This document shows, piece after piece, positions 1-40,147 of a stretch of 40,147 bases of DNA. Origin of the DNA: Candidatus Saccharimonadales bacterium (lineage in GTDB: Bacteria; Patescibacteriota; Saccharimonadia; Saccharimonadales; UBA10212); assembly GCA_025450575.1 (NCBI GenBank), contig JANWHE010000014.1, positions 1 to 40,147 of the forward strand, written 5' to 3'. The position numbers and the translations under genes are program-made. The stretch's first letter is position 1. Every line of letters begins with the position of its first letter. Below the pieces are notes generated by a model. The model saw only the letters and a list, made by a program, of their open reading frames with translations. It ran no database searches and had not been told where the DNA came from.

Positions 1-2
1 TA

Positions 3-47
3 TGGGGACAGGCCATTGACCAGGCCGAGACCATCGGCCTGCTCTAA
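3..47 (+). CDS. C-terminal end of an upstream plus-strand protein (…WGQAIDQAETIGLL*), partial
   Basis: Open frame from the window edge ending in TAA at 45-47. Convergent with, and overlapping, the fba stop. Confidence 0.45.
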   Translation, partial: WGQAIDQAETIGLL

Positions 48-955
48 ATCCGGGCTTTGCCAGCCGAATTAAAATCGTCCAACTTTTTCTCTACAACTTT
101 TTGGACGGCCTCAATCACTTGGTCCATCAGCTTAACGACCGCGTACTCAGTTTTGTTCTCGGACAGTACCCGCTCTAGCGTCTCGCGGTAAGCAATCCGC
201 ATATCGCTGTTGATGTTGATTTTGGTGACGCCGATTTTGACAGCCTCGACAAAGTAATGGCCGGGCGTACCGCTGCCGCCATGGAGCGAGATGTTGCAGT
301 CCAGCGCCGCCCTTATCTCCTTTAGCAAATCCAGGTGCAACACTTTTGGCACCGGATAGTGGCCATGCAGATTGCCGATGGCCGCAGCGTAAGTATCAAT
401 ACCGGTCTGCTCTACGAATTTCTTGGCTTCTTCGGGCTTGGTGAAGTACTTCTTGATCTCTTCGTAGTCAATCTTCTCGGTATGTAGGTTTGATGAGCCG
501 CCAAAATAATGAGGCTCGGCTTCCACCAGCGCGCCGGTCAGCTTAGCCGCTTTAACCACCTGTTTGGTTTTGGCGATTATATCTTTATCGGTGGCGTTAT
601 GATCGGCTTGGGAGATATCGATATGGATGCACTCAAACCCGGCGGTGATTCCAGCGATTGCGTCATCTACCGTCGGGCTATGGTCCAGGTTGATATACAT
701 CTCCACGCCGTAGTCGGCTTTGTAGTTATCGACTAGGTCCCTGACGTTATCGAGACCCAAGGCATCAGCTTCGCCTTTACTAACTTCCACCAAAACCGGA
801 GCGTTCTTGGCCTTGGCGGCATTAACCACGGCTTTCAGCGTCTCCTGGTTATCGAGATTAAAAGCGCCCAGGGCGTAGTGACCTTTGCGGGCTCTATCAA
901 AGGCCTCCCGGGCGGCGGCGCAATCGCGCCTCATCTTGGCGAAGTTGGTGGCCAT
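44..955 (-). CDS. fba: Class II fructose-bisphosphate aldolase
   Basis: ORF with class II aldolase features (GAFNLDNQETLKAVV, NLDHSP, LHGGSGTP, KININSDMR). Confidence 0.93.
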   Translation of the reverse strand: MATNFAKMRRDCAAAREAFDRARKGHYALGAFNLDNQETLKAVVNAAKAKNAPVLVEVSKGEADALGLDNVRDLVDNYKADYGVEMYINLDHSPTVDDAIAGITAGFECIHIDISQADHNATDKDIIAKTKQVVKAAKLTGALVEAEPHYFGGSSNLHTEKIDYEEIKKYFTKPEEAKKFVEQTGIDTYAAAIGNLHGHYPVPKVLHLDLLKEIRAALDCNISLHGGSGTPGHYFVEAVKIGVTKININSDMRIAYRETLERVLSENKTEYAVVKLMDQVIEAVQKVVEKKLDDFNSAGKARI

Positions 956-1938
956 CAGTGCTTATGCCCCGAATGATCCATTAGTAAACTATGAGCCGCC
1001 ATGGCGATATGGCGCGGAGTCAATCCGAAATGTTTCAGCAGTTCCTCGGGCTTGCCGGATTCACCGAAGCGGTCGTTCATACCGACCCGCAGCATGGTGG
1101 TAGGCAGATTCTCGCCTAAGAGTTCGGCTACCGCGCCGCCCAGGCCGCCGTTAATCTGGCCTTCTTCGACCGTCACCACGTGCCTTGTCCGTTCGGCGCT
1201 TTCCAAAATGACGGCATGGTCGATCGGCTTAATGGTCGGCACATGCACCACTTCGGCTTGGACTCCGTCTTTAGCCAGCAGCATAGACGCCTCCAGGGCG
1301 GCGGCCGTCATGGTGCCGGTACTGATCAGGCTGATGTGCTTGCCGTCGCGGAAAACATAAGCCCGGCCAATCTGGAACGGCGAGTGTTCGGTGGTAATAA
1401 TCGGCGTAGCTTCGCGTGCAAGGCGCATATAATTCGGCCGCTTGTCTTTAGCCATGGCAAGCGTAGCCTTGGCGGCCTCGACACTGTCCCCGGGCGCCAA
1501 AACGACCATGTTCGGCAGCGCGCGCATCAGGGCCAGGTCTTCCAGCATCTGGTGAGTGGCGCCGTCGGCGCCGGTATATAGTCCGGCGTGCGAACCGATA
1601 ATCTTAACCGGCTGGTTGTTCAAAGCGATAGTCGTCCGGATCTGCTCCCAGTTGCGCCCCGGGTTGAATGCCGCGTAGCTGCTGACGAACGGGACTTTGC
1701 CCATGGCCGCCAGTCCGGCGCCTACTGTCACCAAATTCTGCTCGGCGACGCCGATCTCTATAAACCGTTCCGGAAAAGCTTCGGCGAACAAATGCATCTG
1801 GGTCGATTCGGTCAGGTCGGCGCAGGCCGCCACGACGTTCTCGTCGTTATGGCCAGCCTGTAGTAGCCCTCGGCCGAAGCCTTTTCTGATCGGCTCGCTC
1901 TCGGTGACTTGGGCCACCAAATGCATCTCGTTCATCAT
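955..1938 (-). CDS. Transketolase C-terminal (pyrimidine-binding) subunit
   Basis: Split-transketolase motifs (GVAEQNLVTVGAGLAAMGKVPFVSSYAAF). Overlaps the N-terminal subunit ORF. Confidence 0.93.
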   Translation of the reverse strand: MMNEMHLVAQVTESEPIRKGFGRGLLQAGHNDENVVAACADLTESTQMHLFAEAFPERFIEIGVAEQNLVTVGAGLAAMGKVPFVSSYAAFNPGRNWEQIRTTIALNNQPVKIIGSHAGLYTGADGATHQMLEDLALMRALPNMVVLAPGDSVEAAKATLAMAKDKRPNYMRLAREATPIITTEHSPFQIGRAYVFRDGKHISLISTGTMTAAALEASMLLAKDGVQAEVVHVPTIKPIDHAVILESAERTRHVVTVEEGQINGGLGGAVAELLGENLPTTMLRVGMNDRFGESGKPEELLKHFGLTPRHIAMAAHSLLMDHSGHKH

Positions 1939-2801
1939 TCGTGCTCCGACCTGATCTTACCGCCCAGCGTCCGCAGCTCTTTTAAAGCCTTAACAGCCTG
2001 TTCGTGGTTAGGCGCCGCCCCGTGCCAATGAAAATCATACTCCATAAAATCGATGCCCTTGCCGGGGATAGTGTGGGCGATTATCATAACCGGCCGTTCG
2101 ACTATCGCTTTAGCCATCTGGCAGGCGTCAATCACGGCCTCGATATCGTTACCGTCAATTTCCAGTACGTGCCAGCCAAAGGCCTCCCATTTATCTTTGA
2201 GATTCTCCAGCGGCATGACAGTCTCGGTAGGACCGTCTATCTGGATATTGTTGCGGTCGGTGATAGCGATAATATTATTGAGCTTGTATTTGCCGGCCAG
2301 CATAGCGGCTTCCCAGATATTGCCTTCGTCTTGCTCGCCGTCGCCCATGACCACGTATACCCAGCGGTGCTGCTGTTTATCCATGCGCAGCGCCAGCGCC
2401 ATACCTACGGCCTGAGATAAACCGGAGCCCAGCGGCCCGCTGGTCGTCTCTAAGCCGGGCAGACGTTGTCTTTCGGGATGCCCCTGCAGACGCGAGCCGA
2501 ACTGCCGCAGCGTCATAAGTTCTTTGCGGGAAAAATAACCGGCGTTGGCCATAGCGGCGTAGCGCACCGGCACGCAGTGGCCGTTACTTAAGACCAGGAT
2601 ATCGCGCTCTTCCCAATCAGGATTTTCCGGGTCATGTTTAAGGATTCTGAAATATAGGGCCGTAAAAATGTCAGCTAGTCCTAGCGGGCCGGCCGAATGG
2701 CCGCTGCCGGCTTTTTCCAGCATTTTTATGATATCCATCCGGATAGCATTGGCTTTTTTCTGCAGGTCAGAGATTGAGTAAGTTTTCTGATTTTTAGCCA
2801 T
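1935..2801 (-). CDS. Transketolase N-terminal (TPP-binding) subunit
   Basis: TPP motif region GDGEQDEGNIWEAAMLAGKYKLNNIIAITDRNNIQIDG; GSGHSAGPLG. Confidence 0.93.
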   Translation of the reverse strand: MAKNQKTYSISDLQKKANAIRMDIIKMLEKAGSGHSAGPLGLADIFTALYFRILKHDPENPDWEERDILVLSNGHCVPVRYAAMANAGYFSRKELMTLRQFGSRLQGHPERQRLPGLETTSGPLGSGLSQAVGMALALRMDKQQHRWVYVVMGDGEQDEGNIWEAAMLAGKYKLNNIIAITDRNNIQIDGPTETVMPLENLKDKWEAFGWHVLEIDGNDIEAVIDACQMAKAIVERPVMIIAHTIPGKGIDFMEYDFHWHGAAPNHEQAVKALKELRTLGGKIRSEHE

Positions 2802-2826
2802 CTTGCTTATGATTATATCTTAAATT

Positions 2827-3471
2827 TCAGGTCGTGCCTGTCTCTTGGGCGATACGCGACAGGATACTGTAGGCCTTCTCTGGATTTTCGGCGTTCTGGA
2901 TAAATCCCCCGACGTTAAAGACGTCCACGCCGCCGAAAGCCAGGCGCGAAATATTGCGGTCGTTGACGCCTCCGTCCCAGCCCACTTCCAGCTGGGGGCG
3001 GTGCCGTTTCAACTCTCCGACCTTATTCAATAGATCCAAGTTGGCGTGGCCGCCGTAGTGGCCCAGCTCGCCGCTGAATACCAGTACGTGGTCGATTTTG
3101 TCGAGCGCCGGCAGAATGGTGGTGACTGGCGTCGAAGCTAATAAAGCGACGCCCACCTTTACTCCGGTGCGGCGCAGCTTTTCGGCGAAAGATACGAAAT
3201 CGCCGGACGATTCGGCGTGAATGATAATCATGTGCGGACGATGGTGCAAAATGACATCCGCGGCCTTATGAGGGTCCCGGTACATCAGATGAAAATCGGC
3301 TTTGAGGCCGACCGGCCACCAAGCGTCATCGGGCCTGACGGTCCGCGCCGGCGCGAAGTCGCCATCCGTCAGATCTATCTGGATGCGCTCGGCGAAACCG
3401 GCGATTTTCTCCATCTGCCCGTGATATTCCTGGGCGTCTTTGGCTAAGATTGTCGGACAGACCACGGGCAC
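2827..3471 (-). CDS. Ribulose-phosphate 3-epimerase-like protein (divergent metal site)
   Basis: TIM-barrel Rpe-like motifs (DFHLMYRDP, GVALLASTPV, EVGWDGGVNDRN); operon with RpiB and transketolase. Confidence 0.75.
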   Translation of the reverse strand: MPVVCPTILAKDAQEYHGQMEKIAGFAERIQIDLTDGDFAPARTVRPDDAWWPVGLKADFHLMYRDPHKAADVILHHRPHMIIIHAESSGDFVSFAEKLRRTGVKVGVALLASTPVTTILPALDKIDHVLVFSGELGHYGGHANLDLLNKVGELKRHRPQLEVGWDGGVNDRNISRLAFGGVDVFNVGGFIQNAENPEKAYSILSRIAQETGTT

Positions 3472-3472
3472 G

Positions 3473-3970
3473 CTAACCCGCCAATCTGTCGAGCTTATCT
3501 ATCCGGCGCAGGTGCCTGGGCTGCTCGGTAAAAGGCGTATCCAGCCACAGCTTGACTACTTGTTTCATATCGGTCATCGCCACGAACCTTGCGGCCAAAC
3601 TGAGCATATTGGAATTATTATGCTCCCGGCTAAGCTTGACTATCTCGTATGGACTGCTGCTGACTCGGCCGTTGACGTCGATAATCCGGCCGACGACCGC
3701 CGGACCATAAAACACCGCGCAGCGGACACCCTTAAGCCGGTTGGCGGCCATCGCCTCGCCCTGGCCGCTGCCGCCCAGGATGACGCCGCGTTCGCATTCG
3801 CCTTTGGCCACGGCTTCAGCTGCTTTGAATATGAAATCCGGATAATCATCATTGATATCTAGAGCCGCCGGACCGAAGTCCGTACATTCGTGGCCCAGAG
3901 ACTCTAAGTACTCTTTAAGGTCCTTGAGCTGTTCAAAGCCGGTGTGGTCGGTAGCGAGAGAGATTTTCAT
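3473..3970 (-). CDS. rpiB: Ribose-5-phosphate isomerase B (RpiB/LacAB family)
   Basis: KISLATDHTGFEQLK and GVILGGSGQGEAMAANRLKGVRCA motifs. Confidence 0.9.
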   Translation of the reverse strand: MKISLATDHTGFEQLKDLKEYLESLGHECTDFGPAALDINDDYPDFIFKAAEAVAKGECERGVILGGSGQGEAMAANRLKGVRCAVFYGPAVVGRIIDVNGRVSSSPYEIVKLSREHNNSNMLSLAARFVAMTDMKQVVKLWLDTPFTEQPRHLRRIDKLDRLAG

Positions 3971-3973
3971 TAT

Positions 3974-5281
3974 CTAGAATTGATGGGGTTGATCGGGGCC
4001 CGAAGTCGGCGGAAACACCGATGGCGGGTTATCCTGCTCCGGCAGTGTGTCGGCCGGAGTCTGAAGGCCGGGCGCGCCTTCCACGGGCTCGTGGGTCTCG
4101 TCGGTCTGGTGGACGAGCTCGTTGGTTTTCTGTCCCATGGGTTCCGGCGCTGGTAAGGCGTCGTCTACCGACGGCGCTTCGATCATCGGTTCCGCCGGCT
4201 GATCGGAAGCCAGCTGAGGAGCCGGCGCCGGCTGGTCGTTATTATCTGTCATATCATTCCCTTCATTCGTTTGTAATAGGCGGCCGATATCGGCGGTCAG
4301 CTCTACTAGGCGATTAGAGTAACCCCATTCGTTATCGTACCAGGCGACCACTTTAAGCAGATTGCCGCCGACGACTTTAGTCAGCGGTAAATCAACGATG
4401 GCTGAGTGGCTGTTGCCGATGAAATCGCTGCTGACCAGTTCCTCTTCGGTCACATCCAGGATGCCCTGGAAATAGGGGTCAGCGGCGGCCTTTTTGAAGA
4501 CTTCATTAACTTCCTCGACGGTCACCGCCCGCTTAGTGACTATGGCGAAATCCGACAACGAAACCACCGGCGTAGGCACCCGTATGGACAGCCCTTCGAA
4601 AATCCCTTCCAAGGCCGGCAGAGCTTTGGCGGCGGCGATACTGGCGCCGGTGCTGGTCGGTACGATATTCTCGGCGGCATTGCGGGCCTCGCGCAAGTCC
4701 TTAGCTGGCGCGTCCTGCAGCCGCTGGCTGGCGGTATAGCTGTGGACGGTGGTCATCATGGCTTTTTCAATGCCGAAATTATTCTCGATAATCGCGGCCA
4801 CCGGCGTGATGCAGTTGGTGGTGCATGAAGCATTGGAAAAAATCTGATGCTCGGGCTTCATATTCTGTTCGTTGACGCCGATAACGAAGGTGTCGTGGTC
4901 GTTATCGTCTTTTTCCGGAGCCGACAAGACGACTTTTTTAGCACCGGCGTCAATATGTTTTTTCAAATCATCGTGTTTAGTGAACAGACCGGTAGATTCA
5001 ATGACCACGTCGACTCCCAAGTCGCCCCACGGCAAAGCCGCCGGATCTTTTTCGGCCAAGACCTTGACCGGCCGGCCGTCGACAATGATATTCTGCTCAT
5101 CGGAACCGACTTCGTGCTGGTAGGTCCCGTAATTACTGTCGTGTCTCAGCAGATGGGCCAGAGTTTTGGTGTCGGTCAGGTCATTAACGGCTACGATCTC
5201 AATGTCCGGCCGCTCAAAAGCGATCTTAAAGGCGTTGCGGCCGATACGGCCGAATCCATTGATTGCGATTTTTGTCTTCAT
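3974..5281 (-). CDS. gap: Glyceraldehyde-3-phosphate dehydrogenase with about 92-aa acidic/Pro-rich C-terminal extension
   Basis: AINGFGRIGRNAFK, active-site SNASCTTNCITP, WYDNEWGYSNRL. The ORF then continues as MTDNNDQPAPAPQ…PDQPHQF. Confidence 0.93.
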   Translation of the reverse strand: MKTKIAINGFGRIGRNAFKIAFERPDIEIVAVNDLTDTKTLAHLLRHDSNYGTYQHEVGSDEQNIIVDGRPVKVLAEKDPAALPWGDLGVDVVIESTGLFTKHDDLKKHIDAGAKKVVLSAPEKDDNDHDTFVIGVNEQNMKPEHQIFSNASCTTNCITPVAAIIENNFGIEKAMMTTVHSYTASQRLQDAPAKDLREARNAAENIVPTSTGASIAAAKALPALEGIFEGLSIRVPTPVVSLSDFAIVTKRAVTVEEVNEVFKKAAADPYFQGILDVTEEELVSSDFIGNSHSAIVDLPLTKVVGGNLLKVVAWYDNEWGYSNRLVELTADIGRLLQTNEGNDMTDNNDQPAPAPQLASDQPAEPMIEAPSVDDALPAPEPMGQKTNELVHQTDETHEPVEGAPGLQTPADTLPEQDNPPSVFPPTSGPDQPHQF

Positions 5282-5307
5282 GTTCCCACCTTGTCTAACA
5301 TAAGCGT

Positions 5308-5336
5308 TTTATACCTTATATTGTACGGTTTGAAAA
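5308..5336 (-). promoter_or_regulatory. Putative sigma70-type promoter upstream of gap (-35 TTTTCA, 17 bp, -10 TATAAA)
   Basis: Hexamers read on the minus strand in the gap/ppa intergenic region. Confidence 0.5.
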
Positions 5337-5348
5337 AGGTATACGCAA

Positions 5349-5879
5349 CTATTTGGCGTTATAGCGCTCGATGGATTCCGCAACGATCTTTTTAGCCGCT
5401 TCGATATCGCCCCAGCCCTGGACTTTAGCGGCGCCGGGCTTATACAAATCCTTATAGTGGGCGAAGTGGTGTTCGACCTGCTCTTTCCAGCGGCCGCCTA
5501 AGTCGTCCAAGCTCTTGATGGCGTCATTGGTATGCCGATCGTCGGCCGGCACCACCACTACCTTGTGGTCGATACCTTTCTCGTCCTCAAAATTCATGAT
5601 GCCGATGATCCGCGCCTCTAACCAGACTCCCGTAGGGATCGGGTCTTCGGTGATTATCAGCGTATCCAGCTCATCGCCATCTTCGTCGAGAGTCTGAGGA
5701 ATGAAACCGTAATTGGTGGGTTTGGCGAAAATTTTCGGCTCAACCCGGTCTAGCATAAAGGCCGCCCGCTGGCGGTCCCACTCGATTTTCATCGTCGAGC
5801 CTTTGGGGATCTCGACTACCGTGTTAACTTCACCGTTCTGGTAATCCCCGGGGCCTAGAACTTGATTGAAATCAGCCAT
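5349..5879 (-). CDS. ppa: Inorganic pyrophosphatase
   Basis: Family I PPase motifs (VVEIPKGSTMKIEWD, YGFIPQTLDEDGDELDTLII); SD AAGGAG before ATG. Confidence 0.94.
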   Translation of the reverse strand: MADFNQVLGPGDYQNGEVNTVVEIPKGSTMKIEWDRQRAAFMLDRVEPKIFAKPTNYGFIPQTLDEDGDELDTLIITEDPIPTGVWLEARIIGIMNFEDEKGIDHKVVVVPADDRHTNDAIKSLDDLGGRWKEQVEHHFAHYKDLYKPGAAKVQGWGDIEAAKKIVAESIERYNAK

Positions 5880-5916
5880 TTTTACTCCTTATTTATCTGT
5901 AATTTTAGCTTCTTAA

Positions 5917-6888
5917 CTAGTCGCCGTAAAGGGTGGCCACGGCGTCGGTACTCATTTTCGCGTGATTTTCCAGGTATTCGCGGATCATCAGGGCGGCCGT
6001 GGCGCCTTCGCCGGCGGCGCTGGCGATCTGCAGCGTAGCGCCGGAACGGACGTCGCCGGCCACGAACACGCCCGGCACGTTGGTCATTAACCGGGTGTCA
6101 GATTTTATGAACCGGCGTTCATCCAGCTCCACGTCGCTGCCGTCCAGGAAGTTAGTATTGGGGTCCAGGCCCACGAAGACGAACACGCCATCGGTCGGGA
6201 ATTCGACTTTTTGGCCGTCCTGGGTGCCAATAACCTTGGTGACATGTTTGTCCTGGCCGACGATTTCGTCGGTCGTGACGCCTAAATGGACGGTAATCTT
6301 GTCCTTGTGGTTCTCTAACTCTTTTTGTAATACGTCACTGGCTTTGATAGTAGAGCGGACCAGCATATCTATATGGGTAGCGAAGCGCGTCAAAAAAATG
6401 CCTTCCTGTACCGCCGAGTTGCCGCCGCCGACTACTACCAGCCGCTTATCGCGGTAAAAAGCCCCGTCGCAGGTGGCGCAGTAGTGTACGCCGCGGGCGT
6501 AATAATCCATCTCGCCAGGCACTCCAATCTTCCGATATTCGCTGCCGGTGGCGATTAAAATGGCTTTGGCGGTTATCTGGCCGCTAGTGGTAGATAGTTT
6601 TATAAGATTATCTTCTTTTTTAAGGCTTTGGACTTCGCCTAATTCGATCTTGGCGCCAAAGCGTTCGGCCTGGGCCCGCATGGCGTCGGTCAGCTCCAAG
6701 CCGGCCACGCCCTTGGCGAAACCCGGATAATTATCGACCCAATCGGTCACGCCCATCAGGCCGCCGATCGCTCCTTTTTCAAATAATAAAGTGTCGATAT
6801 CCTCGCGGCAAGTATAGATAGCCGCGCTCAAGGCCGCCGGCCCCGCGCCCACGATGACCAGGTCGTAGCTTTTTTTGTCCAGCTCCAT
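5917..6888 (-). CDS. trxB: Thioredoxin-disulfide reductase
   Basis: GAGPAALSAAIY, redox CATCDG, GGGNSAVQEG, GVFVAGDVRSG. Confidence 0.94.
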   Translation of the reverse strand: MELDKKSYDLVIVGAGPAALSAAIYTCREDIDTLLFEKGAIGGLMGVTDWVDNYPGFAKGVAGLELTDAMRAQAERFGAKIELGEVQSLKKEDNLIKLSTTSGQITAKAILIATGSEYRKIGVPGEMDYYARGVHYCATCDGAFYRDKRLVVVGGGNSAVQEGIFLTRFATHIDMLVRSTIKASDVLQKELENHKDKITVHLGVTTDEIVGQDKHVTKVIGTQDGQKVEFPTDGVFVFVGLDPNTNFLDGSDVELDERRFIKSDTRLMTNVPGVFVAGDVRSGATLQIASAAGEGATAALMIREYLENHAKMSTDAVATLYGD

Positions 6889-6889
6889 C

Positions 6890-7141
6890 TTAAGCTAGAG
6901 CTGGCGCTAACTTGCCGAGATTATAGCCAACAACCACCTCCTTGGTGTCGTCCTGCTTGGTAATGACCGTAATCGGCACGGTCAGGGCGCCGTCGCTTAA
7001 TTCGAAAGCTTCCTGGTTGCGTTCCGGGTGTTCGTCCAGATTGACCACCTGGTAAGACTGGCCTTTCATATCCAAAAACCGTTTGACCATAGCGCAGTAG
7101 GTGCAGGTGTTAGTAGTAAAAATAGTGATGTCTTTGGCCAT
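6890..7141 (-). CDS. Glutaredoxin/NrdH-like redoxin (CTYC active site)
   Basis: FTTNTCTYCAMVKRFLD plus LTVPITVI; directly upstream of trxB. Confidence 0.88.
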   Translation of the reverse strand: MAKDITIFTTNTCTYCAMVKRFLDMKGQSYQVVNLDEHPERNQEAFELSDGALTVPITVITKQDDTKEVVVGYNLGKLAPALA

Positions 7142-7182
7142 CTTATACCCCTTTTAAATGTTAATTTTGATGTCTTTTATCT

Positions 7183-7211
7183 AGTTTAAATGGTGTAGGG
7201 GTGTAAGTCAA
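7183..7211 (-). promoter_or_regulatory. Putative promoter for the redoxin-trxB operon (-35 TTGACT, 17 bp, -10 TAAACT)
   Basis: Read directly on the minus strand upstream of the 7141 start. Confidence 0.5.
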
Positions 7212-7248
7212 TAACGCTACATGTAGTGCTTTTGACGCCATTTATGCA

Positions 7249-7797
7249 CTATCTGACCGCTAGGAGAGTGATATCGAACACCAGGTCGGCGTTAGGCGGT
7301 ATACCCGAGCCCTGCGGCGGGTTCGCGGCGTAGGCATATTTGGCCGGAATCAGCAGCCGCCGTTCGCCACCGACTTTCATCCCCGGCACCCCGGCGCTCC
7401 AGCCTGGAATAACGTTTGTAAGCTGGAATTGAGCCGGCTGGCCGGTGTCCAAAGAGCTTTGAAAAATCTGTCCGGTAGAAGCTAGGGCTCCGGTATAGGT
7501 CGCGGTAACCGTCGCGCTGGCGGTCGCCGTGGCGCCGGTGCCGACCTTTATGTCCTGGCATTGCACGTAGCCGACATGTTTGACGGGAGTGAACCCCACC
7601 AGCTGGGCAGCTTGGTATTTGCCGTCTTTGCCGGGCTTCTGCTGGCCGATAGTCTCTTTGGAACAGCTGATGTAATTAGAGCTCGGATTGCTGGGGTGAG
7701 TGTTGACTACGAAGGCGTAGATGCCGACGCCCAGGGCCGTCACTACGAAAAGTACCGCCAGAAAAACCCAGCCGCCCCGCTTTAAAAATTCTTTCAT
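7249..7797 (-). CDS. Membrane-anchored FKBP-type peptidyl-prolyl cis-trans isomerase
   Basis: N-terminal TM segment, then FKBP motifs (GAT…VTATYTGALASTGQIFQSS, VIPGWSAGVPGMKVGGERRLLIPAKYAY). Confidence 0.88.
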   Translation of the reverse strand: MKEFLKRGGWVFLAVLFVVTALGVGIYAFVVNTHPSNPSSNYISCSKETIGQQKPGKDGKYQAAQLVGFTPVKHVGYVQCQDIKVGTGATATASATVTATYTGALASTGQIFQSSLDTGQPAQFQLTNVIPGWSAGVPGMKVGGERRLLIPAKYAYAANPPQGSGIPPNADLVFDITLLAVR

Positions 7798-10302
7798 TTA
7801 TATCCTCTCCGCTTTAAGTTCTTTTTTGGCCTGCTCCGCCAGCTGGTCCAACAGTTTATTGGTCTCGGCTGTCGTCAGTGTCCGCTCCGGATGCCATAAG
7901 ATTATACGCCAAGTGGTCTGCTTGTGAGATCCGTCGCCGGCTTTTTGGAAGATGTCAATCGGCTCCAGGTTGAACTGGTAGCCGTGGGCTTTGGAGAGCT
8001 TTTTTAAGTTTTCCATAATGAAAACCGTCAATTCTTGATAGTTTAACTTCGCGGCGGAGCGCAAGCAGAAATCTTGCTCCAGCACCGGAAAACGGTTCAG
8101 CGGCCGGTAGTTCTCATGAGCCGGCTTAGCGCCTAAAAGAGCCTCTATATCAATTTCGAATCCGGCCGTATGCTCGGGCAGCCTCAAGCTGGCACGGACG
8201 CCCGGTTTAAGCTCCCCTATAATGCCTAGGAATTTGCCGTCGCTAGTGCTAACAAAAGCCGTACGGGTTAATTCGTAGGCTTGGGCCAGCGGGGCATCGG
8301 GCAGTTTTTCGAGCGCCTTGAATTTAAGCCCGACTCCTACCTTCGCCGCCATTTGGACCAAATATTCCTTAGCTTGATAATAAGCCCCCCCGGATGGATT
8401 GGTTTTGGAGCTGGCCGTATAAACCATGGTCAGCAGTTCGAACTCCTGGGGAAGACCGTCTTTGTCCTTATGTTCCCGGTCATGGCCTTTGCCGATCTCA
8501 AACAGCGCGAACTTATCGTATCCGGCTTTGATGTTAGGGTGGATTTTTTCCAGCAGGCTGGGCAGCAGGTTAAAGCGGTAGTATCCCAGCGCCGGGCTCA
8601 GGGCGTTGCTCAGCCGGTAAGCCAGCTGGCTATCCTGCCCGGTTTTCTTGAGCAGATCGTCGTGCACGAAACTATAGGTCAGTACTTCGTTGGCCCCGAA
8701 CTCGGCTAAGATTCCGCGGAGCCGGTCCTTGAATTCGAGCAGTCCGTTTTTAGCGGCCGGCTCAATGCCGCGCTTCGGAAGCTCGGCGGGCAGTTTATCG
8801 TAACCATGCAGGCGCCCGACTTCTTCGACGATATCCTCCGGGATTTCGATATCCGTCCGCCAAAACGGCGCGATAACGGATAACTGATCTCCGCTTAAAT
8901 CGATTTCAAATTCGACATTCTGAAGAATTTTTTTCATCTCGGCGGCCCGTAAATCGGTGCCCAGACGGGAGTTGATGAACGAGGCGCTGACTTTGACCGG
9001 CTTACCGTCAATCTTAAAATGCTTATCGTCCATCAGCCGGCTAGCCAGCCGGCCGCCGGCAATCCGCAAGATATCTTCGACGGTTTTGGCGATTACCGCC
9101 CGGTTTTGGCGCGGGCTCTGGTTCTTAGTAAAGCGCGTAGCCGCATCAGTGAACAGGCCGTAAGCCATAGCTACCTTCCGCGTCAGGTTCATATCGAACG
9201 TGGCGCATTCTAAAATGATATTCTTGGTGTTTTCATCGACCTCGGTGTCGGCGCCGCCCATCACGCCGCCCAGCCCGATCGGCCTTTGGCCGTCGGTAAT
9301 GACCGCGGCGCCAGCCTCCAGAGTAATCTGCTTGCCGTTAAGAAGACTCAGTTTCTCGCCTTTTTGGCTGAGCCTGGCTCCCAGGATGCCGGATTTCACT
9401 TTGTCATAATCGTAGGCGTGCAGCGGCTGGGCGGTTTCCAGCATATAGAAGTTGGTCATATCGACGATGTTGTTTATTGGCCGGATGCCGACCGCGCCCA
9501 AGCGGACTTTTAGCCACGCCGGGCTGTCGCCCACTTTGACGTCTTTGATAGCCACGGCGCAGAACCGCGGAATCAGCTCCGGTACGTCATTCTTGATCTC
9601 GAGCTTAAGACCGTTGCTGCGGCCATCGCCGGCCACATCGGCGTCTTCTTTGTACCAAGCTGGACTTTTGAAGACCTGGCCTTGGATGCCGGCCAGTTCG
9701 CGGGCCACGCCCAGCTGGCCGAACAGGTCGGGCCGGTGGGTGAACATCTTATTCTCGATATCGATAATCGTGTCGTTCAAATCCAGCGCTTCAGTAAGCG
9801 ACGTACCAGGGGTAAACCGGCCGTCTAATACTAGTATTCCGGTGTGGTCGTCGCCCAGAGCCAGCTCTTTGGCGCTGGCAATCATGCCGTTACTCATCTG
9901 GCCGCGGATTTCGCGGGCCTCTAAGACTAACGGGTCTTTATCGAAGGTCGATGGTACGGTCGATCCGGGCGGCAGCCAGGCTACCAGCTGGCCGGCAGTC
10001 ACGTTAGGCGCGCCACAGACCACATGGATGTGTCCGGCTTTATTGCGCGGCGCACTCTTTACCACCCCGTCGTCATCGATCCAGCAGACTTTCAGTTTGT
10101 CGGCGTCCGGGTGTTTTTCGGCCGAGATGACTTTGGCGACGACCGCGCCTTGATACTTTTCGCCCAGATTCACGACTTCTTCCACCGCTCCGAGCTGGGC
10201 GCCTATTTTTTCGACCAGAGCGTCAATGCCGGCCGGCGCCGGGTCGGCCGCGCACTTGTATTTCTGGTCGATGAATCTGACCCAGTTCAGCGAAACTTTC
10301 AT
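7798..10302 (-). CDS. pheT: Phenylalanyl-tRNA synthetase beta subunit
   Basis: PheT start MKVSLNWVRFID at 10302 (the track ORF extends to 10350); tRNA-binding domain and B3/B5 domains (GLGGVMGGADTEV). ATGA overlap with the upstream gene. Confidence 0.94.
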   Translation of the reverse strand: MKVSLNWVRFIDQKYKCAADPAPAGIDALVEKIGAQLGAVEEVVNLGEKYQGAVVAKVISAEKHPDADKLKVCWIDDDGVVKSAPRNKAGHIHVVCGAPNVTAGQLVAWLPPGSTVPSTFDKDPLVLEAREIRGQMSNGMIASAKELALGDDHTGILVLDGRFTPGTSLTEALDLNDTIIDIENKMFTHRPDLFGQLGVARELAGIQGQVFKSPAWYKEDADVAGDGRSNGLKLEIKNDVPELIPRFCAVAIKDVKVGDSPAWLKVRLGAVGIRPINNIVDMTNFYMLETAQPLHAYDYDKVKSGILGARLSQKGEKLSLLNGKQITLEAGAAVITDGQRPIGLGGVMGGADTEVDENTKNIILECATFDMNLTRKVAMAYGLFTDAATRFTKNQSPRQNRAVIAKTVEDILRIAGGRLASRLMDDKHFKIDGKPVKVSASFINSRLGTDLRAAEMKKILQNVEFEIDLSGDQLSVIAPFWRTDIEIPEDIVEEVGRLHGYDKLPAELPKRGIEPAAKNGLLEFKDRLRGILAEFGANEVLTYSFVHDDLLKKTGQDSQLAYRLSNALSPALGYYRFNLLPSLLEKIHPNIKAGYDKFALFEIGKGHDREHKDKDGLPQEFELLTMVYTASSKTNPSGGAYYQAKEYLVQMAAKVGVGLKFKALEKLPDAPLAQAYELTRTAFVSTSDGKFLGIIGELKPGVRASLRLPEHTAGFEIDIEALLGAKPAHENYRPLNRFPVLEQDFCLRSAAKLNYQELTVFIMENLKKLSKAHGYQFNLEPIDIFQKAGDGSHKQTTWRIILWHPERTLTTAETNKLLDQLAEQAKKELKAERI

Positions 10303-10607
10303 GCCGTGCCGTCCTTGAATCTTTGGTCCAGCTCGCCCATGGCCGTCCAAAAAGACCGTTCCAAATCAACATCCAGCTTGCGGGCTATAACTAGCACGCT
10401 CCACAGGCAGTCGGCCAGTTCGTGGCCGAGTTTCTTACGGTCGACCATGTCCTGATCGACGATGGTAAGTAATTCCGTAACGTCTTTTTTAAAGCCGCGG
10501 GTCAGTTTGATGGCATTCCAGGGTTGGCGGTTCCGCTCTTTTTCCAGCTGGTCATATTTGCGGCGGATCTCCAGCGCCCGCTGTTCCAGAATCTTTAAGT
10601 CGCTCAT
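10299..10607 (-). CDS. MazG-like nucleotide pyrophosphohydrolase
   Basis: Short helical protein with HELADCLWSVLVIARKLDVDLE (EXXD-type MazG motif); overlaps pheS and pheT. Confidence 0.75.
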   Translation of the reverse strand: MSDLKILEQRALEIRRKYDQLEKERNRQPWNAIKLTRGFKKDVTELLTIVDQDMVDRKKLGHELADCLWSVLVIARKLDVDLERSFWTAMGELDQRFKDGTA

Positions 10608-11647
10608 TTGAATTGCCTTAGGAATTTTAGGTTGGCCGACTCGAAATGGCGGACGTCTTCAATATTGTATTTGAGCATCACTAGACGGTCGATTCCAAAC
10701 CCCCAGGCAAAGCCGGAATATTTCTTAGCGTCGATATCGGCTTCCTTTAGGACGTTAGGGTGGATCATGCCGCAGCCGCCCAACTCTATCCAGCCGGTAT
10801 ATGAACATACGTTGCAGCCTTTCTCCTCGCAGAATGGGCAGCTGGCCGCGAATTCGAAGCTGGGCTCGGTAAATGGGAAATAAAACGGCTGGATCTTGAT
10901 TTTTACTTCTTTGCCGAAGTAATTACTCAGCCAGGCGCGGATAGTGGCGACCAGGTTGCCGGCATTGATCCCTTCGTCCACGTAGACGCCTTCCAGCTGA
11001 TAAAAGGTATGTTCGTGACGAGCGTCCAGATCCTCGTTGCGGAAGACCCGGCCGGGAATCACTACCCGGATGCCTTGGCCGGCTTCCAGGTCTTTTTTAT
11101 ACCGTCTCATCACCCGGTTCTGCATAATGGAAGTGTGGGCAGGGGCGATCAGGCCATCATCGGTCATGAAAGTATCGTATTCGTCGCGGGCCGGGTGGTC
11201 CGGCGGGAAGTTTAAACTGGTGAACATATGATAGTCGTCGTCAATTTCGCGCGACTCGACGGCGTCGAACCCCATTCGATAAAAAATATCCAATACTTCG
11301 CTTAACTCGGCCATCAGCGGATGCCTAGTGCCCTGAGTGGCCGGTAATAACTTAGGCCGGTCCGTTGGCGCGACGTTCATGTTAAACGGAGCGGTTACGT
11401 CTATCGGCGGCAACTTGGTTTCGGCCGGCTGCCGGCTATCGCGGGCCAGCTGTTGCAGTTCGTTCTTAAGGCCGTTAACTTCCTTGCCGAAGCTGGCCCG
11501 GTCCTTGCCGGGCGGCAAAGTTTTAAGCCGGTCATATAGTGCCGTCAGAGCCGGGTCGCGCACAATCAATCGCTTATCTTCAAGCGATTTTAGCTTTCGC
11601 CTCAAACTCTCGGCGGCCTTGGCGACCTCTTGGTTCTCGTACTCCAT
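10604..11647 (-). CDS. pheS: Phenylalanyl-tRNA synthetase alpha subunit
   Basis: Class II aaRS motifs (HPLMAELSEVLDIFYRMGF, PAHTSIMQNRVM, GRVFRNEDLDARHEHTFYQLEG, WIELGGCGMIHPNVL, GFGIDRLVMLKY). Confidence 0.95.
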   Translation of the reverse strand: MEYENQEVAKAAESLRRKLKSLEDKRLIVRDPALTALYDRLKTLPPGKDRASFGKEVNGLKNELQQLARDSRQPAETKLPPIDVTAPFNMNVAPTDRPKLLPATQGTRHPLMAELSEVLDIFYRMGFDAVESREIDDDYHMFTSLNFPPDHPARDEYDTFMTDDGLIAPAHTSIMQNRVMRRYKKDLEAGQGIRVVIPGRVFRNEDLDARHEHTFYQLEGVYVDEGINAGNLVATIRAWLSNYFGKEVKIKIQPFYFPFTEPSFEFAASCPFCEEKGCNVCSYTGWIELGGCGMIHPNVLKEADIDAKKYSGFAWGFGIDRLVMLKYNIEDVRHFESANLKFLRQFK

Positions 11648-11706
11648 TTGAAGTTAGTATAACAGATTGAGAAGCCTTAAATAGCCTGCTTGGTATACTT
11701 AAGCTT

Positions 11707-13038
11707 ATGGATAGCGAGGCGGCCGCCAAATTAATCGATGACGCGGCCGAAGTGCTGAAGAACAACGACCGCGGCGGCTGGACGGTGCCGGCCAGCGAGT
11801 TATACCCTCATCAGTGGCTATGGGACAGCTGCTTTATTGCCATCGGCCTGCGGCATCTGGATATAGAGCGCTCCAAAACCGAAATCCGCAGCTTGCTGCG
11901 CGGCCAGTGGGACAACGGCATGCTGCCGCATATTGTCTTCAATAACCAGACGGACTACGCCCGCGACCGCAACAACGAACGCGGCGACCTCAATCCTTTT
12001 GCCCCTACCGGCGTATCGACCAGTGGCATAACGCAGCCGCCGATGGTCGCCGAAGCCGTGCTGCGGATCGGTCAGCTGCTTAAATCACCGGAGCGCCGTA
12101 CTTGGTACAAAGAGGTTCTACCGGCTATCATCCGCTACCACGAATGGCTGTACGCCGACCGTGACCCCCATAAAGAAGGGTTGGTTCTGCTGCTTCATCC
12201 CTACGAGTCGGGCCTGGATAACTCGCCGCCTTGGATCAGCGAACTGCGCAAGCACAGCATGCCGCTATGGGTCAGCAGCGGGGAGCGGCTGCATCTGGAC
12301 GGAATCATCAACAGGTTCCGACGCGACGTCAAACGCAAAACGCTGCCGCCGGGCCAGCGCATTACCAACGCCGAAGCCTTGGCTTTCTGGTCGGTGATGC
12401 GGCGCATGCAGCGCAAGGCCTATAACACCGAAGCCATCTTATCGCGGTCGGTTTTCGCGGTGGAAGACCTAGCTTTCAACAGCATCTTCATAAGGGCTAA
12501 CGATTGCCTCGAACAGATAGCCAAAGCCGCCGGCCAAGCTTTGCCGGACAGCCTGCTGGAGAATATTGGAAAGTCCCAGAATGCCATCGAAAACCTATGG
12601 GACGAAAACACCGGCTTTTACTATAACCGCAGTTTCGTCAGCCACCGGCTGATAGAGGAGCCGACCGTGGCTTCGCTGCTGCCGCTGTATTCTGGCGCCA
12701 TCTCCCGCAGTCGGGCCGCCATGCTGGTCAAACGGCTAAAAAGACCCGATGAATTCGCCCTTAAGTGGCCGGTGCCCAGCGTCCCGCGTAGTTCGTCTTA
12801 CTTTGACCCTTATAAATACTGGCAGGGACCAAGCTGGGTAAACACCAACTGGCTGATCGCCGAGGGGCTGGAGCGTTACGGTTTTGACCTGGAGGCTAAG
12901 GAGCTGCGGGTCAGCACCACCCGGATGGTGGCTAAAAGCGGCTTTTATGAGTATTTCAACCCGCTGGACGCCAAGCCGGCCGGCGCCGCCAATTTCTCCT
13001 GGACCGCCGCCCTTATTATCGACTTATTGAAAAGCTAA
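11707..13038 (+). CDS. MGH1-like / GH63-type glycoside hydrolase
   Basis: (alpha/alpha)6 glucosidase-like signatures: LYPHQWLWDSCFIAIGL, GMLPHIVF, YWQGPSWVNTNWLI, YEYFNPLDAKPAGAANFSWTAAL. Confidence 0.82.
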   Translation: MDSEAAAKLIDDAAEVLKNNDRGGWTVPASELYPHQWLWDSCFIAIGLRHLDIERSKTEIRSLLRGQWDNGMLPHIVFNNQTDYARDRNNERGDLNPFAPTGVSTSGITQPPMVAEAVLRIGQLLKSPERRTWYKEVLPAIIRYHEWLYADRDPHKEGLVLLLHPYESGLDNSPPWISELRKHSMPLWVSSGERLHLDGIINRFRRDVKRKTLPPGQRITNAEALAFWSVMRRMQRKAYNTEAILSRSVFAVEDLAFNSIFIRANDCLEQIAKAAGQALPDSLLENIGKSQNAIENLWDENTGFYYNRSFVSHRLIEEPTVASLLPLYSGAISRSRAAMLVKRLKRPDEFALKWPVPSVPRSSSYFDPYKYWQGPSWVNTNWLIAEGLERYGFDLEAKELRVSTTRMVAKSGFYEYFNPLDAKPAGAANFSWTAALIIDLLKS

Positions 13039-14099
13039 TCTTCGTCGAGGGTTGGGCGGTCGATTAAAATCGGTTCGACTACGGATTCGGAGTCAGCGAT
13101 TTTGACTACATCTCTATCGATTTTGCCAAGCTCTTTGTAGGTAGTGTTAAAGTGGCCGACGGTGGTACCAAGCGAGTTGCCGAGTTTTTGCATGTAGCCG
13201 TTGTGCGCCAATAAGTGTTTGCTGAGCTGTTCGATGTTTTTGCGGATTTTCTCCGTATCCTTGTGTATCTCCATAGACCGCAGAGCCTGGACGATAATTT
13301 GAAGGTGGGAAGCTAAAGTGCTAGGGCCAACGATCGTTATCTTTTTTTCAACTGAGTATTGCATCAGGTTGCGGCCAGATACGCCAGCCTCTCCAACTTT
13401 ATTTGCTAATAGGTCGTAATAAATCGCCTCGCTGGGGATGAACATCAACGCTTGGTCAAGCGTACCCCTGGCCGGGTTAATGTATTTGGCTGTCTCATCG
13501 ATGCGCCGCTTTAAATCTTCTTTAAAAGCCCGTTCCAGCGCCGGCCGCTCGGCCTCCTTAGCGTCAATCAGCCGGTTGTAATTTTCGAGCGAGAATTTAC
13601 TGTCGATCGGCAAAAGTTTTTCGTCAAGTTTAATGACAGCATCCACTGTCATAGCCGGCCCCATTTTATACTGCAGTTCATAAGCGCCGGGCGGCAGCAG
13701 GTTTTTTAAAATTTGTTCAAGATAATATTCACCCAAAACACCGCGCTGTTTAGGGTTCTGCAGGACGTTTTGCAGGGTCTTCAGCTCAGCCGCTACGTCA
13801 CCAACACTTTTATTGGTCCTATCCAGCTCCGTCAGTTTTTGGGTAACATCGGCGATAATTTTGGAGCTGGCCTGAAACTGAGCGGCCATTTGCCGATTGC
13901 TGGTCCCCAGCTGTTCGGTCAGCTGTTTTTGCAGGCCTTGTTGCAACAGACCCATCGATTTTGTCAATTCAGTCATATCAGCCTTTAGCAACATCGTGGC
14001 ATCAGAGCCGCTAGTGTCTTTATGACGAGTCAGTGTCCAAAACACAAATCCGGCCAGCGCCAGGCATAAAATCCCCAAAATAATCACCGCCACAATCAT
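13035..14099 (-). CDS. rmuC: DNA recombination protein RmuC family
   Basis: N-terminal TM, coiled coil, then RmuC core (RGVLGEYYLEQILKNLLPPGAYELQYKMG, LPIDSKFSLENYNRL, ALMFIPSEAIYYDLL). Confidence 0.9.
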   Translation of the reverse strand: MIVAVIILGILCLALAGFVFWTLTRHKDTSGSDATMLLKADMTELTKSMGLLQQGLQKQLTEQLGTSNRQMAAQFQASSKIIADVTQKLTELDRTNKSVGDVAAELKTLQNVLQNPKQRGVLGEYYLEQILKNLLPPGAYELQYKMGPAMTVDAVIKLDEKLLPIDSKFSLENYNRLIDAKEAERPALERAFKEDLKRRIDETAKYINPARGTLDQALMFIPSEAIYYDLLANKVGEAGVSGRNLMQYSVEKKITIVGPSTLASHLQIIVQALRSMEIHKDTEKIRKNIEQLSKHLLAHNGYMQKLGNSLGTTVGHFNTTYKELGKIDRDVVKIADSESVVEPILIDRPTLDED

Positions 14100-14114
14100 A
14101 GACTTATTATACCT

Positions 14115-14840
14115 TTAGACGAAGCGGGTGACTATGAACATAAACACCGTGCCAGCGATGGTAAGCAGGATACTTTTGCGCGAGAAGTCTTTGCTGTGGG
14201 CTTGGGGCAGTATATTACTGGCGGCGATGTAGAGGATAAAACCCGCGAAAAAGCCGAGGTAGATCGCCAGGGCTCTTTCGGAAAAGTCAAACATCAGTGT
14301 CGACAAACCGCCCAGTATAGGCATTAGGACGACGACGGCCAGCCATCTTCTGATATGCCCGAGCTTATTGCCATGGAAGACCATGAAAGTGGTGGTATCG
14401 AAGCCGTCGGCGAAACGATGGCCGATGACCGCCAGGGCGACAGCGGAGCCAACCGATGTGCTTACCTGAAAACCTACGCCTATGCTCAGGCCGTCTAAAA
14501 AGCTATGGCCGGAAAGCGCGGCCGCCCTGGCGGTGCCAAACATCGGATGCCGGTGAGGCCCGTATTGCTCTTCGTTAGCTTCGTGGATAGGCACAAATTT
14601 TTCGAATATATGGAACAGTAGAAAGCCGGACGCCAAAGCGATCATCGGGTAAGCGGTATTGAGTTTCTGCGACAGAGAAAGGTCAAATATCTCCGGCAGC
14701 AGGTCAAAACAGACCAACCCTAACACCAGGCCCGCTGTCAGGGCTAGAGCCCGGCTTAGCCATTTCCGGCTGCGTAGAGCCGTTAAGCCCCCCAGCAAAG
14801 CGGCGATGGAGGCGGCGACTGTCAGCAGGAAAACTATCAT
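14115..14840 (-). CDS. ZIP-family metal transporter
   Basis: Multi-TM protein with HSFLDGLSIGVGFQ, IGHRFADGFDTTTF and His-containing loop EANEEQYGPHRHP. Confidence 0.85.
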   Translation of the reverse strand: MIVFLLTVAASIAALLGGLTALRSRKWLSRALALTAGLVLGLVCFDLLPEIFDLSLSQKLNTAYPMIALASGFLLFHIFEKFVPIHEANEEQYGPHRHPMFGTARAAALSGHSFLDGLSIGVGFQVSTSVGSAVALAVIGHRFADGFDTTTFMVFHGNKLGHIRRWLAVVVLMPILGGLSTLMFDFSERALAIYLGFFAGFILYIAASNILPQAHSKDFSRKSILLTIAGTVFMFIVTRFV

Positions 14841-14867
14841 CGACCGATTGTATATTCACCATTGCTG

Positions 14868-14879
14868 AATTTGCAAATT
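14868..14879. promoter_or_regulatory. Perfect 12-bp palindrome AATTTGCAAATT between zip and fur-like genes; candidate metal-regulator operator
   Basis: Palindrome read directly, flanked by an offset ATTGC (14861-14865) and GCAAT (14884-14888). Confidence 0.5.
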
Positions 14880-14910
14880 TGTCGCAATTTAATTAAAATT
14901 ACAGATACAG

Positions 14911-15327
14911 ATGCATTACGACACCCTTAAATCAATCCTTAAGGCCGGCGGTGCCAGCCTTACCCAGCCCCGGAAGATAATATTCGACCTGATGCTTAAC
15001 CAGGGGCCGCAAAGCATGCAGGTCCTAGTCCGGCGGGCCAAAGACAAAGTTGACCGGGCCACGGTTTACCGGACGATCGAGCTATTCGAGCGCTTGGGAA
15101 TTGTCCGTCGGTTGAATATCGGCTGGAAATACAAGATAGAGCTGACCGACGCCTTTTCCGGCCATCACCATCATATGTACTGCACCAATTGCGGGCGAGT
15201 GTTCGACCTGCCGGATAACCCGATGCTAGAGACTATGATAGATACCGTCGCCGCCAAAAGCGGTTTCTCGCCGCGCGGCCACCAGCTGGAAGTCTACGGC
15301 CTCTGTGCTAATTGTTCGAAGGCCTAG
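14911..15327 (+). CDS. Fur-family metal-dependent transcriptional regulator
   Basis: Winged helix (DRATVYRTIELFERLGIVRRL), HHHHMYCTNCGRVFDLP and C-terminal CANC. Confidence 0.92.
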   Translation: MHYDTLKSILKAGGASLTQPRKIIFDLMLNQGPQSMQVLVRRAKDKVDRATVYRTIELFERLGIVRRLNIGWKYKIELTDAFSGHHHHMYCTNCGRVFDLPDNPMLETMIDTVAAKSGFSPRGHQLEVYGLCANCSKA

Positions 15328-16778
15328 CCGGCATTCAAGGCTTCGGCCGGATCGACTACTTCGTTCTTGACTATGAAAAATACGGCAACGACTCCGGCAA
15401 GGGCCAACCCGATGCCGACGTGCAGAGCTGATTGGTAGCCGTGGATCTGAGCGTATTTAGCTACCACATGAGCATGGGCCTGGGTTCGGACCGTAGAAAA
15501 CGCTACGGCCGACAAAATAGCTAGTCCGATGGCTCCACCAACTTGTTGGGACGTATTTAATACACCAGAAGCGATTCCGGACAAGTGCTTAGGCACTCCG
15601 GAGGTAGCAGCTAGGGTACCCGATACGAAAGTCAAGCCCATGCCAGCAGCGGCTAGAGCCAATCCGGGAAAGACGTTGTGCCAATAATTACCGCCAACTT
15701 TCATGGTGTGGGCAATGGTGAACAAACCAATGGCCAAAACTAATGGACCTAGGTTCATGGGTGGCTTATAGCCAATTTTGGGAACTATCTTAGCCACAAC
15801 TCCGGAGAGTATAGCAATGACCAGGGTTACCGGTAAAAAACTGAGTCCGGTTTTAACTGGCGAATAGCCCAATACTTGCTGGGTGTACAGGGTCATGAAA
15901 AAGAACATCGAAAACAGGGTGCAGGCAATTATCAGAAAGGCGGCGTTGCCACCCAGAACATTGCGAATCCGAAATAGATTGAGCGGCAGCATCGGCTGAT
16001 CAGTCTTGCGTTCGTTAATTACGAAACCGATTAGAAGCACCAGCCCAGCTACGATGAACGACCAGACGGTGGTCGATCCCCAGCCGTCATTCGGCGCCTT
16101 GGACAGACCGTAGACCAAGCTAACTAAACCAGCGGTGGCCAGGGCTGCTCCCGGTAGGTCCAGGCGCAGTTTCTTATTCTCTTCACCAATATGGTGTGGT
16201 AACAAGCGGAACGACATTATCACTACGAATATGCCAACTGGAACATTGACAAAGAAATTCCAGCGCCAACTAAGGTATTGGGTTAGCGCCCCGCCCAGCA
16301 GCAGTCCGACAGCGGCACCGCCGGCCGATACTGCTGACCAGATACCTAAGGCTGTGTTACGCTCTTTGCCTTCCCGAAATTCGCTAATAACTATCGATAG
16401 AGCGGCCGGTGACATAAAGGCTCCAGCTAATCCTTGCGCGGCTCGAGCCATAATAACCTGGCCGGAACTTTGGGCTAAACCACACAGCAGGCTCATCGAT
16501 GCGAAAAAGAAAACCGACCCAATAAACAGTTTGCGCCGGCCGTAAATGTCGGCTGCTCGGCCGCCTAGTAGTAAAAATCCACCGAAAGTCAGTGTATAAG
16601 CCGTAATAACCCACTGCAGGTTATTCGATGCAAAGTGTAGAGCTTTGGCCATGCTCGGCAGCGCCACATTAACAATCGACACATCTAAAATCACCATAAA
16701 CTGAGCAATAACTAACAGAGCCAGCAGGACCCATTTGTTTTCGCTATGTTTAGATAGTTCTCTTTTCGCTCTAGCCAA
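15324..16778 (-). CDS. MFS multidrug transporter, EmrB/QacA (14-TMS) type
   Basis: LDVSIVNVALPSMAKAL, LLGGRAADIYGRRKLF, GGAIGLAILSAVAFSTVRT. TTG start with SD GAAGGAAGG. Confidence 0.9.
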   Translation of the reverse strand: MARAKRELSKHSENKWVLLALLVIAQFMVILDVSIVNVALPSMAKALHFASNNLQWVITAYTLTFGGFLLLGGRAADIYGRRKLFIGSVFFFASMSLLCGLAQSSGQVIMARAAQGLAGAFMSPAALSIVISEFREGKERNTALGIWSAVSAGGAAVGLLLGGALTQYLSWRWNFFVNVPVGIFVVIMSFRLLPHHIGEENKKLRLDLPGAALATAGLVSLVYGLSKAPNDGWGSTTVWSFIVAGLVLLIGFVINERKTDQPMLPLNLFRIRNVLGGNAAFLIIACTLFSMFFFMTLYTQQVLGYSPVKTGLSFLPVTLVIAILSGVVAKIVPKIGYKPPMNLGPLVLAIGLFTIAHTMKVGGNYWHNVFPGLALAAAGMGLTFVSGTLAATSGVPKHLSGIASGVLNTSQQVGGAIGLAILSAVAFSTVRTQAHAHVVAKYAQIHGYQSALHVGIGLALAGVVAVFFIVKNEVVDPAEALNAG

Positions 16779-16880
16779 AGTACCTTCCTTCTGAAATATT
16801 ACTTTTATGGTAGCCGATTAAGCTCCAGTGGACAATAGCCAGGTGTGTGATAAATATCAAAATGGGTTAGAATAACGCTA

Positions 16881-18071
16881 ATGGCAAACAAAAAGGTGAA
16901 GGTCCTAATCCTGGGCGGCGGCTTCGGCGGTTTAAAGACGGCTTTAGGACTGGCGGGCCAGCCGGAGCTCGATGTTACCCTACTGTCCGACCAGGCTGAT
17001 TTCCGCTATTACCCCACCCTTTACCACGCCGCGACCGGCGGCAAGATGACCGCCTCCAGCATTCCGCTGGCCGAAATTCTCAAAGACAAAAATATCACTA
17101 TCGAGAAAGGCACGGCTAAAAAGCTGGATCGCCAAGCCAAGACAGTCAAAACGGCCGCCGGCCGGGAACTGCCTTATGACAAACTGGTCTTATCGCTGGG
17201 CGTTGTCACTAATTACTTCGGCATCAAGGGATTGAAAGAGTATTCGTTCGGAATCAAAAGCCAAGCCGAGTCACAGCGGCTGCGCGACCATATCCACAAA
17301 CTATTGATAGACGATGGCAAGCCCGACCTTAACTACGTGGTCATCGGCGGCGGCCCTACCGGCGTGGAGCTAGCCGGCGCCCTGCCCGCTTATATCAGAC
17401 ACGTCATGAAAATGCATAATCTGAGACCTAAGCGGCTGAATATCGAGCTGGTAGAAGCTGCGCCGCGGCTGATGCCCAGAATGAGCAAGGATTATTCGCG
17501 GGCTGTTGCCCGCCGGCTGCGCAAGCTCGGTATAAAGCTTTATCTTCACCAAGCCGTTCAGGCCGAAACGGCCGATTCGCTGATGGTTAACGGCAAGCCG
17601 CTTAAAAGCCATACTGTTATATGGACGGCCGGCGTCACCAATCATCCGTTTTTCGAGGATAATAAGTTTGCCTTCGGCGAGCACGGCAAGGTCCAAGTCG
17701 ATAAATACCTGCAGGCCGAGGACGATATCTTCGTCATCGGCGACAACGCCGGTACGGAATACTCCGGCATGGCTCAGACGGCGCTGCACGACGGCCAGAC
17801 CGTCGCCGAGAACCTTATACGCCAGGCGCATGGCAAAAAAATGAAGAAGTACCGGACCAAAAAGCCAATCTATGTCACACCGGCCGGTCCAGGCTGGGCG
17901 GCGATGCAGTGGGGCCCGGTGCACCTTTACGGCTGGCTGGGGTGGGTGGGGCGCTCGGCCGGAGATTTCGCCGGTTTCCATGACTATGAGCCTTGGCGGC
18001 TGGCCGGCAGACATTGGATAGCCGAATACCAGAACGAAAATACCTGCCCGGTCTGTGCCGCCCAAGCATAG
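16881..18071 (+). CDS. Type II NADH dehydrogenase (NDH-2) family FAD oxidoreductase
   Basis: Two Rossmann motifs (LILGGGFGGLKTA; YVVIGGGPTGVELAGAL), FVIGDNA, C-terminal amphipathic GWAAMQWGPVHLYGWLGW. Ends ENTCPVCAAQA. Confidence 0.9.
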   Translation: MANKKVKVLILGGGFGGLKTALGLAGQPELDVTLLSDQADFRYYPTLYHAATGGKMTASSIPLAEILKDKNITIEKGTAKKLDRQAKTVKTAAGRELPYDKLVLSLGVVTNYFGIKGLKEYSFGIKSQAESQRLRDHIHKLLIDDGKPDLNYVVIGGGPTGVELAGALPAYIRHVMKMHNLRPKRLNIELVEAAPRLMPRMSKDYSRAVARRLRKLGIKLYLHQAVQAETADSLMVNGKPLKSHTVIWTAGVTNHPFFEDNKFAFGEHGKVQVDKYLQAEDDIFVIGDNAGTEYSGMAQTALHDGQTVAENLIRQAHGKKMKKYRTKKPIYVTPAGPGWAAMQWGPVHLYGWLGWVGRSAGDFAGFHDYEPWRLAGRHWIAEYQNENTCPVCAAQA

Positions 18072-18110
18072 ATTCAGCTGCTACACAGTTTATAATTGGA
18101 GAATAGAATC

Positions 18111-19607
18111 ATGGGGAACGCGCTTAAACTAAGCGGCCAGAAACTTATCAGCCTGCTGGACCGCATAAACGACCGCTTCACCAGTTATCGGCTGGTGCTG
18201 TATTATCTCCTGGCGCTGATTATCTGGGCGGTAATTGGCAGCTTTTATAAACAAGTTCCCTTCAACTGGCATCAGATCCTGGTATCGGCTGGCTGGCTGT
18301 TACTGGTCTGCTGGCTGGTCAACAAAGCCCTATCCAGATTCCTGGATATTCCAGCCAACAAAGAATCGGACCTCATAACCGCGCTGATACTGGCCCTTAT
18401 ATTGTCGCCGCCCGCCGACGCTCATGGATTCATCGTCAACGCCGTGGCCGGCGTCGCGGCCATCGCCTCCAAATACATAATCACTCTGCGCAAAAGCCAT
18501 ATCTTTAATCCGGCGGCCGCCGGCGCCTTTATTTCCGGCGAGCTACTGCAGCAATTTCCTTCCTGGTGGGTCGGCACTAAATTCCTGACGCCGGTCGTCG
18601 TTATTGGCGGCATCCTGGTGCTGCGTAAGGTTAAGCGGTTCCAGATGGTCGGAGTGTTCTTAGCGGTCTTCGTTCTCTACCTGATTTTCGGCGGCAGCTC
18701 CGGCGGTAATGTCCATTTCCTGTGGCTGGAAATCATCTCCACCCAAGCGTTATTCTTCGCCGTCATAATGCTGACCGAGCCGCTGACCTCTCCGGCTATC
18801 GCCCGCTACTTTCTGCCGTACGCCGTCTTAGTGGCCCTGTTATATTCGATTACCAGGCTGAGGCTTAGCCCCGAAGAGGCCCTGCTGATCGGCAACCTGT
18901 TCACTTTCATAGTCGCCGCCAACCGGCGTTACCAGGTCAGATTTATCCGGCGGCTGAAAGAGGCCGACGGTATATACAGTTACGCCTTCAGTATGCCGCC
19001 GCGTTTCAAATTCCAGCCCGGCCAGTATCTGGAGTGGACTCTCGCCCATAATAGAACTGACAGCCGCGGCAACCGCCGCTACCTGACTATCTCTTCATCG
19101 CCGACCGAACCGGGCCTGATGTTCACTATCAAACACCCGCCTAAAGCCAGTGCCTTCAAACAGAAGCTGCATAAACTGAAAACCGGCGACACAATCTTGG
19201 CGTCTCGGCTGGCCGGCAGTTTCACGTTGCCTAAAGACCCCTCCAAAAAACTGGCGCTGTTGGCCGGCGGCGTCGGCATCACGCCGTTCCGCAGCATGAT
19301 AAAGTATTTAATCGATACTAAAGAGACGCGCGATGTGGTGCTGCTTTATTCGGCCAACTCCCCTCAGGAATTATCGTTCCAGAAACTGTTCGACCGGGCC
19401 GCGGCCGTCGGGCTTAAGGCCAGCTACGTGACCGAAGGCCGTATCGACGAAGCCAAAATCAGAAAATTACTGCCGGACTTCGCGGAGCGGCAGTTTTATA
19501 TATCCGGGCCATACGGCTTCGTCAACGGCGTGGAGTCTGCGTTGCTCAAACTGGGCGTCGGCTACGACCATATCGTCACCGACTATTTCCCTGGCTACGG
19601 CGGCTAA
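18111..19607 (+). CDS. RnfD/NqrB-like membrane domain fused to a ferredoxin-NADP reductase-like FAD/NAD domain
   Basis: About 250 aa multi-TM region with HIFNPAAAGAF and IMLTEPLTSPA, followed by FNR motifs (GQYLEWTL, RYLTISSSP, LLAGGVGITPFRSMIKY, FYISGPYGFV). SD GGAG before ATG 18111. Confidence 0.85.
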   Translation: MGNALKLSGQKLISLLDRINDRFTSYRLVLYYLLALIIWAVIGSFYKQVPFNWHQILVSAGWLLLVCWLVNKALSRFLDIPANKESDLITALILALILSPPADAHGFIVNAVAGVAAIASKYIITLRKSHIFNPAAAGAFISGELLQQFPSWWVGTKFLTPVVVIGGILVLRKVKRFQMVGVFLAVFVLYLIFGGSSGGNVHFLWLEIISTQALFFAVIMLTEPLTSPAIARYFLPYAVLVALLYSITRLRLSPEEALLIGNLFTFIVAANRRYQVRFIRRLKEADGIYSYAFSMPPRFKFQPGQYLEWTLAHNRTDSRGNRRYLTISSSPTEPGLMFTIKHPPKASAFKQKLHKLKTGDTILASRLAGSFTLPKDPSKKLALLAGGVGITPFRSMIKYLIDTKETRDVVLLYSANSPQELSFQKLFDRAAAVGLKASYVTEGRIDEAKIRKLLPDFAERQFYISGPYGFVNGVESALLKLGVGYDHIVTDYFPGYGG

Positions 19608-20284
19608 ATTATCACCGCTTGGTAGTCTGGCTGGGATTCCATAAATGCGGCGGCCTTGGTGCGGCCCATGACGAACAGCGCCGTGGCCAGCACATCGGCC
19701 CATATAATATCCGGCCCGCTGACGGTGACGCTCAAGAGCTCATCTGCCGGCTGGCCGGTTTTGGGGTTGATGATATGGGCGCCGCGCTCATAGTTACCGC
19801 TAGTACAGACAGCTCCGTTAGAAATACTTAACACGTCAAGAATTTTTGATTTGTCGCGCGGGCTTTGGATGCCGATTTTCCATTCAAAACCGGAGTCAGA
19901 ATGGGCCATGATGTCGCCGCCGGCGCCGACGCAGTAAGTCCCATAGCCTTGACCGGCTATCACTCTTCCAGCTTCGGCTACGGCCCAGCCTTTTACATAG
20001 CCGCTGGGATCAAAGGCGCCGGCGGCCCAAGCCGAAAAATAGCCATCGGTCTTAGCTTCGGCTTCGCGGCAAGCTTTTATGACGGTTTTTAGTTCGTCAC
20101 TTAGATTAGCTTCCGTTATTTTTCCGGCGGCAAACCTAGAAACTTCGCTGTCCGGTTTATAAGTGCTGAACTTGGTGTCTATCTGCCGCAGCTGCTCAAA
20201 AGTCGCCTCAAATACGCCCGCCTCCTTACAGTCCGGGATATCAATACTGATGGGCATGCCCATAATCTGCTGCACCTGACGCAT
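19604..20284 (-). CDS. apbE: ApbE-family FAD:protein FMN transferase
   Basis: MGMPISIDI, FSTYKPDSEVSRF, FDPSGYVKGWAV, GGDIMA, HIINPKTGQPA. Confidence 0.9.
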   Translation of the reverse strand: MRQVQQIMGMPISIDIPDCKEAGVFEATFEQLRQIDTKFSTYKPDSEVSRFAAGKITEANLSDELKTVIKACREAEAKTDGYFSAWAAGAFDPSGYVKGWAVAEAGRVIAGQGYGTYCVGAGGDIMAHSDSGFEWKIGIQSPRDKSKILDVLSISNGAVCTSGNYERGAHIINPKTGQPADELLSVTVSGPDIIWADVLATALFVMGRTKAAAFMESQPDYQAVII

Positions 20285-20293
20285 AAACTAATT

Positions 20294-20749
20294 CTACGCT
20301 GCTTGATCCAGGGCCGCTTGCAGAGACATCTGATATGCTTCACTAGTAGTTGTGGCGCCGGATACGAACTGGATATTAGAACTTTGGCTTTGGATGGTTT
20401 CATCCTTCAGGTAAGGCTCGGCGAAAGCCGTAACCATCTGGCTGTGGCCGAGATCGTGAGGCATCTGCAGGAATTTGACATCGGTTATCTTGCCGCCACT
20501 GACAACCACGGCGATCTGGACCGTCCCATAGGGCGTATCTTCGCTCTGCCCGTTGTAGGTTCCGTCTTTATAAGTTATCGGGGTCGCCGAGCTCGACGAG
20601 CTGGTATTAGCCGACTGGACCGCCGAGCTATTCGAGCCGGAGCTGCCGGACGGCGCCCCCAAAGGCGCTCCGTCGCCATGGTGCCTGGACGCTATGCCCA
20701 AAGCGCCGATGATGGCGACCGCTAAAATTACAATCACGCTTTTTTTCAT
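20294..20749 (-). CDS. Exported or membrane-anchored FMN-binding domain protein (covalent flavinylation substrate)
   Basis: Start MKKSVIVILAVAIIGALG at 20749; Ser/Ala-rich linker; FMN_bind fold with DGTYNGQ, QIAVVVSGGKITDVKF and FVSGATTTSEAY (SGAT flavinylation motif). Confidence 0.88.
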   Translation of the reverse strand: MKKSVIVILAVAIIGALGIASRHHGDGAPLGAPSGSSGSNSSAVQSANTSSSSSATPITYKDGTYNGQSEDTPYGTVQIAVVVSGGKITDVKFLQMPHDLGHSQMVTAFAEPYLKDETIQSQSSNIQFVSGATTTSEAYQMSLQAALDQAA

Positions 20750-20850
20750 ACCACTATAGTTTAGCAAGGCCCGCCTTAAATTTAGCTGAGTGGGAAGTAG
20801 AGCAGATAATCCGCTTGATTAAACTGCTGATTTACTGGTATTAACTACTT

Positions 20851-21834
20851 ATGGCAACCCGCTACATCGAACGGCAGTGCACCGGCCAGCGGTCATTCAA
20901 ATACTTCCATGACGGCAAGCAGGTGGCGAGCAAATCCGAGCTGGCTTATTTCAAATCAATCGGCGTGCCGCCCGCCTGGCGGCAGGTCAAGATCGCCGCC
21001 AGTCACAACGCCCGCATCCAGGCCACCGGCATCGATAAAGCCGGCCGCCTGCAGTATATTTATCACCCTAAGTTCAGGGCGCGCCAAGAAAAAGAGAAGT
21101 TCGAGAGGATTCTGCGCTTCGCCAAGGCGCTGCCCAAGATGCGCCGGCTGACCCATGAGCACCTGGCGCTACCCGGCCTGCCGCGCGAGAAAGTCTTAGC
21201 CTGCATCGTCCAGCTGATGGACAAGGCTTATTTTAGGGTAGGCAACGAAGTTTACGCCAAAGAGAACCAAAGCTATGGGCTAACTACCCTGCGCAGCAAG
21301 CATACCCGGGTGTGGGGCGACACCATCATCTTTGACTTTATCGGCAAAAGCGGCCAGCCGCACTTAAAGAAGGTCACCGATAAGAAACTGGCCAAAATCG
21401 TCAAGCAATTAGACGAACTGCCGGGCTACGAAATTTTCAAGTACGTCGGCGAAGACGGCGAGATGCACGATATCCATAGCGACGATGTCAACGATTATAT
21501 AAAGGAGTTGATGGGCGAAGAGTTCAGCGCCAAGGATTTTCGGACCTGGGGCGGAACGCTGCTGGCCAGCATGGAATTAAGCCAGACCGAGCGCTCCCAC
21601 CATATTAATGAACGTAAGAAGACCGTCACCGAATGCGTCAAAAAAGTCGCCCAAAAATTGGGTAACACGCCGGCCATCGCCCGGGCCAGCTATATCGACC
21701 CGCGGATTATTAGAGCTTACGTGGTCACTAATGACTTATACAAAGTGCGCGCGGCCGTCAAAGGTTTGCGCCGGGCCGACTATCTGACCGCCGACGAACA
21801 CTGCGTCTTGAACCTCCTCGAAAAATCCTCCTAG
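20851..21834 (+). CDS. DNA topoisomerase IB
   Basis: GIPPAWxxV-like GVPPAWRQVKIA, RVGNEVYAKENQSYGLTTLRSKH, FRTWGGTLLA, catalytic SYIDPRII. Confidence 0.93.
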   Translation: MATRYIERQCTGQRSFKYFHDGKQVASKSELAYFKSIGVPPAWRQVKIAASHNARIQATGIDKAGRLQYIYHPKFRARQEKEKFERILRFAKALPKMRRLTHEHLALPGLPREKVLACIVQLMDKAYFRVGNEVYAKENQSYGLTTLRSKHTRVWGDTIIFDFIGKSGQPHLKKVTDKKLAKIVKQLDELPGYEIFKYVGEDGEMHDIHSDDVNDYIKELMGEEFSAKDFRTWGGTLLASMELSQTERSHHINERKKTVTECVKKVAQKLGNTPAIARASYIDPRIIRAYVVTNDLYKVRAAVKGLRRADYLTADEHCVLNLLEKSS

Positions 21835-21917
21835 TTGCTTACCGGGATTTAGCTTATGCTTCTTTACAAGTCGGAGCGTTTGGATAAAACTTAGGGCAAT
21901 AATTAAGGATTTGAAAA

Positions 21918-22721
21918 ATGGAACCCCAAACCCCCGCGCCAACAGTCATACAAACCCCATCCCCCGTCGCCTCCTCCCCTCAGAAACGTCAATTCTTCAG
22001 CCTATGGAAAATACTTTGCTTGCTGTTATTAATTGCTCTGATCGCCAGTATCTGGCTGTGGAAGCCGTGGCAAGCCAACATTAAAGCCTCCGATCGTACT
22101 ATCAGTGTCACCGGCGAAGCGACGGTTAAGGCCGAACCAGACGAATTTATCTTTTCGCCCAGTTACGACATTACTAACCCCGACCAGCAGAAAGCCATTA
22201 CCGATCTGACGGCCAAGAATAACGATATTATCGCCAAGCTTAAAGCTTTGGGCGTGCCCAGCAGTAAGATAGAATCCAACGCCAGCAATTACAAAGACTA
22301 TTTCGACTCAACCACCAATACCTATACTTTTTATCTGACGGTTACCGTTGATGATAAAACCCTGGCTCAGAAGGCCCAGGATTATCTGCTGACAACGAGT
22401 CCCAGCGGTGATATAACTCCGCAGTACACCTTTACTGACGCCAAGCAAAAGACCCTGGAAAACCAAGGCCGCGACCAGGCCGAACAAGACGCCAAAGCCA
22501 AGGCGGACCAGTCGGCTAAGAATTTAGGCTTCAAGGTCAAAGCTGTAAAGACTGTGCAAGACGGCAATTTTGAGAGCATGGGCGGATGCGGGCCTCAGGG
22601 CCTATGCATGGGGGCGAATAACTTAAATGCCGCGGTTTCTAGCCAAAATCCATCCCTTACCTTGCAGCCCGGCGAAAACAGCCTGCCTTATTCGGTCAAT
22701 GTAACCTACTACATCCAGTAG
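21918..22721 (+). CDS. SIMPL (DUF541)-domain membrane-anchored protein
   Basis: N-terminal TM, then ISVTGEATVKAEPDEFIFSP and QDYLLTTSPSGDITPQYTFTDAK. Confidence 0.82.
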   Translation: MEPQTPAPTVIQTPSPVASSPQKRQFFSLWKILCLLLLIALIASIWLWKPWQANIKASDRTISVTGEATVKAEPDEFIFSPSYDITNPDQQKAITDLTAKNNDIIAKLKALGVPSSKIESNASNYKDYFDSTTNTYTFYLTVTVDDKTLAQKAQDYLLTTSPSGDITPQYTFTDAKQKTLENQGRDQAEQDAKAKADQSAKNLGFKVKAVKTVQDGNFESMGGCGPQGLCMGANNLNAAVSSQNPSLTLQPGENSLPYSVNVTYYIQ

Positions 22722-22796
22722 CGGGAACACTGTTTAGCCGACTGCTTCGGGCCGCTTATGCTTGCAATTCGCTAAATTAGGGCCAATCCTAACAAT

Positions 22797-23063
22797 ATGG
22801 AAACACCCGGCGATTTTTACCCCAGCGAAGAGAGCTTAGGCCAAGACTGCCGGTTTTGGGACGCGGTCTTAGGCTGCCGATTTCCAAAGATGGAGATGCA
22901 AGGACGCCGCAGCTGCGAAGGCGTGATTGATGATGTATGTCTGTTTCTTAAAGATGGTCGTCATCCGAAAAGCCTCACCGAGAAACAAAGAATGGAATTA
23001 AAAACCAGGCTGCCCGATTTCGACGATAAGTCCTACATCCCGCCCGGCGACATTATTAGATAG
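22797..23063 (+). CDS. Hypothetical small protein (88 aa, Cys-containing)
   Basis: Intergenic ORF with no competing gene; no family recognised. Confidence 0.5.
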   Translation: METPGDFYPSEESLGQDCRFWDAVLGCRFPKMEMQGRRSCEGVIDDVCLFLKDGRHPKSLTEKQRMELKTRLPDFDDKSYIPPGDIIR

Positions 23064-23066
23064 GCT

Positions 23067-23495
23067 CTAGCGGTTGGGCTGGAGCATGCTGACCCGGTTG
23101 CCTTCGGTATCCCTGAACGAAATCCACAGGCCCACGCCGGGAATCATGGTCGGTTCCATGGTGCGCTGGCCGTCCGGCGTCATGCCGCCCATAATCTGGC
23201 CGCCGGCTTTTTTGACTTCCTCGATCGCCGCCTTGATATCGTCGACCGAGATGACTACCGATGGCGCCTGCGAATCGGGGCTGTCAGTTTTGGCGTAAAA
23301 TCCACCGTTGATAGCGCCTGGTGTCTTGACCATGCCATTAGCATCGGTTTCGGTGGTTTGGGCGACTACGTAATTGCCCATCTCCGGACCCATAGGCTGG
23401 GCTTTCCAGCCAAAAACCGTCTGATAGAATTTGACCATCCGGTCTTTGTCTTCGTATCCCATCTCAAAATGTACTACCGGATTTGGTTTTGCCAT
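23067..23495 (-). CDS. VOC (glyoxalase/dioxygenase-like) family protein
   Basis: VVHFEMGYEDKDRMVKFYQTVFGWKAQ, VSVDDIKAAIEEVKKAGGQIMGG, GLWISFRDTEGNRVSMLQP. Confidence 0.9.
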   Translation of the reverse strand: MAKPNPVVHFEMGYEDKDRMVKFYQTVFGWKAQPMGPEMGNYVVAQTTETDANGMVKTPGAINGGFYAKTDSPDSQAPSVVISVDDIKAAIEEVKKAGGQIMGGMTPDGQRTMEPTMIPGVGLWISFRDTEGNRVSMLQPNR

Positions 23496-23575
23496 AAAAC
23501 TCCCCTTTCTTAACTTGTAATTAAATTATACTACTGCCCGTCTGAGTGTATAATCGAACGAATTAAGGAGTCGGT

Positions 23576-23827
23576 ATGACTAGGCGATATAACGCGTGTC
23601 TGCAGTCACTGATGGACGGGGTTGACGGCTTGCCAACCGAAGAAATTTCGGACGAGCAGATAACCAGGCTCCAAGATGCTGGCGGCCACGAGGATACGGG
23701 TCAAAATGTCTTTGAATGTCAGGTAATCGGCTGTTCGATGGAAATGAAAACGCAGGTTCTGATGGGTAAATTAACGTTAATGAGCACCGATGTACTAACG
23801 GGGCAGCAGCCTTGCCAAGATTCCTAA
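23576..23827 (+). CDS. Hypothetical small protein (83 aa)
   Basis: ORF with TATAAT about 20 nt upstream and SD AAGGAG; no family recognised. Confidence 0.6.
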   Translation: MTRRYNACLQSLMDGVDGLPTEEISDEQITRLQDAGGHEDTGQNVFECQVIGCSMEMKTQVLMGKLTLMSTDVLTGQQPCQDS

Positions 23828-23870
23828 CTACTCGATTTTGTTTTGTTCCACCCGTACGCGTGCGCGCTCC

Positions 23871-24266
23871 TTATAAAACTGCTAGAGCACCTATTCTTAT
23901 AGCAACGACTCTTTCGCCTTCGCGAAGCACTTCTACCCCGGATCCTCGCATTTCTGCCAACCTGTAAGCTAGTTCTCCTACCTGATGTTCTACACGAACC
24001 ATCGTCTCTGAAGACCGTTCGTGATAATGCATTTCGTGCCTTATAACTGTAACCGCTGGTGCCTCAGCGGTTGCTTCTCTCTGAACTACTCTTTTTCCAT
24101 TGAGTCCGCCGTACATTCCAAGATGAGCAGCCTCAGCTACTTCGTCTTCATTTAGTGGCGGATGTATTTCAGTAATAACACCCTGGCCAACATCAGCCAC
24201 GTAGCCGTCACCTCTGATATCTTTAACCCATCTTGAATTTATAGTAGTTTCATATGAATCTGCCAT
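23871..24266 (-). CDS. Hypothetical protein (131 aa)
   Basis: ORF with SD AAAGGAG before ATG; no recognised family; codon choice differs from neighbours. Confidence 0.6.
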   Translation of the reverse strand: MADSYETTINSRWVKDIRGDGYVADVGQGVITEIHPPLNEDEVAEAAHLGMYGGLNGKRVVQREATAEAPAVTVIRHEMHYHERSSETMVRVEHQVGELAYRLAEMRGSGVEVLREGERVVAIRIGALAVL

Positions 24267-24394
24267 AGAACTCCTTTCATGACATTTATACGCTCAATTT
24301 AACCATGTGCAAGCACGAGCAACTTAGCTTCAGTTTTATTTTCCAAAGAAGTCGGTGCCGGTGAGTTCGTCGGACAAACTTCAAATATAAAAGA

Positions 24395-24414
24395 ACGCCC
24401 TATTGCTAGGGCGT
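24395..24414 (-). terminator. Hairpin ACGCCCTA-TTGC-TAGGGCGT with T-rich flank, RRM-gene terminator (possibly bidirectional)
   Basis: 8-bp perfect stem, 4-nt loop, T-rich on both exit sides. Confidence 0.8.
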
Positions 24415-24468
24415 CCCTTTTGCTTTTTTGGGCTTTTTAACTTCTTTTCTGCCCCGGTCTTTGCTCAT
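24406..24468 (-). CDS. 20-aa basic peptide MSKDRGRKEVKKPKKAKGTP
   Basis: ATG one nt after the RRM stop; stop TAG lies inside the terminator hairpin. Not in the ORF track because of length. Confidence 0.45.
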   Translation of the reverse strand: MSKDRGRKEVKKPKKAKGTP

Positions 24469-24469
24469 T

Positions 24470-24763
24470 TTAGTAGCGCCGGCCGCCACCGCCACCGCCG
24501 TAACTTGGACGATCGACTTGTGGTTTGGCAATGTTAACTACCAAAGCGCGGCCGTCAATATCTTTGCCGTTAAGTTCTTTGATAGCGGCTTGGGCTTCGT
24601 CTTCTGAACTGAGTTCCACAAAGCCGAACCCTTTGGACTGATTGCTATCGCGGTCCACGATTACTTTGGCGGAAACCACTGTGCCAAATTCGTCGAACAT
24701 GGCTTTTAATTTGGCGTCATCGACGCTGTAGGCTAGTGACCCTACGTATAATTTTGCTGACAT
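24470..24763 (-). CDS. RRM-domain RNA-binding protein with Gly-rich tail
   Basis: RNP2 KLYVGSLAY and RNP1 KGFGFVEL; GGGGGGRRY C-terminus; SD AGAAAGG. Confidence 0.95.
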   Translation of the reverse strand: MSAKLYVGSLAYSVDDAKLKAMFDEFGTVVSAKVIVDRDSNQSKGFGFVELSSEDEAQAAIKELNGKDIDGRALVVNIAKPQVDRPSYGGGGGGRRY

Positions 24764-24786
24764 AATTTAAACCTTTCTAAAGTTTA

Positions 24787-24815
24787 TGGGCCCAGACGTA
24801 TATACGCCGGGCCCA
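24787..24815 (-). promoter_or_regulatory. Hairpin in the RRM 5' leader (TGGGCCC…CGTATATACG…GGGCCCA)
   Basis: 7-bp outer stem plus 10-bp inner palindrome separated by a small internal loop; no U-tract on the RRM strand. Confidence 0.55.
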
Positions 24816-24829
24816 CTCAAAACTGCTAT

Positions 24830-24937
24830 CTACTCTTTTTCTGGAGTAGTTGTTTCTTCTGTTGCTGCCGCGCCTTCGGCAGGCGCAGCGTCTTTTGACT
24901 CTTCGTTAGTTACTGGAGCGGTGTGATTGTCTGACAT
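24830..24937 (-). CDS. 35-aa acidic peptide MSDNHTAPVTNEESKDAAPAEGAAATEETTTPEKE
   Basis: Translated by hand on the minus strand; SD AAAGGAC upstream of ATG. Below the ORF-track length cutoff. Confidence 0.5.
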   Translation of the reverse strand: MSDNHTAPVTNEESKDAAPAEGAAATEETTTPEKE

Positions 24938-25084
24938 TTTAAATGTCCTTTCTTGATTAATTGCTGTGTGCCGTAGCCCAACAACAATCTTTACCGGCGC
25001 TCCCTTTTTAGATGTTTAGTGTTGCAGTCGTCTAGTTACCTTTAAGTATACGCTTAAAGAGTTAATTAAGCTAATTGGCCATGG

Positions 25085-26281
25085 TCAGCTAAAGAAGTCC
25101 GTGTTGGCCAGTTCGTCGGGCAGGAAGCCGCGGGTGTCTTTGAAGCCGGCTTCCCATTTGTAGCCTTCGTTGTAGCCTAGATCTTTCATTAGTTTGGTCG
25201 GGGCGTTGCGCAGGTGCAGGGGCACCGGCGCGTCCGGAAATTGCCTGGCGGCGGCTTGGGCATTATTCATGGCATTAGTAATATCGCGAGATTTTGGTGC
25301 TTTGGACAAAACCGTGGCGCAGTGGAACAGGTTATATTGGCACTCCGGCATTCCGATACGCTCGACCGCCAGAAATGTTGAGACGGCCAGGTTAAGCGCC
25401 GCCGGCGCGGCCATGCCTATGTCTTCGCTGGCAAATACCACCATCCGGCGGGCTATAAACTTGGGGTCTTCGCCGGCCTGCAGCATGCGGGCCATATAAT
25501 AAAGCGCCGCGCTGGCATCGCCACCGCGCATCGATTTTATAAACGCGCTGATGATGTTGTAGTGCATCTCGCCGGCTTTGTCATAACCCGGCACCCGCCG
25601 CTGGGCGGCGGCCTCGACGATTTCTTTGGTGATGTTCCCTTTGCCGGCCAGCCGGGCGGCTAGCTCCAAGTTATTCAGCGCTATGCGGGCATCGCCGCCA
25701 GACAGCTCGGCTAGCAGCCCGATACTAGTCTTGGGCAGCCGTTTAACAGATAGTTTCTCGGCTTTGGCGGCCCGTTTGATAATCTCCGTAATATCCTCTT
25801 TGGACAGCGGCTCCAGCACTATCACCCGGCTGCGGCTGAGCAGCGGCGTAATGACTTCGAAGCTGGGGTTCTCGGTCGTGGCGCCGATGAGAGTTATCAG
25901 CCCGGATTCGACATGCGGCAAAAAAGCGTCCTGCTGAGCCTTGTTGAAACGGTGTATTTCGTCGACGAATAAAACGGTTTTGCGCGGGGCTTGGGTGGTA
26001 TCGCCCTGCTCGTTATGTTTAGCCCGTTCCACGACTTTCGTAACATCAGCCTTGCCGGCGGTGACCGCCGATATCTCTATAAAGTCGGCGTCTAACTCGT
26101 TGGCGATAATCCGAGCAAGCGTAGTCTTACCGCTGCCCGGCGGTCCCCAGAATATCAGGCTGAAGGGCTGGCCGCCGGCCACCAGCTTATTAAGTAGCTT
26201 GTCTTGGCCAACGACCTGTTCCTGGCCGACGACATCGCCGAGTTTTTGCGGCCGCATCCGTTCCGCTAAAGGTCTCTCCAT
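25085..26281 (-). CDS. rarA: Replication-associated recombination protein RarA/MgsA (AAA+ ATPase)
   Basis: [22 protein letters not shown], Walker [12 protein letters not shown], Walker [24 protein letters not shown]-terminal GYNEGYKW. Confidence 0.94.
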
Positions 26282-26341
26282 ACTTATAAGTATAAGGCGG
26301 GTAGCTTACCTAAACACAAGCGTAGTATCCTTAATGTTGAT

Positions 26342-26896
26342 ATGCGAGGGTTGAAGCGGTTATCTTCCTTAAAAAAACCGAGGGTCTTTATCCCCTTGCT
26401 GATAGGCGCCCTGGTGCTTTTGGCCGCCGTATCGGCAATCCGCAACCTCAATTCTCCCGCCCAGGGCACGGTGACGACCCAGCTGACCGATAATACGCCG
26501 ACGCCGCCGGCGCAAAAGACTTTTACGGATAGCTACATAAGTTTCAGCTATCCATATATCTATAGCGTCCAGCCGGTCCAGAAAGATAAGCAGGCTTTAG
26601 ATGCCGTGAGCCTGATAGCCAGCCAGCGCCGCGACCAGTTCGTGTCCTTGTCTTTGGCGCGCGAAAGCTTAGCCGGCGATTCCGGAGTCAGCTACCGCAA
26701 GGCCCATCCGGAACTCTACAAGACCGTTTCGTCAACTCCCCAGTCAATTATTTTCGCGAGAAATGACGATACGGAATACACCGGCTTCATCGTTCACGGC
26801 GACGAGGTCCTGTCGGTCAGTTTAAGTACGGTAGGAACCGCCGACTTAAGTAAGGACTACGGCCAGATAGTGGACAGTTTGGTGTGGCGGCAGTGA
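26342..26896 (+). CDS. Hypothetical membrane-anchored protein
   Basis: N-terminal TM (VFIPLLIGALVLLAAVSAI), then an extracytoplasmic domain. Confidence 0.65.
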   Translation: MRGLKRLSSLKKPRVFIPLLIGALVLLAAVSAIRNLNSPAQGTVTTQLTDNTPTPPAQKTFTDSYISFSYPYIYSVQPVQKDKQALDAVSLIASQRRDQFVSLSLARESLAGDSGVSYRKAHPELYKTVSSTPQSIIFARNDDTEYTGFIVHGDEVLSVSLSTVGTADLSKDYGQIVDSLVWRQ

Positions 26897-26921
26897 TATA
26901 CTTTTTAAAGATGGGGGTCAG

Positions 26922-27965
26922 ATGCTAAGGTCGCTGTTTACTTCTTTGGTCGCTGGCGGTTTATTCTTCGCCGTGCTGCCTTCCACCACCAATTACCAGC
27001 TGAACAGCTACGGGTTCGGCAGTGGCGGCACTTCTAACTCCAGTACTTCGAATTATTCATTGGAAGGCCTGACCGGCGAAATCAATAGTCAGGCCGACGC
27101 CACATCATCTTATAATTTAAAACCTGGTTTTACTCAGACCCAGCAGGCCAGCGTGCCAAAAGTGACGATCACCAACCCCAGCAACTACTACGATAAGCTG
27201 CATTTCGTCATCGACCAGCAGAACAACCCGGCGGACGCGCTTTACGCCCTGCAGGTCTGCGTGGGTAGCGGCTTCCCCTGCGGCAGCCCGCTGTACGTCA
27301 AAGCCGATAATACTTTAGGCGCAACGCTTACGACCGCGGATTATCAGCTATACATGGCGTGGGGCGGCAGCGGCGGCGGCAATATCATAGGCCTGAGCCC
27401 AGGGACGACTTACTACGTCCACGCCAAGGCTACGCAGGGCAAGTTCACGGAAAGCGCTTACGGCCCTTCCTCCAATGCCGCCACCTCTGCCCAGCAGATC
27501 AGCTTCTGCCTGTATACCATCAGCTGCGGCAGCGGCAATACCGTCAGTTTCAGCGGCCTGCTGGCCGGCACGCCGGCTAACGGTTCGAATAATATTGGGG
27601 TTGATTTTTCGACTAATGCTGACTCCGGCGGCAGCATCTACATATATTCCAATAACGGCGCGCTGGTCAGCACGACCCATCCCGGCAGCCCGATAACCTC
27701 GGCTACCGCCGATTTAAGTTCCGCCAGCCAAGGGTTTGGGGCGCGGGTAGCCAGCACTACTTTACTATCAGCCGTAACTCCTTATGATGGCAGTGGCAGC
27801 CAAGTGGGCGGCCTAGCCACCACTGTAGCTACCATCCTGGATGCCGCGGCGCCGGTCAGCGGCGGCACGGCCGCTATCCAGCTCCAGGCCAAGGTGTCTA
27901 ATACGACGCTGGCGGCTACCGACTACGGCGATATCATAACGGTAATAGCCGCGGCCCGGTTCTAG
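26922..27965 (+). CDS. Secreted surface protein with C-terminal WxL-like beta domain
   Basis: Signal-like N-terminus, Ser/Thr/Gly-rich beta region; ends SNTTLAATDYGDIITVIAAARF, matching the 28053 gene. Confidence 0.65.
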   Translation: MLRSLFTSLVAGGLFFAVLPSTTNYQLNSYGFGSGGTSNSSTSNYSLEGLTGEINSQADATSSYNLKPGFTQTQQASVPKVTITNPSNYYDKLHFVIDQQNNPADALYALQVCVGSGFPCGSPLYVKADNTLGATLTTADYQLYMAWGGSGGGNIIGLSPGTTYYVHAKATQGKFTESAYGPSSNAATSAQQISFCLYTISCGSGNTVSFSGLLAGTPANGSNNIGVDFSTNADSGGSIYIYSNNGALVSTTHPGSPITSATADLSSASQGFGARVASTTLLSAVTPYDGSGSQVGGLATTVATILDAAAPVSGGTAAIQLQAKVSNTTLAATDYGDIITVIAAARF

Positions 27966-27985
27966 GCTGTGTAAAAAAACCGGGC
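27954..27985 (+). other. 8-bp perfect stem (GCCCGGTT…AACCGGGC) spanning the stop codon of the 26922 gene
   Basis: Inverted repeat read directly; not followed by a U-tract. Confidence 0.6.
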
Positions 27986-27993
27986 AATAGTAG

Positions 27994-28023
27994 TTGACAA
28001 AGGCCTATAAGCTCAAGCAAAAT
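27994..28023 (+). promoter_or_regulatory. Putative promoter for the 28053 gene (-35 TTGACA, 18 bp, -10 CAAAAT)
   Basis: Perfect -35 with a weak -10 upstream of the ORF. Confidence 0.45.
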
Positions 28024-28052
28024 GATTATCTAGGAGAATAAAAAACCAAAAA

Positions 28053-29093
28053 ATGAAAAATCTGACTTCCCATTATAGCCGCTGGAAAGCGCTTGCAGCG
28101 GTATTCGTATTGCTTCTTGTAGCCCAAGTATTAATTCTGTTACCCCGGGCCTCGGCCGCGACCCTGACGAATACCTATGTCCGCCTGGACCGGCTGTCAG
28201 CTGACACCGCCACGTCTTTTAGGCTGGTATTTAAGACCGCCGGCGCCGGGGCGACATCCGTCACCGTTGATTTCACCGCCGCGTGGGCATCAGCCTCCGG
28301 CTCCGTAAATGCCACTCAATCGGTTTCCTCAGCTTCTTGCGCCGCCGATACCGGCGCTACGGCTTTGCCCGGCAGCATAACCGCCGCCGGCGCTGGCAAC
28401 GTCGTTACTATCAGCAGCGTTACGGCTTTATCGGCCACAACAGCCTACTGCGTAGATTTAACCAGCACTTCGGCCGTGACCAATCCATCGGCCGGCACCT
28501 ATAGTCCAATAGTCACCGCTGGCAGCGATTCAACGAACACTACCATAGATATTGTCGGCAGCAACGCCGACCAGATTGGCGTAACCGCCAGCGTCGGCGA
28601 AAGCTTCACCTTCTCGCTGTCCTCTAACTCAGCCGCTCTTGGCGCCTTGTCAGCAGCCGGTCCTACAAAACTGGGTTCGCCCATCAGCGCCACGGTCAGC
28701 ACCAATGCCGCCGGCGGCTGGCAGATGTGGGCCGCCGACCCGGCTGGCACGCCCGGACTGCATTCCACGACGGCCAACCATACTATCGGTTACAGCCCGG
28801 CAGCCGGCGCCGCAGCCTCGGCTTTATCTACCGGAGTTGAAGGATACAACCTGGGCAGCGGGACGATAGGCGGCACTACTTGCGGCACACCTACCTACGG
28901 TAACTTTGCTTCGGGCGGAGTCAACTACAAAGGCAGCGGCCTGGACAACACCTTAAGGAGCCTGGTTTCAGCTACCGGCGCAGCCGATACCTGCGCTTTG
29001 CCGTTGACCACCAACGCTTCCATCAGCAACACCACACCCGCCGCTACTGACTACGCCAGCACTATCACCGTAGTCGCAGCCGGATTGTTCTAA
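28053..29093 (+). CDS. Secreted WxL-like surface protein
   Basis: Signal peptide (VLLLVAQVLILLPRASAAT); TNAAGGWQMWAADPAGTPGLHS; C-terminus ATDYASTITVVAAGLF paralogous to the previous gene. Confidence 0.68.
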   Translation: MKNLTSHYSRWKALAAVFVLLLVAQVLILLPRASAATLTNTYVRLDRLSADTATSFRLVFKTAGAGATSVTVDFTAAWASASGSVNATQSVSSASCAADTGATALPGSITAAGAGNVVTISSVTALSATTAYCVDLTSTSAVTNPSAGTYSPIVTAGSDSTNTTIDIVGSNADQIGVTASVGESFTFSLSSNSAALGALSAAGPTKLGSPISATVSTNAAGGWQMWAADPAGTPGLHSTTANHTIGYSPAAGAAASALSTGVEGYNLGSGTIGGTTCGTPTYGNFASGGVNYKGSGLDNTLRSLVSATGAADTCALPLTTNASISNTTPAATDYASTITVVAAGLF

Positions 29094-29110
29094 AGACACC
29101 TGAATCAAGA

Positions 29111-29135
29111 AACGCCGGAAAAATCGGCGTTTTTT
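29111..29135 (+). terminator. Rho-independent terminator AACGCCG-GAAAAAT-CGGCGTT TTTT
   Basis: 7-bp GC-rich stem followed by a T-run just after the 28053 gene. Confidence 0.88.
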
Positions 29136-29188
29136 GATGTCTTTTGTCCGATTATTACTGTAAAATCTAAAGCAATATGAGGGGTTAC

Positions 29189-30253
29189 ATGGGAGCTTTT
29201 AAGACAGTGGTCATGGCCGCGTTGCTGGTCATTGGGCTGCCGGCCGCCGCTTTAGCCCAGGCGGCGCCGACCGAAGGCGTATCACTACAAATATCCCCTT
29301 TGCCAATCGAATTAACCGCCCAGCCTGGCGCTTCGACCGCTACCGACCTGCGGGTCCGTAACGCCGGCAGCCAGGACGAACAGCTGCAGGTCCGCCTTTT
29401 GAAAGTCAGCGCCGACGATAACGGCAATGTCCACCTGACCCAGCCGGGCGCCAATGACGAACTGGTCCAATGGGTGAATTTTTCCAAAACTGTCTTTGAC
29501 GCCCCGCCCGGCCAGTGGCAGGACATAACTATGACAATCAATCTGCCTAAAACGGCGGCTTTCGGCTATTATTTCGCCGTCGAATACCTGCGAGCTAATA
29601 CCGAGCAGGCCCAGCCCGGAAAAGCCGTGGCCCGCGGCGCGGTAGCGACTTTCATACTGCTGAACGCCCAGGCTCCCGGCGCCAGCCGCCAAGCCAAGAT
29701 AGTAAGCTTTAGCGCCGACCGCAAATCTTACGAATTCCTGCCGGCGAATTTCACAATTAAGATACGTTCTACCGGCAATGTCCATGTGGCGCCCCACGGT
29801 AATATCTTCATCCTGCACGGGAAGAAACAGATAAGCTCAATCCCGGTCAACGCCGTCGAAGGCAATATCCTGCCTGGTTCCAGCCGGTTTTTCCAGGCCA
29901 GCTGGAACGACGGCTTCCCTGTTTATATAGCCAAAAATAATAATGGCGCGCCGGTTTTTGACAAGAACGGCAACCAGGCAAAAACGCTGAAATGGGATTT
30001 TTCTAAAGCCAATCACCTGCGTTTCGGACATTATACGGCCCATCTGGTAATGGTCTACGACAACGGGACGCGAGACGTGCCCATGGACGCTTTCGTCAGT
30101 TTCTGGGTAATCCCTTGGCGGATAATCGGCGCGGCTCTGCTGATCCTTATCTTTATCGGCATCGGCTTATGGTCCAGCTTCCGCAAGACCGGGCGCTTCT
30201 TAAAGCGCCAGACCGGGCGCGTCAAAAAGAGCAGCCCTAAGCGTGATGCTTAA
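29189..30253 (+). CDS. DUF916 (WxL-interacting)-like protein with C-terminal TM anchor
   Basis: Signal peptide, Ig-like N-domain (VSLQISPLPIELTAQPGASTATDLRVRNAGSQ), C-terminal TM and basic tail. SD GAGGGG favours the ATG at 29189 over 29177. Confidence 0.7.
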   Translation: MGAFKTVVMAALLVIGLPAAALAQAAPTEGVSLQISPLPIELTAQPGASTATDLRVRNAGSQDEQLQVRLLKVSADDNGNVHLTQPGANDELVQWVNFSKTVFDAPPGQWQDITMTINLPKTAAFGYYFAVEYLRANTEQAQPGKAVARGAVATFILLNAQAPGASRQAKIVSFSADRKSYEFLPANFTIKIRSTGNVHVAPHGNIFILHGKKQISSIPVNAVEGNILPGSSRFFQASWNDGFPVYIAKNNNGAPVFDKNGNQAKTLKWDFSKANHLRFGHYTAHLVMVYDNGTRDVPMDAFVSFWVIPWRIIGAALLILIFIGIGLWSSFRKTGRFLKRQTGRVKKSSPKRDA

Positions 30254-31175
30254 GCGATGCCTGTCGGTCTTAATCGTCTGTGCCGGCGTGATGGCCGTGC
30301 ATTCCTCGCTTGCCGTGGCCGCCGGCCCCCAGGGCGTAACGGTTTCCCCGGCTTTCCAGCAGGTAAGTATACTGGCGGGCGAAACTCAGCACCCCGTAAG
30401 TTTTACTATCACCAATGACGAGCCGGTAGCCCAGACTTTCAACTTATCGGCTGCCGACTTCAATACCTTGGGCGAGTCCGGCGGCCTATTCTTCGTCGGC
30501 ACCAACCCCACGGCCCTGCAGAAAAAATATGGTTTAGCCGAATGGTTCAGCCTGCCCCAGAGTTCCATAACCCTCCAGCCGAAGCAAAGCCAGACCATCC
30601 AGGCCGAGATACTTAACTTGCCGGGCATGGCGGCCGGCGGCCATTACGGAGCGCTTTTACTGTCGGCCGAAACCGGCCAAACGGCGCAAGGCGGCAATGT
30701 CAGCCTGCACCCGATTGCTTCGTCATTGATGTTCGTCACCAAGACCGGCGGTGATGTCCACAGTTTGCTGCTTAACAGCGTGTCATCGGACCGCAGCTTG
30801 TTCAAGCTGCCAAGTTCCGTCAGCCTGCGCTTTTATAACAATGGCAATACCCACGTGGTGCCGCGCGGCGTCATCAAGCTGACGACCGCTGGCGGCAAAC
30901 TCATCGCTCAAGGCATCATCAACCAGGATTCCAATATAATCTTGCCCCAGACTTACCGGCAGCTACATGTTCCGCTGACGAAATTCGCCGGAGCCAGCGC
31001 TATTAGTAAATACGACTTGAAAGTGGACTTTAGGTTTGACGGTATCAGCCAGTACCGAGAATACCGATCCAGTTTTTGGCGGATAGACCCCGGCTTGCTA
31101 GGCGGTCTGGCGATGGCCGCCGGCGCGGCCCTTATCCTGGCTTATAAACGATATCGCATAGGCATTAAAAAGTAA
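30243..31175 (+). CDS. Second DUF916-like Ig-fold protein with C-terminal TM anchor
   Basis: GVTVSPAFQQVSILAGETQHPVSFTITNDEPVAQTFNLSAADF, GGHYGALLLSAE, C-terminal TM; overlaps the previous gene. Confidence 0.7.
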   Translation: MMLKRCLSVLIVCAGVMAVHSSLAVAAGPQGVTVSPAFQQVSILAGETQHPVSFTITNDEPVAQTFNLSAADFNTLGESGGLFFVGTNPTALQKKYGLAEWFSLPQSSITLQPKQSQTIQAEILNLPGMAAGGHYGALLLSAETGQTAQGGNVSLHPIASSLMFVTKTGGDVHSLLLNSVSSDRSLFKLPSSVSLRFYNNGNTHVVPRGVIKLTTAGGKLIAQGIINQDSNIILPQTYRQLHVPLTKFAGASAISKYDLKVDFRFDGISQYREYRSSFWRIDPGLLGGLAMAAGAALILAYKRYRIGIKK

Positions 31176-31197
31176 TATCCGGGCAACCATTCTCTCA

Positions 31198-31226
31198 TTG
31201 TAACTAAGGGGTTATCCTGTTATGCT
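31198..31226 (+). promoter_or_regulatory. Putative promoter (-35 TTGTAA, 17 bp, -10 TATGCT) for the 31286 gene
   Basis: Read directly in the intergenic region. Confidence 0.4.
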
Positions 31227-31285
31227 TATACTGACCATTTATATTGACCTTTTAGGGGTTTAGAAAACATACACGCGCGGCAGAA

Positions 31286-33286
31286 ATGCGTAAAAAGTTT
31301 TTACTTATCGGGTTCTTGGGACTGGCGCTGGGACTTCTCGGCTTATTGTGCGTGGGGCCTAAAACGGCGCTGGCGGCCAACCCTACGACCGTCAACTTTC
31401 AGGGGAAAGTCGTTAATTCTGACGGTACTAACGTAACGGACGGGACTTATAGTTTCGTTTTTAGGATTTATAACACCTCTTCGCCGACACCGACGACAGC
31501 TTGCTCCGGCGACGCGACCTGCCTGTTTGAAGAGACCCAAAGCAGCGTTTCGGTCACTAGCGGTACTTTCCAGGTGGAGCTGGGATCGACCTGTAGCGGC
31601 GGTCTGGTGGCGTCTAATAGTTGTACCAAAAGCGCGGCCGGCGGATTGAACTTCAGCAGCAATAACTCGCTTTACCTGACCTTGCAGTTCAATGGCGATA
31701 CCTCTGGCACTCATGGTGGTTTTATGTGGCCGGTAATTCATCTGACATCCGCTCCTTATGCTTATTACGCCGATAACGCTGGCACGCTCACTGGGCTGCC
31801 GGCCGGCAGTTTCGTGCAGCTGGCCCAAGGCTTGCAGACAGACTCCTCGTCCAGCAACGCTTCTATCGCTATCAACAAGACCGGTACCACGGCCAACATA
31901 GTAACTCTGCAAAGGGGTGGCACAAGCGTTCTAACGGTGGATAACGGCGGCGCCTTATCTATTACGCCGGTGGGCAATAACATTGGAGCAATTATCCGGC
32001 AAACCACTGGGACAGCAACCAGCGGAAATATATTTGATATCCAGGGCGCGAATACCACCAGCCACTTCATACAAGTTACCGAAACAGCCGCCAACCAGGG
32101 TTCAATTAGTATTACCTCTCTGGGTTCCAACGGCCTGACCCTGCAATCCGGCAGCGGTACAGTGACACTGGGAAGCAGTACCGTCCTGACCGCCAGCGCC
32201 GGGCTGCAGGTGTCCTCGGGCAGCGGCAACCTGACATTGGATGCCGCCGGAGGCACGATAGCGCTGGGCGCGAACACCTTGTCGGTAGTGTTCACAAAAA
32301 CAGGGACGGCGGTGATAGACGCCGCCAGTGGACAGGAACTTGATCTGGGCGCCGCGGCCAGCGCACACACCACTAAGGTGGGTTCAAGCGGCGGCGGCTC
32401 AACCACAACAGTCCAATCCGGCACCGGTGGTATAAACCTACTACCTGATGGCGGCACTAACACCGGCGCGATAGTCAAACCGACCAATGACTCCACCAAA
32501 GCTTTTCAAGTACAGACCGCCGGCGGCAACGCCGTTTTGGGTGTCGCTACATCGACTACCGAAGCCAGTAACTTCGTATCTCTGGGATTGTCCAGCAACC
32601 TCAACGGTCGCCTGTTATTCAATAACTCCGCTGGCACCAACGCCATCACGCTTCAAGCCCAAGCCGTGAATCCGGGCAGTTCCTTTAGCTTGCAACTACC
32701 GACCGCGCTGCCGGGAGCCAGCAACTACTGCGTTGTCAGCAGCAACTTGGGTACTCTGAGCTTTTTGCCCTGCGGCGCCGGATCCACGGCTACCGTGACC
32801 TTATCGCCAGAATTTTTCAGCTCGGTAATGTCGGGGGTCGGCGGCAGCAATATCGGCACTATGACCAGTGATTACTGTGCCGGATCCAGTAAGTTCCCCA
32901 GCGGCGTCAATACCTCGGTCTGTACGGTTTCAACGGACGAGCATAATTACTATTCCTGGACGGCCAACAGCGGCAACAGTTATGACATCTTTGTCCGCTG
33001 GTCGGTGCCCCAAGACTTCGCCAGTTTTTCCTCTGGCAGTTTCAATTACTGGAAAACCGCGGCTGGCGATACCGTAACTATGAACGTTTATCCAGGTTCC
33101 AGCACGGCCTGCGCTACTCAGTCGGCCAGCGGGACAAGCGCCGCCTGGGCTTCCCAATCCATAACTATGACCGGCTGCTCGCCGAGCGCCGGCGGCGTTA
33201 TCACTATCGACATCCATCTGGCGATCGGCACCAACGGCGACTTTGCCCGTATAGGTGAGATAGCGCTGGGTTATAACCGGAAGTAG
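31286..33286 (+). CDS. Large secreted fibre-like surface protein
   Basis: Signal peptide; NPTTVNFQGKVVNSDGTNVTDGTYSFVFRIYN module; repetitive beta-rich central region; distinct C-terminal beta domain. Confidence 0.72.
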   Translation: MRKKFLLIGFLGLALGLLGLLCVGPKTALAANPTTVNFQGKVVNSDGTNVTDGTYSFVFRIYNTSSPTPTTACSGDATCLFEETQSSVSVTSGTFQVELGSTCSGGLVASNSCTKSAAGGLNFSSNNSLYLTLQFNGDTSGTHGGFMWPVIHLTSAPYAYYADNAGTLTGLPAGSFVQLAQGLQTDSSSSNASIAINKTGTTANIVTLQRGGTSVLTVDNGGALSITPVGNNIGAIIRQTTGTATSGNIFDIQGANTTSHFIQVTETAANQGSISITSLGSNGLTLQSGSGTVTLGSSTVLTASAGLQVSSGSGNLTLDAAGGTIALGANTLSVVFTKTGTAVIDAASGQELDLGAAASAHTTKVGSSGGGSTTTVQSGTGGINLLPDGGTNTGAIVKPTNDSTKAFQVQTAGGNAVLGVATSTTEASNFVSLGLSSNLNGRLLFNNSAGTNAITLQAQAVNPGSSFSLQLPTALPGASNYCVVSSNLGTLSFLPCGAGSTATVTLSPEFFSSVMSGVGGSNIGTMTSDYCAGSSKFPSGVNTSVCTVSTDEHNYYSWTANSGNSYDIFVRWSVPQDFASFSSGSFNYWKTAAGDTVTMNVYPGSSTACATQSASGTSAAWASQSITMTGCSPSAGGVITIDIHLAIGTNGDFARIGEIALGYNRK

Positions 33287-33287
33287 C

Positions 33288-34571
33288 ATGAAGTTAAGAA
33301 GAACGGTTAAAGTACGTACCGAAAAACGGCCGAGAGGATTCAGGAACTGGGCATTACTGCTGGTTATCATAATAGGGATCGCGCTTTACAGCCTAAGTCC
33401 TTTTACGCCGTGGGCCCAGGCCTCGGCGCTGAGTTTTGTCTGCGCCAGTTCGGCGGCGGCTACCAGCACGGCCGCCTGCGCCGGCGAACAGGCCGGAGAT
33501 CTGCTGGTAGTGGCCGCCTATGACAGCGGCAGCGGTACGGTACCTACAACCCCCGCGGGGTTCACTAGCATAGATAACGTAAGCCAGGGGACTGGTTCTC
33601 CATCCGGCCGGGCGGCGCTGGGCGCCGGCTGGTCCACCGCCGCAAGTACCACAAGTGGCAGTGGTACTTGGACCAACGCCAATGACGTAGCCATGATGGT
33701 CTACCGCGGCCAGAACGCTTCGCCTATCGGCAACGACACTACCTCCAATGTCAACACTAGCTCGATACCCTACGCCGCCGATGCCCTGACCGCGACGGAC
33801 GGCTCTTCGTGGTTCGCCGCTTTCGGCGCCCGCAACACCGGCGACGCCGGCATGGCGACGGCGCCTACCGGCATGACTAACCGCACTTCCAGCCCCGCTA
33901 CACCAGTCATTGCCGGACACGACACCAATGGTCCGACCGGCAGTAGCTACGCCGGAGGTACGGTTAGCGGCTTTGGTTCTTCTACCCGAGGACTGAGTAT
34001 CGTTATAGAGTTGAAAGCGGCGCCGACTATCACTGTCAGCTCCTCAGGCTCACTCGTTCCCTATCTGAGCGCCAATACGACTCAGGATTTCGCGGGCGGT
34101 GCCTTTACCTTGATCCGCGATGTCGGGACCGCCAGCGTGACCAGTATCAAGGTTCATAACTCCGGCTCCATCAATGCCCAGACCGATCTGGTGAATATGA
34201 TTATCTACTACAAACAGGAGGCGGCTTGTGAGACGACGCTGCCAGGCTCGGCGATCCAGTTCAATTCCACGCCCGGCAGCTTTAACGCCAGCGGCGACTC
34301 CACCGTGACCGGCGCTATCAGTGTCAGCACTAGTCAGGTCTGTGTTTACGTTACCTTAGACGTCGGAGCAGGGGCGTCGCCGGCTCAGACAATAATTTTG
34401 CAGATAACCAACCCTTCGACCGACCTGATAGTTTCAACGGGAACTGTCGGGCCGGCATCGAATGTCGCTATCGCCGGCTCCATTAAGGTAGCTCCGACTA
34501 CGGACATCGAACTGGGAGGCGGCGAGTGGTTCGGGAGCGGAGCCAAACAGCCGTTCTACTGGGCGCGATAG
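33288..34571 (+). CDS. Secreted or membrane-anchored surface protein
   Basis: N-terminal TM (WALLLVIIIGIALYSLSPF), Ser/Thr/Gly-rich beta domains; one nt after the preceding gene. Confidence 0.68.
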   Translation: MKLRRTVKVRTEKRPRGFRNWALLLVIIIGIALYSLSPFTPWAQASALSFVCASSAAATSTAACAGEQAGDLLVVAAYDSGSGTVPTTPAGFTSIDNVSQGTGSPSGRAALGAGWSTAASTTSGSGTWTNANDVAMMVYRGQNASPIGNDTTSNVNTSSIPYAADALTATDGSSWFAAFGARNTGDAGMATAPTGMTNRTSSPATPVIAGHDTNGPTGSSYAGGTVSGFGSSTRGLSIVIELKAAPTITVSSSGSLVPYLSANTTQDFAGGAFTLIRDVGTASVTSIKVHNSGSINAQTDLVNMIIYYKQEAACETTLPGSAIQFNSTPGSFNASGDSTVTGAISVSTSQVCVYVTLDVGAGASPAQTIILQITNPSTDLIVSTGTVGPASNVAIAGSIKVAPTTDIELGGGEWFGSGAKQPFYWAR

Positions 34572-34644
34572 TCATAATTGTCTGAAAAATCACATCGGAC
34601 TTAAGTTCTTTTAGGCTATACTTATAAAGTACTTAGGAGGTTTT

Positions 34645-35052
34645 ATGGGGAGAGGTGTTTTGATTGGCGTTGTTTTATTATCCGCGATATTTCCGACGCT
34701 GGCCGGTACGGTTTCGGCCCAGGAATATAACCATGTCATTACGGTTTACGCCTCAGTGCCCGAGCAGCGCGGCATTTATATAGATAGGGACGGTAATATC
34801 GTCAAGGTCGCCGGCAACACCTCCCAGAATATAGCGCCGCAAGTCTATGATCTGAACAATCATACGCTGAGTATGACGCCGGCTATCCAGACCAAGTACG
34901 ACGCGTTCCTAAAATTCCATAGCTATCGCTTGGAAGCCGGCCAGACTTACATTATTAGCCAGGTCGTAACAGTCAACACTCAGCCCTTATCCCAGAGTAT
35001 AGAAGTCGGCTCCGCGCTGCCGACTGATTTACAGCTTTCTATTCAGCTCTAA
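34645..35052 (+). CDS. Small secreted protein
   Basis: Signal peptide ending VSAQE; SD AGGAGG before ATG; HVITVYASVPEQRGIYIDRDGNIVKV. Confidence 0.72.
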   Translation: MGRGVLIGVVLLSAIFPTLAGTVSAQEYNHVITVYASVPEQRGIYIDRDGNIVKVAGNTSQNIAPQVYDLNNHTLSMTPAIQTKYDAFLKFHSYRLEAGQTYIISQVVTVNTQPLSQSIEVGSALPTDLQLSIQL

Positions 35053-35068
35053 ATCGTTTTTTTTAGAA

Positions 35069-35815
35069 CTAAACCTGAAGCCGGTCAAAACGATTGACCG
35101 CGAAAAACACGCAGATTACTAATGTGGCGGCGATGACAGCGGCGTCCAAGCCTAAGGCGAAATGATGCTGGTGGATCATCGTGTAGCGCAGGGCGTCGAC
35201 GCAGTAGCTTAACGGATTGATTTCCGAAGCGATGCGCAGAAAAGTCGGCACGTTGGTCAGCGGATACAGTGAACTGGACAAAAAGAATAGCGGGAAAATC
35301 AAAAAGTTGTTGATGCCCTGGAAACCCTGGAAATCTTCCACCATGCTGGCGATACCTGCCCCGAAACTGGTAAGAGTCAGGCTTAGAGCGACCATGATCA
35401 GTAGCGACAACGGCAGATAAGCCCAGTTGTCGGGCCTAAAGCCCAGCGCTACGGAGATTATCAATACCAATATCGCCTGGAGCAGCGAGATGGTGGCTCC
35501 GCCCAAGGCATTGCCCAGCAGAATCCGCAGACGGCTGACCGGCGCGACCAGCATCTCTTTCAAAAACCCGAAGCGTTTATCAAACAGTATTTGGATGCCC
35601 CAGAAAACGCCGCTGAATAGCAAAGTCTGGAGGATGATGCCCGGCACCAGGAATTGCAAGTAGTTGCCTTGCCCGGCTTTTTTATAAACCGACCCGATAC
35701 CGTAGCCCAGAGCCAGCAGGAACAACACCGGCTGGCCGATAGCTCCCAGGACCCGCGAGCGGGACCGGAAGTAGCGTTTCATCTGTCTCAGCCAGAGGAT
35801 ATAAACGACATCCAT
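35069..35815 (-). CDS. ABC-2 type transporter permease
   Basis: Six-TM ABC-2 features (YFRSRSRVLGAIGQPVLFLLALG, VPGIILQTLLFSGVFWG, NPLSYCVDALR). Confidence 0.92.
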   Translation of the reverse strand: MDVVYILWLRQMKRYFRSRSRVLGAIGQPVLFLLALGYGIGSVYKKAGQGNYLQFLVPGIILQTLLFSGVFWGIQILFDKRFGFLKEMLVAPVSRLRILLGNALGGATISLLQAILVLIISVALGFRPDNWAYLPLSLLIMVALSLTLTSFGAGIASMVEDFQGFQGINNFLIFPLFFLSSSLYPLTNVPTFLRIASEINPLSYCVDALRYTMIHQHHFALGLDAAVIAATLVICVFFAVNRFDRLQV

Positions 35816-36624
35816 TAGCGAATATTCCTGTTACGCATCGCCGTCCTGACATTCAATCCGTTATTGGCCAAGCTGGTTTCGTCTCGGACCGTTCGGCCGG
35901 TCAGTTCCAAGTAGGCTTCTTCCAGAGTTTTGGTATCGGTCTGTTTGGTCAGCTGGGCAACGGTGCCGGTAGCTACGATTTGGCCGTGGTCGATAATGGC
36001 GATGCGGTCGGCGACTTCTTCGGCCTCGTCCAGGTAGTGGGTGGTGAAAAAGATGGTCATGCCTTCGGAGTCGCTGAGCTTTTTGACATAGTCCCAAAGC
36101 AGGTTGCGGGTCTGAGTGTCCAGACCCAGAGTCGGTTCGTCCAAAAAAAGTATCTTAGGATGGTGCAACAGGCCGCGGGCGATTTCCAGCCGCCGGCGCA
36201 TACCGCCGGAGTAGGTTTTGACGTAGCTGTCCCTGCGCCCCCAAAGGTCGACGAGTCTCAGTAGCTCTTCGATACGCTCGGTTTGCTGATTTTTAGGGAT
36301 TCCATACAGCACGGCGTGGACCTTCATGTTCTCATATGCGGTCAGTTCTTCCTCTAGCGCCGGGTCCTGGAAAACGATGCCGAAGGATTTACGGGCGCTA
36401 TCTTGTTCGCGCGTGACGTCGTGGCTGTTCAATCTGAGCTGGCCGCTGGTAGGCCGCAGCATGGTCGTCAGCATGCTGATAGTCGTGCTTTTGCCGGCGC
36501 CGTTAGGCCCCAGGAACGCGAAGATCTCTCCGGCCCGGACCTCAAAACTGATGTCACGAACGGCCTGAATGTCTCCGAAAGTCTTAACGACGTTCCGAGC
36601 CTCGATAACCACATTAGAACTCAT
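35815..36624 (-). CDS. ABC transporter ATP-binding protein (DrrA-like)
   Basis: Walker A GPNGAGKSTT, signature YSGGMRRRLEIARGL, Walker B ILFLDEPTLGLD. Confidence 0.95.
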   Translation of the reverse strand: MSSNVVIEARNVVKTFGDIQAVRDISFEVRAGEIFAFLGPNGAGKSTTISMLTTMLRPTSGQLRLNSHDVTREQDSARKSFGIVFQDPALEEELTAYENMKVHAVLYGIPKNQQTERIEELLRLVDLWGRRDSYVKTYSGGMRRRLEIARGLLHHPKILFLDEPTLGLDTQTRNLLWDYVKKLSDSEGMTIFFTTHYLDEAEEVADRIAIIDHGQIVATGTVAQLTKQTDTKTLEEAYLELTGRTVRDETSLANNGLNVRTAMRNRNIR

Positions 36625-36697
36625 TAGCTATATTATACATAGCTGTTTAACGGGCCGCCACTGAAGATGGGGCCAAACCGCCAAAATACTTTACTCG

Positions 36698-38017
36698 TCA
36701 AGTATTTTCAAGGATGCGCTCGACGCTGCTACCAGGTTTATATTTTTTCAGACTCGCTCCCTGGGTTTTCCAATAATCCAAAACTGGCTGGATGATGCGC
36801 CAGCTTTCCAAGACCTCGCCGCTGCTGGCGAACAGGCTTTGGCTGCCTCGCATGGCGTCGACCAGAATCTGTTCGTAGGCGTTCGGCAGGCGGTCCTCAA
36901 AATCCTGCTCGTAAGAAAAACTAAGGGTCTTTTTCTGTAATTTGCGTTCGTAGCCCGGTTGCTTGACCCACAAATCAAGCTCTATCCCCTCCCTCGGCTG
37001 GACGCGCAGTACCAAAGTATTAGGCTCGGAGTTATTGTCTTTCTTAAAGTTGACCCTTATCTGGGTCAGCTTTTGGTCCAGGTTCTTGCCGGTAGCCAGA
37101 TAAACGGGCGTTTGGGTCCATCGGGGATCGCTGGAGGTCAGCTTAAGCGCCGCGAAGGTCTCGGTCGCCGAAGCCGGAGCGCCGGCTTCTTTCTGATAAC
37201 CGTCATACTGGGCACGGACCACCGACTCGCCCAGCTCTTTCTCGGGGATTGTCAGTTGCTTGAGAGCGGCCAGCCGCCGGGCCGGCAAATCATTGAAGTC
37301 GAAATCGTGCGGGCACGGTTCCATTAATGTCAGGGCGGCCAGCTGCAGGCCGTGGCTTTGGATAATGTCCCGCAAGGCGCCGGTCTGCTCGTAAAAGTTG
37401 CCGCGGCCTTCGATGCCGATCTTTTCGGCTATCACGATTTCTATGAAATCTATGAATTCGCTGCTCCAGACGTGGCGGAAGACGGCGTTACTGCCCAGGA
37501 ACACGGCGATGTTCTGGGCCATCTCTTTGGCTAGATAGTGGTCGATGCGGTAAATCTGCTCCTCTTTGAAATAGCGGTTGGCTTCATCGATTATCCTCCC
37601 GGCCGAAGCCAGGTCCGACCCGAACGGCTTTTCCAGCAGCAGCTTGACGCCGTCGCCGTCCAGGCCGGCCTTCCCCAGATTGTCAATGATCGGCAAAACG
37701 GCCTCCGGCGGCACGGCGAAGTAAAAAATCACCTGTTCGGTATCGAGGTTTTTGATTTTTTGTTTCAGCTTGCGGTATTGGTCAGCCCGGCTATAATCCA
37801 TCTGGAAAACTTCAAACTGGTCGACCAGATTGGCCGCTTTGGCCGGCAGTATATCTTCCGCCTTAACTTCCCGCCGGCTGAGCCCGACTATCTTAAGCCG
37901 GGCCCGGATATCGGAATTTTCGCAGATCTCGCTGAGCGCCGGCAGCAGATACCGGCGGGATAAATCACCGGTGGCCCCGAAAACTAGTAATGACGTTGAC
38001 GGCAGTTCCTGCCCCAT
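36698..38017 (-). CDS. zwf: Glucose-6-phosphate 1-dehydrogenase
   Basis: LLVFGATGDLSRRYLLPAL, LLEKPFGSD, RIDHYLAKEMAQN. SD AAAGGAG before ATG at 38017; the track ORF start at 38341 is an overextension. Confidence 0.94.
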   Translation of the reverse strand: MGQELPSTSLLVFGATGDLSRRYLLPALSEICENSDIRARLKIVGLSRREVKAEDILPAKAANLVDQFEVFQMDYSRADQYRKLKQKIKNLDTEQVIFYFAVPPEAVLPIIDNLGKAGLDGDGVKLLLEKPFGSDLASAGRIIDEANRYFKEEQIYRIDHYLAKEMAQNIAVFLGSNAVFRHVWSSEFIDFIEIVIAEKIGIEGRGNFYEQTGALRDIIQSHGLQLAALTLMEPCPHDFDFNDLPARRLAALKQLTIPEKELGESVVRAQYDGYQKEAGAPASATETFAALKLTSSDPRWTQTPVYLATGKNLDQKLTQIRVNFKKDNNSEPNTLVLRVQPREGIELDLWVKQPGYERKLQKKTLSFSYEQDFEDRLPNAYEQILVDAMRGSQSLFASSGEVLESWRIIQPVLDYWKTQGASLKKYKPGSSVERILENT

Positions 38018-38053
38018 GCGGCTCCTTTTATATTTAAAGTATACGGCAAACTG

Positions 38054-38083
38054 TTGATAGGCGGCGGCCCAAGCTGTTACAAT
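38054..38083 (+). promoter_or_regulatory. Putative atp operon promoter (-35 TTGATA, 18 bp, -10 TACAAT)
   Basis: 5/6 matches to each consensus hexamer in the zwf/atpB intergenic region. Confidence 0.55.
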
Positions 38084-38147
38084 ATTTGGGAATGCATAAG
38101 AGGTGCAGTGCAGCGACACGGCGTAATAAGCCAGCCGCCGCTCTACC

Positions 38148-38975
38148 ATGTTTGGAGGGTGGGCCGGTATGGTAATGCCTTTTTTCGGTTTTGAGGTGGA
38201 ACCGCTGGGCGCCCAGCCTTTATTCAATCTCGGGCCCTTAACTATCACCAACACGATTCTGACGGGCTTTTTAGTGGCCGTTTTGCTGGTGATAGTGATG
38301 GGCATAGCCGCCCGCGCCAGCCAGTTGTGGCCCAAGAGCAAACTGGCTTTTTATGTCGAATCCTTGGTCGAGGCGGCCCTGGACATGATTACCGAACTGT
38401 TCGGCGACCGGGCCACGGCCATGCGCTATTTCCCCTTGCTCATCACGCTTTTCATATTCATCTTAGTCTGTAACTTGACCGGCATCCTGCCCGGCATCGA
38501 GACGATCACTTATCACCATACGTCGCTGCTGCGGGCCTGGACCACCGACTTGAACGCCACGGCCGGCCTAGCAATCTTAACGATGGTCACGGTGCAGGTG
38601 CACGCTGTCCGCTCCATCGGCTTCAAGGGTTATTTCCAGCATTATTTCACCCACCAGCCGTGGAAACCGCTCAACCTTTTCGTCGGGCTTTTAGACGTGT
38701 TTGGAGAGATAATGCGGCTGGTAACGCTGGCGCTGCGGCTTTTCGGCGTAATCTATGGAGGCGAAGCTCTGCTGTTCGCCTTGGGGGCAGTCGGCGGCAA
38801 CCTCGGCTGGCTGACGATGCTGCCGATAATGTTTTTGGAGATTTTCTTCTGTTTGGTGCAAGCCTATCTGTTCATGATGCTGTCCGCCTCGTACCTGGTG
38901 ATGTCGACCTCCATGCACGATAAAGAAGAGGCCGATGAGACCGTCCATGTAGTAGCGGAGGGCGCCAAGGCATGA
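38148..38975 (+). CDS. atpB: F1Fo ATP synthase subunit a (start may be ATG 38169, with GGAGG upstream)
   Basis: NLTGILPGIETITYH, LRLFGVIYGGEAL, C-terminal helices of subunit a; followed by atpE and atpF. Confidence 0.93.
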   Translation: MFGGWAGMVMPFFGFEVEPLGAQPLFNLGPLTITNTILTGFLVAVLLVIVMGIAARASQLWPKSKLAFYVESLVEAALDMITELFGDRATAMRYFPLLITLFIFILVCNLTGILPGIETITYHHTSLLRAWTTDLNATAGLAILTMVTVQVHAVRSIGFKGYFQHYFTHQPWKPLNLFVGLLDVFGEIMRLVTLALRLFGVIYGGEALLFALGAVGGNLGWLTMLPIMFLEIFFCLVQAYLFMMLSASYLVMSTSMHDKEEADETVHVVAEGAKA

Positions 38976-39003
38976 GTAAATTAAGTAAATATAAGGAGTA
39001 GCG

Positions 39004-39222
39004 ATGCAACACGTCGATCCATCATTAATCAAAGGTTTAACAATCGGTCTGGGTGCCATCGGCCCGGCCATCGGAATGGGCCTGATCGGAGCGTCCGTCG
39101 TGGGCGCCGTCGGCCGCAATCCCGAGATCCAGGGCAAGATCCTGTCCACGGCCTTCATTATGATCGGCCTGGTTGACGCCGTCCTAGCCTTCGTGCTGTT
39201 AATCTTGTTCACTACCAAATAA
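39004..39222 (+). CDS. atpE: F1Fo ATP synthase subunit c
   Basis: GLGAIGPAIGMGLIGASVVGAVGRNPE and GLVDAVLAFVLLI with carboxylate Asp. Confidence 0.95.
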   Translation: MQHVDPSLIKGLTIGLGAIGPAIGMGLIGASVVGAVGRNPEIQGKILSTAFIMIGLVDAVLAFVLLILFTTK

Positions 39223-39237
39223 TAGGAGTTGCCGATT

Positions 39238-39777
39238 TTGACTGTACTGCCGACACAATTCGCCCAAGCCAGTGATTCCAGCAGCGGACTGGGCGCTTTC
39301 CAATTGAATCTTAAGGATCTGGTGATCCAGCTGATTACTTTTGTCCTGGTACTGCTTATCCTGCGTAAATGGGTGGTGCCGAAGCTGGTCGCCACCATGG
39401 ATAAGCGCCAGCAAACGCTGGAGCAAAGCTTGGCTAACGCCCGGGCCACGGAAGAGGCTTTGGCTCGCGCCGAAGCCCGGGCCGAGGAGATTCTAGGCCA
39501 GGCGCGGGCCCAAGCCGATGAGGCTCTGGCCCAAGCCAAAGACGCCGGCGCCAGCGTGGTGGCTAAAGCCGAGACGGCGGCCGCCGAGCGGGCCGAGCTG
39601 ATTATCAAGGATGCCGAATCGCGCCTGGACGAAGAGCGCCAGAAACTGCGCGCCGAGCTACGGGCCGAGCTAGCCGACTTGGTAGCCGATGCCACCGAGA
39701 AGATCATCCACGAAAAGCTGGATGAGAAACGCGACATGTCATTAATCGAACGGGCCATCAAGGGGATTACGGGATGA
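39238..39777 (+). CDS. atpF: F1Fo ATP synthase subunit b (TTG start at 39238 preferred over 39229 by SD spacing)
   Basis: N-terminal TM plus long Ala/Glu/Arg coiled coil; AGGAG at 39224-39228. Confidence 0.9.
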   Translation: MTVLPTQFAQASDSSSGLGAFQLNLKDLVIQLITFVLVLLILRKWVVPKLVATMDKRQQTLEQSLANARATEEALARAEARAEEILGQARAQADEALAQAKDAGASVVAKAETAAAERAELIIKDAESRLDEERQKLRAELRAELADLVADATEKIIHEKLDEKRDMSLIERAIKGITG

Positions 39778-40147
39778 ACAGGGTTAGCCGCCGCTCGCTC
39801 GCCCACTGGGCCGCCGACCAATTGATATCCGGCCGCTCGGCGGCCGCCGTCGCCAAACATTTAGCGGCCGTCTTAAAGCAGGCCGGCATGAGCCACCAGG
39901 CCGGGTTTCTGATCGATGACATATCCTGGGAGCTCGAACAGCGCCAGGCCTTGGCGGTCAGCCGGGTCACCAGCGCCACGGCGTTATCCAAACAAGTCGA
40001 GCAAGCTTTGATCGGCCAGATCAAAAAGGCCACTGGCGCGCGTGACGTCGTTTTAGAAAAGAACGTTGATAAATCGGTCGTAGGCGGTCTGCGCGTAGAA
40101 ACATCTAACCATGTATGGGACTCGACTGTCGCCCGTAAACTGACTGA
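39774..40147 (+). CDS. atpH: F1Fo ATP synthase delta subunit, partial (runs off window)
   Basis: ATG overlapping the atpF stop; open frame to the window end; …SATALSKQVEQALIGQIKKATGARDVVLEKNVDKSVVGGLRVE is OSCP/delta-like. Confidence 0.88.
   Translation, partial: MNRVSRRSLAHWAADQLISGRSAAAVAKHLAAVLKQAGMSHQAGFLIDDISWELEQRQALAVSRVTSATALSKQVEQALIGQIKKATGARDVVLEKNVDKSVVGGLRVETSNHVWDSTVARKLT

Follow-up and report, generated by a model that had tools for sequence, protein, structure and literature searches.

Fusions of an RnfD/NqrB-like membrane domain with an FNR-like reductase domain, placed within flavinylation gene clusters, have been described as NQR/RNF-like systems by Meheust et al. (2021, eLife; PMC8238504), who found them in 127 genomes, chiefly from Actinobacteria and CPR, and proposed a one-way transfer of electrons from NAD(P)H to an exported FMN domain. 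The NQR/RNF-like complex of Ktedonobacter has since been modelled (Huang et al. 2024; PMC11334425/PMC10979944), and that report remarks that the NqrB/RnfD-like subunit of these systems has lost its covalent flavin site. In the parts of the literature available to us, we found no biochemistry for any member of these systems, and a literature search combining Saccharibacteria with FMN-binding returned no match. Starr et al. (2018; PMC6031116) had earlier described NqrF-like and NqrB-like domains within one membrane protein of ‘Ca. T. rhizospherense’; likened by description, this is probably the same fusion as the one reported here.

The window analysed here, a stretch of 40,147 nt from a Candidatus Saccharimonadales bacterium, contains four intact genes at 16868–20767 by ORF and Pfam analysis: a type II NADH dehydrogenase (NDH-2), an RnfD/NqrB-FNR fusion, an ApbE and an FMN_bind protein (Table 1). 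All four were present and intact where the original prediction had placed them, and inspection of the locus confirmed its statement that no other Rnf/Nqr subunit adjoins them. The FMN_bind ORF (20294–20767, minus strand) carries NIQFVSGATTTS, the SGAT flavinylation site, and its start is probably the internal ATG at 20749. For the fusion, the ATG at 18111 is the likely start rather than the TTG at 18096, because the latter falls within a GGAG ribosome-site stretch. The NDH-2/fusion pair and the FMN_bind/ApbE pair are convergent, with a 4-base overlap at their 3′ ends, and NDH-2 and the fusion are probably co-transcribed.

Table 1. Genes of the module and its neighbours in the window (nucleotide positions)
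Feature	Position	Strand	Details
ZIP transporter	14115-14840		Neighbour of the module
Fur-family regulator	14911-15327		Neighbour of the module
NDH-2 (type II NADH dehydrogenase)	16881-18071	+	396 aa; Pyr_redox_2, E 3e-40
RnfD/NqrB-FNR fusion	18111-19607	+	498 aa; NQR2_RnfD_RnfE (PF03116) and NAD_binding_1 (PF00175) above Pfam cut-offs
ApbE (FAD:protein FMN transferase), compact, without signal peptide	19604-20284	-	226 aa; PF02424, E 6.6e-48
FMN_bind protein with SGAT	20294-20749	-	151-152 aa; PF04205, E 3.6e-9

In the 503-aa reading of the fusion from 18096, the membrane domain occupies residues ~1–277 and the FNR-like FAD/NAD(P)H domain residues ~278–503. The model of the whole protein, built on 57 aligned sequences, reached a pLDDT of 92.9. 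A fold search with this model gave FNR, flavohemoglobin and NqrF reductase domains, and a profile search also gave FNR/NqrF; because the FNR matches swamped the fold search, the membrane domain was modelled separately (pLDDT 93.2). Its best 15 PDB fold matches were exclusively RnfD/NqrB chains, namely RnfD of Acetobacterium, Azotobacter and Clostridium and NqrB of Vibrio, with TM-scores of 0.61–0.70 of the query, and urea transporters lay far below. The motifs HIFNPAA, SWWVGT, LTEPLTSP, PGQY, RR-F-TI-SSP and GGIGITP are conserved among the fusions, and the relatives keep the motifs for FAD and NAD(P)H, so that both motifs and folds agree with the flavin- and NAD(P)H-binding fusion that had been predicted. 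None of the cysteines is conserved in the 57 aligned fusions, and the only conserved histidines are H135 and H318, the former being the sole one in the membrane domain; an all-flavin path is therefore likely. Covalent attachment of flavin to the membrane domain was ruled out, as a profile alignment with E. coli RsxD placed the flavinylation-site region of RsxD in an 80-residue stretch that is absent from the fusion.

We consider it probable that the fusion, FMN_bind and ApbE together form an NQR/RNF-like flavinylation system that acts as a one-way, all-flavin wire from NAD(P)H to the outside of the cell. NAD(P)H would reduce the FAD of the FNR domain on the cytosolic side; a non-covalent flavin within the RnfD/NqrB-like membrane domain would take up the electrons next and hand them on to an FMN that ApbE would have attached covalently to the threonine of SGAT in the FMN_bind protein, which is exported and anchored in the membrane. 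Such a path would run in one direction without Fe-S clusters, there being no conserved cysteine, and without a bis-histidine heme pattern. Domain identity, fold, motif integrity, co-inheritance and the lack of a second genome copy of PF03116, ApbE or FMN_bind are computed results, whilst we infer the flavin occupancy of the membrane domain and the direction of electron flow. The few-part path from NAD(P)H to exported FMN that was originally envisaged thus stands as a predicted function, resting on the conserved FAD/NAD(P)H motifs and folds and on the co-occurrence of the three genes. Our best guess for the outside step is the reduction of metal ions, or of redox partners in the envelope, by cells exposed to oxygen; a survey of neighbouring genes for an acceptor showed a single recurrent neighbour, a two-component system, in ~9–14 of 58 loci.

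Full-length fusions were found in 71 of the 295 genomes of the window's class, and 58 full-length fusion loci were examined with their flanking genes. FMN_bind was nearby in 56 of these 58 loci and ApbE in 53, so the linkage is far from chance, in keeping with the co-occurrence expected among relatives. Nearly always the genes run FMN_bind, ApbE, fusion on one strand, and the usual module is normally a single operon. An equivalent operon occurs in other CPR, Arthrobacter, Microbacterium, Dictyobacter, Ktedonospora, an Anaerolineaceae MAG and Mesorhizobium, and the three-gene linkage spans Saccharimonadia-like genomes, other CPR, Actinobacteria, Chloroflexota and Mesorhizobium. A few fusions (loci L064, L087, L103, L104 and L109) have no adjoining FMN_bind or ApbE, which implies that other partners can serve the membrane domain. 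The convergent split arrangement with NDH-2 ahead of the fusion was seen in four genomes only, the window's own, G119, G075 and G293, and in G293 it is spread over two contigs. In the tree, the fusions of the window's clade fall outside the main Saccharibacterial SGAT clade, a topology that favours a separate origin, though without significance in an AU test (p 0.085). Genome G071, of the same family as the window's clade, has the main-clade operon.

The original prediction counted NDH-2 as part of the module, a view that we reject as a general rule: the gene adjoins the fusion in the same four genomes only, with G214 as a more distant case, and elsewhere lies mostly near COX1. NDH-2 is encoded by 145 and COX1 by 101 of the 295 class genomes, and the two lie ≤12 kb apart in 62 of the 94 genomes that hold both. 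A heme-copper quinol-oxidase operon with CyoA-, CyoB- and CyoC-like and UbiA/CyoE-like genes is present on another contig of the window's genome, and oxygen is therefore a likely electron sink in this organism. On the strength of this operon and of the class-wide proximity to COX1, the NDH-2 beside the fusion most probably serves as the ordinary NADH:quinone reductase of the quinol-oxidase chain, relocated in the window's clade; the NDH-2 of a rhizosphere Saccharibacterium has likewise been described as the dehydrogenase of an oxidase chain (PMC6031116). The suggestion that an organism of reduced metabolism disposes of electrons to a host is weakened by the encoded quinol oxidase and by the enrichment of the fusion in oxidase-bearing genomes: in counts that ignore shared ancestry, COX1 is found in 60 of the 71 fusion genomes versus 41 of the 224 others, and NDH-2 in 68 of the 71. 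This strong co-occurrence also fits a role inside a quinone-linked chain and, to that extent, counts against a flavin wire.

The window's ApbE retains the catalytic-region residues AGGD, SG..R..H and AD...TA, which are invariant or near-invariant, and aligns with solved ApbE structures, with a shortened mid-region and a core that starts at about residue 8. Its FMN_bind partner has an N-terminal membrane anchor, a Ser/Thr/Gly-rich linker and an FMN_bind domain with the SGAT site, and GA[TS] and the next S are conserved in an alignment with 39 relatives. By a hydropathy rule, none of the 94 ApbE proteins examined, from all phyla with the operon, is predicted to have a credible export signal; by the same measure, E. 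coli ApbE shows its lipoprotein signal. In 79 of the 89 proteins with a located core motif, the core lies ≤25 residues from the earliest possible start, and in the remaining ten the first start codon lies farther away, mostly in frames that extend over the upstream gene, with no lipobox-type signal. A separate family search drew 30 ApbE proteins of the class, partly from the operons themselves, and these lack export signals as well. A simple hydropathy rule recognised an N-terminal hydrophobic segment in every one of the 95 FMN_bind partners; 12 of them, all actinobacterial, have a lipobox. The predicted placement of ApbE and its target on opposite sides of the membrane counts against the flavin wire.

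EetB is required for outside flavinylation in Listeria, and this known FAD exporter subunit (PF07456) was found in none of the 295 class genomes. Tat export of a pre-folded flavoprotein was set aside, as TatC was not found in the four genomes of the window's clade, although it is present in some other fusion genomes, and the twin-arginine pattern is absent from nearly all FMN_bind N-termini. A seven-residue motif suffices for ApbE, which could therefore plausibly act on a chain that is still unfolded or nascent. Given the signal-less ApbE, the exported FMN_bind, the absence of EetB and the failure to find TatC in the clade, the simplest reading of these sequences, which we put forward tentatively, is that the non-exported ApbE flavinylates in the cytosol throughout the family, and that the flavinylated, unfolded FMN_bind protein may then cross Sec with no need for FAD export. 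The missing export signal of ApbE seems not to have been remarked on before.

Several other functions could be imagined for the fusion. Its co-occurrence with COX1 and NDH-2, and its position closely downstream of NDH-2 in the window, would suit a minimal NADH:quinone reductase, possibly Na+- or H+-coupled, that feeds the quinol oxidase, and in Nqr it is NqrB that holds the quinone site and the presumed ion channel. For the similar Saccharibacterium protein with NqrB and NqrF domains, a place in the respiratory chain has been proposed (Starr et al. 2018; PMC6031116). We nevertheless judge this function unlikely: the constant partner of the fusion is an exported FMN_bind protein and not an oxidase, COX1 was not found in 11 of the 71 fusion genomes, the fusions have no conserved cysteine for an Fe-S centre, and neither other Nqr/Rnf parts beside the fusion nor a second PF03116 protein in the genome were found. 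Quite unlikely, too, is a Listeria-like route in which NDH-2, the fusion and FMN_bind carry electrons to minerals or host acceptors. The adjoining NDH-2 in the four related genomes and a weak similarity of FMN_bind to PplA (E 5.6e-6) point that way, but this position of NDH-2 is not conserved, EetB is missing across the class, and with its FNR domain the fusion already has a NAD(P)H input of its own.

Reduction of ferric or cupric ions for uptake, in concert with Fur and ZIP, would be a choice of acceptor within the flavin wire and not a competing wiring, and we regard it as possible, if on the unlikely side. The synteny of Fur, ZIP and MFS with NDH-2 is retained in the relatives, and VIT1 occurs in six NQR/RNF-like clusters according to Meheust et al. 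(2021; PMC8238504); outside the window's clade, however, Fur and ZIP are near the module in scattered cases only, and the link was rejected as a general rule. It is scarcely credible that a heme-based NADPH oxidase or ferric-reductase-type protein has been misread as RnfD/NqrB. The Streptococcus NADPH oxidase was among the FNR-type matches of the whole-fusion fold search, whereas the membrane domain alone matches RnfD/NqrB only, with high confidence, and lacks conserved histidine pairs; on both grounds we reject a protein of this type.

The module is probably a route by which NAD(P)H in the cytosol passes electrons to an outward-facing, anchored flavin protein. Few conceivable paths of this kind are shorter: it consists of two redox proteins and a single maturation enzyme, encoded in genomes that are very small, and its size would allow it to be rebuilt in E. 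coli or liposomes. What seems to be new here is the splitting of the operon and its joining to a respiratory gene, NDH-2, together with an ApbE that is apparently inside the cell across the family. That ApbE is consistently placed in the cytosol whilst its target is exported raises a direct, testable question about the site of flavinylation. If flavinylation did take place inside, covalently modified chains would have to cross Sec, and the common picture of an outside ApbE fed by exported FAD would fail for a large family.

Compared with Na+-NQR and Rnf, the module shares the RnfD/NqrB fold, an NqrF-like reductase domain, an NqrC/RnfG-like FMN_bind subunit and ApbE, but lacks other subunits beside it, Fe-S centres and a second, return electron path. 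The original prediction allowed for a full Rnf/Nqr complex elsewhere in the genome, of which there was no sign: the assembly, which is 87% complete so that absences are provisional, encodes a single PF03116 protein, ApbE and FMN_bind each, and a full NqrA–F or RnfA–E,G set was not found, as judged from the PF03116 and FMN_bind counts and from the genes beside the fusion. With the flavin-based extracellular electron transfer of Listeria (Ndh2, EetA/B, FmnA/B and PplA), it has in common a nearby NDH-2 and an exported protein flavinylated by ApbE, and differs in its lack of EetB, its predicted non-exported ApbE and the FNR domain of the fusion itself. ‘Ca. T. rhizospherense’ is also a Saccharibacterium with an NqrB/NqrF-domain protein, NDH-2 and cytochrome bo3; its description adds an Fe-S domain and ion translocation, whereas the fusion family of the window has no conserved cysteine, and mentions no partnership with FMN_bind or ApbE (PMC6031116). 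The closest agreement is with the NQR/RNF-like systems. What sets the locus in the window apart from them is the split of its operon into convergent halves, with NDH-2 joined to the fusion; the missing export signal of ApbE is not discussed in the available sections of PMC8238504 and PMC11334425/PMC10979944. In the window as in these systems, an N-terminal NqrB/RnfD-like membrane domain and a C-terminal PF00175 domain lie in one protein, the membrane subunit is without the NqrB/RnfD flavinylation threonine, and the gene is clustered with ApbE and with an FMN_bind partner predicted by hydropathy to be exported. The novelty first attributed to the system does not hold, since PMC8238504 and PMC11334425/PMC10979944, and probably also PMC6031116, already describe it for CPR and Actinobacteria; by the published definition, the module in the window is an NQR/RNF-like flavinylation system, of a kind already known.

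The two components of the flavinylation reaction are predicted from sequence to lie on opposite sides of the membrane. Across the NQR/RNF-like operons (the window, L033-L092 and L096-L154), no export signal was recognizable in ApbE, and its FMN_bind target always carried an anchor or lipobox.

About 9-14 of the 58 loci encode an OmpR-type response regulator and a histidine kinase close to the FMN_bind-ApbE-fusion operon. In the window's genome, the quinol-oxidase operon has a comparable pair ahead of it. The genes for RmuC, the ZIP transporter, the Fur-family regulator and the EmrB-type efflux protein beside the window's module keep their synteny in the related genomes G119 and G075, and G293 shares the Fur and efflux genes. 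This conservation suggests a possible metal link of the module, in the window's clade only.

Neither FMN_bind nor ApbE adjoins the fusion in L103, L104, L109, L064 and L087. Among the genes beside these fusions are one for a secreted cupredoxin, in Daviesbacteria and Doudnabacteria, or a DsbA-like and VKOR pair, a hint that other outside partners may be used.

Another operon type was seen in L052, L062, L066 and L075-L088, and in Actinobacteria (L118-L134, L154). Here VAGSSLTS, VSGSSLTS or IAGASDTT replaces the [ST]GA[ST] motif of FMN_bind, ApbE is longer (about 290-300 aa), and some saccharibacterial copies cluster with Actinobacteria in the tree. A different flavinylation-type cluster, L190, occurs in the window's class, and its ITGAT-containing membrane protein looks like a candidate MsrQ/ferric-reductase-like protein.

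Coordinates of the module's ApbE, neighbouring genes and related loci
Feature	Locus	Position	Remark
ApbE	window	19604-20284	export signal not recognizable
RmuC, ZIP transporter, Fur-family regulator, EmrB-type efflux gene	window	13035-16778	adjoin module
Two-component system region	L056	7364-8035	similar regions elsewhere
Two-component system region	L044	10643-11641	
Region in a fusion-bearing locus	L104	7790-8230	no FMN_bind/ApbE adjoining
Region in a fusion-bearing locus	L109	6693-7178	as L104
Region in a fusion-bearing locus	L103	6521-7707	as L104
Flavinylation-type cluster	L190	292-3714	
FNR-like protein	L190		C-terminal membrane tail
ApbE	L190		without signal
Membrane protein	L190		contains ITGAT
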